Made by a program: the position numbers and the translations under genes | Notes under the pieces: model-generated | Databases searched by the model: none | What the model was told of the DNA's origin: nothing | What the model saw: the letters and a program-made list of their open reading frames with translations, nothing else | Shown here: positions 1-64,000 of the stretch, one piece after another | Layout: every line of letters starts with the position of its first letter | How positions within the stretch are numbered: position 1 is the stretch's first letter | Assembly (NCBI GenBank): GCA_016125165.1 | Contig: WGMH01000004.1 | Location: 62,001 to 126,000, forward strand | Direction of reading: 5' to 3' | Source of the DNA: Alphaproteobacteria bacterium | GTDB taxonomy: Bacteria; Pseudomonadota; Alphaproteobacteria; Micropepsales; Micropepsaceae | DNA length: 64,000 bases

Positions 1-303
1 GTGCACCACCCGGAGCCCCACATAGGCCCAGGCCAGCCAGATGTGAGTCGGGTCGGAATGGCCGGCGAGGAAGATATAGAAGACCAGCGCATAGAAGATG
101 GTGGGCTGTTCCATCAGGTGGTTGTAGTTGTCGGCCACCTGCCGGACCCCGTCGGGCAGCACATCCAGCGACCCCGGGAACCGGGCCTCCTGCGGATTGA
201 GCTTGGCCCGCTGCATCGCCGGGATGCGGGTGGCGTACATCCATATCCAGACCAGAAGCGACAGGCAGACCAGCGCAAGCACCGGCGTAAGGATCGAACT
301 CAT
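1..303 (-). CDS. MAPEG family membrane protein, 3' end outside window
   Basis: Reading from the ATG at 303 towards position 1 gives 101 residues that run off the window edge. The N-terminus is a hydrophobic helix (about residues 4-20), then a polar stretch and the motif VADNYNHLMEQPTIFYALVF, matching the MAPEG signature in which a YN..EQP segment precedes the second helix. MAPEG proteins are small integral membrane proteins related to microsomal glutathione transferases; bacterial members mostly have no known substrate. Only about three quarters of a typical 130-140 residue protein is visible. It lies downstream of the iron operon on the same strand, 49 bp beyond tonB, and may be a separate unit. 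Family assignment is good; function is unknown. Confidence 0.85.
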   Translation of the reverse strand, partial: MSSILTPVLALVCLSLLVWIWMYATRIPAMQRAKLNPQEARFPGSLDVLPDGVRQVADNYNHLMEQPTIFYALVFYIFLAGHSDPTHIWLAWAYVGLRVVH

Positions 304-351
304 TGGCATTCCCCCTGAACAAATGACTTTGGAGGAGGATAGACCGAGTCG

Positions 352-1044
352 TCAGCGCAGCGAGAATTCGATGGGGACCGTGATGTCCAGCGTCTGCTGC
401 GGCCAGCCGTCGGGGATCGTCGGCAGGGGCTGCGCACGGGCAATGAGGGACCGCGCTTCGCCATCGAGCAGCGGGCGGCCGGAACTACGGGCGATATCGA
501 AGGCGAGCACCTGCCCTGTCCGGTTCATGATGAAGTGGAGCAGCACGACGCCCTCGATATGGGCGGCCCGGGCCTGCCGGGGGTAGCGCTTGTAACGGTT
601 GAGATGGGCGAACAGGCGCTGCTGGAATGTGACGGCGGTTTCGCCCGGCGGCGAGGATGGCGCCTGTTGCACCGAAGGCTGCGTGGCGGCGGCAACAGCT
701 ATCGTCTGCTGTTCGGCGGGCTGCGCGATGTTGACGGTGGGAACCGGCACTTCGGGCAATTGCGCGTTCATCAGCTGTGGCGGTGGGACAGGCCGGACCT
801 CCCTTGGCCGGGACGCGTCACGCACGACTTCAGCCATCAGCACCTTCTCGACCGGCATGACATTGGCCACATGCATGGTGCCGAACAGAAGCCCCGCCAG
901 AAGCAGCACATGCACCGCGATGGTGACGGCGCCCGCGACAAGGCGCGCGCGATCGGGCTCCACGATTTTTTTTCCACGCAAATCCGCGAAGACCGCCAAC
1001 GGTGTCGCCTGCTCGATCTGGCTCATGGGAAAAGGACCGTTCAT
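352..1044 (-). CDS. tonB: TonB energy-transducing protein
   Basis: This 230-residue protein has a short cytoplasmic N-terminus, one membrane anchor (VTIAVHVLLLAGLLFGTMHV, about residues 38-57), a Pro/Gln-rich periplasmic linker and a C-terminal TonB domain containing YKRYPRQARAAHIEGVV and a closing DITVPIEFSL strand. TonB couples the ExbBD proton-driven motor to outer-membrane receptors. The start MNGPFPMSQ was chosen because its ATG overlaps the stop of the PepSY gene (ATGA) and GGGAGG lies about 9 nt upstream; MSQIEQ six codons in is an alternative. It is the last gene of the iron operon, so it probably serves the siderophore receptor encoded in the same operon. No exbB or exbD is in this window. 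Confidence 0.93.
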   Translation of the reverse strand: MNGPFPMSQIEQATPLAVFADLRGKKIVEPDRARLVAGAVTIAVHVLLLAGLLFGTMHVANVMPVEKVLMAEVVRDASRPREVRPVPPPQLMNAQLPEVPVPTVNIAQPAEQQTIAVAAATQPSVQQAPSSPPGETAVTFQQRLFAHLNRYKRYPRQARAAHIEGVVLLHFIMNRTGQVLAFDIARSSGRPLLDGEARSLIARAQPLPTIPDGWPQQTLDITVPIEFSLR

Positions 1045-2186
1045 GCGCCGGTGCCTCCCACTTTTTCGACAAGGCGCCTGTGGTTGGCGCGCTTGGTCAC
1101 CCACATCACGACGCCGGTGATGACAAAGAGCAGCGGCAGAAAGCCCGAGAGGAAAACCAGAAACCGCCAGAGCGGGCCGAACTGGCCTTCATGCAGCGGC
1201 CGCTGCCACGCCATGAATGTTTCGCTGCCCGATTTGGGATCGCGAACAGCAACCACCTTGCCTGCCCAGGGATCGACGAACACGGTTGAGGTGATCGGGT
1301 GGTTCATGCCCGCGCCGCGCAGCGAAACACGGATCGCCTGATCGAGGCGCGCGGGGATGGAGAGCGATGCCACCTCGCCATGCGGCACAGCCGCTTTTGC
1401 AATCTTCATGGCCTGATCGGCGCCGATGCGACGCGCGCCTTCGATGGCCGTGACCTTCGGCCCGTTGCGCAGATCGACCGTGGTCGCTGACGTTCCGCCC
1501 GACATCGCGCCGATGGTTTGCGGAAACACGATGGCAACGCCGGTGAAACTGACAACAACGAACACGATCCAGAACCAGATGCCTGTCGCGCCATGAAGTT
1601 CGCGGTGAAAGCGTAAACCCGTCGCATCGCGGCGCACGATGAAGGCATATTTCCATTTGCTGTTTCCGGGCCACCACAGAACGATTCCGGAAAAGCCGAG
1701 CAACAGCATCAGCACGCCCATCCAGCCCACGAGCTGACGCCCCTCGCGGCCAAGGAACAATTGGCCGTGCAGATCATGGGCGAAGCGCATGATGGGAGCC
1801 ATCGAGCCCTTGCGCGTTCCAAGCACCTGTCCGCTGACCGGATCAATGTAGACTTGGCCGATCATGCCCGCAGACGGCGGGCCATTGGTGCGGCCCTGCT
1901 GAAATCGGACAATCGCGGGATCGCCCTGTTCTTCCGGCAAGGTGACTGTGGCCGATGCACTGCGCGGCGCATCGGACGCCTTGCGCGCTGACGAGATGAG
2001 CCATTCAAGCGGCAGCGCCGGACCATGTGTGTTCGCGCGCGGCACAGGCGCGAACATCGCCTCGATCTCGTCATGATAGACAAGAACACTGCCGGAAAGG
2101 CCGAGCGCAACAAACACGATGCCGAGCACGAGCCCTGTCCACAGGTGGACCTGAAAGAGGATGTTGCGGATGGAGAAGTCACGCAT
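1041..2186 (-). CDS. PepSY-associated TM helix protein (PiuB-like)
   Basis: A 381-residue membrane protein of the PepSY/PiuB family. The first helix follows a short amphipathic start (RNILFQVHLWTGLVLGIVFVA), further helices lie near residues 150-170 and 195-215, and a C-terminal helix precedes WVTKRANHRR. Two PepSY-like periplasmic segments can be seen, with phrases such as YIDPVSGQVLGTRKGSM and VFVDPWAGKVVAVRDP. Proteins of this kind accompany siderophore receptors and are proposed to help reduce or release iron in the periplasm; the exact reaction is not settled. The start was set at MRDFSIRNI because it lies 11 bp after the piuC stop and matches the usual family N-terminus; MGGSVSIES nine codons upstream would overlap piuC. 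It overlaps tonB by 4 nt. Confidence 0.88.
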   Translation of the reverse strand: MRDFSIRNILFQVHLWTGLVLGIVFVALGLSGSVLVYHDEIEAMFAPVPRANTHGPALPLEWLISSARKASDAPRSASATVTLPEEQGDPAIVRFQQGRTNGPPSAGMIGQVYIDPVSGQVLGTRKGSMAPIMRFAHDLHGQLFLGREGRQLVGWMGVLMLLLGFSGIVLWWPGNSKWKYAFIVRRDATGLRFHRELHGATGIWFWIVFVVVSFTGVAIVFPQTIGAMSGGTSATTVDLRNGPKVTAIEGARRIGADQAMKIAKAAVPHGEVASLSIPARLDQAIRVSLRGAGMNHPITSTVFVDPWAGKVVAVRDPKSGSETFMAWQRPLHEGQFGPLWRFLVFLSGFLPLLFVITGVVMWVTKRANHRRLVEKVGGTGA

Positions 2187-2197
2187 GCTTTCGATAC

Positions 2198-2878
2198 TCA
2201 CGCTTCCGCCCATTGGCGGACGAGATTGTGATAGACGCCGGTAAGCTGCACCGCCTCTGCGCAATCGCCATCGCGCGCGCGCAGAGATCGGATGGCATTG
2301 TCGAGATCGTAGAGAATGGCGCGGCGGGAATCTTCGCGCACCATGCTCTGAATCCAGAAGAACGAAGCCCAGCGGCTGCCGCGCGTGATGGCGCGCACAT
2401 GATGGCGGCTGGTGCCCGGATAAAGCACCATGTCGCCCGCATCGAGCTTCACCGCGATTTCACCGAACGTGTCTTCCACCACAAGCTCGCCACCGTCATA
2501 GCTTTCGGGCGGCGAAAGAAAGAGCGTGGCCGAAAGATCGGTGCGAAAGCGAACGGGCGTTCCCGTGGCGAAGCGGATGGAGTTGTCGATATGCGTGCCG
2601 AAGGTCATGCCTTCGTCGTAGCGGTTAAACAAGGGCGGAAAGACGCGCAGCGGCAGGGCGGCGGAGGTGAAGATCTCGTTTGTGCCGAGCGCGCGCAGGA
2701 TGATCTCTCCCAGTTCGCGCGCGGCGGGTGCATTTTCCGGTATCTGCAGGTTGTTCTTCACCTGTGCGGATTGCGCGCCAGCGGTCACCTTCCCGTCTAC
2801 CCATTGCGTGCGCGACAGCACATCGACGCAATGGGCGACCTGATCGGGAGACAATACCGCCGGTACGCGCACCATCAT
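2198..2878 (-). CDS. piuC: Fe(II)/2-oxoglutarate-dependent PKHD-type hydroxylase PiuC
   Basis: A 226-residue protein, the usual length of the PiuC/YbiX family. The facial triad is visible as H96-x-D98 ([10 protein letters not shown]) and a distal His at about 159 (YPGTSRHHV), followed by R169, a plausible 2-oxoglutarate ligand, in [10 protein letters not shown]. Such enzymes are encoded next to catecholate siderophore receptors and are thought to hydroxylate a siderophore or protein; the substrate is not known. The start [10 protein letters not shown] fits the family, and its ATG overlaps the receptor stop (ATGA), so the two are probably translationally coupled. Confidence 0.93.
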
Positions 2879-5274
2879 GTCTTCATACCCACCGAGAAGA
2901 CGAAGTAGCGCCCCGGCGCCGGTGTGCCGCGATTGCCGAAGGCCTGCGAATAGTTGAGCTGGTCCGTGAGATTGTAGCCGTTGAGGGCAAAGCGCCACTG
3001 GCCGGCTTCGTAGGCAATCAGGCCATCGAGCGAGAAGGTCTCGGGAATGCGCGCGATCTGCGAAAGCCCCATGGGGTTCGGCGCGGTGCCGCTTGTGAGA
3101 TAGCGCGTGTTGTATTCGTCCTGATAGGTGACGCCGCCCGCAACCGTGAAGCCCGGTGCAAGATCGCCCAGTTCATAGGTGGTCCACAACGAAGCGGAAT
3201 TTTTCGGTACGAAAATCACCGGCATGCCGATGATGTAGGGATTGGGATTGCACACACCCCCGCCGCAACTGAACGACTGAAGCGTTTCGGAATCGAGATA
3301 GGTGTAGGCCGCCTGCAGGCTCAGGCCTTCGGCAATCTGGCCGGTGGCGGAGAGTTCGAGGCCGCGCACGCGCTGCTTCTCGCCGGACTGCGTTTCGATG
3401 ATGCCGCTGGTGGGATCGACCTGAACAGCATTTCCCTTCGTGACCTGGAACAGCGAAGCGGTGAGGCCGAGCGCGCCATCCAGCAGATTGATCTTCGCGC
3501 CAGCTTCGAAGGTTTCATTCTTCTCCGGTTCGAGGCCGGTGTTCGCCGTGGTGACCGGCGTTGCGGCACCGACCACCGATGTCGCCTGCGGTGTCGAAGA
3601 TTTCGAATAGGAGAGATAGAAGGTCTGGTTCTCATCCGGCTCGAACACCAGCGCCGCGCGCGGGCTGAAGAACTCGGACTTCACCTTCAGTGTTGCGATC
3701 GTGCCCGATACGTTGATGGTCTGGTAGCTGGCGTCATAGCTGTCCCAGCGCACGCCTGCGATCACGCTCCACTGATCGTCGAACCAGAAGCGGTCCGTCG
3801 CAAAGAACGCGAAATCGGTGGAGTGGCCGTGGGAATCCGTTGTCGTCGTGGCCGTGGCGCTCGAACCGGCGATGGTCGCGAGCGTCGGGCGGAACACGGT
3901 GTAATCCGGCGGCGGATTGTGATCGGGTCCAAACAGCGGGCGGCCGATGTTGGAACGCGATTGCGTGTGCGTGCCGAGATCGTAGGTATAGGTCAGCGTG
4001 GAAGGCAGCGTGTAGGCGTAGAACGCCTTGTCGTTCGTCTGTTCGTTGTAATCGAACCCGGCAATGAGCTGGTTGCGCGTGCCGTTGGAGAAATCATTGT
4101 CGGCGCGCGCGGTGGCGATGTTCTGCCAGCCCCACGCATCCATGTTGTAAGGGCCACCGCCGCCGATACCCGCCAGCGCATTCTGCGGCGTTGGGCCGAA
4201 AAGCGTGGCGGCGCAGAAATTCGTGGCGGAGGTGTTATCGCAGCGATCGACGGACGTGTACTGGAAATAGCGGTTGTAATAGGCAAGGCGCGTGTCGTTC
4301 GTGAGCACGAGCCACGGCGTCGCCTGATGGCTGGCGCGCAGCGTGACGATATCGGTGTCGGTCTTGTCCCGGTCGGTATTGAAGCCGAGGAAAGTGGAAC
4401 GAGCAACGCCATTCTCGGACGCCGGAACGGCCACCAACTCGCCAGGCTTCTGGGCGATGACGATGCCGTAGTCGGGAATACGGTCATCATGCTGGTGCAG
4501 ATAGGAAAGCGTGACCGTGGTCTCGGTGCCGATACCCCACGCAATGGAAGGCGCAACGCCCCAGCGCTCGGACTTCACCACGTCGCGGTCAACCGCATGC
4601 GCCGAGGTTGCCATCACATTGATACGCAGCGCACTGGTATCGCCGAGCAGATAGTTCACATCGGCCAGACCGCGATAATAGGGCCCCTCGCCCACCAGAC
4701 CTTCCAGCGAATAGCTGGTGTCCAGATATGGCGTCTTCGACACGGTGTTGACGACACCGCCGGTGGTGCCGCGCCCGAACATCATGCCGGACGGGCCCTT
4801 AAGCACCTGCACTTCTTCATAGTTGAAGCTGTCGCGGGTGTAGGAGCCGAAATCACGCAGGCCGTCGAGATACACATCGTCCTTCGCGTCGAAGCCGCGA
4901 ATTTTGAACTGGTCGCCCGCCAGCGTGCCGCCTTCGCCGATGGCGATGGTGATGCCGGGCACATTCTTCAGCGCCTGTTCGAGGCTGGCCGTGCCCTGCT
5001 CTTTCATCGTTTCCGAGGTGATGACACTGGCCGCTTGCGGTGTGTCCTGCAGGCTGCCGGGCATGGTGGGCAGACCGGTTTCGCGCCGCGTGCTGTTGCG
5101 GGCGCCGTTGTCTTCCACCTTCAGTGTGCCCAGATCGAGTTTGCCGCTTTCCGGCGGCGTCTCCTGCGCCAATGCGCCTTGCGGCGTTGCGATCATTCCG
5201 GCAGCCGCCAGCAGCGCGCCAACCAGTGCGCTTTGCGAAACGCCCGAAATGCTTTTCCAATTTCCTGTACGCAT
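2875..5274 (-). CDS. fiu: TonB-dependent siderophore receptor, Fiu-like
   Basis: A 799-residue outer-membrane receptor. It starts with a signal peptide ([11 protein letters not shown], then a hydrophobic stretch ending GALAQE), followed by a plug domain with [20 protein letters not shown], the hallmark of siderophore-type plugs. The beta barrel runs to a C-terminus ending FVFSVGMKT. The [16 protein letters not shown] segment and the neighbouring piuC point to the catecholate receptor group (Fiu/FiuA). Role: TonB-powered import of ferric siderophore. No siderophore synthesis genes are in the window, so it may scavenge a foreign siderophore. It follows hemP by 104 bp and overlaps piuC by 4 nt. 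The ligand is inferred from family only. Confidence 0.92.
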
Positions 5275-5378
5275 CGTCTCAATGTTCCCCGTTCTGGAAG
5301 GTCAGTTCGTCAATGGTGACAACCTGGCTTGCTTCCTGCGGCGCATGGCCTTCGGGGCTGGCTTGGCTGCGGGGGCGG

Positions 5379-5558
5379 TCATGCCCCCTTGGTCAGGATC
5401 AGTTTTCCGTTGCGGGTGACCCTGAGCCGGTAGTCCTCTCCCTTGTGTTCGAGGATGGCTTCGCCTCCCTCTCCCACGATTTCCTGCACGGCGATCCGGC
5501 GGATGGATCGCGCCGTCCGCCTTGCTGCTGATGCCGGAGGTTTTTCGACCGGCCCCAT
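5379..5558 (-). CDS. hemP: Hemin uptake protein HemP
   Basis: A 59-residue protein with the conserved C-terminus AILEHKGEDYRLRVTRNGKLILTK, typical of HemP. Small HemP proteins occur at the head of iron/haem uptake operons; in rhizobia and Burkholderia HemP (HmuP) acts as a co-activator of uptake genes. The start MGPVEK was preferred over a far upstream ATG because GAGG lies about 6 nt before it and the homologous core begins soon after. It is the first gene of hemP-fiu-piuC-pepSY-tonB, and a Fur-like box lies about 50 bp upstream. Linking haem-type HemP to a siderophore receptor is common in this bacterial group. Confidence 0.88.
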   Translation of the reverse strand: MGPVEKPPASAARRTARSIRRIAVQEIVGEGGEAILEHKGEDYRLRVTRNGKLILTKGA

Positions 5559-5608
5559 CTGCAACCTCGCGTGCTTGTTGCGACTAAGTACTAGATGCAC
5601 AGCATTGT

Positions 5609-5629
5609 TGCAAATAATTCTCAAGTGCG
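5609..5629. promoter_or_regulatory. Putative Fur-type iron box upstream of hemP
   Basis: The 21-nt stretch starts TGCAAATAATTCTCA and ends AGTGCG. It is an imperfect inverted repeat with a TGCAA half and an AATAATTCTCA core, as in alphaproteobacterial Fur boxes. On the minus strand it lies 51-71 nt before the hemP ATG and overlaps a possible -35 (TTGCAA) paired with TACTTA 17 nt on. That placement fits repression under iron sufficiency. Recognition is by eye against a remembered consensus. Confidence 0.6.
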
Positions 5630-5654
5630 AGATGTCGCAGGGTTTATACAATAG

Positions 5655-5671
5655 TTTAGAATTATTCCAAA
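5655..5671. promoter_or_regulatory. Putative Irr box (ICE motif)
   Basis: TTTAGAATTATTCCAAA matches the iron control element TTTAGAAnnnTTCTAAA at 13 of 14 specified positions. Irr is a haem-responsive Fur-family regulator of alphaproteobacteria that binds ICE under iron limitation. The site lies 26 bp from the Fur-like box, about 97 nt upstream of hemP and 94 nt upstream of the divergent gene at 5765, so it could control either side. Confidence 0.6.
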
Positions 5672-5764
5672 TCACTGACACCCTGCCCCGGTTCCGGCAT
5701 CAAAGCGCCCCAATTCCGTCATGCGCGAAGCGCCAGCTTTGGCTGTCTTGAGGGGGATACCGAC

Positions 5765-6466
5765 ATGCGCAAACACATCGCCTTCGCGGCTGGTTTGGCC
5801 GCATTGCTCTTTTCAGCCACCGCTAACGCCGAGAACGAGGAAATCGTCGTCACCGGATCGCGGATCGTGGACTACGAATCCGCCAGCATTCCCAACACCG
5901 TGCTGGTAAAGCGGGCGGACTTTCTCATCACCCGCGTGCGCGTGGTCTGTGACACCCGCGATCCGGGCGCGCGCATCAACGAATTGAAGACCACGCTGCG
6001 CAACATGATCCGCGCGGCGCACAGCAACGGAAAAATCTCGTTGGCCGTGACCAAGGACGACATCGTTTCGCCCTTTGATGAAACCATGATCGAACGCGCA
6101 ATCCAGCCGGACAACAAGGTTGAGACAAGCGTTGCCTATGTGATCGTAAAGACGCCCGTGACAAAGGACGACACCTTCGATGGCGCCGCCGCCCGCATCG
6201 AGAAATTTGTGAAGGCGACGCCGATATCGGGCCGCACCGAAATCCTTCGCGAGGCGCGGTGGGATCTAACCATCGTGGGACCGGAGCAATACCGCGCCGC
6301 GCTGCTCAAGCTGATCGTGGATGACGCGAAACAGACCGCCACCGCCTTCGGCCCGGAATATGGATCATCGGTGGAAGGCTTGCAGCATCCGGTGGAGTGG
6401 TATCAGTCCGGCCCGCTCGATCTGTCGTTGTTCATCCGCTACGCGCTGCACACCGCGCCGCATTAG
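5765..6466 (+). CDS. Exported protein with N-terminal TonB-box-like motif, unknown function
   Basis: A 233-residue protein with a clear signal peptide (MRKHIAFAAGLAALLFSATANA) and a GAGGGGGA ribosome binding site. Directly after the cleavage site comes EEIVVTGSRI, which resembles the TonB box found in many TonB-dependent receptors of this class, but no plug or barrel follows. The rest is a mixed alpha/beta domain of about 180 residues with CDTRDPG, VIVKTPVTKDD and a C-terminal YQSGPLDLSLFIRY strand. I do not recognise a named family. It is divergent from hemP across the iron-box region and overlaps ogt tail-to-tail by 4 bp. A periplasmic TonB partner or decoy is conceivable but unproven. Confidence 0.75.
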   Translation: MRKHIAFAAGLAALLFSATANAENEEIVVTGSRIVDYESASIPNTVLVKRADFLITRVRVVCDTRDPGARINELKTTLRNMIRAAHSNGKISLAVTKDDIVSPFDETMIERAIQPDNKVETSVAYVIVKTPVTKDDTFDGAAARIEKFVKATPISGRTEILREARWDLTIVGPEQYRAALLKLIVDDAKQTATAFGPEYGSSVEGLQHPVEWYQSGPLDLSLFIRYALHTAPH

Positions 6467-6984
6467 CTCGCGCGAGAGAACAGATCGCCCTCGCGCACGG
6501 CATGCGTCGCTTCGTGCGCGAGGAGCGCCTTCTTCAAGGGAAGGCCGCCACCATAGCCTGTGAGGCTGCCATCCGCACCGATTACCCGATGGCAGGGCAC
6601 GATCAGGCCGATGGGGTTTTGTCCGTTGGCAAGCCCCACGGCGCGCGCGCCACCCGGATAGCCAAGTTCCTTCGCCAGCGCGCCATAGGAAGTGGTGACG
6701 CCATAGGGAATGCGCCAGAGCGCTTCCCACACTTCGTGCTGAAAGCCCGTACCTTCCGCCGCACGGGTGACATCGAAACTCTTGCGCGTGCCCGCATCGT
6801 ATTCGGCAATCTGCTGCTGGACATCCGCCAATGCTGTCTCGTCGCGCACGGCGTTGCGGTCCACGCTGGCCGCGTTCTTCGCGCGCAGATGGAAACGTAG
6901 GAGACGTCCCTTGCCATCCACCCACGCGGCAAAATCGCCGAAGCGGCTTTTGATCGGCGACCAGTAAACCTTGTCCGTACTCAT
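6463..6984 (-). CDS. ogt: Methylated-DNA-protein-cysteine methyltransferase
   Basis: A 173-residue protein with the active-site motif IVPCHRVIG (acceptor Cys about 131), preceded by the DNA-binding segment VWEALWRIPYGVTTSYGALA with the Tyr and Arg finger region GGARAVGLANGQNP. It transfers the methyl group of O6-methylguanine to itself in a suicide reaction. The N-terminal part is divergent, as is usual. The start MSTDKVYW overlaps the stop of the ada/alkA-type gene (ATGA), so the two repair proteins are co-translated and together remove N- and O-alkyl damage. Confidence 0.93.
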   Translation of the reverse strand: MSTDKVYWSPIKSRFGDFAAWVDGKGRLLRFHLRAKNAASVDRNAVRDETALADVQQQIAEYDAGTRKSFDVTRAAEGTGFQHEVWEALWRIPYGVTTSYGALAKELGYPGGARAVGLANGQNPIGLIVPCHRVIGADGSLTGYGGGLPLKKALLAHEATHAVREGDLFSRAS

Positions 6985-8426
6985 GCCGCATCCTTGAGGC
7001 TGGCCCACAGATGGGCAGTTGCCAAACTGCGATGCGGCGCGAAGGCGCGCATCATCCGGTCCACTTCTTCATGTTCGGGCCGGTCGTTGCGCCTGTGCAG
7101 TTTCTGCAGGGCGGTGGCGAGCGCACTGTCGCCCACCGGCGCGCAATCGGCAAAGCCTGCGCCGCGCAGCAGCATATAGCGCGCGGTCCATGTGCCGATA
7201 CCGCGGATTTTCTTCAGGCTTCGTTCCGCCGCCACCGCCGAGCCTGCCGCCATCGCGTCCGGATCGAGCGCGCCGGAGGCCACCGCTTCGGCCGCACCGA
7301 TCACATATTCCGCCTTCGAGCGCGAATAGCGCCGCGCGGTGAGATCGCCCACTGTCAGATTGGCAACGCGCGCCGCATCGGGATGGGCGCGCATGGCACC
7401 AATCTTCTCGCCCGCAAGGTTCAGTACTTCGCGCCGAAGCGCGGCGGCAAAGGGCACATTGATCTGCTGGCCGATGATCGCCCAGCACAGTCCGTCGAAC
7501 GCCGTGGCCGTGAGCGGCAGACGCATGCCGCGGCGGCGCGCAAGCATTGGCAGCATCGCCTCATCGCGCGCCATGCGTGTTTCAAAACCGGCAACATCGC
7601 CTTCAAGACCGAGCATGCGCAGCGCTGCACCATGCACAAAGGCCGCGCCCGCGCGCGACATGTTGCGTTCCGGATGAAGCCGGCACCACGCGCCCGGCCC
7701 TTCCAACGCCACTTCCAGAACGCCAGCGCCATCGGGCGTTTGCAGCGCCTTGAAAATGCGATGACCTTCCACCCGCTCGCACGGGCTTTCCTTGTCGCGG
7801 TCGTGATAAGCGAGAATTTCCTGCGCGCGATAGCCGTGCGGCAGATGGAGCAGAAACACGCTGGACCCCTTCAGCGCGCGATAGGCGCCGGGCGTCATGC
7901 GCGTGAGCGCAAGGAACTGGCGATGGAAAACGGATTCGCTTTCGAACCCGGCTTCAAAACCGATATCCACCACACGCGATTCGCCGTCGAGCAATGCGCG
8001 TTGTGCAAAATGCACCCGCTCGCGGCGAAGCCATGCGGCAGGCGCAAGATGGGCATGATCGCGCATCAATTCGCCGAGCTTCGTCTGGCTGACGCCACAG
8101 GCCGCCGCCAGCGCCGGGGTTCCGGCAAACGCATCGGGCGCCGCGCGCACACGTGTAGCCAGCCCATCGAACAGCTGAATGTTCCCATCCTCGCCGCGAT
8201 AATAGAGATCCGGACGGCAGCGCTTGCAGGCGCGCAGCCCCAAAGCCTTTGCTTCGTCTTCGGTTTTGACGATGCGCACGTTTTCGGGCTTTGGCGGACG
8301 CGCCGCACAGGACGGCAGGCAGTAGATCCCGGTGGTGAGCACACCGATGATGAACTTGCCGTCGAACTTTCCGGCGCGGGCCTGGGTGCGGTCCCATGTG
8401 AAGGGCTTCGGTAACATGGTTGTCAT
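6981..8426 (-). CDS. alkA: Ada-type Zn domain / AraC HTH / AlkA glycosylase fusion
   Basis: A 481-residue three-part protein. Residues 1-80 form an Ada-like methyl-phosphotriester domain with zinc ligands C36, C40, C67 and C70 (IYCLPSC, ACKRC). Residues about 85-185 are an AraC-type double HTH (VVDIGFEAGFESESVFHRQF). The C-terminal half is an AlkA-type 3-methyladenine DNA glycosylase with an HhH motif (KKIRGIGTWTARYMLLRG) followed by Asp residues near FADCAPVGDSA. It probably combines alkylation sensing and transcriptional control with base excision. The O6-methylguanine transferase domain of true Ada is missing, but the downstream ogt supplies it. Start MTTMLPKP; the second Met three codons in is possible. 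Confidence 0.93.
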   Translation of the reverse strand: MTTMLPKPFTWDRTQARAGKFDGKFIIGVLTTGIYCLPSCAARPPKPENVRIVKTEDEAKALGLRACKRCRPDLYYRGEDGNIQLFDGLATRVRAAPDAFAGTPALAAACGVSQTKLGELMRDHAHLAPAAWLRRERVHFAQRALLDGESRVVDIGFEAGFESESVFHRQFLALTRMTPGAYRALKGSSVFLLHLPHGYRAQEILAYHDRDKESPCERVEGHRIFKALQTPDGAGVLEVALEGPGAWCRLHPERNMSRAGAAFVHGAALRMLGLEGDVAGFETRMARDEAMLPMLARRRGMRLPLTATAFDGLCWAIIGQQINVPFAAALRREVLNLAGEKIGAMRAHPDAARVANLTVGDLTARRYSRSKAEYVIGAAEAVASGALDPDAMAAGSAVAAERSLKKIRGIGTWTARYMLLRGAGFADCAPVGDSALATALQKLHRRNDRPEHEEVDRMMRAFAPHRSLATAHLWASLKDAA

Positions 8427-8503
8427 CTTATGCGTTAAGGCTGCGGTCAGCCTCCCAATTTCCGCGTTTGATGTCCGCCCGGTTCTTGCTTAGTCTCTCG
8501 CAC

Positions 8504-8920
8504 ATGCGAACGGGGTCAAGATCAGGGACCAAGGCACGCGCCACGCGCGCGGAGCTTTCGTTCGCGCGCCTTGTGGCGACGGCCATCCTGCTCTTCGCCT
8601 TCACCATGCAGGCCTATCTGACGCAGACACACATGCACAATGTGTTCGTGGACGCGAAGGGCGCGCTGCAGGTGCAGGACATCGTGCCCGGCATCGGCCT
8701 GTCCAAGAAAGGCAACGCGCCCGCCAAACTACCGTCAGGCGATCAGACCTGCCCGGTCTGCCACCAGATGGCGCAAGCCGGCAGCTTCCTGACGCCTGCC
8801 GCAGCGGCCACCCTGCCGGTTCTGTTTGTCATTTCCGTCATTCCGCTGGTCGATGCGCTTCTTCTTTCCGCATCGCCGCTGTCGCATGCCTGGCAAGGGC
8901 GCGCGCCACCTTCCGCATAA
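8504..8920 (+). CDS. DUF2946-like small membrane protein
   Basis: A 138-residue protein with a basic N-terminus, one hydrophobic helix (about 22-38), an HMH motif (43-45), a CPVC pair at 83-86 followed by HQMA, and a second helix around 100-122 ending in SHAWQGRAPP. The CPxC-plus-helix layout matches DUF2946-type proteins, which often sit beside metal-transport TonB receptors. Here it lies 119 bp upstream of a receptor on the same strand. The start is uncertain: ATG at 8471 or 8504, neither with a strong ribosome binding site. Cys and His could bind a metal such as copper or zinc, but that is inference. Confidence 0.7.
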   Translation: MRTGSRSGTKARATRAELSFARLVATAILLFAFTMQAYLTQTHMHNVFVDAKGALQVQDIVPGIGLSKKGNAPAKLPSGDQTCPVCHQMAQAGSFLTPAAAATLPVLFVISVIPLVDALLLSASPLSHAWQGRAPPSA

Positions 8921-9039
8921 CTCCCAAATCATCGCTGCCATGACTGCGTGATGCGTCCGCAAGGAAGCGGAGCTGCGCAAGCAAGGCTCATTTGGTTTTC
9001 GCTCGCGCGAGGTCGCGGGCATCCGAAAGGACCGGAGTT

Positions 9040-11019
9040 ATGCGTTCGAATCGTTTGAAGGCGGGCACCGCGCTCGCCGCATTGCTTGCCATTTCCGCCA
9101 CCACAGCTGCCGCGAAAGACAGCGTGGAAACCGTGGTCGTTACCGCCTCACCCATCGCGGGCAAGGCCGACCAATTCGCCACCATCGTCTCCACGCTCGA
9201 CGCCAAACAGATCGCCGAAACCGGCGCGATGAACATTGGCGATGCGCTGAAGAACATCCCCGGCGTTTCCGCCACCGGCTTTGCCGCCGGTGCAAGCCGC
9301 CCGGTCATCCGCGGCTTCGATGCCAACCGGGTGAAGATACTGGAAGACGGGATCAGCAGTTCCGACGTCTCGGACATCGGCCCCGATCACGACATTCCTA
9401 TTGATCCGCTATCGGCGCGGAATATCGAAATCGTGCGCGGAGCGGCCACTTTGCGCTATGGCAGCCAGGCCATCGGCGGCGTGGTGAACATCCTGAACGA
9501 CCGCGTGCCGCAAGCGCTGGTGGATGGCCCGAGCGCCGAAGGCACTTTCACCTTTGGTTCCAATTCCGATCTCGACCAGCAATCGGCACTGATCGATGGC
9601 GCTATCGGCGATTTTGGTTTCCATGTCGATGGGTTCCTTCGTCACGCGGGCGACTACGACACGCCAAAGGGACGGCAGGCCAATTCCTTCTTCAATGGCA
9701 GCGGCGCATCGCTGGGCGGTACATACTTTTTCAGCGACGACACCCATATGGGTGCAGCGCTGATCATGAACACCGCGCGCTACGGCATTCCGAGCGACAC
9801 CACCTATATCGACATGAACCAGACGAAACTGATTACGCGCTCCACCTTCGCCATCGATGTGGGCCCGCTCAATTCCATCACGGTCGATGGCGGATATGCC
9901 AACTACCGTCACACGGAAGTCGATCCCACGACCGGGCCGCTCGACCAGTTCCTGAACGAGGAATGGGACACGCGCACCGAAGCGGTGTTTGGCCAGATGG
10001 GGCCGCTCTCCTCCACCGCCATTGGCTTTCAATGGCAGAACCGCGATTTCTCGGCCAATGGCGATGCGCGCGACTATCTCGACCCAACGACGACGAAATC
10101 CTTCGCAGGGTTCGCCTTCACCGAAGCACCGCTCGGCTCCGCGCTGAAACTGCAGGCCGGTGGGCGCGTGGAACAGGTGGACATCACCGGCACGCCGGTG
10201 ACCGGGCTCTTCACCAAGACCAGCTTCACGCCAGTGAGCGGTTCGGTTGGCCTTCTCTACGATGCGACCGATTGGTTGAAGCTCGGTATCACGGCATCCA
10301 GCGCCGCGCGCGCGCCCGCCGTGACGGAGCTTTTTGCGCATGGGCCGCATGACGGGCCGAACACCTATGAAATCGGCGATCCCAACCTTGGCCTTGAACG
10401 CGCCAATTCACTCGAAGGAACGATGCGGGTCGAACTCAACGCGGTAAACTTCGAGGGCTCGCTCTGGACCACGCAATTCAAGGGCTACATCTACGGCGAT
10501 CTGGACGGACAAACCTGCGACGAAAGCGGCACCTGCGTGGTGGGTGGTGCGCTCGATTTCAAGCACCTCCTCTACAAGCAGCAGGACGCGAAGTTCTGGG
10601 GCCTGGAAGGCAAAGCCGAAGTGCCGCTGATGGATGCGGGAAGCGGCTCGCTGCTGGCCGAGTTCATCGGCGACTATGTGCGCGCGACCTTCAACAAGGG
10701 CGGAAACGTGCCGCGTATCCCGGCCTACAAACTGGGCGCGGGGCTTTCGTGGATGAGCGATGCTTTCGACGCCAATGTGATGCTGCTGCATGTGGGCGCG
10801 CAGAACGACCTTGGTGCAGGCGATACGCCGACCAAAGGCTATATGTCGCTCGACGCCTCGTTCGCGTGGCGGCCCATTCCCGACAAGGAATGGCTCGAAT
10901 TTTCGCTGGTCGGTCACAACCTGACCAACGCGGTGCAGCGGAATGCCGTCTCCATCAACAAGGACGACATCATCCTCCCCGGCCGCGATGTGCAGCTTGT
11001 GCTGCGCCTGAAGACGTAA
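9040..11019 (+). CDS. TonB-dependent receptor, ZnuD-like
   Basis: A 659-residue receptor with a signal peptide ending TTAAAKD, a TonB-box-like VETVVVTASPI and a plug containing PVIRGFDANRVKILEDG, SDIGPDHDIPIDPLSA and IEIVRGAATLRYGSQAIGG. The PDH phrase and the barrel motif FAHGPHDGPNTYEIGDP match the ZnuD group, zinc (or haem) receptors of Neisseria and relatives. The C-terminus ends DVQLVLRLKT with the usual terminal strand. The start MRSNRLK was chosen because GGAG lies 5 nt upstream. The DUF2946-like gene upstream suggests a metal-import pair. No Zur box was recognised upstream, so the substrate (zinc versus another metal) is open. Confidence 0.88.
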   Translation: MRSNRLKAGTALAALLAISATTAAAKDSVETVVVTASPIAGKADQFATIVSTLDAKQIAETGAMNIGDALKNIPGVSATGFAAGASRPVIRGFDANRVKILEDGISSSDVSDIGPDHDIPIDPLSARNIEIVRGAATLRYGSQAIGGVVNILNDRVPQALVDGPSAEGTFTFGSNSDLDQQSALIDGAIGDFGFHVDGFLRHAGDYDTPKGRQANSFFNGSGASLGGTYFFSDDTHMGAALIMNTARYGIPSDTTYIDMNQTKLITRSTFAIDVGPLNSITVDGGYANYRHTEVDPTTGPLDQFLNEEWDTRTEAVFGQMGPLSSTAIGFQWQNRDFSANGDARDYLDPTTTKSFAGFAFTEAPLGSALKLQAGGRVEQVDITGTPVTGLFTKTSFTPVSGSVGLLYDATDWLKLGITASSAARAPAVTELFAHGPHDGPNTYEIGDPNLGLERANSLEGTMRVELNAVNFEGSLWTTQFKGYIYGDLDGQTCDESGTCVVGGALDFKHLLYKQQDAKFWGLEGKAEVPLMDAGSGSLLAEFIGDYVRATFNKGGNVPRIPAYKLGAGLSWMSDAFDANVMLLHVGAQNDLGAGDTPTKGYMSLDASFAWRPIPDKEWLEFSLVGHNLTNAVQRNAVSINKDDIILPGRDVQLVLRLKT

Positions 11020-11099
11020 ACTGTCATCATCGGGGCGGTGCAGCTTCGGCCGCGCCGCCTTGACGATGAAATACGCGCGACTCCGGCTATGCTCGCATC

Positions 11100-11579
11100 A
11101 TGCGCGAGCGGCCGACCGTCAGAGTGTTGCTGTTGGGACCGGACAACCGGCTCCTTCTCATCCGCTTTGAAGACAAACGGCTGAACAAAGGCCGCGTGTT
11201 CTGGGCCACCGTGGGCGGCGGGCTGGAAAACGGCGAAGACGTGTTGACCGGCGCGCGGCGCGAGATCGCCGAGGAAACAGGCATCACCGATGCGGAGCTT
11301 GGTCCCGTCGTGTGGCTGGACGATGTGGTGATCGATATCGCGGGCGAGTCTGTGTTCTTCCGCGAGCAATACATCGTGGCACGCACCGCGCGCACCGATT
11401 TCGATTTCAGCGGCTGGACCGAGCTTGAACGCGAAGTGATCAAGGATATTCGCTGGTTCACGGTGGACGACATCCGCGCAAGCACCGAGCGCATCTATCC
11501 TGATGTGCTGGCCGACTGGCTGCCGGACATTTTGGGCGGTATTTTTCCGCCGGAACCGAAGTGGATTCCGCGAGCCTGA
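11100..11579 (+). CDS. NUDIX hydrolase
   Basis: A 159-residue protein with a full NUDIX box: GGGLENGEDVLTGA, then RREIAEETGI, fitting GX5EX7REUXEEXGU. The Glu cluster binds the divalent metal that hydrolyses a nucleoside diphosphate linked to another group. The N-terminal strand TVRVLLLGPDNRLLLIRFED and the closing YPDVLADWLPDILGGIF fit small bacterial NUDIX proteins of unknown substrate. It is a single gene 80 bp after the ZnuD-like receptor and convergent with rpoC. Its substrate cannot be predicted from the sequence. Confidence 0.9.
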   Translation: MRERPTVRVLLLGPDNRLLLIRFEDKRLNKGRVFWATVGGGLENGEDVLTGARREIAEETGITDAELGPVVWLDDVVIDIAGESVFFREQYIVARTARTDFDFSGWTELEREVIKDIRWFTVDDIRASTERIYPDVLADWLPDILGGIFPPEPKWIPRA

Positions 11580-11592
11580 TCCAAAGCACTAA

Positions 11593-11622
11593 TGTCATGG
11601 CCCGCGAATGCGGGCCATGACA
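11593..11622. repeat. REP-like palindromic unit
   Basis: TGTCATGGCCCGC, a four-base loop (GAAT) and the exact reverse complement GCGGGCCATGACA form a perfect 13-bp stem. Nearly the same unit recurs twice at 36475-36605. It lies between the convergent NUDIX and rpoC genes, after the NUDIX stop, where a stable hairpin could aid transcript termination or protection. Confidence 0.85.
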
Positions 11623-11648
11623 ACAGAATGGTTTGTAACCGTAGCGAT

Positions 11649-11680
11649 AAAAAGGGGCCGGTGTTTCCACCAGCCCTTTT
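11649..11680 (-). terminator. Rho-independent terminator of rpoBC operon
   Basis: Read on the minus strand, AAAAGGGCTGGTG, loop GAAA and CACCGGCCC are followed by C and a run of Ts. The 9-bp stem contains one G-T pair. It lies 27 bp after the rpoC stop, the expected place for the end of the long rpl-rpo transcript. Confidence 0.8.
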
Positions 11681-11706
11681 CATTTGGATAGGCAAGAAAA
11701 AGCGGA

Positions 11707-14700
11707 TTACTCCGCGGCTTCCTGCGGCGAAGGCCCTTCGATCTGCGCGATGGGCTGGTTCTTCGCCATTTCGTCCTGGATCGCCTTGTCGCGTTCGGCT
11801 GCAATGTGGCGCAGACGCGCGATGGCGCCGCCGGTGCCGGCCGGAATGAGACGGCCGACGATGACGTTTTCCTTGAGGCCTTCGAGCGTATCCACCTTGC
11901 CGGCAACCGCCGCTTCGGTGAGGACGCGCGTGGTTTCCTGGAACGACGCGGCGGAGAAGACCGAGCGCGTCTGCAGCGAGGCCTTGGTGATGCCGAGCAG
12001 CACCGGACGGCCTTCGGCCGGCTTGCCGCCATTCTCGACCGTCTTCTTGTTGGCTTCCTGCATTTCCAGCCAATCGACCTGTTCGCCGGCTAGCAGTGTG
12101 GTATCGCCGCCGTCCAGGATTTCCATCTTCTGCATCATCTGGCGGACGATCACTTCAATGTGCTTGTCGTTGATCTTCACGCCCTGCAGACGATAGACGT
12201 CCTGAATTTCCTTCACGAGATAGGTCGCAAGTTCTTCCACGCCCTTGATGCGCAGAATGTCGTGCGGCGAAGGATTGCCTTCGACGATGTAGTCGCCCTT
12301 CTCCACATAATCGCCCTCGCGCACCGAGATGTGCTTACCCTTGGGGATCAGGTATTCGGTCGGGTCGATCTTCTCATTGCGCGGCTTCACGATGACGCGA
12401 CGCTTGTTCTTGTAGTCCTTGCCGAACTCCACGAACCCGTCGGTCTCCGCCAGCACCGCCGCTTCCTTCGGCTTGCGCGCTTCGAACAACTCCGCCACGC
12501 GCGGCAGGCCGCCCGTGATGTCGCGTGTCTTGGCGCCTTCCGTCGGAATGCGGGCGAGAACGTCGCCGGCTTTCACTTCCGCACCGTCTTCCACCGAGAG
12601 AATGGCGTCGACCGAGAGGCCATAACGCGCTTCGCCCGTCGGCATCGAGATGATCTTGCCCTTCTTGTCGACGACAATGAGCGCCGGCCGCAGGTCCTGC
12701 GACTTGGAGCCCGTGCCACGGCTGTCGATCACCACCTTGTTGGATACGCCGGTCTTTTCATCCGCCACGTCGCGCAGCGAGATGCCGGAGACCAGATCCT
12801 CGTACTTCACGATACCATCGGTTTCGGTCAGCACGGGGTGCGCGTTGGGGTTCCATTCGGCGAGGCGGTCACCACGCTTCACGGACTGTCCTTCCTCCAC
12901 CTTCAGCTTGGCGCCGTAGGTGATGCGGTAGGAGGCGCGATCATTGCCCTTCGGATCGACGATGGCGATCTGCATGTTGCGGCCCATCGCAATCGTTTCA
13001 CCGTCGGAGTTCTTCACGAGGTTCTTGTTGACGATCTTGATCTTGCCGTCATAGCTGGCCTCGATCTTCGAAGAGCCCGCAACCTGCGCCGCGCCACCGA
13101 TATGGAAGGTGCGCATGGTAAGCTGCGTACCCGGTTCACCGATCGACTGTGCCGCAATGACGCCAACCGCTTCGCCGATATTCACGGATGTACCGCGCGC
13201 CAGATCGCGCCCATAGCACTTGCCGCAAACGCCATCGGTGAGTTCGCACGACAGAACGGAGCGCACGCGCACCTTCTGCACATGCGCATTCTCGATGCGC
13301 TCGGCCGCGTCTTCGGTGATTTCCTTGCCACGCTTGAGAATGACATCGCCCGTATCGGGATGCTTGATGTCTTCCGCCGCGGTACGGCCGAGGATGCGAT
13401 CCGTGAGCGAGGCCACCACCTGCCCGCCATCGATTTCGGCCTGAACGGTGACGCCACCCTTCGTGCCGCAATCTTCCTGCGTGATGATGCAATCGTTCGC
13501 CACGTCCACAAGGCGGCGCGTGAGATAGCCCGAGTTGGCGGTCTTGAGCGCCGTGTCGGCCAGGCCCTTGCGCGCGCCGTGAGTCGAGTTGAAGTACTCG
13601 AGAACGGTGAGCCCTTCCTTGAAGTTGGAAAGGATCGGCGTTTCGATGATTTCGCCTGACGGCTTGGCCATGAGGCCGCGCATACCGGCAAGCTGCTTCA
13701 TCTGCTGCGGCGAACCGCGGGCGCCGGAATGGCTCATCATGTAGATGGAGTTCATCTCAATGACGCGGCCCGTATCCGGGTCGATCTTCGGCTCGGAAAT
13801 CTCCTTCATCATTTCGGCCGCGACCTGATCGGTGCACTTCGACCAGGCGTCGACGACGAGGTTGTACTTTTCCTTGTCGGTCGTCAGACCATCGAGATAC
13901 TGCTGCTCATACTCACGCACGCGATGGCGCGTTTCGTCGATCAGCTTGGTCTTGGTGGCGGGCACGACCATGTCGTCCTTGCCGAAGGAAATGCCGGCCT
14001 TGCAGGCTTCGCGGAAGCCGAGAGCCATCAGCGCGTCGGCAAACAGCACCGTCTCCTTCTGGCCGCAATGGCGATAGACCTCGTCGATCAGGTGAGAAAC
14101 TTCCTGCTTGCGCAGCAGGCGGTTCACCAGGTCGAACGGGATCATCTTATGACGCGGCAGGATTTCCGCGATCATCAGGCGGCCCGGTGTGGAGGACACG
14201 ACCTTGGTGACCGGATTGCCTTCCGAATCCACAGTTTTGTAGCGCGCCTTCACCTTGGCGTGCAGCGTCACCGCGCCGGAAAACAGCGCGTGTTCGATTT
14301 CGCCGATGTCGTTGAACAGCGAACCTTCGCCCGTTTCCTTGTCCTTTTCGAGCGACAGGTAATAGAGGCCCAGAACGATGTCCTGCGTCGGCACGATGAT
14401 CGGCTTGCCGTTGGCGGGGCTGAGGATGTTGTTGGTGGACATCATCAGCACGCGCGCTTCCAGCTGCGCTTCGAGCGACAGGGGAACGTGCACGGCCATC
14501 TGGTCGCCGTCGAAGTCCGCGTTGAAGGCGGTGCAGACCAGCGGGTGAAGCTGGATGGCCTTGCCTTCAATCAGCACCGGCTCGAACGCCTGAATGCCAA
14601 GGCGGTGCAGCGTGGGCGCGCGGTTGAGCAGCACCGGATGTTCGCGGATAACCTCTTCGAGGATATCCCAAACTTCGGGGCGCTCTTTTTCCACGAGCTT

Positions 14701-15900
14701 CTTGGACTGCTTCACCGTCTGGCTGAAGCCCTTGGCTTCCAGACGCGCATAGATGAACGGCTTGAACAGTTCGAGCGCCATCTTCTTCGGCAGACCGCAC
14801 TGGTGCAGCTTGAGTTCGGGACCGACTACGATCACCGAACGGCCCGGAAAGTCCACGCGCTTGCCGAGCAGGTTCTGACGGAAGCGGCCCTGCTTGCCCT
14901 TCAGCATGTCGGCGAGCGACTTCAGCGGACGCTTGTTGGCGCCCGTAATGACGCGGCCACGGCGGCCGTTGTCGAACAGCGCATCAACCGATTCCTGCAG
15001 CATGCGCTTTTCGTTGCGCACGATGATATCCGGGGCCTTCAGCTCCATCAGGCGCTTCAGACGGTTGTTGCGGTTGATGACGCGGCGATAGAGATCGTTC
15101 AGGTCCGACGTCGCGAAGCGGCCGCCATCCAGCGGAACGAGCGGACGCAATTCCGGCGGAATGACCGGAACCTGCGTCAGGATCATCCATTCCGGGCGGT
15201 TGCCGGATTCGATGAACGCTTCCACGACCTTCAGACGCTTCACCAGCTTCTTCGGCTTTTCGCCGCCATTGCAGCCGGCGATTTCCACGCGCAGATCGTT
15301 GGCGAGCTTTTCGAGATCGATCGCCATCAGCATGTTGCGAATGGCTTCGGCGCCGATCATGGCGGTGAAGCTGTCTTCGCCGTAATCATCCTGCGCCTTG
15401 TAGTACTCGTCTTCCGTCAGAAGCTGACGCTCCTTGAGCGGCGTGAGGCCCGGCTCGATGACGACGTACATTTCGAAATACAGGACGCGTTCCAGGTCCT
15501 TCAGCGTCATGTCGAGCATCAGGCCGATGCGCGAGGGCAGCGATTTCAGGAACCAGATATGGGCGACCGGCGAAGCCAGTTCGATGTGACCCATGCGATC
15601 GCGGCGAACCTTCTGCACGGTGACTTCGACGCCGCACTTTTCGCAGACGATGCCCTTGTATTTCATGCGCTTGTACTTGCCGCACAGGCACTCGTAGTCC
15701 TTCGTCGGACCGAAGATGCGTGCGCAGAACAGGCCGTCGCGTTCCGGCTTGAAGGTGCGGTAGTTGATCGTTTCCGGCTTTTTGATCTCGCCGTGGCTCC
15801 AGCGCAGGATCTGATCCGGCGATGCCAGCGAAATCCGTATCCGGTCGAAGGTGGGGACTTCCTTGCCGGCCTGGAAGACGTTCAGCAGCTCTTGATTCAT
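11707..15900 (-). CDS. rpoC: RNA polymerase beta' subunit
   Basis: A 1397-residue protein, the normal alphaproteobacterial length. It has the N-terminal zinc-binding cysteines ([19 protein letters not shown]), the catalytic loop [12 protein letters not shown] whose three Asp hold the active-site magnesium, the trigger-loop region after [19 protein letters not shown], and a second zinc cluster ([18 protein letters not shown]). It forms the active centre with beta. The start has AAGG upstream. It follows rpoB by 113 bp and ends at a clear terminator. Confidence 0.99.
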
Positions 15901-16013
15901 TTTCGAGCCTTTCTCTTACTTTCCGTGACCGAGGTGCGTTTCGCGCATGGCCCGGCCACTCTTTCCAATGTCATCACACCGATGGCGCGCACCGCGCGCG
16001 CCGCACCGGCGGG

Positions 16014-20099
<4,086 letters not shown>

Positions 20100-20186
20100 T
20101 CCGCGATCCCTTATTCTCTAAGCCGGGTTCCGCGCGGGCCGGGGGCGGCCGCGGGGGTCATTCAGTAGGCAATTCAAATGGCAAGA

Positions 20187-20227
20187 CCCACCGGCCCAGG
20201 CGGAGCGAATCTCCGCCTGGGGGTGGG
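20187..20227 (-). promoter_or_regulatory. Hairpin between rplL and rpoB (attenuator or RNase III site)
   Basis: An 11-bp perfect stem (CCCAGGCGGAG with CTCCGCCTGGG, loop CGAAT), extended by CCCACC and GGTGGG across a GG bulge. On the minus strand no T-run follows, so it is unlikely to be a full terminator. In enterobacteria this same spacer holds an attenuator and an RNase III processing site that set the ribosomal-protein to polymerase ratio; the same role is inferred here. Confidence 0.65.
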
Positions 20228-20275
20228 GGAACCAAATATGTACGCGCGAGCGGTAATTCAACCCGCTCCCACTCC

Positions 20276-20653
20276 TTACTTCAGCTCGACCTTCGCACCA
20301 GCGTCTTCGAGCTGCTTCTTGATCTTCGCCGCTTCGTCCTTCGGGACGTCCGCTTTCACTTCCTTCGGGGCGCCTTCGACGAGGTCTTTGGCTTCCTTCA
20401 GGCCGAGGCCGGTGATGGCACGGACTTCCTTGATGACGTTGATCTTCTTGTCGCCGGCATCAGCCAGGACGACCGTGAACTCGGTCTTCTCGGCTGCCGG
20501 AGCAGCGGCAGCACCTGCCGCCGGAGCCGCCGCCATCGCGACCGGAGCCGCGGCGGAAACGCCCCACTTTTCTTCGAGCATCTTCGACAGCTCGGCGGCC
20601 TCGAGGACCGTCAGAGCCGAAAGATCGGTAACCAGTTGTTCGAGATTTGCCAT
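20276..20653 (-). CDS. rplL: 50S ribosomal protein L7/L12
   Basis: A 125-residue protein with an N-terminal dimerisation part ([30 protein letters not shown]), an Ala-rich hinge (about residues 35-55) and a C-terminal domain with the factor-binding helix [19 protein letters not shown]. It forms the stalk that recruits translation GTPases. It follows rplJ by 48 bp, in keeping with the L10-L12 complex. Confidence 0.98.
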
Positions 20654-20701
20654 TTTCGTCTTTCCTTAGTCGGGTTTGGATATTGTCTGGTATCGCCTGG
20701 C

Positions 20702-21217
20702 TTACGCCGCTTCCTTGGTGGAATACGCGCTGATGACGCGGGCCAGCTGACCGGCGGGCGCCTGCAGAACACCGGCGATCTTTGTCGCCGGGGCCTGAAG
20801 CAGACCAACGATCTTGCCCCTCAGCTCATCGAGCGACGGCAGTTCCGCGAGGGCTTTCACGCCCGCCACGTCCAGTGCCGTCGTTCCGACCACGCCGCCC
20901 AGGATCACGAGCTTCTCGTTTTCCTTGGCGTAGGCGACCGCCACCTTCGAAGCCGCAATCGGGTCATTGCTGATGGCAATGCCAGTGGGGCCTTTGAAAA
21001 GGTGGGCAATCGACTCTGCAGCCGTTCCCTGGAGCGCACGAACGACAAGACGGTTTTTGGCAACCTTGAACGTGGCGCCTGCCGCGCGCATGCGCGACCG
21101 GAGCTCGCTCATCTGTGCCACCGTCATGCCGGTGTAGTGGGCGACCACCACCGAGCCGGCGCCGGCAAAAAGACCGTTGAGGTCTTTGACGACTTCCGCC
21201 TTCTGGGTTCTTTCCAC
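20702..21217 (-). CDS. rplJ: 50S ribosomal protein L10
   Basis: A 171-residue protein starting [14 protein letters not shown]. The start is GTG at 21217 with AAAGGAGAG 5-8 nt upstream; the longer open frame upstream is a leader, not protein. It has the conserved [22 protein letters not shown] and an Ala-rich C-terminus that anchors L7/L12 dimers. L10 bound to L12 usually represses its own leader. Confidence 0.97.
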
Positions 21218-21490
21218 TTTGCTCTCCTTTGATGGCCTGACGCTTTTCGGCGTGAGACCACCTTCAACCGGCGAACGTGACGATCCGCTCACCGCCCTGT
21301 GACATGCACACGGTTGCTGGCCGTGTGCCTTCCCGTCCCAGGGTCCAAACCCGAATGGCGAAGCGAACTTCGCAAATCCGGTTTCTTTCCCCGTCTGCGC
21401 TGGAAGATTAAGTACCGAAGTACACCAGCGGTCTCGGACAGGCTTTCCGGCGATCGTCCGCCGAAACACTCTTTCCGCATCCATCGGCAA
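21218..21490 (-). promoter_or_regulatory. Structured rplJ leader (putative L10 autoregulatory RNA)
   Basis: The 295-bp gap before rplJ contains several hairpins on the minus strand: CGCTGG/CCAGCG around an inner GTAC-TTCG-GTAC, CACACGG/CCGTGTG, and GCGAAG-TTCG-CTTCGC. L10 leaders in many bacteria carry such an element, which binds the L10(L12)4 complex and shuts down translation. Position and structure support this; the key binding bulge was not verified. Confidence 0.55.
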
Positions 21491-21512
21491 ACGATGGACG
21501 CGAAGAACCTCG

Positions 21513-22217
21513 TTACACCTGCGCCACGCCTACGGAGGCAGGCGAAATCTTCACGCCCGGACCCATCGTTGAAGACAGCGCGATCTTCTTCAGATACGTG
21601 CCTTTTGCGCCGGTCGGCTTCGCCTTAACGACGCTGTCCACGAACGCTTTGACGTTCTGCACGATCGCGTCTTCGGTGAAACTTGCCTTGCCGACACCGC
21701 CCTGCACGATACCGGCCTTCTCGACGCGGTATTCGACAGCGCCGCCCTTGGCATCCTTCACGGCGGTGGTGACGTCCATCGTCACCGTGCCGACCTTCGG
21801 GTTCGGCATCATGCCGCGCGGGCCGAGCACCTTACCGAGACGGCCAACCAGACCCATCATGTCCGGCGTCGCGATGCAGCGGTCGAAGTTGATTTCGCCC
21901 TTGTTCACGATTTCGAACAGATCATCCGCGCCGACGATATCCGCACCGGCCTTCTTGGCTTCGTCGGCCTTCGCGCCCTTGGCGAACACGGCGACGCGCA
22001 GCGCGCGGCCCGTGCCGTTCGGCAGCGAAACGACGCCGCGCACCATCTGGTCGGCATGGCGCGGATCGACGCCGAGATTGATCGCAACTTCGATCGTCTC
22101 GTCGAACTTCGCGGTCGCACGCGACTTGATGAGCTTCACGGCCTCTTCGAGGTCGTAGAACTTGTTGCCATCGACGCCTTCGATGACCTTCTTGAAACGC
22201 TTGGAGAGTTTCGTCAT
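21513..22217 (-). CDS. rplA: 50S ribosomal protein L1
   Basis: A 234-residue protein with [20 protein letters not shown] near the N-terminus, the [16 protein letters not shown] motif and the C-terminal [20 protein letters not shown]1 binds 23S rRNA at the E-site stalk and commonly represses rplK-rplA translation. It lies 5 bp after rplK. Confidence 0.98.
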
Positions 22218-22222
22218 CGCCG

Positions 22223-22651
22223 TTACTCCGCCACCTGGATGCCCATCGAGCGCGCGGAGCCCTCGATCATCAGCATCGCGGCCTCAACGTCATTGGCGTT
22301 GAGATCCTTCATCTTGGTTTCAGCGATCTGGCGCACCTGGTCCTTCGTCACCGTGCCCGCGAAGGCGCGGCCCGGAGTCTTCGAACCGCTGGAAAGTTTC
22401 GCCGCCTTCTTCAGGAAGAACGACGCCGGCGGCGTCTTCATCTCGAAGGTGAACGACTTGTCCGAAAACGCGGTGATGGTCACCGGGATCGGCATGCCCT
22501 TTTCCATGTCCTGCGTCTTGGCGTTGAACGCCTTGCAGAATTCCATGATGTTCAGGCCGCGCTGGCCGAGCGCAGGACCGATCGGCGGCGACGGATTGGC
22601 CGCGCCGGCGGGAACCTGCAGTTTGACGTAACCCACAATCTTCTTCGCCAT
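22223..22651 (-). CDS. rplK: 50S ribosomal protein L11
   Basis: A 142-residue protein with the N-terminal [20 protein letters not shown] (the Pro-rich switch that contacts thiostrepton and EF-G) and C-terminal rRNA-binding helices [21 protein letters not shown]11 is also needed to activate Rel enzymes on stalled ribosomes. It precedes rplA by 5 bp and follows nusG. Confidence 0.98.
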
Positions 22652-22717
22652 TTTCGCCGCCTCCTTTGCGGCTTAGCGGTTCAAGCGGAGCGAAGCGCTC
22701 CTCCCGCAATCACCAGG

Positions 22718-23287
22718 TCAGACTTTCTCGACCTGCGTGAATTCCAGTTCCACCGGCGTTGCGCGACCGAAGATCGACACCGCCACCTTGAGGCGCGAAC
22801 GGTCTTCGTCCACTTCTTCCACCACGCCATTGAATGAGGTGAACGGACCGTCGGCCACGCGCACCTGTTCGCCGATTTCAAACATGATCGAGGGCTTGGG
22901 ACGTTCCGCGCCTTCGGTCACCTGATTCAGAATGCGATCCACTTCCGCCTGACGAAGCGGCATGGGCTTGTTGTTCTGTCCGAGGAAGCCCGTGACCTTC
23001 GCCACGTTCTTCACAAGGTGATAGGCCTCGTCCGTGAGCTGCGCCTTCAGCAGCACATAGCCGGGAAGGAATTTGCGTTCCGCGTTGACCTTCTGGCCGC
23101 GGCGAACTTCCACCACTTCCTCAGTCGGAATCAGCACGTCTTCCACGAGATCCTCGAGACCCTGAATCTGGGCCTGACGCTTGATCTCCTCGGCCACCTT
23201 CCGCTCGAAATTCGAGTAGGTGTGGACGATGTACCACTTCGCGTTCGGGTTGCTCTGACGAGCCGGTTGTGTGCCTGCTTCGCTCAT
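22718..23287 (-). CDS. nusG: Transcription termination/antitermination factor NusG
   Basis: A 189-residue protein with an N-terminal NGN domain starting KWYIVHTYSNFERKVAEEI, the polymerase-contact loop near PGYVLLKAQLTDEAYHLVKN, and a C-terminal KOW domain (GEQVRVADGPFTSFNGVVEE) that binds Rho or S10. The start MSEAGTQPARQ was chosen since homology begins soon after and the upstream ORF overlaps secE. It lies 32 bp after secE in the standard secE-nusG pair. Confidence 0.97.
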   Translation of the reverse strand: MSEAGTQPARQSNPNAKWYIVHTYSNFERKVAEEIKRQAQIQGLEDLVEDVLIPTEEVVEVRRGQKVNAERKFLPGYVLLKAQLTDEAYHLVKNVAKVTGFLGQNNKPMPLRQAEVDRILNQVTEGAERPKPSIMFEIGEQVRVADGPFTSFNGVVEEVDEDRSRLKVAVSIFGRATPVELEFTQVEKV

Positions 23288-23319
23288 ATGAGGCCTATCG
23301 TTCGTTGTTCCCGCCGCAC

Positions 23320-23574
23320 TCAAAGCGCGCCGATGAGCCAGCGTTCGCCCATCGCCAAAATCCAATCCACACCGAAGAAGAACACCATCGTCAGACCGAC
23401 CATGATGAACACCATGATCGTGGTGAGGTAGGTTTCCTTCCAGCTCGGCCACGTAACCTTTGAAGCTTCCCGGCGTACTTCGCGGAAGAACTTCAGCGGA
23501 CCGCCGCGTGCGGCGCGCGGGGCTGGCACGTCCTTGCTTGCGGTATCGGCCGCTTTCTTTGCCGTGTCTGCCAC
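23320..23574 (-). CDS. secE: Preprotein translocase subunit SecE
   Basis: An 84-residue protein with one C-terminal membrane helix (TTIMVFIMVGLTMVFFFGVDW) preceded by the conserved FFREVRREASKVTWPSWKE. SecE clamps SecY in the translocon. The 25-residue Ala/Lys-rich N-terminus is variable in the family. It lies between tRNA-Trp and nusG. Confidence 0.96.
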   Translation of the reverse strand: MADTAKKAADTASKDVPAPRAARGGPLKFFREVRREASKVTWPSWKETYLTTIMVFIMVGLTMVFFFGVDWILAMGERWLIGAL

Positions 23575-23604
23575 CTGAGCTGTTCCGTTCTTCGCCGATC
23601 CAAT

Positions 23605-23680
<76 letters not shown>

Positions 23681-23847
23681 TCGGGCAAAAGACAGCGCGC
23701 CGGGCGGGTCTTCCTTAAACCCGCCAGCGCGACACCGGCTTTTGCCGAAGGCGGGGCTTTTACCAGTCACCCCCACCCTTAGCAAGCGGTAAATGCCGGG
23801 ATTTTTGGGGGCAGACAGGCCCGCGCAACCCATGCAGATTGCCGCCC

Positions 23848-24855
23848 ATGCCGCCGTCCTCCGACCCCTTTGTCCAAGCCCTGCGCGTCTCGCCGGAACT
23901 CTTCCCCCACCTCTTCGCGCCGGGGACCGATTCCGTTTCCATCGCCCGGCTGACAAGAGCGGGATATGAGACGGCCAGTTTCCTGGACGAGCGGGCCTTT
24001 CAGGGGGTGGCGAGCCGGGTTGTGCCCTTCGCCATGGTGACCGAAGCCGCAGATGACCTGCCAGAGGCTTGCGACTTTATATTCCACATTGGTCATGTGG
24101 GTTCTACCCTGCTCGCCCGGCTGTTGGGCCAGCATCCCGCCATCCATTGCCTGCGGGAACCCGCCATCTTGCGCACGCTGGTGGCAATGCGCACCGACCC
24201 GGCCCAGCTACCCCGCCCCATCAGCGAATCCGATTTCGACGCCCGGCTCACGACCTTCCTCCGCCTCTGGTCCCGCACCTTCGCGCCAACCGAGCGCGCC
24301 CTCATCAAGGCGACGAGTTATGTGTCCGCGCTGGCGCCGGAGATCATGGCCCGACCCTCCGCGCCGCGCGCCATCCTGATGAAGGTGAGCGCGGAGACAT
24401 TCCTCGCCACCATCCTCGGCGCACCGAACTCGCCGCGCGAACTTCAGCACTACGCGCCCTCACGTCTGCGCCGGTTGCAAAAGCGATCAGGAAACGTCGG
24501 GCAACCGCAAAGCATGGGCGAACTGGTGGCGATGAGCTGGGCGGCGGAAATGGCCTCGCTCACCGAAGCCGCAAAGATCGCGGGCGAACGCGCCATGTGG
24601 CTCGACTTCGACGATTTCCTCACCAATCCATCCGCATCGCTGGCTGCATGTTTCGCGCATCTCAACGTGACGGCAAGCGCAGACGAAATCACGGCCATCG
24701 CCGCAAGCCCCGACATGACGCGCTACTCCAAAGCCCCTGAACACGCCTACGACACCAAACTGCGCGATGACGTCCTCGCCGAGGCGCGCGCCATGCACGC
24801 AAGCGAAATCGCGCGCGGGTTGGAGTGGCTAGAGGGGAATGGGATGGCGATTTAG
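23848..24855 (+). CDS. Sulfotransferase-like P-loop protein
   Basis: A 335-residue protein with FIFHIGHVGSTLLARLLGQH about residues 80-100, the 5'-PAPS-binding-like loop of sulfotransferase-fold proteins, followed by the usual LREP. The later acidic motif MWLDFDDFLTNP resembles the segment before the second phosphate-binding site. No signal peptide was seen. Substrate and even activity are unknown. The first ATG is at 23848; an upstream TTG in frame is unlikely. It is on the opposite strand from its neighbours, between tRNA-Trp and tRNA-Gly. Codon use looks similar to the surroundings. Confidence 0.78.
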   Translation: MPPSSDPFVQALRVSPELFPHLFAPGTDSVSIARLTRAGYETASFLDERAFQGVASRVVPFAMVTEAADDLPEACDFIFHIGHVGSTLLARLLGQHPAIHCLREPAILRTLVAMRTDPAQLPRPISESDFDARLTTFLRLWSRTFAPTERALIKATSYVSALAPEIMARPSAPRAILMKVSAETFLATILGAPNSPRELQHYAPSRLRRLQKRSGNVGQPQSMGELVAMSWAAEMASLTEAAKIAGERAMWLDFDDFLTNPSASLAACFAHLNVTASADEITAIAASPDMTRYSKAPEHAYDTKLRDDVLAEARAMHASEIARGLEWLEGNGMAI

Positions 24856-24868
24856 GCGCGGCTTAAAT

Positions 24869-24943
24869 TGGAGCGGGTGAAGGGAATCGAACCCTCGTCT
24901 TTAGCTTGGAAGGCTATGGCTCTACCATTGAGCTACACCCGCG
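24869..24943 (-). tRNA. tRNA-Gly (TCC)
   Basis: Minus-strand cloverleaf: acceptor GCGGGTG/CACCCGC, D-arm GCTCAATGGTAGAGC, anticodon loop CTTCCAA (anticodon TCC, reading GGA), T-arm GAGGGTTCGATTCCCTT, encoded CCA. It lies 81 bp downstream of tRNA-Tyr in transcription order. Confidence 0.97.
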
Positions 24944-25024
24944 AAGGATTGACCTTCTCACGAAACATATGGCTTGCCGAGCCCTTGCTCGTGAAACAAG
25001 CCCGCCTTCGCCCTGTGGGAAGGC

Positions 25025-25109
25025 TGGTGGGGGAAGTAGGACTCGAACCTACGAAGGCGTAGCCAGCGGATTTACAGTCCGCCCCCTTTGCCGCTCGGGA
25101 CATTCCCCC
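25025..25109 (-). tRNA. tRNA-Tyr (GTA)
   Basis: A class II tRNA with a long variable arm. Acceptor GGGGGAA/TTCCCCC, anticodon loop CTGTAAA with GTA, variable arm around GGCTACGCC, T-arm GTAGGTTCGAGTCCTAC, encoded CCA. It is divergent from rlmB. Confidence 0.97.
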
Positions 25110-25256
25110 AAACTCAGGAATTTGCTCGCGGATTGTTCAGCCGCGGCGGGCGGATATCGGGCAATTGGCGGCCTGTGTCAACCGCAAGCGGCGCCAAGGA
25201 TAATCGCGCGAAACTTCCCGGAGACGCGCGGGCCAGAACATGCCTATAAGACCGCC

Positions 25257-26111
25257 ATGCCCCGCAAAGACCGCCGCCCATCGCGCCCCTCAGCCCGCCC
25301 GCAAACCCGCTCGCATGGGCATCAACCGCAGCGCCCGCAAAGCCCCAAGCGTGGAGCTTCGCCGCGGCAGGCCTCCGGCATCTGGCTCTATGGCCTCCAT
25401 GCGGTGAAAGCCGCGCTCGCCAATCCGCGCCGCAAGCTGCATCGGGCCGTGCTGACGGAGCGCGCCGCCGAAGAGATCGGTGCGAAGCTCCTTGGCCGCG
25501 TGCGCCACGAAACCGCCGATGCGGATGCGGTGGGAAAATTGTTGCCACCCGGCGCGGTACATCAGGGCGTGGCGCTCAATTGCGAGCCCCTGCCCCAGCG
25601 CGATCTGGAGGAAGTCTTGGGTGCGCCGGCCCGCGACGCCGCCGGCCAACCCGTCGCAGGCCGGCGAAGAATTGTACTGGTGCTCGATCAGCTTTCCGAT
25701 CCGCACAACACCGGCGCCATCCTGCGTTCGGCGGCGGCGTTCGGTGCATCGGCTGTGGTGGTGCAGGACCGCCATGCGCCGCCCGAAGCCGGTGCGCTCG
25801 CCAAGGCCGCATCGGGTGCGCTCGACAGCGTGCCCTATGTCAGCGTGGTGAACATCGCGCGCGCGCTGGATGAGCTTGCGAAACTCGGCTTCTGGCGCAT
25901 CGCGCTGGCGGGCGACGGTGAAATGGACTTCCGCGAAGCCGTGAACAATGCGGGCGATGTGGCATTGGTGCTGGGCTCGGAAGGCGCAGGCATCCGTCGC
26001 CTCGTGCGTGAGCATTGCGACACCGCGGCCTTCCTTCCCATCGAAAGCGCGATGGAAAGCCTCAACGTGTCCAACGCCGCCGCCATCGCGCTCTACGAAT
26101 TGCGGCGCTGA
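25257..26111 (+). CDS. rlmB: 23S rRNA (guanosine-2'-O-)-methyltransferase RlmB (SpoU family)
   Basis: A 284-residue protein with a basic 40-residue N-terminus, a small L30e-like domain (IWLYGLHAVKAALANPRRKL) and a SpoU/TrmH knot domain. The three knot motifs are visible: LDQLSDPHNTGAILRSAAAF, LVLGSEGAGIRRLVREHCD and ESLNVSNAAAIALYE. The family 2'-O-methylates a guanosine in 23S rRNA (G2251 in E. coli) using S-adenosylmethionine. The ATG at 25257 was chosen because the longer frame upstream runs through the tRNA genes. Confidence 0.92.
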   Translation: MPRKDRRPSRPSARPQTRSHGHQPQRPQSPKRGASPRQASGIWLYGLHAVKAALANPRRKLHRAVLTERAAEEIGAKLLGRVRHETADADAVGKLLPPGAVHQGVALNCEPLPQRDLEEVLGAPARDAAGQPVAGRRRIVLVLDQLSDPHNTGAILRSAAAFGASAVVVQDRHAPPEAGALAKAASGALDSVPYVSVVNIARALDELAKLGFWRIALAGDGEMDFREAVNNAGDVALVLGSEGAGIRRLVREHCDTAAFLPIESAMESLNVSNAAAIALYELRR

Positions 26112-26171
26112 GCGAACGGGGAACTTCCGTCTTGCTGAACCATTATCTTCGTGCAACCGCGCACGAGGCTA

Positions 26172-26258
26172 ATGGTCATGCGTTCCATCTTGCTTTGGGT
26201 GATCGGCATTCCCATTCCGATCATTATTCTGATCTGGCTGTTTACCGGTCACGCCTGA
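26172..26258 (+). CDS. 28-residue hydrophobic membrane peptide
   Basis: A short frame encodes 28 residues, almost all one membrane helix: MRSILLWVIGIPIPIIILIW, then LFTGHA, from the second Met. A very similar LLWLIGIPIPIIIL pattern is, from memory, common in alphaproteobacterial small proteins of unknown role. It starts 60 bp after rlmB on the same strand and ends just before the convergent L,D-transpeptidase. Two starts (26172, 26178) are possible. It is too short for most gene callers, and the coding claim rests on amino-acid pattern only. Confidence 0.6.
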   Translation: MVMRSILLWVIGIPIPIIILIWLFTGHA

Positions 26259-26264
26259 TGGCGA

Positions 26265-27452
26265 TCAGAACAACGCCGCGACCACATCCTCGCCGCCGAA
26301 GTCCTCGATGAACACGAGCACCTTGTAGCCCTGCGTCAGCTGCACGCGGCCATCGGAATTGTGCACCAGCATGCCCGTGTTGCTCATGGTGGCGGTGCGG
26401 CGGTCATAGGCGAATTTCGGCATCAGGCCCTTGTACTGCTTCTTCACGAGATCGAAGAGCAGCGCCGCGTTTTCGGGTGCGAGGCGCACACATCCCGCGC
26501 TCGCGCGCGTCCCCAGAAGGCCGATGTCGTCGCCATGCGCGGCATGAATGGCAAGGCCCGTTTCATTGCCTTCATTGATCCAGTTGAAGAACATCGCAAA
26601 CGGCATGGGCTGGTTCCACTGCACCGAGCGGTAGCGGCGGAACATGCGATCCGGATCGAGTTCGTAATAGCCCTGCGGCGTGAAGCTCGGCAGTTTGCGG
26701 CCGGCGGAATTGTATTCCACCTTTTCGCGGCCCGTGGATGCGGGCCAGTTGTAGAGCATTTTCAGCCCGTCATCCGGCTGCTTGGCATAGACATACATGC
26801 GCTGCGCCAAGGGCCCGCGCGAGGCCTTGCTCACATAGAGAAACAGTTCGAAATGGGCGAGCAGTTCGGGTGTGAGGCTGTCACGCAGGCGCTGGCTCAC
26901 GCGCGCGATCTCGGCCTGCGAAGGCGGTTTCGTATCCACAAAAGAGGGTTCTGCGGGCTGCTCCGGCGCAAGCGTCAGCGGCGCTTTCGGTTTCGCGGCT
27001 TCCGCTACCTGCTTCTCGGCGGGCTGCTCCTTGGGCTTTTCCGTGCGCTCGGCAACAACCGGCTTTTGTGGTTCGGCACGCTTTGCTTCCATCACTGGCG
27101 CGGGCGTTTCGCCGATGCTGGGGCGCAGTGCGGGCGTCTGCTTCTTCCCTTCGCCGCGCGCGATTTTCTTTTCCGGTTCGATGCGCTTTGCCGGCGCGGC
27201 CTTTTCCGGTGCTTTGGCCACCTGCACCGGCGGGTTCACCGTGTCGCCGATCACCGCCACGGCGACGGCAACCTGTTTGCTGGTGAACTCAAAGGCGGGA
27301 ACGGCAACATCGTCGCGCAGCGTGACGGCGGCATATTGCGCGCCCGCCTTCAGTGCGGCGGCGGTTTCGGGATGGCGATCCAGCAGGATGGCGACCGTGT
27401 AGACGGACGCCATGGCCATGTAGGCCGCGCTGATCTTCCTTAACAAACCCAT
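26265..27452 (-). CDS. L,D-transpeptidase family protein with Pro/Lys-rich spacer
   Basis: A 395-residue protein. The N-terminus is a membrane anchor or signal (MGLLRKISAAYMAMASVYTV), followed by a long low-complexity spacer rich in Ala, Pro, Lys and Glu (about residues 75-200) and a C-terminal YkuD-type catalytic domain with the active-site phrase IHAAHGDDIGLLGTRASAGCVRL (His then Ser-x-Gly-Cys). Such enzymes crosslink peptidoglycan or attach proteins to it. The start MGLLRK was preferred over a distant upstream start. It lies 118 bp after a second L,D-transpeptidase on the same strand. Confidence 0.88.
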   Translation of the reverse strand: MGLLRKISAAYMAMASVYTVAILLDRHPETAAALKAGAQYAAVTLRDDVAVPAFEFTSKQVAVAVAVIGDTVNPPVQVAKAPEKAAPAKRIEPEKKIARGEGKKQTPALRPSIGETPAPVMEAKRAEPQKPVVAERTEKPKEQPAEKQVAEAAKPKAPLTLAPEQPAEPSFVDTKPPSQAEIARVSQRLRDSLTPELLAHFELFLYVSKASRGPLAQRMYVYAKQPDDGLKMLYNWPASTGREKVEYNSAGRKLPSFTPQGYYELDPDRMFRRYRSVQWNQPMPFAMFFNWINEGNETGLAIHAAHGDDIGLLGTRASAGCVRLAPENAALLFDLVKKQYKGLMPKFAYDRRTATMSNTGMLVHNSDGRVQLTQGYKVLVFIEDFGGEDVVAALF

Positions 27453-27570
27453 CCGCCCGCCAACCCGAATTTCCAGCGAATTTGCCCGTTTCGGGGCCCA
27501 GTGTCCCGTTTCGGCGCATGGCGAGGTTAACAGCAACCCGCGGCGCGGGCCAAGCAAAAGCCGCCTGAAA

Positions 27571-28461
27571 TCAGGAAAGAACCGCCACGGTGGTCGGGCC
27601 GCCGGGGTAATCTTCGATGAACAGCAGCACCTGGTAGCCCATTGTCATCACCGGCTTGCCGGAAGCCGTGCGCAGGATCTCGCCACTCCTGCTCGTGGAG
27701 CCTTCCGAATCGACGCGGAACACCGGCACCGGACCATAGTCTTCGCGCTTGAATCGTTCGAAAAGTTCCTGCGCGAGTTCGTGCGGCAGCCGTACGCAGC
27801 CGCCAGAGGCGCGATGGCCAAGCTCCTTCACATGGCTGCTCGCCGAATGCAGCGCGATCCCCGTAAGGCGGCCGCGCTTGGTGTAATTCAGGAACATGGC
27901 CCATGGCATGGGCGCACGCCATGTGCGCGACCAGTGGCGTTCCGCAAAACGATGCGGATCAAGCTGGAAGATGCCAACGGGCGTCGAAGTGAAATAGCGC
28001 TCCCAGCGTTCGCGGCCTGTGGAGACGGGAAAACTCTTCTCATAAACAAGATCGCCGATGTCATCCTTGTGGAAGACGAACATGTGCTGGGCCCACTGCC
28101 CCTCCGCCGCTTTGCTCACATAGAGATAGACGTTGAAGTACCCCATCAGCTCTGCCGGCACCTTCATGCGCAAACGCTGCGCGACGGCATCCGCGGTTTC
28201 GTTCGTGATGGGACCGGCGGACGCCGGCGGTTCCGGCGGAATGGTTTCTTCGTTCTGTGCGAGCTTCACATAGGGACGCGGCGCGGGAACGGGGATGGCG
28301 TTCTCTTGCGCAACAACCGGTGGGGCCGTAGCAATGCGTTCGCCCGTCAGTTCGGCGATCAACGCCCGCGCGCGTTCCTGATGGTCAGCACCGACGATGG
28401 CCGCTGACCACATGGCGAAAAGCGCGCACGCCACCCACGCGAACTGGCGAAACAGCCTCAT
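27571..28461 (-). CDS. L,D-transpeptidase family protein
   Basis: A 296-residue protein with a signal-anchor (MRLFRQFAWVACALFAMWSA), a linker and a YkuD-type catalytic domain. The active-site region reads IALHSASSHVKELGHRASGGC followed by VRLPHE, with Cys as nucleophile. It shares WxQHMFVF, STGRERWERYF and PWAMFLNYT phrases with the neighbouring protein, so the two are probably paralogues from a duplication. The spacer here is much shorter. It precedes the neighbour in transcription; the MFS gene upstream ends 37 bp before it. Confidence 0.9.
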   Translation of the reverse strand: MRLFRQFAWVACALFAMWSAAIVGADHQERARALIAELTGERIATAPPVVAQENAIPVPAPRPYVKLAQNEETIPPEPPASAGPITNETADAVAQRLRMKVPAELMGYFNVYLYVSKAAEGQWAQHMFVFHKDDIGDLVYEKSFPVSTGRERWERYFTSTPVGIFQLDPHRFAERHWSRTWRAPMPWAMFLNYTKRGRLTGIALHSASSHVKELGHRASGGCVRLPHELAQELFERFKREDYGPVPVFRVDSEGSTSRSGEILRTASGKPVMTMGYQVLLFIEDYPGGPTTVAVLS

Positions 28462-28497
28462 ACCCGATCTCCCAACCTCCGGAAGTCTAGCGGCTTC

Positions 28498-29853
28498 TTA
28501 CGACGCGCCCGACTCCACAACCCGCGCGATATCGGTTTTGAGCGTGCGCGTGGCGCGCCAGTAACAGTAGGCACCGGATAGCGCGGTAATCATGCCGAAG
28601 AGCATGGCATAGCGGTAGGAATCGTTCCCGGCCCAGGGCGTGAGCAGGTCTGCGAAATAACCAATCACCGGCGGGCCAAGACCGTAACCGATGACGTTCA
28701 GCACGAAGAGCAACAAGGCCACCGCCGTTGCGCGCATCCGCAGGGGCACGAGGCGCTGCGTGACCGCATAGGCTGGCCCCACATAAGCCGCACCCACCAG
28801 CGAAGGAACGATCGCCGCCGTGAGCGCGATATAGATGTTGTCCGTGAGATAGAAGAACGGCGCGAACGGAATCGCGACGAACACCGCGATGATCGGCACA
28901 TAGAGATTCCAGCGCACATCCTTCGCGCCGAAGCGATCCGCGAACACGCCGGCAAGATAGGTGCCGAGCGCGCCGAACACGCCGGTCAGAATGGAAAGCA
29001 CAAGACCGATCTGCGCTTCCTTGAGGCCGTGCGAGTAATAGAGAAAGAGCGGAATGAAGGTGATGCCAGCATACCCGCCGAAAGCATTCAGCCCCGTGCC
29101 GACAGACATCCAACGAAACGAAGGCTGCGCCCACAGATAGCGCGCGACCGTCCAGAAACCCTGCGCGCCGCTCTTGTCTTCGAGCTTTTCCACCATGCCG
29201 CGCTTTGGTTCGCGAACGGTGAGTTGCACAACGACAGCGAGAATGAGCCCCGGGATGCCAGCGGCCCAAAAGGCATGCCGCCAGCCATAATGCTCCGCGA
29301 TCCAGCCGCCGCCGAAAAAGCCGATGAGAAGGCCAATGTTTAAGCCCGCTGTGTAGAACGACAGCGCGGCGGCGCGTTTCTGCGGCGGATAAAGATCGGC
29401 AATGATCGAATTGATAGCCGGGCCCGTTCCTGCTTCACCGATACCCGTGCCGATACGGAATGCGAGCAGATGCCAGTAGTGTTTGGCGTAACCGGAAAGC
29501 ACCGTCATCAGGCTGAATAATGTCATCGACAGGGTAATGAGCGTGCGCCGGTTGGTCCGATCGGCCAGAAGCGCGATGGGAATACCAAGGATGGCGTAAA
29601 GCAGCGCAAAGGCAGGGCCGTTCAGAACGCCGATCTGCCAGCCTTCAAGATTGAACTCGACCTTGATCTGCTTGGAGAGGATGCCGAGGATCTGCCGGTC
29701 CAGATAATTGATGACGTAAACCAGCGTCACCATCACGAGCACGTAATTCGTGTAGGCAGGCGAAAAGCCCGTGGACTCCGATTTGCCGGTCAGAATTGGC
29801 CCATCGGGCGCGGCAGCTTCGCCCGCCTCGGCGGCGGATGGCTTGTCGGACAA
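28498..29853 (-). CDS. MFS transporter, spinster-like
   Basis: A 451-residue protein with about twelve hydrophobic helices. The first loop has NYLDRQILGILSKQIK and the cytoplasmic loop LADRTNRRTLIT, the MFS A-motif region. Sequence style matches the spinster/hexuronate-like MFS group; the substrate is not determined. The start codon is TTG at 29853, with GGGGAG 6 nt upstream inside a hairpin (see 29858-29895). It lies 78 bp downstream of an enoyl-CoA hydratase gene on the same strand, so it may carry a related acid or lipid, which is inference only. Confidence 0.9.
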   Translation of the reverse strand: MSDKPSAAEAGEAAAPDGPILTGKSESTGFSPAYTNYVLVMVTLVYVINYLDRQILGILSKQIKVEFNLEGWQIGVLNGPAFALLYAILGIPIALLADRTNRRTLITLSMTLFSLMTVLSGYAKHYWHLLAFRIGTGIGEAGTGPAINSIIADLYPPQKRAAALSFYTAGLNIGLLIGFFGGGWIAEHYGWRHAFWAAGIPGLILAVVVQLTVREPKRGMVEKLEDKSGAQGFWTVARYLWAQPSFRWMSVGTGLNAFGGYAGITFIPLFLYYSHGLKEAQIGLVLSILTGVFGALGTYLAGVFADRFGAKDVRWNLYVPIIAVFVAIPFAPFFYLTDNIYIALTAAIVPSLVGAAYVGPAYAVTQRLVPLRMRATAVALLLFVLNVIGYGLGPPVIGYFADLLTPWAGNDSYRYAMLFGMITALSGAYCYWRATRTLKTDIARVVESGAS

Positions 29854-29857
29854 TGAG

Positions 29858-29895
29858 GGCTCCCCGGCCTGATTTTCTATCGTTGGCCGGGAGCC
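29858..29895 (-). promoter_or_regulatory. Hairpin enclosing the MFS ribosome binding site
   Basis: On the minus strand GGCTCCCGGCC, a 15-nt loop and GGCCGGGGAGCC form an 11-bp stem with one bulged G. The 3' arm contains the GGGGAG ribosome binding site of the TTG-start MFS gene, leaving CTCA before the start. The structure should block translation unless melted; alternatively it just ends the upstream gene's RNA, though no T-run follows. Confidence 0.6.
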
Positions 29896-29931
29896 TAGCA
29901 GAATGTGGCCCTGTGCAAAGGGAAACCGGCC

Positions 29932-30753
29932 TTACGGCTTTTTCAGGCCGAAGCGCTCCCCCTTGCGACCCTTCACGGCGAGGTCGACGGTGGTAAGCCG
30001 CCGTTCGCCTTCCACGCGCATTTCGCTTTCGAGCACATTCATCATCGCCACGTAGTCGCCGAAGGAATCTTCCAGCGCTTTCGTGTAGCCCTGCGCATCC
30101 TGCGCCTTGTTCATCTGCACCTTGGCGAAGCGCAGCGCGCCCGGTGTATTTTCCGCGACGCGGCGCGCAAAGCCATATGTCTCGCGCTCCAGATCGGCCT
30201 GTGGCAGCACGCGGTTTACAAAGCCGTAATCCGCCGCGTCTTTCGCGGTGATGAACCGGCTTTCGAAGCACAACTCCTTCGCGCGTCTGATGCCGATATC
30301 CCACGGGATCGACATATACTCCACGAAGCCGGCGAGAAACTGCGCATCCTCGCTGGCAAAAACAATGTCGCAACAGGCCGCCAGCATCCAGCCCGCATAG
30401 ATACAATAGCCTTCGACCATCGCGATGGTGGGCTTTTCGAAATTGCGCCAGCCGATCAGCAGATCGAGGTTGTATTTGCGGAATTGATCGTAGCTTTCGA
30501 TGCCGGGCTCCGCGCCCAGCGCCTTGCGATAGGCCAGCGCGTCGGGCGTTCCAAGATCGTGCCCGGTCGAAAAGTGCCCGCCCGAGCCGCGCACGATGAC
30601 GACGCGCAGGCTCTTGTCGGCCTTCGCCAACTGAAATGCGCTCTCGATTTCATCAAGCATGCGATAGCTTTGCGCATTGCGGAATTGTGGACGCGCCAGC
30701 GTGATGATGCCAAGCGGACCATCGGTGGTGAATGTAACGTCGTGAAAACTCAT
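29932..30753 (-). CDS. Enoyl-CoA hydratase/isomerase family protein
   Basis: A 273-residue crotonase-fold protein. The oxyanion-hole segments are visible as GGHFSTGHDLGTPDA and IAMVEGYCIYAGWMLAACCD. At the positions where classic hydratases have two catalytic Glu, the phrase is VEYMSIPWD, so one Glu may be kept. The exact reaction cannot be stated; crotonases also include isomerases, hydrolases and decarboxylases. The start MSFHDVTF was chosen over MPDSRG eight codons upstream. It is followed by the MFS gene. Confidence 0.85.
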   Translation of the reverse strand: MSFHDVTFTTDGPLGIITLARPQFRNAQSYRMLDEIESAFQLAKADKSLRVVIVRGSGGHFSTGHDLGTPDALAYRKALGAEPGIESYDQFRKYNLDLLIGWRNFEKPTIAMVEGYCIYAGWMLAACCDIVFASEDAQFLAGFVEYMSIPWDIGIRRAKELCFESRFITAKDAADYGFVNRVLPQADLERETYGFARRVAENTPGALRFAKVQMNKAQDAQGYTKALEDSFGDYVAMMNVLESEMRVEGERRLTTVDLAVKGRKGERFGLKKP

Positions 30754-30812
30754 GGCGCGCCCCCTGCTGTCGGGCACACTATTTCACGACTCGCCGGAAG
30801 CTGTCATCGCCC

Positions 30813-31796
30813 TCAGGCGGCAAGATGGCTCAGGGGAAATTCCAGCCGTACCGAAAGCCCGTCGCTGCGCCATTCGCGCGAAAGCGTTGCGCCAAGCTGC
30901 GCGGTGGCAAGATTGAGAACGACAGAACCGAAGCCCGAAAGCTCGGGCGCGGTGTCGATCGCCGGCCCGCCATGCTCAATCCAGGTCAGAACGCCATTGC
31001 CCTGCGCAGCGTCACAATGAAATTCGACGGCGCCATCCGGCAAGGACAGCGCGCCGTACTTGACCGCATTCGTCGCCAGCTCGTGCAGGATGAGCGCGAT
31101 GGAAACCGACGCCAGCGAGCCGATCGAGGGATCGTCTCCCGTGATGCGTATTGGGTGACCTGCGCTTTCGCTGCCATAGGGCTCCAGCACCGCGCGCACC
31201 ACGCGCATCATGCTTTGCCCCGGAGGATGGAGTGACGAACGGCCCGCGCCGCTCGCGGGCAAGATGTCGTAGGCCTGCGCCAGCGACGTGAAGCGTTGCC
31301 GCAAGGCGCGCACAAAGCTCTGCGCCTCCGGGTAGCCGCGCGCGGTCAGCGCCGTCAGACCTCCGACAACGGCAAAAATGTTCTTGATCCGGTGCGTGAG
31401 TTCGCGGCTCACAAGTTCGAGCTGACTCTCCGCAAGCATGAGTGCGTGAATGTCCGTGCAGGTGCCGAACCAGCGCTCGATCTCTCCGCCCGCGCCCTTG
31501 AGCGGATGCGCGCGACACAGTGACCAGTGATATTCGCCGGAATGATGCCGCAGCCGGTAGCGGATCTCGTACGGCTCCCCGGTCTTGAGCACCTCCCGCC
31601 AGAGTACGCGCGCCAGATCGACATCGGCAGGATGCACGACGTGCCAGCGCGCCTCATCGCCTGCGGCGGCCTTGGGAATGCCCGTGAAGTCATGCCAGCG
31701 GTCATTGAAATAGTCGTGGATGCCGTCGGAATTTGCCGACCAGACGATTTGTGGAATTGCATCCGGAATGGTTCGCCAATCCGCCTGTGGCGGCAT
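30813..31796 (-). CDS. PAS domain HWE-type sensor histidine kinase
   Basis: A protein of 327 residues from the start MPPQADWRT (an upstream Met at 31883 would add 29). Residues 10-130 form a PAS/PAC domain (DAIPQIVWSANSDGIHDYFN, then a PAC-type YHWSLCRAHPLKGAGGEIER). The H-box SRELTHRIKNIFAVVGGL and N-box ILHELATNAVKYGAL identify the HWE/HisKA_2 class, frequent in alphaproteobacteria and tied to light or general stress sensing. No membrane helix is present, so it is a soluble sensor. No response regulator gene is next to it; the divergent Crp-type regulator is not a known partner of this class. Confidence 0.88.
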   Translation of the reverse strand: MPPQADWRTIPDAIPQIVWSANSDGIHDYFNDRWHDFTGIPKAAAGDEARWHVVHPADVDLARVLWREVLKTGEPYEIRYRLRHHSGEYHWSLCRAHPLKGAGGEIERWFGTCTDIHALMLAESQLELVSRELTHRIKNIFAVVGGLTALTARGYPEAQSFVRALRQRFTSLAQAYDILPASGAGRSSLHPPGQSMMRVVRAVLEPYGSESAGHPIRITGDDPSIGSLASVSIALILHELATNAVKYGALSLPDGAVEFHCDAAQGNGVLTWIEHGGPAIDTAPELSGFGSVVLNLATAQLGATLSREWRSDGLSVRLEFPLSHLAA

Positions 31797-31923
31797 GGCG
31801 GCTGCAAATGTGGACAAGTATGTCGCTTTCAATTGCGGGGAGCATGCGCCCGACGCTGCAAGATTACCCCGGACGTGCCCCATCCTGGCCGGAACAATTT
31901 AGGGAACCTCAAAGCGATCTGTC

Positions 31924-31939
31924 TGTTCACTAGTGAGCA
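31924..31939. promoter_or_regulatory. Candidate operator palindrome between kinase and Crp genes
   Basis: TGTTCACTAGTGAGCA contains the perfect 10-bp palindrome TCACTAGTGA with near-symmetric flanks. It lies 38 bp before the Crp-family start and upstream of the divergent kinase. It is a plausible regulator site, but half-sites do not match the Crp or FNR consensus well. Confidence 0.3.
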
Positions 31940-31976
31940 GAAGGCGCGAATAAAAGGCGCTACATGTTCCACGTCC

Positions 31977-32729
31977 ATGGGGAACACGAATTTGGGTTCG
32001 GAATTGCACATGCACGCCGCAAGCAATGTGGCGAACAATCTTTTGCGCGCCTTGCGTGCGGATGATCTGGAGATCATCAAACCGATCCTGTCGGTATGGC
32101 AGGCGAAAAACGGTCAGGTTCTTCACGAGCCGGGCGACGTGGTGGAATTTGCATTCTTTCCCTGCGGACCCACGCTGTCGTCGTACACGGTCGTTCTGCC
32201 GAACGGTCATCATGTCGAAACCGCGATGATTGGCCGTGAAGGCGCGGCCGGCGGTATCGTCAGCAATGGACGCCTGCCTGCCTATGCGCGCTGCGTCGTC
32301 CATCATGGCGGCACCGTTCTGCGCGCGTCTCTTGGCGATATCGACAGGGTGAAGTCGCAATCACCCGCCATACGCAATCTCTTCTCGCGCTATGCCGATT
32401 GTCTGGTGGCGCAGGTGTTTCAGTCTGTGGCCTGCAATGCCGCACACACCATCGAACAGCGCACGGCCAAATGGGTGCTGGCGGCCATCGAGCGCACGGG
32501 CGATCGCACCATCACGCTCACGCAGGAACAGCTTGCGACCATGATGGGTGTGGGCCGCAGCTATGTGAGCCGCGTGATCCAGACTCTCAAATCCATCGGC
32601 GCGGTGGAAACACGGCGCGGCTCGCTTGTCATCCGCGACATGGAAACGATGAACCGCCTGAGTTGCCGCTGCAACGAAGCCGTGAAGGGTCACTTTCGCG
32701 AGGTCCTCGCCGGGGTCTATCCCGGCTAG
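31977..32729 (+). CDS. Crp/Fnr family transcriptional regulator
   Basis: A 250-residue protein with an N-terminal cyclic-nucleotide-binding-like beta-roll (about 30-150) and a C-terminal winged HTH_Crp domain (LTQEQLATMMGVGRSYVSRV, residues about 185-205). The nucleotide pocket signature (GE with Arg) is not obvious, so the effector is unclear. No FNR cysteine cluster is seen at the N-terminus; the C-terminal CRC is not the FNR arrangement. The start is ATG at 31977, or ATG at 32010. It is divergent from the HWE kinase by about 180 bp. Confidence 0.85.
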   Translation: MGNTNLGSELHMHAASNVANNLLRALRADDLEIIKPILSVWQAKNGQVLHEPGDVVEFAFFPCGPTLSSYTVVLPNGHHVETAMIGREGAAGGIVSNGRLPAYARCVVHHGGTVLRASLGDIDRVKSQSPAIRNLFSRYADCLVAQVFQSVACNAAHTIEQRTAKWVLAAIERTGDRTITLTQEQLATMMGVGRSYVSRVIQTLKSIGAVETRRGSLVIRDMETMNRLSCRCNEAVKGHFREVLAGVYPG

Positions 32730-32746
32730 GTCAAAGCATTCGTGCC

Positions 32747-33292
32747 CTAGGGCAGCTTCGTGTAGGTCGTCGTCATGGCGGTGCCGCGCGGCATTGGCTG
32801 CGTGGTGGTGAAAGCTGCGCCGCGGCAGCTATAGGTCATCGCGGAATCCTGCGGCCCCTGCGGATGCGTGTTCACGGTGATCGGGCGGCCATCGGGTCCG
32901 GTGATTGTCACCTTGCCCTGCGCATTCATGGCCTCTGTGAACAGCTTGAGCGTACCGCGCCCTGCCGACCAGTGCCCGCTCGCCTGCCCCTGCATGGTGC
33001 CGGTTCCGTGCATCGTGCCGTCATTGGCTTCCACATTCGCCTTGGCCGTGGCGTGACCCGTCATGAAGGTGCCATCGGCTTTCAGCGTGATGGTGTTGTT
33101 CTGCGCGGACATCGCCGTGACATGCGCCTTGTGAATGTTCTGGCGCATCCACTCTTCCGCGCCGCCCGATGTCATCTTCCAGGTGCCGACAAGACAGGCA
33201 TCGCGCGGTGCATGCGAATCCCATCCCGCCTGGGCGGCATCGGACATGGCCATGATGGCGCAGGCGGCAAGAACAACGGCATTGATGCGCAT
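32747..33292 (-). CDS. Exported protein of unknown function
   Basis: A 181-residue protein with a signal peptide (MRINAVVLAACAIMAMSDAAQAGW). Two Cys are well spaced (DACLVGTWKM near the N-terminus and YSCRGAAF near the C-terminus), suggesting a disulfide. The body, TLKADGTFMTGHATAKANV and GHWSAGRGTLKLFTEAMN, resembles a lipocalin-like small beta domain. I do not recognise a named family. It is convergent with the Crp gene (17 bp apart) and 58 bp upstream of parC's end on the other side. Confidence 0.65.
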   Translation of the reverse strand: MRINAVVLAACAIMAMSDAAQAGWDSHAPRDACLVGTWKMTSGGAEEWMRQNIHKAHVTAMSAQNNTITLKADGTFMTGHATAKANVEANDGTMHGTGTMQGQASGHWSAGRGTLKLFTEAMNAQGKVTITGPDGRPITVNTHPQGPQDSAMTYSCRGAAFTTTQPMPRGTAMTTTYTKLP

Positions 33293-33350
33293 GACCCTGA
33301 ACTCCTGTGGTGGCGGCAAAGTGTGCCACCAAGCCAGAGGAGCCGCCACG

Positions 33351-35594
33351 CTAAATCGCGAATTTGCCGCTCTTGGCCCAGCCGCGCGGAACCAGACGGC
33401 CCGCCTGCGCGCGCGCGCCCTTCCAGTCCTTCAACTCGTTCGGCGTGAAGGAGCGGTTGTTCTCGTCTTTCAGGCCTTCCTTCCATCGAAACGTGGTCGC
33501 GTCGAGCAGGCCGCCATCCTTGTAGCGCTGCAAATAATTGCCCTGCCCGCGTGCCATTTCGGGAAGATCGGCCAGCGGGAAAATCACCATCTTGCGGTTC
33601 TCGCCCACCGCAGCGATGGAATCGCCATCCACAAAGCGGCACACGGTCGCTTCTGATCCTGTCTTCACATTCATCACGCGCTTGCCCGCCTTGGTCATGG
33701 CGACGGCTTCGTCCTCGTTGGTGATGAAGCCGTGGCCCGATGTGGATGCGAGCAGCAACTTACGGCCTTCCGCATGCACAAACATCGACACGAGATCGGC
33801 GTCCGACGGCAGATCGATGAAGGTGCGAATGGCCTCGCCATTGCCGCGACCGCCCGGCAGCTTGGCGCAATCGAGCGTGAAGAAACGGCCATCGGTGGAG
33901 AACAACATCAGTCTGTCGGTCGTTTCCGCATGGACCCAGAAACGCTTCCGGTCGCCCTCGCGGTATTTGACGGCATCGCTCTCTTCGATGTGCCCTTTGA
34001 ACGATCGCAGCCAGCCCTTCTGCGAGCAAACGACGGTGATCGGCTCCTTCTCCACCTGCGTTTCGATGGTGGCGACTTCCTCGGCAATGGCGAGGAGCTT
34101 CTCCACATCCTTTGCGGCGGCGATCAGCGTGCGCCGTGCGCCGAGCTTGGTCTTGAGACCGAACTTGGCGTCGATCTCCCTGACTTCCTCAATCAGCTTT
34201 TCGTTCTTCAGATTCTCCGAACCGAGCAGCTTCTTGAGCGTCTTCTGCTCCTTGGAAAGCGCGTCGTGCTCCTGGCGGATTTCCATCTCCTCCAGCTTGC
34301 GCAGAGACCTGAGCCGCATGTTGAGGATGGCTTCCGCCTGCACCTCGGTCAGCTTGAACGCCTTGATGAGCGCGGGCTTCGGCTCATCTTCGGTGCGGAT
34401 GATCTTGATGACCTTGTCGAGGTTCAGAAAGACGGCGAGATAGCCTTCCAGCACCTCCAGCCGGTGCGCGATCTTTTCGAGGCGGTGTTTGCTGCGCCGT
34501 TCCAGCACCTCGCGCCTGTGATCGACGAACGCCAGCAGCGCTTCCTTCAGGCTCATCACCTTGGGCACGGTGCCCTTGTCGAGCACATTCAGATTGAGCC
34601 CGATGCGCGATTCCAGATCGGTCTGACGGAACAATTGCTCCATCAGGATTTCCGGCTCCACGGTGCGGCTCTTCGGCGTCAGCACAATGCGCACATCCTC
34701 GGCGCTTTCGTCATGCACGTCGTCCAGCAGCGGCAGCTTCTTGGCTTCCAGCAGCGCCGCGATGTTCTCGATCAGCTTCGCCTTCTGCACGCCATAGGGA
34801 ATCTGATCGACCACGATCTGATACATGCCGCGCTGGCCATCTTCCTTGAACCAGCGTGAGCGCACGCGGAACGAACCGCGCCCCGTGCGATAGGCTTCCG
34901 CGATGGCTTCCGGCGGATCGACCACGATGCCGCCGGTGGGAAAATCCGGCCCCTTCACGATGCCCGCTATCGTGGCGTCGCGAATGTTCGGATTGCCGAT
35001 CAGCTTGACCAGCGCCGCGCACAGCTCGCCCAGATTGTGCGGCGGCACATTCGTCGCCATGCCGACCGCAATGCCCGCCGAACCGTTGGCGAGAAGGTTC
35101 GGGAACGCCGCCGGCATGACCACCGGTTCTTCTTCCGCACCGTCATAGTTCGGCTTGAAATCGGTGGCGTTCTCGTCGAGCCCTTCGAGCATCGCCTGCG
35201 CCACTTCGGTCAGGCGCGCTTCGGTGTAGCGTTGGGCGGCGGCGTTATCGCCGTCGATGTTGCCGAAATTGCCCTGGCCGTCCACCAGCGGATAGCGCGA
35301 GGAAAAATCCTGCGCAAGCCGCACGAGCGCGTCATAAACCGCAAGCTCGCCATGCGGGTGGTATTTGCCGATCGTGTCGCCCACAACGCGCGCGGACTTC
35401 TTGAACGCCGAGTTGGGCGAAAGGTTGAGCGCCCGCATCGCCCACAGCACACGCCGGTGAACGGGCTTCAAGCCGTCGCGCGCATCGGGCAGCGCGCGCT
35501 GCGTGATGGTGGATAACGCATAGGCGAGATAGCGCTCGGAAAGCGCGCTCGAAAGCGGTTCGGAACGGATTTCGTCGTCAGCAGTGTTTGCCAT
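33351..35594 (-). CDS. parC: DNA topoisomerase IV subunit A
   Basis: A 747-residue protein, the usual length for alphaproteobacterial ParC, shorter than GyrA. It has the breakage-reunion region with ALSTITQRALPDARDGLKPV, the catalytic-tyrosine phrase AAQRYTEARLTEVAQAML, coiled-coil towers and a reduced C-terminal DNA-wrapping domain. With ParE it unlinks replicated chromosomes. The quinolone-region residues look normal by eye. It ends 58 bp before the exported-protein gene and starts 117 bp from recO, a spacer filled by paired repeats. Confidence 0.97.
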   Translation of the reverse strand: MANTADDEIRSEPLSSALSERYLAYALSTITQRALPDARDGLKPVHRRVLWAMRALNLSPNSAFKKSARVVGDTIGKYHPHGELAVYDALVRLAQDFSSRYPLVDGQGNFGNIDGDNAAAQRYTEARLTEVAQAMLEGLDENATDFKPNYDGAEEEPVVMPAAFPNLLANGSAGIAVGMATNVPPHNLGELCAALVKLIGNPNIRDATIAGIVKGPDFPTGGIVVDPPEAIAEAYRTGRGSFRVRSRWFKEDGQRGMYQIVVDQIPYGVQKAKLIENIAALLEAKKLPLLDDVHDESAEDVRIVLTPKSRTVEPEILMEQLFRQTDLESRIGLNLNVLDKGTVPKVMSLKEALLAFVDHRREVLERRSKHRLEKIAHRLEVLEGYLAVFLNLDKVIKIIRTEDEPKPALIKAFKLTEVQAEAILNMRLRSLRKLEEMEIRQEHDALSKEQKTLKKLLGSENLKNEKLIEEVREIDAKFGLKTKLGARRTLIAAAKDVEKLLAIAEEVATIETQVEKEPITVVCSQKGWLRSFKGHIEESDAVKYREGDRKRFWVHAETTDRLMLFSTDGRFFTLDCAKLPGGRGNGEAIRTFIDLPSDADLVSMFVHAEGRKLLLASTSGHGFITNEDEAVAMTKAGKRVMNVKTGSEATVCRFVDGDSIAAVGENRKMVIFPLADLPEMARGQGNYLQRYKDGGLLDATTFRWKEGLKDENNRSFTPNELKDWKGARAQAGRLVPRGWAKSGKFAI

Positions 35595-35618
35595 CGGTAC
35601 CCTATATCAAACGCACCA

Positions 35619-35727
35619 TGGCCCGGCTTGACCCGGCCACCCAGCGCGTCCGCGTCTGCGGGCGCGACAGACTCATTTCCGCGCGCTGACGCGCGCTACT
35701 GGGTGGCCGCCTCAAGGGCGGCCATGG
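35619..35727. repeat. Inverted pair of REP-like repeats (BIME-like) between parC and recO
   Basis: One arm (35619-35646) reads CATGGCCCGGCTTGACCCGG, then CCACCCAG. The other (35699-35727) reads CTGGGTGGCCGCCTCAAGGG, then CGGCCATGG. Each can form its own hairpin, and the outer parts pair with each other. A further GCGCGC-rich segment sits between. The recO stop codon (35712-35714) lies inside the second arm. Confidence 0.75.
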
Positions 35728-36464
35728 CGAGAACTAGCAGATTCGCGTTCCGCCATCTCCAGGAGGCGCAACCGCGCGGGCGGCGTCTGCTTGGCGTGCG
35801 GCACAAGCACACGCTCGGCGAGAAAATGCGCGGTCAGTTTCAGCCCCGCCACAAGATCTTCCGGCGCGCAGGCATTCTGCGAGGCGAGCAGGAACGGCGG
35901 CAGCTTCAGCATGCGATCTTTGTAGTCCTCGCCGCCCGCGCGCGAGACCGCCCGGCCCGAACGCGGCGAAACATATATCAAGTCCTCCGTCGCGCCCGTG
36001 GCGGCACAATGCGAAAGGTCCATGCCAAAGCCAAGTTCATCCAGCAGCCCCATCTCCCAGCGCACATACAGGGGCCCCCAATGCGAAAGCCCGTCTTCCA
36101 GCATCTGGTCGAGCAGCACCTCACCGGCTTCGAATACCGATGCATGCGGTTCGCGCTCCGGCAGTGCGGCGATGGCAACGGACGTAAAAGCGTTGAGCCC
36201 CGCAAGCGCGGCGCGGCTTTCCATTAAACCGGCACGGCTCTGTGCCGGTTCGGCCGTGAAACTTCCCAGATGCTCGTTCAGCCGGGCGCGCCACACCACA
36301 TGCAGCGTGTTGCCCGGTTGCAGCATCGCCTTGGATTTGCGCGAACCGCCGCCGCGCACCAGCCCCATATGGCGGCCGTGATCACGGGTCAGCGCATCGA
36401 CAATCGCCCCGCTTTCGCCGTGCGCACGGACGGACAGCACAATGGCGTCGTCAGACCATTCCAT
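35712..36464 (-). CDS. recO: DNA repair protein RecO
   Basis: A 250-residue protein with the N-terminal OB-fold (MEWSDDAIVLSVRAHGESGA and VRGGGSRKSKAMLQPGNTL) and a helical C-terminal part. RecO helps RecR load RecA onto SSB-coated DNA during gap repair. The usual zinc-binding Cys cluster is not complete, with only CAATG and CAPED near the domain. The last residues RHGRP come from the repeat that overlaps its 3' end. Its order after era is the standard alphaproteobacterial one. Confidence 0.92.
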   Translation of the reverse strand: MEWSDDAIVLSVRAHGESGAIVDALTRDHGRHMGLVRGGGSRKSKAMLQPGNTLHVVWRARLNEHLGSFTAEPAQSRAGLMESRAALAGLNAFTSVAIAALPEREPHASVFEAGEVLLDQMLEDGLSHWGPLYVRWEMGLLDELGFGMDLSHCAATGATEDLIYVSPRSGRAVSRAGGEDYKDRMLKLPPFLLASQNACAPEDLVAGLKLTAHFLAERVLVPHAKQTPPARLRLLEMAERESASSRHGRP

Positions 36465-36474
36465 TCCGTTACCC

Positions 36475-36605
36475 TGTCATGGCCCGCGAATGCGGGCCAC
36501 CCAGGTGACGGCTGGCAATATTTCGAAGGTGCATGCCTTTAATTTTGCCATCCGCTGAAGGCGTGCAGAACCCAACTGGGTGGCCCGCATTCGCGGGCCA
36601 TGACA
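36475..36605. repeat. Inverted pair of REP-like repeats between recO and era
   Basis: Arm one (36475-36504) begins TGTCATGGCCCGCGAATGCG and ends GGCCACCCAG. Arm two (36576-36605) begins CTGGGTGGCCCGCATTCGCG and ends GGCCATGACA. They are exact reverse complements over about 30 bp, separated by 71 bp. Each arm alone forms a GGCCCGC hairpin with loop GAAT or ATTC. The same unit occurs at 11593-11622. Confidence 0.9.
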
Positions 36606-36623
36606 ATTGCGTTTGGGTTCCGC

Positions 36624-37559
36624 TCAATTCTCGCCTTCCGGAAACTCCAGTCCCATCTCGCGGTAGTGCTCGCGTTCGTTCGCCCAGTTCTCGCGCACCT
36701 TCACGAACAGGAACAGGTGCACGCGGCGCCCGAAGATCTCTTCCATTTCCTTGCGCGCCAGTTCGCCGATGGTTTTCACCGTGCGTCCACCTTTGCCCAG
36801 AACGATGGGCTTCTGGCCTTCGCGCTCCACGAAGATCACCTGGTCGATCTTGACCGATCCATCCTTGCGCTCTTCCCACTTCTCGGTTTCCACCGTAGAG
36901 GCATAGGGCAGTTCGTCGTGCAGACGCAGATAAAGTTTCTCGCGCGTGATCTCGGCAGCCAGCAGACGCGAGGGAATGTCCGCCGCCTGATCCTCGGGAT
37001 AGAGCCATGGCCCCGGTCTCATGCGCGCAGCCACCCATTCGGCCACATCCTTCACATGCTCGCCCTTGAGCGCGCTGACCATGAAGGTCGCCTCGAATAT
37101 GCCTTCGGCATTCAGCTTTTCGACCAGCGGCAATAGATCGGTGCGCTTCATGCCATCGATCTTGTTGAGGATCAGCGCGGCCTTGCGTTCTGCTTTCTTC
37201 AATCCCTCCACGATCATGCGGGTGTCGCGCGCGGCAAGACCATCGGGATGGGCGGCAAGTTCGGGCGAATCCACGATCAGCAGCACCACATCGGCATCGC
37301 CCGCCCCGCTCCACGCCGCATTGACCATGGCGCGATCCAGACGGCGGCGCGGCTTGAAGATGCCCGGTGTGTCCACGAAAATGATCTGCGCGTCGCCTGT
37401 GATAGCAACGCCGCGCACGGCCATGCGCGTGGTCTGCACCTTGGGCGAAACGATCGAGACCTTCGATCCGACCAGTGCGTTCACAAGCGTGGACTTTCCC
37501 GCATTCGGCGCGCCCAACACGGCGGCAAAGCCGCAACGGGTCTTATGTTCTTCGCTCAC
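36624..37559 (-). CDS. era: GTPase Era, ribosome assembly
   Basis: A 311-residue protein with the P-loop GAPNAGKSTLVNAL, the G3 motif VDTPGIFKP, NKID for G4, and a C-terminal KH domain with VLGKGGRTVKTIGELARKEM. Era binds the 3' end of 16S rRNA during 30S maturation. The start codon is GTG at 37559, overlapping the rnc stop as GTGA, so rnc and era are co-translated. Confidence 0.97.
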   Translation of the reverse strand: MSEEHKTRCGFAAVLGAPNAGKSTLVNALVGSKVSIVSPKVQTTRMAVRGVAITGDAQIIFVDTPGIFKPRRRLDRAMVNAAWSGAGDADVVLLIVDSPELAAHPDGLAARDTRMIVEGLKKAERKAALILNKIDGMKRTDLLPLVEKLNAEGIFEATFMVSALKGEHVKDVAEWVAARMRPGPWLYPEDQAADIPSRLLAAEITREKLYLRLHDELPYASTVETEKWEERKDGSVKIDQVIFVEREGQKPIVLGKGGRTVKTIGELARKEMEEIFGRRVHLFLFVKVRENWANEREHYREMGLEFPEGEN

Positions 37560-38260
37560 GCCTTCATCAATCCCAGTTTGTCCATCATCGCGCGCGCGGC
37601 GGCCTGCTCGGCCTCGCGCTTGGAGGAACCTTCACCCAGTACCGGCTCTTCGCCATGCACGCTGACTTCAACGCGGAAGTGCGGCGCATGATCCGGCCCT
37701 TCACGTGTCACTAGCCTGTATACAGGCGCAGCGCGGCCTGCACCTTTGCGCCCTTGCGACCATTCTTGCAATGCGGTCTTGGCGTCGCGCATATCCGCAT
37801 TCAGATTGGCGAACGCATCGGCGAAATACCGGTCCACGAACACGCGCGCCGCATCCATCCCGCCATCAAGGTAGATCGCGGCGATCACTGCCTCGCAGAC
37901 GCCAGCAAGAATCGCCAGCTTCTTGCGCCCGCCGCTGCCCGCTTCGGAGGCTGCCAGAATGAGGTGTTCGGAAAGACCGGCGCTTTCGGCAGCCTTCGCG
38001 CAGGTGTCGCGCTTGGCGATGGCGTTGAATTTCAGCGCCAGCGCGCCTTCCGCGTCGCCGGGATAGAGCGCATGCAGACGTTCGGCCACGATCAGGCCAA
38101 GCACGCGGTCGCCCAGGAATTCCAGTCTCTCATTGGAGGCTTCGACGCTGGCGCTGGCATGGGTCAGCGCGCGCGCCAAAAGGGCGGCGTCCCTGAAGAC
38201 GTGACCAAGCGATTTGCCGAGGGCCCGGGCCTCAGCCAACCCAATGGAAGAGGCGTCCAT
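37556..38260 (-). CDS. rnc: Ribonuclease III
   Basis: A 234-residue protein with the RNase III signature ERLEFLGDRVLGLI near residue 47 and a C-terminal double-strand RNA-binding domain (TALQEWSQGRKGAGR, ending SKREAEQAAARAMMDKLGL). It cuts double-stranded RNA during rRNA and mRNA processing. The start MDASSIGLAEARALG overlaps the end of lepB by 29 bp; no better downstream start was found. Confidence 0.93.
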   Translation of the reverse strand: MDASSIGLAEARALGKSLGHVFRDAALLARALTHASASVEASNERLEFLGDRVLGLIVAERLHALYPGDAEGALALKFNAIAKRDTCAKAAESAGLSEHLILAASEAGSGGRKKLAILAGVCEAVIAAIYLDGGMDAARVFVDRYFADAFANLNADMRDAKTALQEWSQGRKGAGRAAPVYRLVTREGPDHAPHFRVEVSVHGEEPVLGEGSSKREAEQAAARAMMDKLGLMKA

Positions 38261-39296
38261 AGCGGATCGCCCACGGCCACTTCCAGAATTCCCAGAATTG
38301 CGCGCTGCCATCGGTCGAGAAGAAGATGAGTTCGGCTTTGCCGACAAGGTTTTCGAAGGGAACGTAGCCCACACCGGCCCGGCTGTCGTCCGAATTGTCC
38401 CGGTTATCGCCCATCATGAAATAATGGCCGGCGGGCACGACGAACACGTCGGTATTGTCGCTGAGGCCATTGGGCGTGCAATCCAGCACCAGATAGGATT
38501 TGCCGTTTGGCAGCGTCTCGCGATAGCGCGGCACGCTTTCCCCAACGCCGGGGCACGGCGGATCGCCCACATAGTCGTCCACCCGTTCCTTCGGCACCGC
38601 CTTGTCATTGATGTAGAGCTGGCCGTTCAGCATCTGGATGCGATCGCCCGGAAGGCCGATCACGCGCTTGATATAGTCGGTGGAATTGTCGCGCGGCAGC
38701 TTGAACACCACCACATCGCCACGCTCGGGCGCCGAGCCGAACACGCGTCCGGAAATCGGCGCCATGCCGAACGGGAAGGAATAGCGGCTGTAGCCATAGG
38801 CATATTTCTCGACGAACAGATAATCGCCGATCAGCAGCGTGGCCTCCATCGAACCGGAGGGAATGTTGAACGGCTGGAACAGGAAGGTGCGGATCACCAG
38901 CGCGATGGCCAGCGCATAGGCGACCGTCTTCACCGTCTCCCACCAGCTCTCGCCTTCGCTCTGCGGCTTCTTGGCAACCGGCTTTGACGCGGGCTTCGCA
39001 GCGGCAGCGGGCTTTGGCGCGGGCGGCGGAGGCGAAGGTTCCACGGGCGCCGGCTCGGCATGGGTTTCTTCGGCATGCGCATGATCGTCATGACCATGAT
39101 CATCGTGACCATGATCATCGTGACCATGCCCGTCATGACCATGGTCATTGTGGCCATGGTCATCGTGGCCATGATCGTGTGCGGAGATTTGTGCCGATTC
39201 AGCCAATCCGGTTTCGGAGGTCTGCGGTTCCACGGCGGGATGCGCCGCTTCCGGATGCTCAGGCTTCTTGTCGTCGTCCGATGAAATATCGCTCAT
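38232..39296 (-). CDS. lepB: Signal peptidase I with His/Asp-rich cytoplasmic tail
   Basis: A 354-residue protein. The catalytic region is standard: a membrane helix about 122-140, then FNIPSGSMEATLLIGD (nucleophile S149), YIKRVIGLPGD (general base Lys about 210), and GHYFMMGDNRDNSDDSR near the C-terminus. The N-terminal 110 residues are odd: an acidic start, a stretch of repeated HDHGHDD units (about residues 40-79) and a Pro/Ala/Lys spacer. LepB removes signal peptides; the tail should face the cytoplasm if the helix is oriented with the catalytic domain outside, and looks metal-binding. Start MSDISSDDD with GGAAG upstream. It lies between acpS and rnc. Confidence 0.95.
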   Translation of the reverse strand: MSDISSDDDKKPEHPEAAHPAVEPQTSETGLAESAQISAHDHGHDDHGHNDHGHDGHGHDDHGHDDHGHDDHAHAEETHAEPAPVEPSPPPPAPKPAAAAKPASKPVAKKPQSEGESWWETVKTVAYALAIALVIRTFLFQPFNIPSGSMEATLLIGDYLFVEKYAYGYSRYSFPFGMAPISGRVFGSAPERGDVVVFKLPRDNSTDYIKRVIGLPGDRIQMLNGQLYINDKAVPKERVDDYVGDPPCPGVGESVPRYRETLPNGKSYLVLDCTPNGLSDNTDVFVVPAGHYFMMGDNRDNSDDSRAGVGYVPFENLVGKAELIFFSTDGSAQFWEFWKWPWAIRYGRLFHWVG

Positions 39297-39392
39297 GCCG
39301 CTTCCGCCGGACCCTTTCCCCAAGGGCCCTCTGCCCGTTCCCTGCGAAATGACCGGAGCAGGGCCCAGAGGTCAAGGCGAAGGGCCGCCTGC

Positions 39393-39815
39393 TCACGGAT
39401 TGGGCGCACCGTGCGACCCCTCTGCAACAGCCGAAATGATGACGATGGCCTGCGCCAGCGGAAAATCGTCGGTAATCGTTAAATCAATGACAGCCTTGTG
39501 ACCTGGCGGCGTGATTTCGCTCAACCGCTTCAGCGCGCCATTGGTGAGTTTCATCGTCGGCTTGCCGCCGGGCATGTTAACCACGCCCATGTCGCGCCAG
39601 AACACGCCGCGCCGAAGGCCCGTGCCGAGCGCCTTGGAACATGCCTCCTTCGCGGCGAAACGTTTCGCATAACTCGCCGCGCGCTGCGCCCGTCTGTCGG
39701 ATTTCACGCGCTCGGTCTCGGTGAAGATGCGCATCAGAAACCGGTCGCCGAACCGCTCGATGGATTTCTCCACACGGCGGATGTCGATGAGATCGGAGCC
39801 AAGACCGATGATCAT
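39393..39815 (-). CDS. acpS: Holo-[acyl-carrier-protein] synthase
   Basis: A 140-residue protein with [20 protein letters not shown] (metal-binding Asp) and the second motif [19 protein letters not shown] (Glu of the active site). It moves the 4'-phosphopantetheine arm from CoA to ACP. Its ATG overlaps the pdxJ stop as ATGA. Confidence 0.97.
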
Positions 39816-40552
39816 GCGCGCGCCTCGTCCATCAGCCTGCGCATTTCGCGGATGGAGTTTTCCAGGCCAACGAAGATCGCCTCGCCAACGAGAAAATGAC
39901 CGATGTTGAGTTCGCGGATTTCGGGAATGGCGGCGATGGGCTTCACATTGTCGTAAGTGAGGCCATGGCCCGCATGCACTTCAAGGCCAAGCCGCGCGGC
40001 GACGGCGGCGCTTTTGCGCGCGGCCTGAAGATGCACTTTCACCGCTTCGGCGTCGTTCGCGATCACCGCTTCGCAATAAGCACCCGTGCAAAGCTCCACC
40101 ACCGGCGCACCGAGATCGCGCGAGGCTTCGAGCTGACGCTCGTCCGGATCGACGAACATCGAAACGCGAATACCCGCATCCGCTAGCCGGCGCACATAGG
40201 GCACAAGATGATTGTGCTGTCCCGCCGCGTCGATACCGCCTTCGGTCGTGCGCTCTTCGCGCTTCTCCGGCACAAGGCACACCGCATGGGGCTTGTGGCG
40301 AAGCGCGATCTCCAGCATCTCGCCCGTAGCCGCCATTTCCAGATTGAGCGGAATGGTCAACTCGCGCGCCAGATTGTCGATATCCGCGTCGGAGATATGC
40401 CGCCGGTCTTCGCGCAGATGCGCGGTAATGCCATCGGCGCCAGCCGCCGCCGCCACGCGCGCCGCCCGCAGCGGATCGGGATAGGGCGCGCCACGCGCGT
40501 TCCGGATCGTCGCCACATGATCGATATTCACACCGAGGCGCAACTTGCTCAC
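39812..40552 (-). CDS. pdxJ: Pyridoxine 5'-phosphate synthase
   Basis: A 246-residue TIM-barrel protein with [19 protein letters not shown] at the start, [16 protein letters not shown] (substrate-binding His and Arg) and [15 protein letters not shown]. It condenses 1-deoxyxylulose 5-phosphate with aminoacetone phosphate to make pyridoxine 5'-phosphate. The start is GTG at 40552 in a GTGA overlap with the pyrE stop, chosen over a long unsupported upstream extension. Confidence 0.96.
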
Positions 40553-41129
40553 TTCAGCACGCGCGTCCCGGGTTTCACGGCCGGAATGTTCTTCAGATGC
40601 GGCGGCAACTTGTCTGCCTTCCACGCCTCCACCTTCCACGCCGTCAGCGGGATGAATGGCACACCGAGCTTGAGCTTACCGCCGGTGCGATCGACCAATG
40701 CGGCAACGGCGACCGGCTTGCCGCCAGCCTTGCGAACGGCAGCGAGACATTCCTTGATCGAGGTGCCGGTCGAGACGATATCATCGACAATCAGAACCGG
40801 CTGTCCCTTGGTCAGTGTGAAGTTGCGGCGAAGCTGGAATTCGCCATCGACGCGCTCCACGAAGAAGGCGGGCAATCCAAGCTGACGGCCCATCTCGTAG
40901 CCCGGCACAATACCGCCCAACGCGGTGGAGACGATGGCGCTGAACGGCGTCTTCACCTGCGCGCGCACCTTCTTGGCCAACGCCTTCATCAGCTTTGCCG
41001 TGGTCTTCGCATTGGTGAAGATCAGCGACTTCTGCAGATAAAGGTCCGAGTGCAGGCCGCTGGCGAGGATGAAATGCCCCTCCAGAAGCGCACCGGCCTT
41101 TTTGAACTCGTTCAAAACCTTTTCCGGTT

Positions 41130-41133
<4 letters not shown>
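40549..41133 (-). CDS. pyrE: Orotate phosphoribosyltransferase
   Basis: A 194-residue protein with the PRPP-binding motif VLIVDDIVSTGTSIKECL (about residues 110-127) and the type I phosphoribosyltransferase core. It joins orotate to PRPP to form OMP in pyrimidine synthesis. The start is GTG at 41133, overlapping the rsh stop as GTGA. Confidence 0.96.
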
Positions 41134-43454
<2,321 letters not shown>

Positions 43455-43568
43455 GGGATAATCAATATAGGCGCGAAATCGGACCGTTAGAAATGAGAAA
43501 CGGGAAAGAAAGGCGGAACACCACGCCTCCCGCCCACCCAAGACGATGACCCCGGCGTGGCAGCTGGC

Positions 43569-43596
43569 TTGACGGCCATCTAAATTTGCATATTGT
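43569..43596 (+). promoter_or_regulatory. Putative sigma-70 promoter of gntR
   Basis: TTGACG (43569-43574) and TATTGT (43591-43596) are separated by 16 bp. Transcription would begin about seven bases after the -10, at 43603-43604, right at the A of the gntR ATG, giving a leaderless mRNA. Its -10 lies in the operator palindrome at 43588-43607. Confidence 0.5.
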
Positions 43597-43607
43597 ATAC
43601 AATATGC
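43588..43607. promoter_or_regulatory. Perfect 20-bp palindrome, GntR-type operator
   Basis: GCATATTGTATACAATATGC reads the same on both strands. The core TTGTATACAA resembles sites of FCD-domain (FadR-type) GntR regulators. It spans the putative -10 and the ATG of the adjacent gntR gene, so occupancy would block transcription initiation; autorepression is likely. It is 134 bp upstream of rsh on the other strand. Confidence 0.75.
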
Positions 43608-44248
43608 ACACTTTGAAACGAACCCGGACACGGGATCAAGTCCGCGCCCTCATCCGCCAAACCATTATCGGCGGCGAACTCGCGGCCGGCACGCGGCTCG
43701 ACGAGATTGGTCTTGCCGCAAAACTTGGCTCCAGCCGCACGCCGGTGCGTGAAGCCCTGATTGCGCTGGAAGAAGAAGGTCTTGTTCGCTCGCGCCCCAA
43801 CCACGGCTTTCTGGTTGCGCCGCTCGATGAGCAACTCGTGCGGGAGCTCTATCCCATCCTCGCCGCGCTGGAAGCCGCGGCGGTCGAGTTGGGCGGAGAG
43901 GCGCTGCGTGCGCAGGTACCGACGCTAAAGGATATCAACGCCCGGCTCGCAAGCGAAACAGGGCGCGCCAAGCGCTATCAGCTCGACCGCGGGTTTCACC
44001 GCGCGCTCACCGCGCCATGCGCCAACGCGCAGTTGCTGCGCCTTCTCGAACAGCATTGGAATCATGCCCGCCGCGTGGATGGCGGCCAGGCGCGAGGCAT
44101 GGCCAATCACGAAGGCTCTTGCGCCGAACATGCACAAATCATCGCCGTCATAGAGGGCGGCGATCTCACGCGAGCCGCAGAATTGCTGCGCAAACATTGG
44201 CGCGATGGCCAGAAGGTCGTTCTGCGCTGGATGGAGACGGGAAAATGA
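43604..44248 (+). CDS. GntR family regulator, FCD type
   Basis: A 214-residue protein with an N-terminal winged HTH (RDQVRALIRQTIIGGELAAG, then RLDEIGLAAKLGSSRTPVRE) and a C-terminal helical FCD ligand domain with DRGFHRALTAPCANAQLL and CAEHAQIIAVIEGGD, whose His residues probably help bind a metal or ligand. The ATG at 43604 lies inside the palindrome with no ribosome binding site, which fits leaderless translation; a TTG at 43586 is an alternative. It overlaps the amidohydrolase by 4 nt (ATGA), so it probably controls that gene. Confidence 0.9.
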   Translation: MHTLKRTRTRDQVRALIRQTIIGGELAAGTRLDEIGLAAKLGSSRTPVREALIALEEEGLVRSRPNHGFLVAPLDEQLVRELYPILAALEAAAVELGGEALRAQVPTLKDINARLASETGRAKRYQLDRGFHRALTAPCANAQLLRLLEQHWNHARRVDGGQARGMANHEGSCAEHAQIIAVIEGGDLTRAAELLRKHWRDGQKVVLRWMETGK

Positions 44249-45864
44249 AACTATTAAACGCCCTGGCGGCCTCAGCCGCGCTCGCAGCGCTGTGCGCCGC
44301 CTCGCAACCGGCCGGCGCCGCAAAGAGTCCCGCCACGATCCATGCTGATCTGCATTGGGTCGCGCAGGAGATTGAAACAGCGGGCGTGCTGGACGAACTC
44401 AAGCGCAGAGGCCACACGGGCGTCATTGCCATCCGGGACGTGTCGCTCGTCGATGCCGCAAATGCACGCGTCATTGCCCATCAAACCATGATCGTCCGCA
44501 ATGGCAAGATCGATTGGGTTGGCGATGCGGCGCGCGCACCGGATGCCGCCGGTGCCTTCACGATCGATGGCAAGGGGCTCTATCTCGCGCCCGGCCTCAC
44601 CGACATGCATGTGCACACCGATCAGCTTTCCGAACAATTGCTGCGGATCGCAACCGGAATCACATCCTTCCGCGAGATGGATGGTTTTCCGTGGATGCTG
44701 GAAACCCGCCGCGCCATCCAAAGCGATGCGCTCCTCGCACCCAACGCCTATATCGCCGGCACGATTATCGCCGATCAGCCATTCTACGGATATGCCGTGG
44801 TCGTGCGCTCCGAAGATGAAGCGCGCAAGATCGTGCGCGATCAGAAAGTCTGCGGTTACGACTTCATTAAGGTGCACAATTCCCTGGCGGAGCGCCTTTT
44901 TGATGCCGTTGCCGATCAGGCCCACACCGAAGGCATGGATCTGGTCGGACACATCCCGCACGACATTTCAATCGATCATGCCCTGCACAGCGCACACATG
45001 CGCACGGTCGAGCACCTGAAGGGCTTCATCAACGACAGAAACCTGATCGTCAGCGAGGAAGACTACGCAAAGGCGACCGCGGGCGTGGAATATTGGCAGG
45101 CTCCGTCGCTCTATACATCCATCGGCTATCTGCATGGCGATGCCGCAAAAGCCGAGCTTGCCAAGCCCGCCATGCAGTATGTGCCGCTCCGCAGGCGTGA
45201 AGAATGGTTGCAGGCCGCAAACGCAACGTCAGCACGCGACGACAAAATCCACGCGCGATTGACAGTCGCGCAACAGGCCGCAATAGACCGCCTCCTGCCG
45301 CTTCATCCCCGTTGGCTCGTGGGTACCGATGCGGCAGGCTACAATTTCAACATTCCCGGCTATGCGCTGCTCGATGAAATCGATCTGATGGCCAGCGCCG
45401 GGATCCCGCAAGCAGACATTCTTCGCGCCGCAACGCTCGAACCCGCAAAGGCGATGCGGCAAACGGATTTTGGCGAGATCATGCCGGGCATGCGCGCCGA
45501 TTTGGTCATGCTCGGGCAAGACCCGACAAAGGCGTTGTCCGCGTTCCGCGACAATCGCGGTGTCATGCTGCGTGGGCGCTGGCTTGCGCGCGCAGACATC
45601 GACAATGCCCTCACCCGCCTAGCCGCCATCGAAGCCGAGCAGGATGCGGATTTCGACGTGAGCGCAGCTGCCATGCAGCAAATGGTGGCGGCGGTACGGA
45701 ACCTTTCTGAAAAGCATATCGCCCTCGAAGCGATGCATCTTGCGGAAGCTGTGCAGAGCCTGCGCGACCTGGGTCTAGCCAATGAATCAGCGCAACTGGA
45801 AATGCTCGTGACTTCGCTTCAGACCGGCGCCTGCGCACAGGTCACACCGCAGGGTGGCGATTAG
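44245..45864 (+). CDS. Exported metal-dependent amidohydrolase
   Basis: A 539-residue protein with a signal peptide (MKLLNALAASAALAALCAAS then GAAK), a composite N-terminal beta domain (IAIRDVSLVDAANARVIA), the metal-binding HxH in GLTDMHVHTDQ, further His in GHIPHDISI and RTVEHLKGF, and a conserved Asp in WLVGTDAAGYN. The C-terminal IMPGMRADLVMLGQDP is typical of imidazolonepropionase-like or prolidase-like amidohydrolases. The signal suggests a periplasmic or envelope enzyme. Substrate unknown; peptide or cyclic amide hydrolysis is a guess. It is translationally coupled to gntR. Confidence 0.85.
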   Translation: MKLLNALAASAALAALCAASQPAGAAKSPATIHADLHWVAQEIETAGVLDELKRRGHTGVIAIRDVSLVDAANARVIAHQTMIVRNGKIDWVGDAARAPDAAGAFTIDGKGLYLAPGLTDMHVHTDQLSEQLLRIATGITSFREMDGFPWMLETRRAIQSDALLAPNAYIAGTIIADQPFYGYAVVVRSEDEARKIVRDQKVCGYDFIKVHNSLAERLFDAVADQAHTEGMDLVGHIPHDISIDHALHSAHMRTVEHLKGFINDRNLIVSEEDYAKATAGVEYWQAPSLYTSIGYLHGDAAKAELAKPAMQYVPLRRREEWLQAANATSARDDKIHARLTVAQQAAIDRLLPLHPRWLVGTDAAGYNFNIPGYALLDEIDLMASAGIPQADILRAATLEPAKAMRQTDFGEIMPGMRADLVMLGQDPTKALSAFRDNRGVMLRGRWLARADIDNALTRLAAIEAEQDADFDVSAAAMQQMVAAVRNLSEKHIALEAMHLAEAVQSLRDLGLANESAQLEMLVTSLQTGACAQVTPQGGD

Positions 45865-45898
45865 TCCGAAAGGAGCCGGCCTCAATTGCAAAGCAATA

Positions 45899-45935
45899 GA
45901 AAAACAGGCGGCTCCGATGGCGCCGCCCGTTTTTG
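45899..45935. terminator. Bidirectional terminator between amidohydrolase and rpoZ
   Basis: AAAAACAGGCGGC, an internal TCCGATGGC segment and GCCGCCCGTTTTT pair as a strong stem with A- and T-rich flanks, working on both strands. It sits between the convergent ends of the amidohydrolase and rpoZ genes. Confidence 0.75.
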
Positions 45936-45956
45936 ATTCCGACCTGGCGTTGACGA

Positions 45957-46340
45957 TTACTCGTCGTAGTCGCCTTCCGGTTCCGGCTGTGGCTCGGCGC
46001 GGCGCTGGGCTTCGGAGGTGAGTGCGCGCAGCAGCTCTTCCTCGGTCACGGCGCGATATTGCGGATCTTCGCGCAGATCCTCTTCCGTGCGCTGCTCCTC
46101 CGGCTCGTCCACTTCGGCGTGCTTCTGGAGCTGCTTGATATAATCCTCGCGCGCCTCATCGGGCTTCAGCTGCTTGCCGGCGATTTCGCGCAGGGCAACA
46201 ACCGGATTTTTATCGCGGTCGCGGTCCACCATCGGCTCGGCGCCGCCAGAAAGCTGGCGGGCGCGGAAACCGGCAACCAGAACCAGATCGAAGCGGTTCG
46301 GCACCTTGTCGACGCAATCTTCAACCGTAACGCGGGCCAT
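45957..46340 (-). CDS. rpoZ: RNA polymerase omega subunit
   Basis: A 127-residue protein with the omega signature [20 protein letters not shown] and then ARQLSGG and [10 protein letters not shown], followed by an acidic C-terminus. AAAGGA precedes the ATG. Omega helps assemble polymerase and in some bacteria contributes to ppGpp sensing. In many bacteria it is followed by the rsh gene; here a two-gene cassette on the other strand lies between. Confidence 0.95.
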
Positions 46341-46629
46341 TCAGGTGTCCTTTGCAAGCAAATTCAAAGGGTTGTGCGGCGAAGCACACCGCAAACCTTT
46401 GGAAGGCGCGGGACCATATATAATGCATGCGCAGGGGGCAAGTGCCGCCGGACCTTGAAGGCGGCGGGCTTCATTCCCAAATCATGGCGCGGCTGCATCC
46501 GGTGCCCGGTGTGGAAAACCTCCGGGCTTGGGGTTGCCCCAAAGCCAGCAAGATCAAGGGTTTGGCGCACAGCCGCCCCCCTCCCCCCGTGGGGGATACG
46601 CGATTTTTGAAAAACGAATACCGGACGGG

Positions 46630-47157
46630 TCAGGCGCCATTGCCCGCGCGGTGCGCATCGAGAAGCGGGCGGGCGCGCAACCAGACGGTAATGGCCCTGC
46701 CCCAGATCATACCGGCGGCAAATAACAGGCCGCCATCGGTCCACCACAGGGCGCTCTGGGTGACATGTCCCGGTGTCCCGCTGGCGCCGTTCATTTCGGG
46801 GAAGACAAGTTTCAGCCCATAGCGAAGGGCGAAGAGCGCGAGGATCAAAAGGGTGCCCAGCGGCGTTGCTGCACTGGTGAGGGTTCCGGTTTCGGGGTGC
46901 ACCGAAAGCGCCATGTGCCGGGCGCGCAGCCAGCCGACGGCTCCGCCCAGGAGGGCCGCGCCCAGAAACGCCCCCACCACCATCAGCGGCGGGGTCCTTG
47001 CGAGGGAAACGACATAGAGCGTCAACAGGGTAAGGATCACCGGCATGATCCACATCCGGCCAAGGCGGACATTGCTGGGCTTGGCGCGATATCCGCGCCA
47101 CAGAATGAGCGCGACGGCAATCAGCGGCGCGAGATAGGTGAGATAATGCGGTTCCAT
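46630..47157 (-). CDS. CcdC-like membrane protein (DUF1453)
   Basis: A 175-residue protein with about five hydrophobic helices (LAPLIAVALILWRGYRAK at the start, then WIMPVILTLLTLYVVSLA and others). The motifs RGYRAKPSNVRLGRMWIMPV and GAVGWLRARHMALSVHPETG match the CcdC/DUF1453 family. Despite the name, a direct role in cytochrome c maturation is not shown for most members. The 289-bp region between it and rpoZ holds only a G/C-rich stem near 46590 and a TATATA-like sequence on the minus strand, possibly the rpoZ promoter. Confidence 0.8.
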   Translation of the reverse strand: MEPHYLTYLAPLIAVALILWRGYRAKPSNVRLGRMWIMPVILTLLTLYVVSLARTPPLMVVGAFLGAALLGGAVGWLRARHMALSVHPETGTLTSAATPLGTLLILALFALRYGLKLVFPEMNGASGTPGHVTQSALWWTDGGLLFAAGMIWGRAITVWLRARPLLDAHRAGNGA

Positions 47158-47190
47158 GCTTTCGCCATATCACAGTGGTATCGTCCTGCC

Positions 47191-47796
47191 ATGAACGGGA
47201 TGCGTCTTTCCTTGCTGCTGGTTGCAACGTTGGGGATTTTTCTCTCCGGCGCGGCGGCGAAAAACCTGCCTGCAGGATGGAAAACCTACAGCGATACGAA
47301 ACTGGGATATTCCATTTCCTATCCGCCGCATTGGCGCGTCATCCCCGATCACGTCTATCCCGGCTTCGGGCCCGACCATCCGATTCACGGCGTCGCCTTT
47401 GAAATTCCCGAGGCGCTGACCAAGGGAACAAATCTGTCTTCGAACCTGACACGCCTGAGCGTGGAGAGTGTTCCCTTCGTGGCGGGAAAGCGGTGTGACA
47501 TCGCACGCTTCATTCCCGATCCACAGAATGTGCGGCTGTTGCGCGAAAACGGAATGGCCTGGATCGCCGGCGATACAGACGATGCTGGTGCGGGCAATCT
47601 CTATGAAATCACTGCGTTCGCTCTGCCCAACAGCAAGCCGTGCCTGGCCGTTCGTTATTTCGTCCATTCCACGAATATCGGGAACTACGATTCTGGAACG
47701 GTGAAAGCCTTCGATCGCAAGGAACTCCTGATGATGTTCGATGCGATCCGGCGCACCTTGCAGACGCGGCGTGATCAGAAGAGAGGCGGCGGTTGA
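47191..47796 (+). CDS. Exported protein of unknown function
   Basis: A 201-residue protein with a signal peptide (MRLSLLLVATLGIFLSGAAA from the second Met) and a PsbP-like fold start, GWKTYSDTKLGYSISYPPHW, seen in many bacterial exported or lipoprotein domains. Two Cys (KRCDIARF and KPCLAVRY) may form a disulfide. No named family is recognised. It is convergent with folK, overlapping by 22 bp. The ATG at 47191 or 47200 may be used. Confidence 0.72.
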   Translation: MNGMRLSLLLVATLGIFLSGAAAKNLPAGWKTYSDTKLGYSISYPPHWRVIPDHVYPGFGPDHPIHGVAFEIPEALTKGTNLSSNLTRLSVESVPFVAGKRCDIARFIPDPQNVRLLRENGMAWIAGDTDDAGAGNLYEITAFALPNSKPCLAVRYFVHSTNIGNYDSGTVKAFDRKELLMMFDAIRRTLQTRRDQKRGGG

Positions 47797-48281
47797 ACGG
47801 GATAAACAGCATCGCGATCGGATTGCGGCAGTGTGGCGATGAGCGATTTCACCGATTCTCCGCTCACAGGATGCATCCAGTCCGGCGCAACTTCCGCGAG
47901 CGGCAGGAGCACGAATGCGCGGGAAGAAAGTCGGGGATGAGGCAGTTCCGGGGGGCCCGGCTGAATTTTTCCGTTTTGGTCAACAATGTCCAAATCCAGC
48001 GTGCGCGGCGCATTGGGTATGCTTCGTTTCCGGCCAAAGGATCGCTCAATATCGTGAAGTACACTTAGAAGCTGTATTGGCGTTAGTCTTGTAGTCACCA
48101 GTGCAACAGCATTGATGTAAGAAGGATCGGAAGCATTCGGCCATGCGGGCGCGTGATAGAGTGATGAAACCCGCTGCGGCGTTATGGCGTTAGATTGAAA
48201 AGAGTTCAGGGCCGCAATGACCGTTTGCACCGGCGGCCCAGCATGCGATAGGAGATTTGAACCGAGAGCGACGATTACCAT
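47775..48281 (-). CDS. folK: 2-amino-4-hydroxy-6-hydroxymethyldihydropteridine pyrophosphokinase
   Basis: A 168-residue protein with ALGSNLLSHAGPP at the start and the ATP/Mg motif FGRKRSIPNAPRTLDLDIVD in the middle, then LPHPRLSSRAFVLLPLAEV. It pyrophosphorylates the pterin in folate synthesis. It stands alone, not with folP or folB, and is divergent from the NYN gene. Confidence 0.93.
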   Translation of the reverse strand: MVIVALGSNLLSHAGPPVQTVIAALNSFQSNAITPQRVSSLYHAPAWPNASDPSYINAVALVTTRLTPIQLLSVLHDIERSFGRKRSIPNAPRTLDLDIVDQNGKIQPGPPELPHPRLSSRAFVLLPLAEVAPDWMHPVSGESVKSLIATLPQSDRDAVYPVQPPPLF

Positions 48282-48411
48282 GAAGATGAGAACCCGCGTT
48301 GTGATCCGGGTTGAACATTGGACTAGAAGCGATATCTAGCACGGTTACCGCGTCGCCGGTGAGGTAGCCGGTCCATAAACGGCAAAAAGCACGAATTTGC
48401 AGGAGCGCGTT

Positions 48412-48993
48412 ATGTTGTTTTATCCGCAGGAAAAGCTGGCTCTGTTCATCGACGGTGCGAATCTCTACGGCGCCGCGAAGGGCCTTCAGTTCGATATTGA
48501 CTACAGGAAATTGCTCGAAGTGTTTGCCCGCAAAGGCATTCTCGTCCGCGCGTTCTATTACACCGCCGTCGCCGAAGATCAGGAATTTTCGCCGCTGCGT
48601 CCGCTCGTGGACTGGCTCGACTACAACGGCTTTGCCGTCGTGACGAAGCCGCTCAAGGAATTCACCGACTCGCAGGGCCGCCGCCGCGTGAAGGGCAACA
48701 TGGACATCGAACTCGCCATCGATGTGATGGAAATGGCGGATACTGTCGATCATATCGTCATCTTTTCGGGCGATGGCGATTTCCGCCGCCTGGTGGAAGC
48801 CGCGCAGCGCAAGGGCCGGCGCGTGAGCATCGTCTCCACGATCCGCACCCAGCCACCGATGGTCGGCGACGATCTGCGTCGTCAGGCTGACAACTTCATC
48901 GATCTGGAAGATCTCCGGGCGATGATCGCGCGCGAAGGCGGCCCGCGTTCCATGACTGGCCAGCAAGATCGCCAGTTTCAGGACGTGGGCTGA
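48412..48993 (+). CDS. NYN-domain (LabA/DUF88) ribonuclease-like protein
   Basis: A 193-residue protein with the NYN/PIN-fold core: ALFIDGANLYGAAKG at residues 10-25, MDIELAIDVMEMADTVDHIV and IFSGDGDFRRLVEAAQRKG. The four conserved Asp that hold a metal ion are present. Such proteins are thought to be RNases or RNA-binding; the target is unknown. The start was set at ATG 48412 with AGGAG 6 nt upstream rather than an upstream TTG. Confidence 0.9.
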   Translation: MLFYPQEKLALFIDGANLYGAAKGLQFDIDYRKLLEVFARKGILVRAFYYTAVAEDQEFSPLRPLVDWLDYNGFAVVTKPLKEFTDSQGRRRVKGNMDIELAIDVMEMADTVDHIVIFSGDGDFRRLVEAAQRKGRRVSIVSTIRTQPPMVGDDLRRQADNFIDLEDLRAMIAREGGPRSMTGQQDRQFQDVG

Positions 48994-49031
48994 GGCTCGC
49001 CTGCCCCGTGCAGGCACGCTAAACCTTTTCC

Positions 49032-49670
49032 ATGACGAGCGAACCCAGACGCGATTGCGCGCTGTGCCCCCGGCTTGCCGGTTTCCGCGCGCAAAATCGC
49101 GAAACCTATCCGGCCTATTTCAATGCACCAGTGCCGAGTTTCGGCACGCATGATGCCCGCCTCCTGATCGTCGGCCTCGCACCCGGTCTTCACGGCGCCA
49201 ACGCGACCGGCCGCCCGTTCACCGGCGATTATGCGGGGGACCTGCTCTACCGTACGCTCCTGCGCCACGGTTTGGCGAAAGGCACCTATGGCCGCGTTGC
49301 CAGCGACGGGTTGGAGTTGGTGGATTGCGCGATCACCAATGCCGTGCGCTGTGTGCCGCCCGAAAACAAGCCAACACCGGCGGAGATCAACACCTGCCGA
49401 CAGTTTCTAACCGCAACGATTTCATCCATGCCGCATCTGCGCGCCATCCTCGCTCTCGGCAAGATCGCGCACGACAGCGTGCTCACCGCCCTCGTCGCCC
49501 GCAAGAAGGATCACCCCTTCGGCCACGGCACGTCATATGGGATCGGCAGGCTTCTGCTGGTCTCGAGCTATCATTGCTCCCGATACAACACGAACACGGG
49601 CAAGCTGACGGAAGAGATGTTCGATGACGCGGTGAAAGAGGCCAAGATAGCAGCGATGCCTCAGCTGTAG
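49032..49670 (+). CDS. udgB: Uracil-DNA glycosylase, family 5 (UdgB)
   Basis: A 212-residue protein with CALCPRLAGFR (iron-sulfur Cys), motif A GLAPGLHGANATGRPF and motif B SYHCSRYNTNTGKLTEEMF, which mark family 5 UDG (UdgB). Further Cys in NAVRCVPPENKP and INTCRQF complete a 4Fe-4S cluster. It removes uracil and some damaged bases. It lies 38 bp downstream of the NYN gene and overlaps the next gene tail-to-tail by 10 bp. Confidence 0.92.
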   Translation: MTSEPRRDCALCPRLAGFRAQNRETYPAYFNAPVPSFGTHDARLLIVGLAPGLHGANATGRPFTGDYAGDLLYRTLLRHGLAKGTYGRVASDGLELVDCAITNAVRCVPPENKPTPAEINTCRQFLTATISSMPHLRAILALGKIAHDSVLTALVARKKDHPFGHGTSYGIGRLLLVSSYHCSRYNTNTGKLTEEMFDDAVKEAKIAAMPQL

Positions 49671-50335
49671 CGTTCCTCTTTCCACGGATCGCCTTCGTTG
49701 TGGTAGCCGCGGGTTTCCCAGAAGCCCGGCACGTCGTGATCGCTGAATACGATACGCGTGACCCACTTGGCGCTCTTCCAGAAATACCATTTGGGAATGA
49801 CCACGCGTACCGGACCGCCATGTTCGCGGGCAAGCGGCTCCCCTTCCCAGCTATGCGCAAGGATCACATCATCGTCCGCAAACACTTCCAGCTTCACATT
49901 GGTGGTGTAGCCATCATAGGAATGAAACAGCACATGCGTGGTTTCGAGCTTCGGCTTCACCAGATCAATGATCGTGCGCGCTGCGATGCCATCCCAATGG
50001 TTGTCGTACCTGCTCCATGAGGTGACGCAATGGATGTCGCTGACGAATTGGCTCGGCGGCAGGCCTTTGAAGGCATCGAGCGTGAGCACAATCGGGTTTT
50101 CGACGGTGCCCAGGATCTGCAATCGCCAGCGGTCCGGCTTCACATCGGGCTGCGCGCCTAGATCGAGTACCGGCCAGTTGGTGACGAGCTTCTGCCCCGG
50201 CGGCAGGCGATTGGCATGCCCGGCATCCTGATGGCCGGTGATGAGCCGCCCATCCTCCGCCCATTTCTCCTTGGTGCGGATGAGCTTGTCCTTGATCTGG
50301 CCGATGATGGCGGGTTCTTCCGGATCGTCCGCCAC
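49661..50335 (-). CDS. Sulfite oxidase-like molybdopterin oxidoreductase
   Basis: A 224-residue protein with VSDIHCVTSWSRYDNHWDGI (Cys ligand to molybdenum), LFHSYDGYTTNVKLE and HGGPVRVVIPKWYFWKSAKW. This short form lacks a haem or dimerisation domain and a signal peptide, as in the YuiH-like group of unknown substrate. The start is GTG at 50335, 4 bp after smpB. It is downstream of dapA and smpB on the same strand. Confidence 0.85.
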   Translation of the reverse strand: MADDPEEPAIIGQIKDKLIRTKEKWAEDGRLITGHQDAGHANRLPPGQKLVTNWPVLDLGAQPDVKPDRWRLQILGTVENPIVLTLDAFKGLPPSQFVSDIHCVTSWSRYDNHWDGIAARTIIDLVKPKLETTHVLFHSYDGYTTNVKLEVFADDDVILAHSWEGEPLAREHGGPVRVVIPKWYFWKSAKWVTRIVFSDHDVPGFWETRGYHNEGDPWKEERYS

Positions 50336-50339
50336 GGAG

Positions 50340-50816
50340 CTATCCCTTGTCCCGCATCAGCCGCGCCTTGTCGCGCTGCCAGTCGCGCTGCTTTTCGGTC
50401 TCGCGCTTGTCGTGGAGCTTTTTGCCCTTGGCGATTCCGAGCTCGAGCTTGGCGATACCCTTCGGCGTAAAATACACCTTGAGGGGGATCAGCGTCATGC
50501 CTTCACGCTGGATGGCGGCGGAGAGCTTGCGCACATCGCTCTTGCGCACGAGCACTTTACGCGCCCGGCGCGGCTCATGGTTGAAGCGATTGGCCATCTT
50601 GTATTCGGGGATGTAGGCGTTCACGAGGAACAGCTCGCCATCCTTGGCGTGGGCGTAGGATTCGGCAATCGTCGCCTTGCCGCTGCGCAGCGCTTTTACT
50701 TCCGAACCCATAAGCTGAAGGCCCGCCTCAAGAGTGGACTCGATGGCGTAGGAATAACGGGCCTTGCGATTGTCGGCGACGACCTTGCGTTCGTCCTCGC
50801 CCTTCTTTTTCGCCAT
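50340..50816 (-). CDS. smpB: SsrA-binding protein SmpB
   Basis: A 158-residue protein with [20 protein letters not shown], the oligonucleotide-binding core [20 protein letters not shown] and a basic tail [20 protein letters not shown]. It delivers tmRNA to stalled ribosomes. The ssrA gene was not found here. It lies 2 bp after the dapA stop. Confidence 0.96.
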
Positions 50817-50818
50817 GA

Positions 50819-51715
50819 TCAGGTTTTCAGAAGCCCGGCAGACACCATCGCTTCGCGCACACGCTTTTGCGCCATGTCACTGGCGGGCACGATGGGAAGC
50901 CGGACTTCGTTTTCACAGAGCCCCAGGAGATGCGCACCAAACTTCACAGGTGCCGGGCTGGATTCCACGAACATGGCGTCATGCAGAGGGGTCAGCTTGT
51001 CCTGGAGCTTGAGCGCGGTATCGAAGGCACCCTGCATGCAGGCATTCTGGAAATCGGCGCATAAACGCGGGGCGATGTTTGCCGTGACGGAGATGCAGCC
51101 ATGGCCACCATGGGCCATGTAGCCGAGCGAGGTAATGTCCTCACCCGAAAGCAGCCGCCACGTGGTTCCGCATGCCAAGCGTTCGCGGCTAGGACGCGCG
51201 AGATTTGCGGTCGCATCCTTCACGCCCACAATGTTTGCGATCTTGGACAAGCGCGCCATGGTTTCGACAGAAATCTCAACGACGCTGCGTCCGGGAATGT
51301 TGTAAACGACGATGGGGATGTCCACCGCATCGGCAATGGCAGCAAAATGGCGATAGAGACCTTCCTGCGTCGGCTTGTTGTAGTAAGGCTCGACGGAGAG
51401 CACAGCATCGGCCCCCACCTCCTTGGCGTGACGCGTAAGCGCAATCGCCTCGGCGGTGCTGTTGGAGCCAGCTCCGGCAATAACGGGCACTTTCCCCGCG
51501 GCTTCCTCCACGCAAATCTCCACCACCCGCATATGCTCGGCATGGCTGAGCGTCGCCGATTCACCGGTAGTGCCAGCGGGCACCAGCCCGTGCGAGCCTT
51601 CTGCGATCTGCCATGCCACGAAGCGGCGGTAGGCCACTTCGTCCACCGCGCCATTTTTCATGGGCGTGATGAGGGCGGGCATGGATCCTTTGAGGCGGTC
51701 GCGCAGGTCGCGCAT
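50819..51715 (-). CDS. dapA: 4-hydroxy-tetrahydrodipicolinate synthase
   Basis: A 298-residue protein with [20 protein letters not shown] at the start, [14 protein letters not shown] (substrate loop), [12 protein letters not shown] (Tyr of the proton relay) and [12 protein letters not shown] with the Schiff-base Lys. It condenses pyruvate and aspartate semialdehyde in lysine and peptidoglycan precursor synthesis. The start [10 protein letters not shown] was chosen over a long upstream extension. Confidence 0.95.
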
Positions 51716-51885
51716 GAGACTTTTCCAAGAGCTGTGAGGGATGTGTCCAAAATGCAAAATAGCGCCGTGTTCCCCATTGCGGCAAGGCATGGCGGCTAGT
51801 CTCGCAGCGAGTGCCTGTTTATGGTTGTCAAAGTGCGGCCCCAGGGCCGATTCCGGATATTCCCAAAACCGTTCCGACAAGGCCG

Positions 51886-54081
51886 ATGCGTATCCGACCA
51901 GCCCTCCTCCTGACCTGCGCGATCCTGATCCCGACCGGCATCGTGCTTGCGCAAACCACACCACCCGGCCTCGTGCGACAGGGCAACGTGGTCATGATGC
52001 AGCCGATCTCCGACACACAAAGCGATGCTGAGAAGGGCCCTCCGGCAAGTTCTGAACTTAGGCCCAGTTCCGCGCGGTCATTGAGCGCTGCCGATCACGA
52101 CATCTATACCCGCGCCTTCGCCGCTGCCGACCGCGGTGACTGGACCGGCGCGCGCGGCCTAGCCGCTCAGGGTCATGATGCCACCGCGCGTCGCATTGTG
52201 GAGTGGCGCTACGTCACGGACAGAAACAGTGGCGTCTCATTTGGCGAAATCAACGCCTTCATCAAAGCCAATTCCGGCTGGCCATTTCGCGACTCCATGT
52301 TTGCGCGCGCGGAAAAGGCGATGGACCCCGCGATGGATCCCCGCGCCGTTGTTGCATGGTTCGCGGGCCGCGATCCGGTAACCGCACTTGGCAAGGTGCG
52401 GCTGGGTCAGGCGCTTGTCGCTGTTGGCGACGCATCAAAGGGGCGCGAGATCATCAAGGACGCCTGGATCACCGGCAATTTCGAACCCGCCGACGAACTC
52501 AATATTGCGCAGCGCTATGGCGACCTCCTGACGCCCGAGGTCGAACGTCAACGCATGGACCAGCTACTTTGGCGGGGCGACACCACGGCGGCCAAACGGG
52601 AGCTCTCTCGGCTTTCGTCCGCGGACGCCGATCTGGCACGCGCGCGCATTGCGCTTCAAACCGGCTTGGGCAATGGCCTGACGCTCGCTGATCAGCTTTC
52701 GGGTGCGCAACGAAATGATCCCGGCCTCATATTCGACCGCGCGCGGGCTCTTCGTCGCGCGGGCAGCATCGATGCGGTGGCACCGCTCCTGGAGCGCGCG
52801 CCGACGCGGGAAATGGCGCGGATCAATCCATCCAAATGGTGGAGCGAACTTTCGCTGGCAATTCGCCAATGCATCAAGGACAGCAACTACAGAAGCGCTT
52901 ACGCACTTGCCGCTAACAGCGGTCTGACCGCGGGCACCGAGTATGCGGAGGTCCAGTTTCTGGCAGGCTGGCTCGCACTTCGTTTCCTGAAAGATCCGAA
53001 CCGGGCGCTTCCGCATTTCAAGAAGCTGGAAGATGGCGTGTCGCGTCCCATCAGCCTTTCGCGCGCGCGCTACTGGCAGGGCCGAGCCGCCGAGGCTGCT
53101 GGCGATCTGGCAAGCGCCTATGGCTATTACAAGAGCGCTTCACAGTTCTCCGACACATTCTATGGTCAGCTTGCCGCCGCGCGCATAGACGCGACGCCGA
53201 CCATCAAGCTCAAGGAGCCATGGGTGGATCCCAGTGGCGTGCGCGATGAGTTCAATCGCGACGACCTCACCCGGGCAATCCGTGTACTGGCAGACATCGG
53301 CGCGGAGAGCCTGGTGCGAACCTTCGCCATGAAGGCTGCGGACAGCTATCCCGATCCCAAGCGGATCAAGCTGCTGAACGAGCTTCTGGTTCAGCTGGGC
53401 TTCCGCGAGGTTGCCGTGCGGGTGGCAAAGAATGCCAGCTACGACGGGAATGCGATGTACACCTACTTGCATCCTGTAATCCCGCTACCCGCCTACAATG
53501 GACCGGATCCGCGCCCGGAACAGGCCCTTGTCTTTGGAATTATCCGGCAGGAAACGGAGTTCGACCCAGATGCGGTGAGCGGTGCTGGCGCACGCGGAAT
53601 CATGCAGTTGATGCCCTATACCGCGAAGAAGATCGCCAACTACACCAAGGTGCCATATCGCCCGAACGACCTGGCGCGGGATGTGAACTACAACATCCAG
53701 CTTGGGATGGGCGAATTGTCGATGAACCTGAATGACTGGGGCGGGTCATTTGTACTGACCGCGGCAGGCTACAACGCAGGGCCCGGCAACGTGCGCAAAT
53801 GGCTGGATCAATATGGCGATCCGCGCAGCCCGACCACCGACCCGGTCGACTGGATCGAGTTGATACCCTTCAACGAAACCAGAAACTATGTGCAGCGCGT
53901 GCTGGAAAACACGCAGGTCTATCGTGCTCGCCTGAGCGGCAAGGAAGAGCCGCTGCGCATCATGACGGACGTCTATCGCCCGCGCCTGCCCGACCAGAAG
54001 CCGCTGGCCTACACCCCGCCGCCACAGAGCTTCGTACCGCCGGATCAGGTGCCCACACCGACCCAGCGCCCGGATCACTGA
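51886..54081 (+). CDS. slt: Soluble lytic murein transglycosylase
   Basis: A 731-residue protein with a signal peptide ([23 protein letters not shown]), a long alpha-helical superhelix (TPR-like, about 80-540) and a C-terminal SLT domain: [21 protein letters not shown] with the catalytic Glu, then IMQLMPYTA and [16 protein letters not shown]. It cuts the glycan strands of peptidoglycan. It is divergent from dapA. The start has AAGG upstream. Confidence 0.95.
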
Positions 54082-54088
54082 AACGGCT

Positions 54089-54361
54089 TCAGTGGAAAAT
54101 GGAAAGCCACTCGCGCGCCAGCCTCTGGGCTTCGGCGATCTGACTGGTGTTCATCTCCGCTGCAATCTGCGCCCGCCATCTTTTGGCGATGTCGCTGCCC
54201 TTGATGGCAGCCAGATTGAACCACTTGTGCGCGGCGACGTAATCGACGCCCACGCCCTGCCCCGTGGAATAGGCCAAACCGAGATTGTAAAGCGCGTCAG
54301 CGCGCCCCTGTTTCGCATCCGCTTCGTACTGCGTCAGCGAGTCCACATCGATGCAAGCCAT
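54089..54361 (-). CDS. Sel1-like repeat protein
   Basis: An 89-residue protein with one clear Sel1-type repeat (ADALYNLGLAYSTGQGVGVDY, then VAAHKWFNLAAIKGS) followed by a helix. Sel1 repeats mediate protein contacts. The start MACIDVDSL has GAGGGGAG 8-9 nt upstream. It is convergent with slt (7 bp apart) and preceded, about 147 bp upstream, by a palindrome also found before the H1-like/GST pair. Confidence 0.8.
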   Translation of the reverse strand: MACIDVDSLTQYEADAKQGRADALYNLGLAYSTGQGVGVDYVAAHKWFNLAAIKGSDIAKRWRAQIAAEMNTSQIAEAQRLAREWLSIFH

Positions 54362-54506
54362 AACTTGCGCTCCCCTCGTGAAGCCGGACACCCGGCGTTC
54401 GCTCACTACAGCGGGAACCCCATCCCGCATGGGGAAATCGTGGCTTCGACAAGCTAAAGCGAAGTTAACGATAAAATTCAGGATTCATTAACGGATCGAT
54501 TGCGGA

Positions 54507-54526
54507 ATTCGTCCGTATACGGACAT
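54507..54526. promoter_or_regulatory. Candidate operator palindrome upstream of Sel1 gene
   Basis: ATTCGTCCGTATACGGACAT contains the perfect 14-bp palindrome GTCCGTATACGGAC. A near copy lies at 55739-55760. It is about 145 bp before the Sel1 start and just after the end of the GST gene. The site resembles a TetR-type operator in form. Confidence 0.5.
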
Positions 54527-54532
54527 ACACTG

Positions 54533-55375
54533 CTATGAGCGTGCGCGCTGGCCAAACAGAATTTTGCGTGCTGCTTCCTGGGCCTTCGGATCAGCTTGCT
54601 GTGCTTCGCGCAGTTCACGACCAAGCGCCAGGCCGCGCTCGACAGCGGGGCGCGCGCGTTGGCGGCCGATCCATGCCTTTACATGGGGAAATTCGTCGAG
54701 CTTGTGCATGCGGCCTGCACTCAGCGCCCAGCCCAGGCAGGCCATGTCGGCGATGGAATACTCGTCTGCAAGATATTCACGTTTGGCCAATTGCGTGTTC
54801 ATCACGCCAAGAAGGCGGTGCACTTCATCGAGATAGCGCTGGCGGGCATAGTCGTTGCCATCCTTTGCATAGTTGAGAAAGTGGTTCGCCTGTCCTGTCA
54901 TCGGACCGAGGCCCGCCATCTGCCAGAACAGCCACTCATCGACAGCCACGCGATTGCGCTCGTCCTTCGGATAGAACTTGCCGGTCTTGCGCCCGAGATA
55001 TTGGAGGATAGCCCCGGACTCGAAGACCGAAATCGGCTTGCCGCCCGGACCATCAGGATCGACGATAGCGGGCATACGGTTGTTCGGAGCGATCTTCAGG
55101 AAAGCGGGCGCGAACTGCTCACCTTTGCCAATGTGGATGGGGATCATCCGGTAGGGGAGCTTGGCCTCCTCGAGAAAGATGGAGACCTTCCAGCCATTGG
55201 GCGTCGGCCAATAGTAAAGGTCTATGGGGCGCTGCCGAGACCGGGTGGATTTGCTTGCCCCGGAAAAAGAAGAAGGGGAAGCCTTCGCAGACTTCCCCTT
55301 ATTGGGCTTAACCGCGGCTGCCCTGACTGCGCGCTTGCGCTGCGCCCGGGCTGCCGCGGCTTTAGCCTTCGCCAC
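54533..55375 (-). CDS. Glutathione S-transferase with basic H1-like N-terminal tail
   Basis: A 280-residue protein. Residues 1-50 are Ala/Lys/Arg/Ser-rich and low complexity. The GST fold starts at IDLYYWPTPNGWKVSIFLEE (the NGWK loop typical of the YfcG/Ure2-like group), with the cis-Pro segment NNRMPAIVDPDG, ESGAILQYLG, and a helical C-terminal domain (YSIADMACLGWALSA). These enzymes use glutathione as disulfide reductase or peroxidase. The start is GTG at 55375; AAGGG overlapping the TAA of the upstream H1-like gene suggests coupling. The basic tail could bind DNA or acidic surfaces, which is inference. Confidence 0.88.
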   Translation of the reverse strand: MAKAKAAAARAQRKRAVRAAAVKPNKGKSAKASPSSFSGASKSTRSRQRPIDLYYWPTPNGWKVSIFLEEAKLPYRMIPIHIGKGEQFAPAFLKIAPNNRMPAIVDPDGPGGKPISVFESGAILQYLGRKTGKFYPKDERNRVAVDEWLFWQMAGLGPMTGQANHFLNYAKDGNDYARQRYLDEVHRLLGVMNTQLAKREYLADEYSIADMACLGWALSAGRMHKLDEFPHVKAWIGRQRARPAVERGLALGRELREAQQADPKAQEAARKILFGQRARS

Positions 55376-55384
55376 TAGGCGCCC

Positions 55385-55576
55385 TTACGCAGCCGGAGCC
55401 GGGGCGGCCTTCGCTTTGCGCTTCGTTTTGCGCTTGGCTTTCTTCTTCGCCTTTTTGGCCTTCTTGGCCTTCTTGGCGGTCTTTTTGGCTTTGCGCTTCG
55501 TCTTGCGCGCTACCGTCTTCTTCGCGGCCTTAGCGACTTTCTTCTTCGCTTTCCGCTTCTTCGCTTTTGCTGGCAT
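55385..55576 (-). CDS. Lys/Ala-rich histone H1-like small protein
   Basis: A 63-residue protein made almost only of Lys, Ala, Arg and Thr (29 Lys by count), ending APAPAA. The AKKAKKA-type repeats resemble bacterial histone H1-like or AlgP/Hc-type tails that bind DNA non-specifically. The ribosome binding site AGAGGAG 9-10 nt before the ATG is strong, so it is probably real despite its low complexity. It is immediately followed by the GST gene, whose own N-terminus is similar. Confidence 0.78.
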   Translation of the reverse strand: MPAKAKKRKAKKKVAKAAKKTVARKTKRKAKKTAKKAKKAKKAKKKAKRKTKRKAKAAPAPAA

Positions 55577-55738
55577 GTCTAACGACTCCTCTAAGTTTTC
55601 AGGGTCGTGCGACTCGCACCCCCAAAACGTTGAGAAATATGAGTAACTTGCCTTAACGAAGCAATACTACCCCGCATCGGGGGGAATGGGCCTTACCCCC
55701 CGATTTCATAAAACCCGCATTTTTGCTGCATTAAATTC

Positions 55739-55760
55739 ATTCGTCCTTATACGGACGAAT
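55739..55760. promoter_or_regulatory. Candidate operator palindrome upstream of H1-like/GST genes
   Basis: Arms ATTCGTCC and GGACGAAT are exact inverted repeats around TTATAC, with one central mismatch. It shares the core GTCCGTATA(C/A)GGACGAAT, read on the minus strand, with 54507-54526. It is 163 bp before the H1-like ATG and 50 bp past the gatB stop. The region between also has a G-rich stem (CCCCCCGATGCGGGG-like). Confidence 0.5.
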
Positions 55761-55809
55761 AATCCTGCCCCAAGCGTCCACGAGGGTCAACGCCTTGCAA
55801 ATGTGCGAA

Positions 55810-57291
55810 TCAGGCGTCGTCTGGCAGTCCGAGTCGGACTTTCAGCACGGCGTTCACGGCCTGCGGATTTGCTTTTCCACCCGTCTGTTTCATCACCTGA
55901 CCGACAAACCAGCCCGCGAGTTTGGGTTTGGATTTCACCTCTTCCACCTTCGCAGGGTTGGCTGCGATCACGGCATCGACCGCCGCTTCGATCGCTCCGG
56001 TATCGGTCACCTGACGCAATCCGCGCGCTTCAACGACCGCTTTCGGATCGCCGCCTTCGCTCCAGATGATGTCCAAAAGGTCCTTGGCGATCTTTCCGGA
56101 GATGGAATTGTCCGCGACCATCGCGAGGATCGCGCTGTTGGCTTCGGCAGACACCGGACCATCAGTGATCGAGAGACCTGCCTTGTTCAGGCGCCCGAAA
56201 TACTCGTTGTTCAGCCAGTTCGCTGCGGACTTCGCCTCGCTGCCGGCAGCGAGCATCGCCTCGAAATAGTCTGCGGTTTCCTTTTCGGCCACGAGAACCG
56301 ATGCATCGTAGGCCGATAACCCCAGTTCCATGAACCGCGCCTTCTTCGCATCAGGCAATTCGGGAAGCGATGCTGCAATATCGTTCACCCAGGCCTGATC
56401 GAGCACGAGCGGAAGCAGGTCCGGATCCGGAAAATAGCGGTAATCGTGGGCTTCTTCCTTCGAACGCATCGAACGGGTTTCACCTGCGCGGGAGTCGAAG
56501 AGGCGCGTTTCCTGCCGGATTTCGCCGCCTGCTTCCAGAATTTCCACCTGCCTGCGGGCCTCGAATTCGACCGCCTGCACAATGAAGCGCATGGAGTTGA
56601 CGTTCTTGATCTCGCAGCGCGTGCCAAGCGGCCCCCCGGGCTTGCGCACGGACACGTTCACGTCCGCGCGCATGGAACCTTCCTCCATGTTGCCGTCGCA
56701 GGTGCCCAGATAGCGCACGATTGCCCGCAGCTTGCGTACGAAGGCGGCGGCCTCTTCGGAGGATCGCATGTCCGGTTTTGTCACGATTTCCATCAGCGCG
56801 ACGCCGGCGCGATTGAGATCGACGAACGAGTGATCCGGATGTTGATCGTGCAAACTCTTGCCCGCATCCTGCTCCAGATGCAGACGCTCGATGCCGACAC
56901 GGATGCTCTCACCATCCTTCAGATCGATGGTGACCTCGCCTTCGCCCACGATGGGGTTCTTGTACTGCGAGATCTGATAACCGGCGGGAAGATCAGGATA
57001 AAAATAGTTCTTCCGGTCGAAGATGCTTTCCAGATTGATCTTCGCCTTCAGGCCAAGGCCGGTGCGAACCGCTTGCTCGACACAGAATTTGTTGATCACC
57101 GGCAACATGCCAGGCATCGCCGCGTCGACGAAGGAGACCTGCGCATTCGGCGCCGCGCCAAACGCCGTGGCCGCACCCGAAAACAGCTTGGACTGGGAAA
57201 GAACCTGCGCATGGACTTCCATGCCAATCACGATCTCCCAGGGACCGGTGGCTCCTGCGATGAGCTTGTTCTTGTCCGGTGCGGCGTTCAT
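55810..57291 (-). CDS. gatB: Asp-tRNA(Asn)/Glu-tRNA(Gln) amidotransferase subunit B
   Basis: A 493-residue protein with [20 protein letters not shown] at the start, SYRNPI-like and [17 protein letters not shown], the kinase-like cradle, and a C-terminal YqeY-type tail domain ([20 protein letters not shown]). It phosphorylates the mischarged aminoacyl-tRNA before amide transfer. The ATG at 57291 overlaps the gatA stop (ATGA). Confidence 0.96.
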
Positions 57292-58772
57292 GGGGCCCTC
57301 CACCACGTTTCGGGGCGGCTTGTGAAATTGGCGGCGACCTCGATGGAGCGGCCCACCTTCAGCACGGTCGCCTCGTCGAAGGCTTTGCCAATGACCTGAA
57401 GGCCCAGCGGCAAGCCGTTGGCTGTCAAACCAGCCGGAACGGCAAGGCCCGGAAGGCCCGCAAGGTTCACCGTGACGGTGAAAACGTCGTTCAGATACAT
57501 CGAGATAGGATCATCGCTCTTGGCGCCAACCGGGAATGCCGGTCCCGGCGTCGCCGGTGTAAGGATGGCGTCACATTTGGCAAAAGCCTGCTCGAAGTCC
57601 CGCGCAATCAGGCTTCGCACCTTCTGTGCTCTTATATAATAAGCGTCGTAGTACCCGGCTGAGAGCACATAGGTTCCAATCAGGATGCGGCGACGCACCT
57701 CTGCCCCGAAACCTTCGGCCCTGCTCTTCTCATACAACTCGGCAATCTCGTGGGTGCCCTTGGCGCGATGGCCGAAGCGTACGCCATCATAGCGCGCCAG
57801 GTTCGAGGAGGCCTCGGCGGGCGCCACAATATAATACGCAGGCAATGCATACTTTGTGTGCGGCAGCGAAATCTCCACGATCTCTGCGCCCTGCGCCTTC
57901 AGCCATTCGGCACCCTTCTGCCAGAGCGCATCAATCTCCGGCGGTGCGCCGTCGAGGCGATACTCCTTGGGAATACCGATGCGCAGCCCCTTCACGCCGC
58001 TTTCGAGACCGGCTTCATAATCGGGGACCGGCAGATCGACGCTGGTGGAATCCTTCGGATCAACGCTTGCCATCGACCCGAGCAGGATCGCGGCATCACG
58101 CACCGTGCGTGTCATGGGTCCGGCCTGATCGAGTGATGATGCGAAGGCCACAATGCCCCACCGCGAGCAGCGGCCATAGGTCGGCTTGATGCCAACCGTG
58201 CCGGTGACGGCGGCGGGCTGACGGATCGAACCGCCTGTGTCGGTGCCCGTCGCAGCAAGACAGATGCGGCTGGCAACAGCCGCCGACGATCCGCCCGAAG
58301 ACCCACCCGGCACGAGCGCCGCATTGGAATCCTTCGCCCGCCACGGATTGAGCACGGGCTTGTAGTAGCTGGTTTCATTGGACGAACCCATCGCGAATTC
58401 GTCCATATTGGTTTTGCCCAGCATCACCGCGCCGGCATCCCACAGGTTCTGCGTTACCGTGGATTCATAGGGTGGGATGAAGTTGCCGAGAATGTTGCTG
58501 CCCGCCGTGCTGCGCACGCCCTTTGTGCAAAACAGATCCTTGATGGCGAGCGGCAGACCTTCAAGCTTTCCTGCCTCGCCCTTTGCGATACGCGCATCGG
58601 ACGCTTTCGCCATTGCGAGCGCGCGGTCAGGGGTCTCGGTCACAAAGGCATTGAGCGGTCGCGCGGCTTGCATCGCTGCAATGAATGCCTGCGTCAGTTC
58701 CACCGACGAGATCTTCTTGCCGCGCACAGCATCGCGCGCTTCGGCCAGGGTGAATTCCGTTGGATCGCTCAT
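57288..58772 (-). CDS. gatA: Asp-tRNA(Asn)/Glu-tRNA(Gln) amidotransferase subunit A
   Basis: A 494-residue amidase-signature enzyme. The Ser-cisSer-Lys triad is visible as the Lys in [24 protein letters not shown] and [13 protein letters not shown]. It releases ammonia from glutamine for GatB. The ATG overlaps the stop of the GNAT gene by 4 nt. GatA normally follows gatC directly; here an acetyltransferase sits between. Confidence 0.97.
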
Positions 58773-59248
58773 GCCGCATGTGGCTCGCGTATCGCGAGCC
58801 CCTTCTCATAGAACACTGACCAGCTTGTATCCGGATAATCGAGCACAGCACCGCATCGGTTAAAGCCCGCGCGCTCGTAGACGCGCCACGCCGCCGGGTG
58901 GCGGTCGCCGGTTTCCAGAACGAGCTTTTCAAAGCCTTCCTTGCGCGCGAGCCCTTCGATTTCCGAAAGGATCATCCCGCCGATGCCGCGCCCCTGAATG
59001 GCGGGGCGCGTGTACATCCGCTTCACCTCGCCAATGCGATCGCCATGGCGCTTTAGTGCGCCGCAAGCCACCGCGAGGCCGTTCTCACGTGCGATGAATA
59101 CCGTGGTATCCGATCGCGCCATCTCTTCGGCGGTCATGTGATAGCAGTGCTCTGGCGGGGTGAGTTCGAGCAGAACCGCATTCAGTTCGGCAATAAGGGC
59201 TCGAACCTCGTCCTGCAACGGGCTCTCGGCGGCGATGGAGACACTCAC
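58769..59248 (-). CDS. GNAT family N-acetyltransferase inside the gat operon
   Basis: A 159-residue protein with a GNAT core: [20 protein letters not shown] (acetyl-CoA loop Q/R-x-x-G-x-G), then [20 protein letters not shown] and GFNRCGAV. The substrate is unknown. It starts 4 bp after gatC and its stop overlaps gatA, so it is co-translated with the amidotransferase. Confidence 0.9.
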
Positions 59249-59252
59249 GGGC

Positions 59253-59540
59253 TTACTCCACCACCTTCGGCACGACGAAGAAATTGTCCTCCGACAGCGG
59301 GGCGTTGGCGGTGACGGCCTCGGGCTGGCCGCCGTCGGTGACTTTGTCTTCGCGCATCTTCAGCCGCTGGGCTACGACGCTGGTCATGGCCGGCACGTCC
59401 TCGACATTCACTTCGCCAAGCTGTTCCACCCAGGCCAGAATCTGGTTGAGTTCGCGCTCCATCGGCTCCACGCGCTCTTCTTCGAGCGCCAGACGGGCGA
59501 GCTTGGCGATACGCCGGACGGTGTCCTTGTCGACGGACAT
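59253..59540 (-). CDS. gatC: Asp-tRNA(Asn)/Glu-tRNA(Gln) amidotransferase subunit C
   Basis: A 95-residue protein with DTVRRIAKLARLALEEERVE, LNQILAWVEQLGEVNVEDVP and the C-terminal LSEDNFFVVPKVVE, the GatC belt that holds A and B together. Start MSVDKDTV, 4 bp before the GNAT gene. It is divergent from the VOC gene. Confidence 0.95.
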   Translation of the reverse strand: MSVDKDTVRRIAKLARLALEEERVEPMERELNQILAWVEQLGEVNVEDVPAMTSVVAQRLKMREDKVTDGGQPEAVTANAPLSEDNFFVVPKVVE

Positions 59541-59625
59541 GGCTTTAAACACTGTGCTAGAAGTCTGCCGGTCTTGCTACCAACCGCCGGAACCGCTGGC
59601 AAGGTGAAGAGGCGAAAGCGCTGAA

Positions 59626-59994
59626 ATGCCGCTCGAAATAACGCAAATCGATCATGTTCAGATTGCCGTTCCGCGCACCTTGGAAGCCGAGGCGCTTGCC
59701 TTTTACCGGCAGGTTCTGGGTCTGACGGAAATCCCCAAGCCGGAGGCTCTGCGTGGTCGTGGCGGGGCATGGTTTGCAGTCGGCAATCTGCAAATGCACG
59801 TAGGCGTCGATTCCGAAGGCGGGGGGCCCAAGAGCAAACGCCATGTCTGCTTCCTCGTGCCCGATCTCGCCAGAGCCAAGGCCGAAATCGTGTCGCGCGG
59901 CGTGGCGATCGAAGAAGAGAGCGTGGCCGAGGGCCTGTCGCGTTTTTTCATCCGCGACCCCGCCGGAAACCGGATCGAGATCGGGCATCGGTGA
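59626..59994 (+). CDS. VOC (glyoxalase/bleomycin resistance) family protein
   Basis: A 122-residue protein: one betaalphabeta-betabetabeta VOC module pair with [20 protein letters not shown] at the start, [20 protein letters not shown] in the middle and [16 protein letters not shown] at the end, with His and Glu in the usual metal positions. Its reaction is unknown. The GTG of ruvX overlaps its stop, so the two are coupled. Confidence 0.88.
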
Positions 59995-60461
59995 TCGTCG
60001 AACTCTCCGCGCTGAAGGGTGCGCTGGCGCCCTCATCCCGTCTGCTCGGTCTCGATCTGGGCGAGAAAACCATCGGCCTTGCGCTCTCAGATACTTTGCT
60101 GACAGTGGCGACACCCCTGGAAACGCTGCGGCGCAGCAAGTTCGGAACCAACGCGGCTGAGCTGGAGGCGGTGATCGCCCGGCAAAATGTGGGCGGTCTG
60201 GTTATCGGATTGCCACTCAACATGGATGGAAGCGAGGGGCCATCGGCCCAGTCGGCACGAGCCTTCGCACGCAACTTCGCCACACGTTCACCGTTGCCCA
60301 TCGTGTTTCAGGACGAGCGCCTCTCAACCGCGGCCGTAACGCGAACGCTTCTGGAGGCCGATGCTTCCCGCAAGAGACGGTCACAACTCGTGGACAAGAT
60401 GGCCGCCGCTTACATATTGCAGGGCGCGCTCGACCGGTTGCGCCATATGGGGGATCGATGA
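59991..60461 (+). CDS. ruvX: Putative pre-16S rRNA nuclease / Holliday junction resolvase RuvX (YqgF)
   Basis: A 156-residue RNase H-fold protein with [20 protein letters not shown] near the start (catalytic Asp), [20 protein letters not shown] and [20 protein letters not shown] (Glu and Asp), then KMAAAYILQ. The start is GTG at 59991 in a GTGA overlap with the VOC stop. Its role in 16S rRNA 5'-end maturation is established in E. coli. Confidence 0.95.
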
Positions 60462-61795
60462 CGACGACAACCGAGGATCCGGACAACCGGCCCGCCCGCT
60501 TCCTGTGGCTGCCGCCATTTCTGCGTCCACCCGCCGAAATTCCCGTACGGCAGGAACGCATTCTGCTTCTAGTGGGATCGGCGGCGCTGTTCGGCGGCTA
60601 CGACATGAACATCTTCGGGATGGCGCTGCCGCAGATTCAGCAGTCGCTCAACATTCCCGAGAACATGGCGGGGCTCACCATTTCCTTCTTCAGGCTGGCC
60701 ACGTTCGCGGCGCTTCTGCTCGCCATGAGTGCCGACCTGTTCGGGCGGCGGCGGCTTCTGCTTGTCACCATCGTCGGCGCCGCGGTGATGACGATCCTCA
60801 CCGCCTTCGCGCACACCTATCCGCAATTCGTGTGGGCGCAGATCGGCGTGCGCGTGTTCGGCTACGCGGAAGAGATGCTCTGCTATGTGACCGTGGCCGA
60901 AGAGATCAACGCGCGCGTGCGCGGATGGTCCACGGGCACGCTGGCAGCGATGGCCGCCTTTGGCGGCGGTATGGCGGCACTCGTGTTTGGCGCGGTGAAT
61001 TATCTGCCCTTCGGCTGGCGTGCACTCTACGTGATTGGTGGCTGCTCGCTGTTCGCGCTTGCCTACTTCCGCCGAAAGCTGCCGGAAACAAAACGCTTTG
61101 AAGTTCGTAAGGACGAAGTGCGAAAATTGGCGTCCACCACAGGAGCGGCGCTTCAGGCGGCAAAGCGCCTCTTCACGGAATATCCGCGCCGCATCACCGC
61201 GCTGCTTATCGCAGTCGCCTGCTTCGGATTTGCGAATGGTGCAGCGGCAACGCTGATGTCGAAATATCTTCAACAGGCGCACGGGTATGCGCCCGGCAAT
61301 GTGACGACACTTTTTATTCTTGGCGGCACGATATCGCTGGTCGGAAATTTCTTTGCGGGACGCCTCAGCGACTGGCTTGGCCGTCGTGTGATGACGGTTG
61401 TTTGCGTGCTACTGATGGCGGGCGGCTATGGCGTGTTTTATAGCGGCGTCGACAGCTGGATGCTGCCCGCAGCCTGGATAGCAGGATTGATGGGATATCT
61501 TTCGGCAGCGGCAATGTTCTCCGGCTATCCCTCAGAACTCTTCCCAACGGCGTATCGCGCAACGGCATCGGGCATGCGCTATCTCACCGATGTTCTGTTT
61601 GGCGCAACCGGACTTGCCCTCGAAGGCGTGTTCTATGACTTTTTCGTGAGCCGGGGATTTGACCCATTGCTCGCGCATGGCCCGGCGATCATGCTGCCGC
61701 TCGTTCTTGTTCCCATCACGATTGTCTGCGTCATGTTTCTTCCGGAAACCGCAGGCCGTTCGCTCGAAGACCTCACCGAAACTCCGACGGCATGA
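60458..61795 (+). CDS. MFS transporter
   Basis: A 445-residue protein with about twelve membrane helices, the first after a Pro-rich N-terminus, and cytoplasmic loop motifs [14 protein letters not shown] and [14 protein letters not shown]. The C-terminal [14 protein letters not shown] is typical of sugar-porter-like MFS proteins. Substrate unknown. ATG overlaps the ruvX stop (ATGA) and its stop overlaps the next gene. Confidence 0.9.
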
Positions 61796-62703
61796 TTACT
61801 GTCGTTTCCGCTCTCCTGCCCACGTTCCTGATCATCGCGATTGCGGTGGCGATCAAGCGCGCGCAGATATTGCCTGAGGCCGCATGGCTGGGCATGGAGC
61901 GCACGACCTATTTCGTTTTTTTTCCGATCTTCCTGTTCCGCTCGCTGGCCGATGCGAATTTCGAAGGTTACGACGTGTGGCCCCTCGCCTATGCGTTGCT
62001 TGCCGGCATCGGAACCATGGCGGTGACGCTTGCGATCGTCCGCATCCCTCTGGGTGCAACCGGCCCCCAATACACAAGCATCTATCAGGGCGCGATTCGC
62101 TGGAACGGATTTGTGGCGGTGGCAACGCTTCAAGGTCTGCATGGCACCATTGGCGCCACCCTTTCGGCAGTCGCATTTGCCGCCATCGTTCCGGTGGTCA
62201 ATGTATTATGTGTGCTGGTGCTCGCCCGCCACGCCACGGGGGAAACGTCCAAGCGCCTGATCATGAAGAGCGTGGTCACCAACCCGTTGGTGGTGGCTTG
62301 CGTTCTGGGCATTGCGGCCCGCGCAGTGTCGCTGCCGATCCCGGGCCCCATCGACGCCACGATGAAAGTGCTGGCCGACGCGTCGGTCACGCTTGGCCTG
62401 TTCTCGGTGGCGGCGGGGCTCGATTTCCGGGGACTAGTTTCCAACCCCCGGATATTGGCGGCCACCGCATTCTTGAAGCTGTTCGCCATGCCTGCATTCA
62501 TGGCGCTGTATTGCACGCTCTTTCACGTTACCGGAGCCGGCCGCGCCGTGGCCGTAGTCGCGGGCGCAGTCCCGACCGCCGCAAATGCCTATATTCTGGC
62601 CCGCCAGATGGGCGGCGACGCCCCCCTGATGGCCAATATCGTCACAGCCACCACGCTTTTGGCATTTATCACCATGCCAGTTCTGGTTTGGCTGCTCGCC
62701 TGA
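61792..62703 (+). CDS. AEC (auxin efflux carrier) family transporter
   Basis: A 303-residue protein with ten hydrophobic stretches in two halves, TYFVFFPIFLFRSLADANF and GAVPTAANAYILARQMGG, the second typical of AEC/MdcF-like transporters (the conserved N-A in the second half). AEC members carry small organic acids such as malate or malonate. It overlaps the MFS gene by 4 nt and ends 41 bp before pyrB. Confidence 0.88.
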   Translation: MITVVSALLPTFLIIAIAVAIKRAQILPEAAWLGMERTTYFVFFPIFLFRSLADANFEGYDVWPLAYALLAGIGTMAVTLAIVRIPLGATGPQYTSIYQGAIRWNGFVAVATLQGLHGTIGATLSAVAFAAIVPVVNVLCVLVLARHATGETSKRLIMKSVVTNPLVVACVLGIAARAVSLPIPGPIDATMKVLADASVTLGLFSVAAGLDFRGLVSNPRILAATAFLKLFAMPAFMALYCTLFHVTGAGRAVAVVAGAVPTAANAYILARQMGGDAPLMANIVTATTLLAFITMPVLVWLLA

Positions 62704-62744
62704 CTTGCGGGCGCCCCTCCCGATACCTATAAGCCGGTCTTCAA

Positions 62745-63713
62745 ATGAGCGGCGCGGCAGACGAACCGATCCTACAGACAGGCCATCTGCTTGGCATCGA
62801 CGCCCTGTCCGTTCCCGAAATCGAAAGCCTTCTGACGCTCGCCGAGCGTTATGTCGCGCTGAACCGCGCCCCCGAGAAAAAGCAGAACGTTTTGCGTGGC
62901 CGCACGCTCATCAATCTGTTCTTCGAATCTTCTACCCGTACGCAAAGCTCCTTCGAGCTGGCGGGCAAGCGGCTGGGTGCCGACGTTTTGAACATGGCGG
63001 TGAAGAACTCTTCGGTCTCCAAGGGTGAGACGCTGATCGATACTGCCACGACGCTCAACGCGATGCGCCCCGACATTCTTGTGGTGCGCCATCAGGATTC
63101 AGGCGCAGCCGAGCTGCTTTCGCGCAAGGTGGATTGCTGCGTGGTGAACGCGGGCGACGGAGCGCACGAACACCCGACACAGGCGCTTCTGGACGCCCTC
63201 ACGATCAAGCGGCGTCGCGGAAGTTTCGAAGGTCTGTTGGTGGCGATCTGCGGTGACATCGCTCACAGCCGCGTGGCGCGCTCGAACATTCATCTGCTCT
63301 CCAAGATGGGCGCACGGGTGCGCCTGATTGCGCCACGCACACTCCTGCCCGCCGATGCGGACCGGCTTGGCGTCGAAATCTCGACCGACATGCGCAAGGG
63401 GCTTGAAGGCGTGGATATCGTGATGATGCTCCGCCTTCAGCTGGAGCGGATGGGCGGTGCGTTCATTCCTTCCGCCCGCGAATATTTCCACTTCTATGGT
63501 CTTGATCGCGAAAAGCTGAACTGCGCCAAACCCGGCGCGCTTGTCATGCACCCCGGCCCGATGAATCGCGGCGTGGAAATCGACAGTGACATTGCCGACG
63601 ACGTAGAGGTCAGCCTGATCCGCGAACAGGTAGAAATGGGCTTGGCGATCCGCATGGCAGTGCTCGACGCGCTGGCGCGCGGCCTTCCAAGGGAAGGACG
63701 CAACGCCGCATGA
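62745..63713 (+). CDS. pyrB: Aspartate carbamoyltransferase catalytic subunit
   Basis: A 322-residue protein with the carbamoyl-phosphate motif [37 protein letters not shown] and [19 protein letters not shown]. It makes carbamoyl-aspartate in pyrimidine synthesis. No pyrI regulatory subunit is near. It overlaps the next gene by 4 nt (ATGA). Confidence 0.97.
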
Positions 63714-64000
63714 GCAGCAAACGGATCGCCTTGCGCAATGCGCGCCTGATCGACCCTGAAAGCGGCCTCGATGCACGCGGCGGCCTTCTGATCGAGAATG
63801 GTCGCATCGCGGATGTAGGACCGCGGCTGTTCAATGACGCCGATCCTTCCGACCCGGAAGTGATCGATTGTGGTGGACTGGTGCTGGCGCCCGGCCTGAT
63901 CGACATGCGCGTTTCAACCGGCGAACCGGGCAGCGAATATCGCGAGACGCTGGAATCGGCGAGCAATGCAGCAGCGGCGGGCGGCGTGACCACCATGGTC
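63710..64000 (+). CDS. pyrC: Dihydroorotase-like protein, 3' end outside window
   Basis: The first 97 residues are visible: [20 protein letters not shown], a beta-strand N-terminal domain and [20 protein letters not shown], then [11 protein letters not shown]. In catalytic dihydroorotases the equivalent motif is DMHVHLREPG with the metal-binding HxH; here it is RVS, so both His are missing. It is coupled to pyrB (ATGA). It may be a structural partner of PyrB, as the inactive PyrC' of some Pseudomonas, or a divergent enzyme. Confidence 0.88.

Follow-up and report, generated by a model that had tools for sequence, protein, structure and literature searches.

A conserved stem-loop behind a lysine-rich mini-gene appears to be read as part of the basic tail of a Nu-class GST

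The locus behind gatB consists of a small Lys/Ala-rich, histone H1-like protein gene with its own leader, followed by the gene of a Nu-class GST with a basic N-terminal tail. Both lie on the minus strand of the window, the whole 64,000-nucleotide stretch analysed here, which comes from a 3.04-Mb genome in 14 contigs. The mini-protein gene (55385–55576) opens with ATG and encodes 63 residues, 54% of them Lys or Arg. The GST gene (54533–55375) opens with GTG and encodes 280 residues; residues 1–50 (55226–55375) form a basic tail with 15 Lys/Arg and no Asp or Glu, and a family domain search placed the onset of the GST domain at residue 51. Nine nucleotides separate the Lys/Ala stop from the GST start, and AAGGG (55382–55386, minus strand), by its sequence a possible Shine–Dalgarno element of the GST, overlaps the TAA stop (55385–55387). 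The original prediction had described this pair, a 63-residue Lys/Ala protein beside a GST with a 50-residue basic tail whose ribosome binding site overlaps the neighbour's stop, and both ORFs and the overlap are present as it described them; the coupling that it drew between the Lys-rich gene and the basic-tailed GST proved real and conserved in a homologue search among relatives. The two ORFs share a frame in the window and in two relatives (L009 and L013) but not in three others (L010, L011 and L038). Because the frame of the pair varies among relatives, stop-codon readthrough is not indicated, and readthrough or an ancestral fusion of two in-frame ORFs was rejected. A narrow search confined to open-licence papers returned no description of the locus.

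By sequence, the GST appears to be an ordinary Nu-class member. The structures of YfcG (3gx0, E 5.8e-59) and YghU (3c8e, E 1.7e-36) were among its best PDB sequence matches, and Nu-class structures were also among the best matches in a profile search; a further PDB match, 4l8e (E 2.5e-63), is listed with its class unchecked. The Thr-Pro-Asn motif described for the Nu class (PMC5892560) is present at residues 58–60 (55196–55204, minus strand) and is invariant across 26 aligned orthologues. The best NCBIfam matches were two GSH-dependent disulfide-bond oxidoreductase models, NF010579 (the YfcG equivalog; 205.5 bits against a curated cut-off of 332) and NF008731 (163.9 bits, cut-off 325); since both scores fall below their cut-offs, the protein is a relative rather than an equivalog, and we file it as Nu class, not as YfcG. 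Enzymes of the Nu class are characterized by binding two GSH or one GSSG and by disulfide-bond reductase activity. In an AlphaFold2 model, block-mean pLDDT was 45–51 over residues 1–40, where one short helix was drawn (residues 4–11), and mostly at least 88 in the core, with values of 66 in residues 111–120 and 67 at the C-terminus. The GST shares its Thr-Pro-Asn motif with the Nu-class enzymes E. coli YfcG (3gx0/5hfk) and YghU (3c8e) and Novosphingobium NaGSTNu, but differs from them in a predicted disordered, basic N-terminal tail of 50 residues, apparently encoded in part by a conserved RNA stem-loop, and in the position of its gene behind gatB and a Lys-rich mini-gene.

Across 96 genomes of the order, all from one family, a GST orthologue was found in 47 (E 1e-85 or better), and every one of these 47 carries a basic tail, 10–98 residues long (median 28), with a Lys/Arg fraction of 0.19–0.48 and a net charge of at least +3, counted from tail starts picked by the analyst. 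The earlier description of the tail as not usual in its family therefore holds against E. coli YfcG and most of the Rhizobiales orthologues seen, but not within its own order. A basic tail is missing from Nu-class paralogues in four genomes (G002, G003, G027 and G028), and the N-terminus of the paralogue in the window's own genome is longer without being strongly basic. No ATG, GTG or TTG lies between the window's GTG and the GST domain; unless translation begins at an unusual codon, the intact enzyme must therefore include the tail. At the position equivalent to this GTG, seven relatives carry ATG. Where 900 nt of DNA were available ahead of the orthologue, the end of gatB was seen there in 42 of 44 loci (not in G071 and G072; three genomes, G022, G103 and G105, were too short for this check). 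At class level, a GST-like TPNG motif was noted no more than 1.2 kb behind gatB in 4 of 21 loci (L238, L247, L249 and L255), none of them with a Lys-rich gene there. The gatB–GST adjacency may predate the mini-gene.

The mini-gene is the more constant part of the locus, as its leader and Lys-rich ORF also occur in genomes lacking the GST. A Lys-rich ORF occupies this place in all 74 family genomes with a long enough contig, with lengths of 21–116 residues and 21–32 in many relatives. The window's mini-protein has no match in Pfam or NCBIfam. A 204-residue Parvibaculum protein at the same place (L042) passes the 40-bit gathering cut-off of HC2 (PF07382) with 102.5 bits, two others stay below it (L142, 30.6 bits; L141, 15 bits), and L211 and L019 gave no match. 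The mini-protein may thus be called H1-like by its composition only; in its Lys/Ala(/Pro) content it resembles HC2, other histone H1-like bacterial proteins and AlgP, but it is only 63 residues long and without a family match, and AlgP has an additional N-terminal domain (PMC9239181).

Upstream of the mini-gene lies a leader (55574–55664, minus strand) recognized by its conservation. It comprises a promoter-like TTGCTT (55659–55664), a 17-nt spacer and CATATT (55636–55641), then a G-rich 5′ UTR and a Shine–Dalgarno sequence, AGAGGAG (55586–55592), before the ATG. Since a strict sigma-70 scan found no promoter at this leader, the candidate promoter is put forward on conservation. RNAalifold returned three pairs with almost no covariation, so a covarying 5′ UTR structure was rejected, and what we claim for the leader is conservation of its sequence alone. 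A model of the leader matched 72 of the 96 genomes, in one copy each except for two copies in G088, and 30 of the 72 had no GST match at the E 1e-85 threshold. Among the 29 of these that were examined (all but G002), 26 were readable downstream and GST-less; the contig ends in G107 and G088, and G081 has the start of a basic-tailed ORF resembling the GST. Counts of presence from draft genomes are lower bounds. In four drafts (G022, G105, G107 and G088) contigs end in or just after the leader or the Lys-rich gene, which may mean that the region assembles poorly. Beyond the order, a class survey of 57 genomes (27 gave no locus; among the other 30, 9 loci could not be placed) located a Lys-rich gene after gatB in 1 of 21 loci with a located gatB end, which leaves a class-wide trait unsupported.

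Behind the Lys/Ala gene, the window holds a predicted stem-loop (55305–55367, minus strand; −41.8 kcal/mol) that lacks a U-tract, lies within the tail codons and is the counterpart of a stem-loop found after the Lys/Ala gene in relatives. It is set 24 nt past the Lys/Ala stop, its stem core GCCGCGG begins 15 nt after the first base of the GTG, and its inner part has a z-score of −4.37, with 0 of 200 shuffles as stable. In a strict scan, at least seven consecutive base pairs around GGCCGCGG...CCGCGGCC were present past the Lys-rich stop in 66 of 73 genomes, and 40 of 1,460 shuffled regions, in which single-base composition only was preserved, reached the same mark. The seven misses were the window itself, whose stem was found by folding, five genomes with variant or unmatched stems by eye (G077, G009, G025, G003 and G062) and G116, which has no clear stem-loop. 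By eye, stem changes are paired: CGCGG/CCGCG becomes CGCGA/TCGCG or CGTGA/TCACG, and CGCAG/CTGCG also occurs. In the GST-less G062 and G063 the element is a textbook terminator with a T-run, and in GST-less genomes generally the stem-loop looks, from its sequence, like a terminator or 3′ element of the Lys/Ala gene. A search for known RNA families gave only a chance-level match to sR40. The stem-loop was also considered as a genome-wide repeat, which was rejected: its pattern had 4 forward matches in the window's own genome and 10 for a reversed control, and the window's own copy, whose 3′ arm ends differently, was not among the 4.

The GST start codon lies on either side of this element. In 14 genomes the GST frame contains the stem-loop and in 32 it does not; in the window and seven genus relatives the start codon precedes the stem core by 15 nt, and the frame spans the stem-loop and goes on into the GST. 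Eight of the 14 in-frame genomes have no other ATG, GTG or TTG from the tail start to the domain. On the GST tree the in/out state changes at least seven times (supported branches alone force seven; shuffled labels, 12.3), and outside the main clade both states occur (in: G069, G071, G072, G074, G075 and G116; out: G064, G066 and G067). For these counts G036 and G105 were reassigned from in to out, having an ill-placed GTG before the stem and a well-placed ATG further down; G015, G074 and G116 were called by eye, and G103 was excluded from the tree count. A loose terminator rule, a GC-rich stem followed by a U-tract, was satisfied in 15/26 GST-less genomes, in 28/33 with the stem-loop outside the frame and in 5/14 with it inside. 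The U-tract is mostly lost when the stem-loop is in the GST frame; in the statistical comparison, 5/14 inside against 26/31 outside, this difference had a Fisher p of 0.004 but was not significant by independent pairs.

Elsewhere in the family, the ATG before the stem recurs in 12 of 18 rows with a GST start further down and in 7 of 11 GST-less rows (the pattern left 29 of 65 rows unplaced), and it opens a micro-ORF reading M(T/N/I/A/L)KAKAA.., of varying length and often ending in or soon after the loop. Six GST-less loci (L193, L199, L202, L208, L209 and L210) were seen to have an ATG micro-ORF of about 10 codons (MTKAKAAV..) with an SD-like sequence just before the stem-loop. This pre-stem micro-ORF may have a function of its own, or it may be what is left of a GST start that was lost. 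At the nucleotide level, the window tail resembled the relatives' stem-loop region beyond all of 200 shuffles in 4 of 51 rows, and 8 of 51 rows had at most 2 of 200 shuffles as similar. Direct similarity is therefore modest, and homology rests on position, start codon, flanks and a chain of intermediate relatives. This comparison supports the reading that the first 24 or so tail codons represent, in translated form, the conserved stem-loop with which the Lys/Ala transcript of relatives ends or is punctuated. What is new is a conserved stem-loop that codes for an enzyme tail and is crossed repeatedly by a start codon; the kinds of element are themselves known. As these genomes show, a protein tail can come and go when a start codon moves across an RNA element that is conserved, with neither duplication nor fusion of domains involved.

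The tail is basic whether the stem-loop lies in the GST frame or outside it. Where the stem-loop is outside the GST frame (32 genomes), tails have a median Lys/Arg fraction of 0.42 and a net charge of +11. Basic tails in either state, together with their absence from the four paralogues, suggest that the charge is selected. We read the tail as translated, disordered and polycationic, which would fit DNA binding and a place at the nucleoid and, equally, RNA, ribosomes or polyphosphate as targets.

The RNA structure of the window's tail exceeds what the protein requires. Over the first 40 codons, 1 of 400 sequences encoding the same protein and drawn by codon usage, and none of 400 codon permutations, was as stable. 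Among the 14 in-frame genomes, at most 20 of 400 sequences were as stable in 4 (G000, G029, G016 and G106) by the codon-usage test and in all 14 by codon permutation. The window carries a second stem-loop within the tail codons (55264–55300, minus strand): a 12-bp stem (55273–55300; −20.3 kcal/mol, 0 of 200 shuffles as stable) is followed by CUUCUUUUU (55264–55272), giving a terminator-like element. Of the two, the first stem-loop has the stem of an intrinsic terminator without the U-tract, and the second has both. The second is present only in the window's species, 1 of the 14 in-frame genomes. Among 5,000 same-protein codon permutations, a U-tract with a stem of at least 12 bp arose in 24 and with one of at least 8 bp in 256; as 14 genomes were examined, these frequencies are suggestive and fall short of proof.

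Terminators in such positions have been studied in E. coli. According to PMC4824070, terminators within the first 100 bp of a coding region retain most of their efficiency, the tR2 terminator having been tested 30 bp past the AUG, and a terminator a few base pairs behind a stop codon is repressed; PMC5021804 describes closely following ribosomes that block terminator hairpins and stalling that exposes them. Like tR2 (PMC4824070) and the terminators in rsxC and narY (PMC5021804), the hairpins at this locus lie near the 5′ end of, or within, a frame where the effect of a terminator depends on ribosomes. Unlike them, the hairpin here is conserved across a bacterial family, forms part of the preceding gene's 3′ side and has repeatedly moved across the start codon, and its role in termination is that of a candidate known from sequence.

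On these grounds we propose, with somewhat more confidence than doubt, that the tail is a translated, disordered polycation whose DNA doubles as an RNA element that limits the GST in relation to the mini-protein. As RNA polymerase transcribes the Lys/Ala gene, it would meet one or both stem-loops before passing nucleotide ~112 of the GST frame. Ribosomes that terminate at the Lys/Ala stop would weaken the first, which lies 24 nt beyond it; the second, with its U-tract ending ~112 nt into the frame, could halt part of the transcripts. Such partial stopping would yield much mini-protein and little GST. The remaining transcripts would be read through, with the GST initiating at its GTG in coupling to the Lys/Ala stop, and the polycationic tail would probably keep a predicted disulfide reductase near a polyanion, be it DNA, RNA or polyphosphate. 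This termination scheme is drawn by analogy with the E. coli data of PMC4824070 and PMC5021804. Against it as a general rule stand the loss of the U-tract in most in-frame genomes and the second stem-loop's confinement to 1 of 14, and the E. coli repression of terminators just past a stop codon bears against the first stem-loop, which lies 24 nt past one. The 15 of 26 GST-less genomes under the loose terminator rule, the modest direct similarity of the window tail to the stem-loop region and the 4 of 14 genomes on the codon-usage test also weigh against it. Were transcription to stop within 55264–55375, translation from the GTG would run onto non-stop mRNAs, from which the ribosomes would have to be rescued; a non-stop mRNA effect of such terminators is discussed in the E. 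coli study (PMC4824070).

Other origins and uses of the tail have to be set against this proposal. The original prediction had suggested that the tail may stem from a duplication of the neighbouring Lys/Ala gene, to which it is adjacent and alike in composition. The likeness goes no further than composition, however: 275 of 500 codon shuffles matched the nucleotide similarity and 839 of 1,000 residue shuffles matched the protein score, and in relatives it is the stem-loop that occupies the tail's position. We give duplication hardly any credence. If selection acted only on the RNA element, a start codon drifting over it would add basic residues as a tolerated, functionless by-product. That would account for the at least seven in/out switches and for the stem-loop being kept where no GST reads through it, but not for tails that are basic in 47 of 47 orthologues, the 32 with the stem-loop outside the frame included, while the paralogues in G002, G003, G027 and G028 have none; we consider it rather unlikely.

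As the original prediction had proposed, the tail could instead take the enzyme to the chromosome, together with its H1-like neighbour, for local oxidative protection. A basic tail in all 47 orthologues of the order, even where the stem-loop is not part of it, agrees with such a nucleoid-bound GST, as does the longer Parvibaculum neighbour that exceeds the Pfam HC2 cut-off. Among 75 named loci, moreover, a basic tail is present in 12 of 13 with a Lys-rich neighbour and in 2 of 62 without (of 80 loci, L075 was left out for want of a usable match and L043, L046, L069 and L081 for short upstream DNA); this association is not significant by independent pairs, however, the tree showing only four changes in the tail and five in the neighbour. 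Lys-rich tails are known on enzymes that act on DNA: actinobacterial TopA has a lysine-repeat C-terminal domain (PMC7398561) and in this resembles the GST, but no DNA substrate is known for the GST, which carries its tail at the N-terminus. A basic tail would suit RNA, ribosomes or polyphosphate equally, and the H1-like protein AlgP associates with polyphosphate granules (PMC9239181). We hold the nucleoid-bound enzyme to be doubtful. Far less probable is leader-peptide attenuation, in which the Lys-rich mini-ORF would sense lysine, the speed of ribosomes on its Lys codons gating the stem-loop before the GST. Many genomes do have the matching arrangement: an ORF of 21–27 residues, over half of which are Lys or Arg, precedes a terminator-like stem-loop, with the GST behind it. 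Yet the ORF is also present in the 26 readable GST-less genomes, nearly all with the stem-loop, it reaches 116 residues in the family and 204 with an HC2 match in Parvibaculum, and inspection by eye revealed no competing antiterminator pairing.

Under the proposal that the tail's DNA doubles as an RNA element, one may go a tentative step further, to a view we think less likely to be right than wrong by a wide measure: that the terminator stem-loop of a nucleoid-protein-like gene has repeatedly been taken into the next frame, where its bases act both as a brake at the RNA level and as a disordered basic tail directing an antioxidant enzyme to a polyanion. If so, enzymes would have a route for gaining polycationic tails from terminators, with expression set by read-through in their own first codons. 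The comparison also brings to light a conserved Lys-rich mini-protein locus of the family, with its own leader. If the hairpin still acts in its coding position, one stretch of DNA would both set gene dosage and encode a possible targeting tail.

The pair is flanked by two copies of a palindrome. The first, TTCGTCCTTATACGGACGAA (55740–55759), lies upstream of the Lys/Ala gene and may be an operator; the second, TTCGTCCGTATACGGACATA (54508–54527), differs by two mismatches and lies just after the GST, ~150 nt upstream of the next minus-strand gene. No match occurred in 100 window shuffles. The upstream copy is the sole exact match in the window's own genome, where a reversed control also gave one match; the other sites there have two mismatches (54508 and one on contig C5) or three. 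The core TCCGTNNACNGA is conserved at the equivalent place in the family leader alignment, upstream of the Lys-rich gene. The downstream neighbour (MAC.DVD..TQ.E), which starts near 54361 on the minus strand in the window, is itself conserved, and the core lies 144–160 nt upstream of it in 4 of 23 relatives scanned (L195, L196, L204 and L207). From their sequence and placement, the flanking palindromes are a possible operator of some regulator. The two-mismatch site on contig C5 (53661–53680) lies just upstream of an ORF that, named by eye, reads like GroEL.
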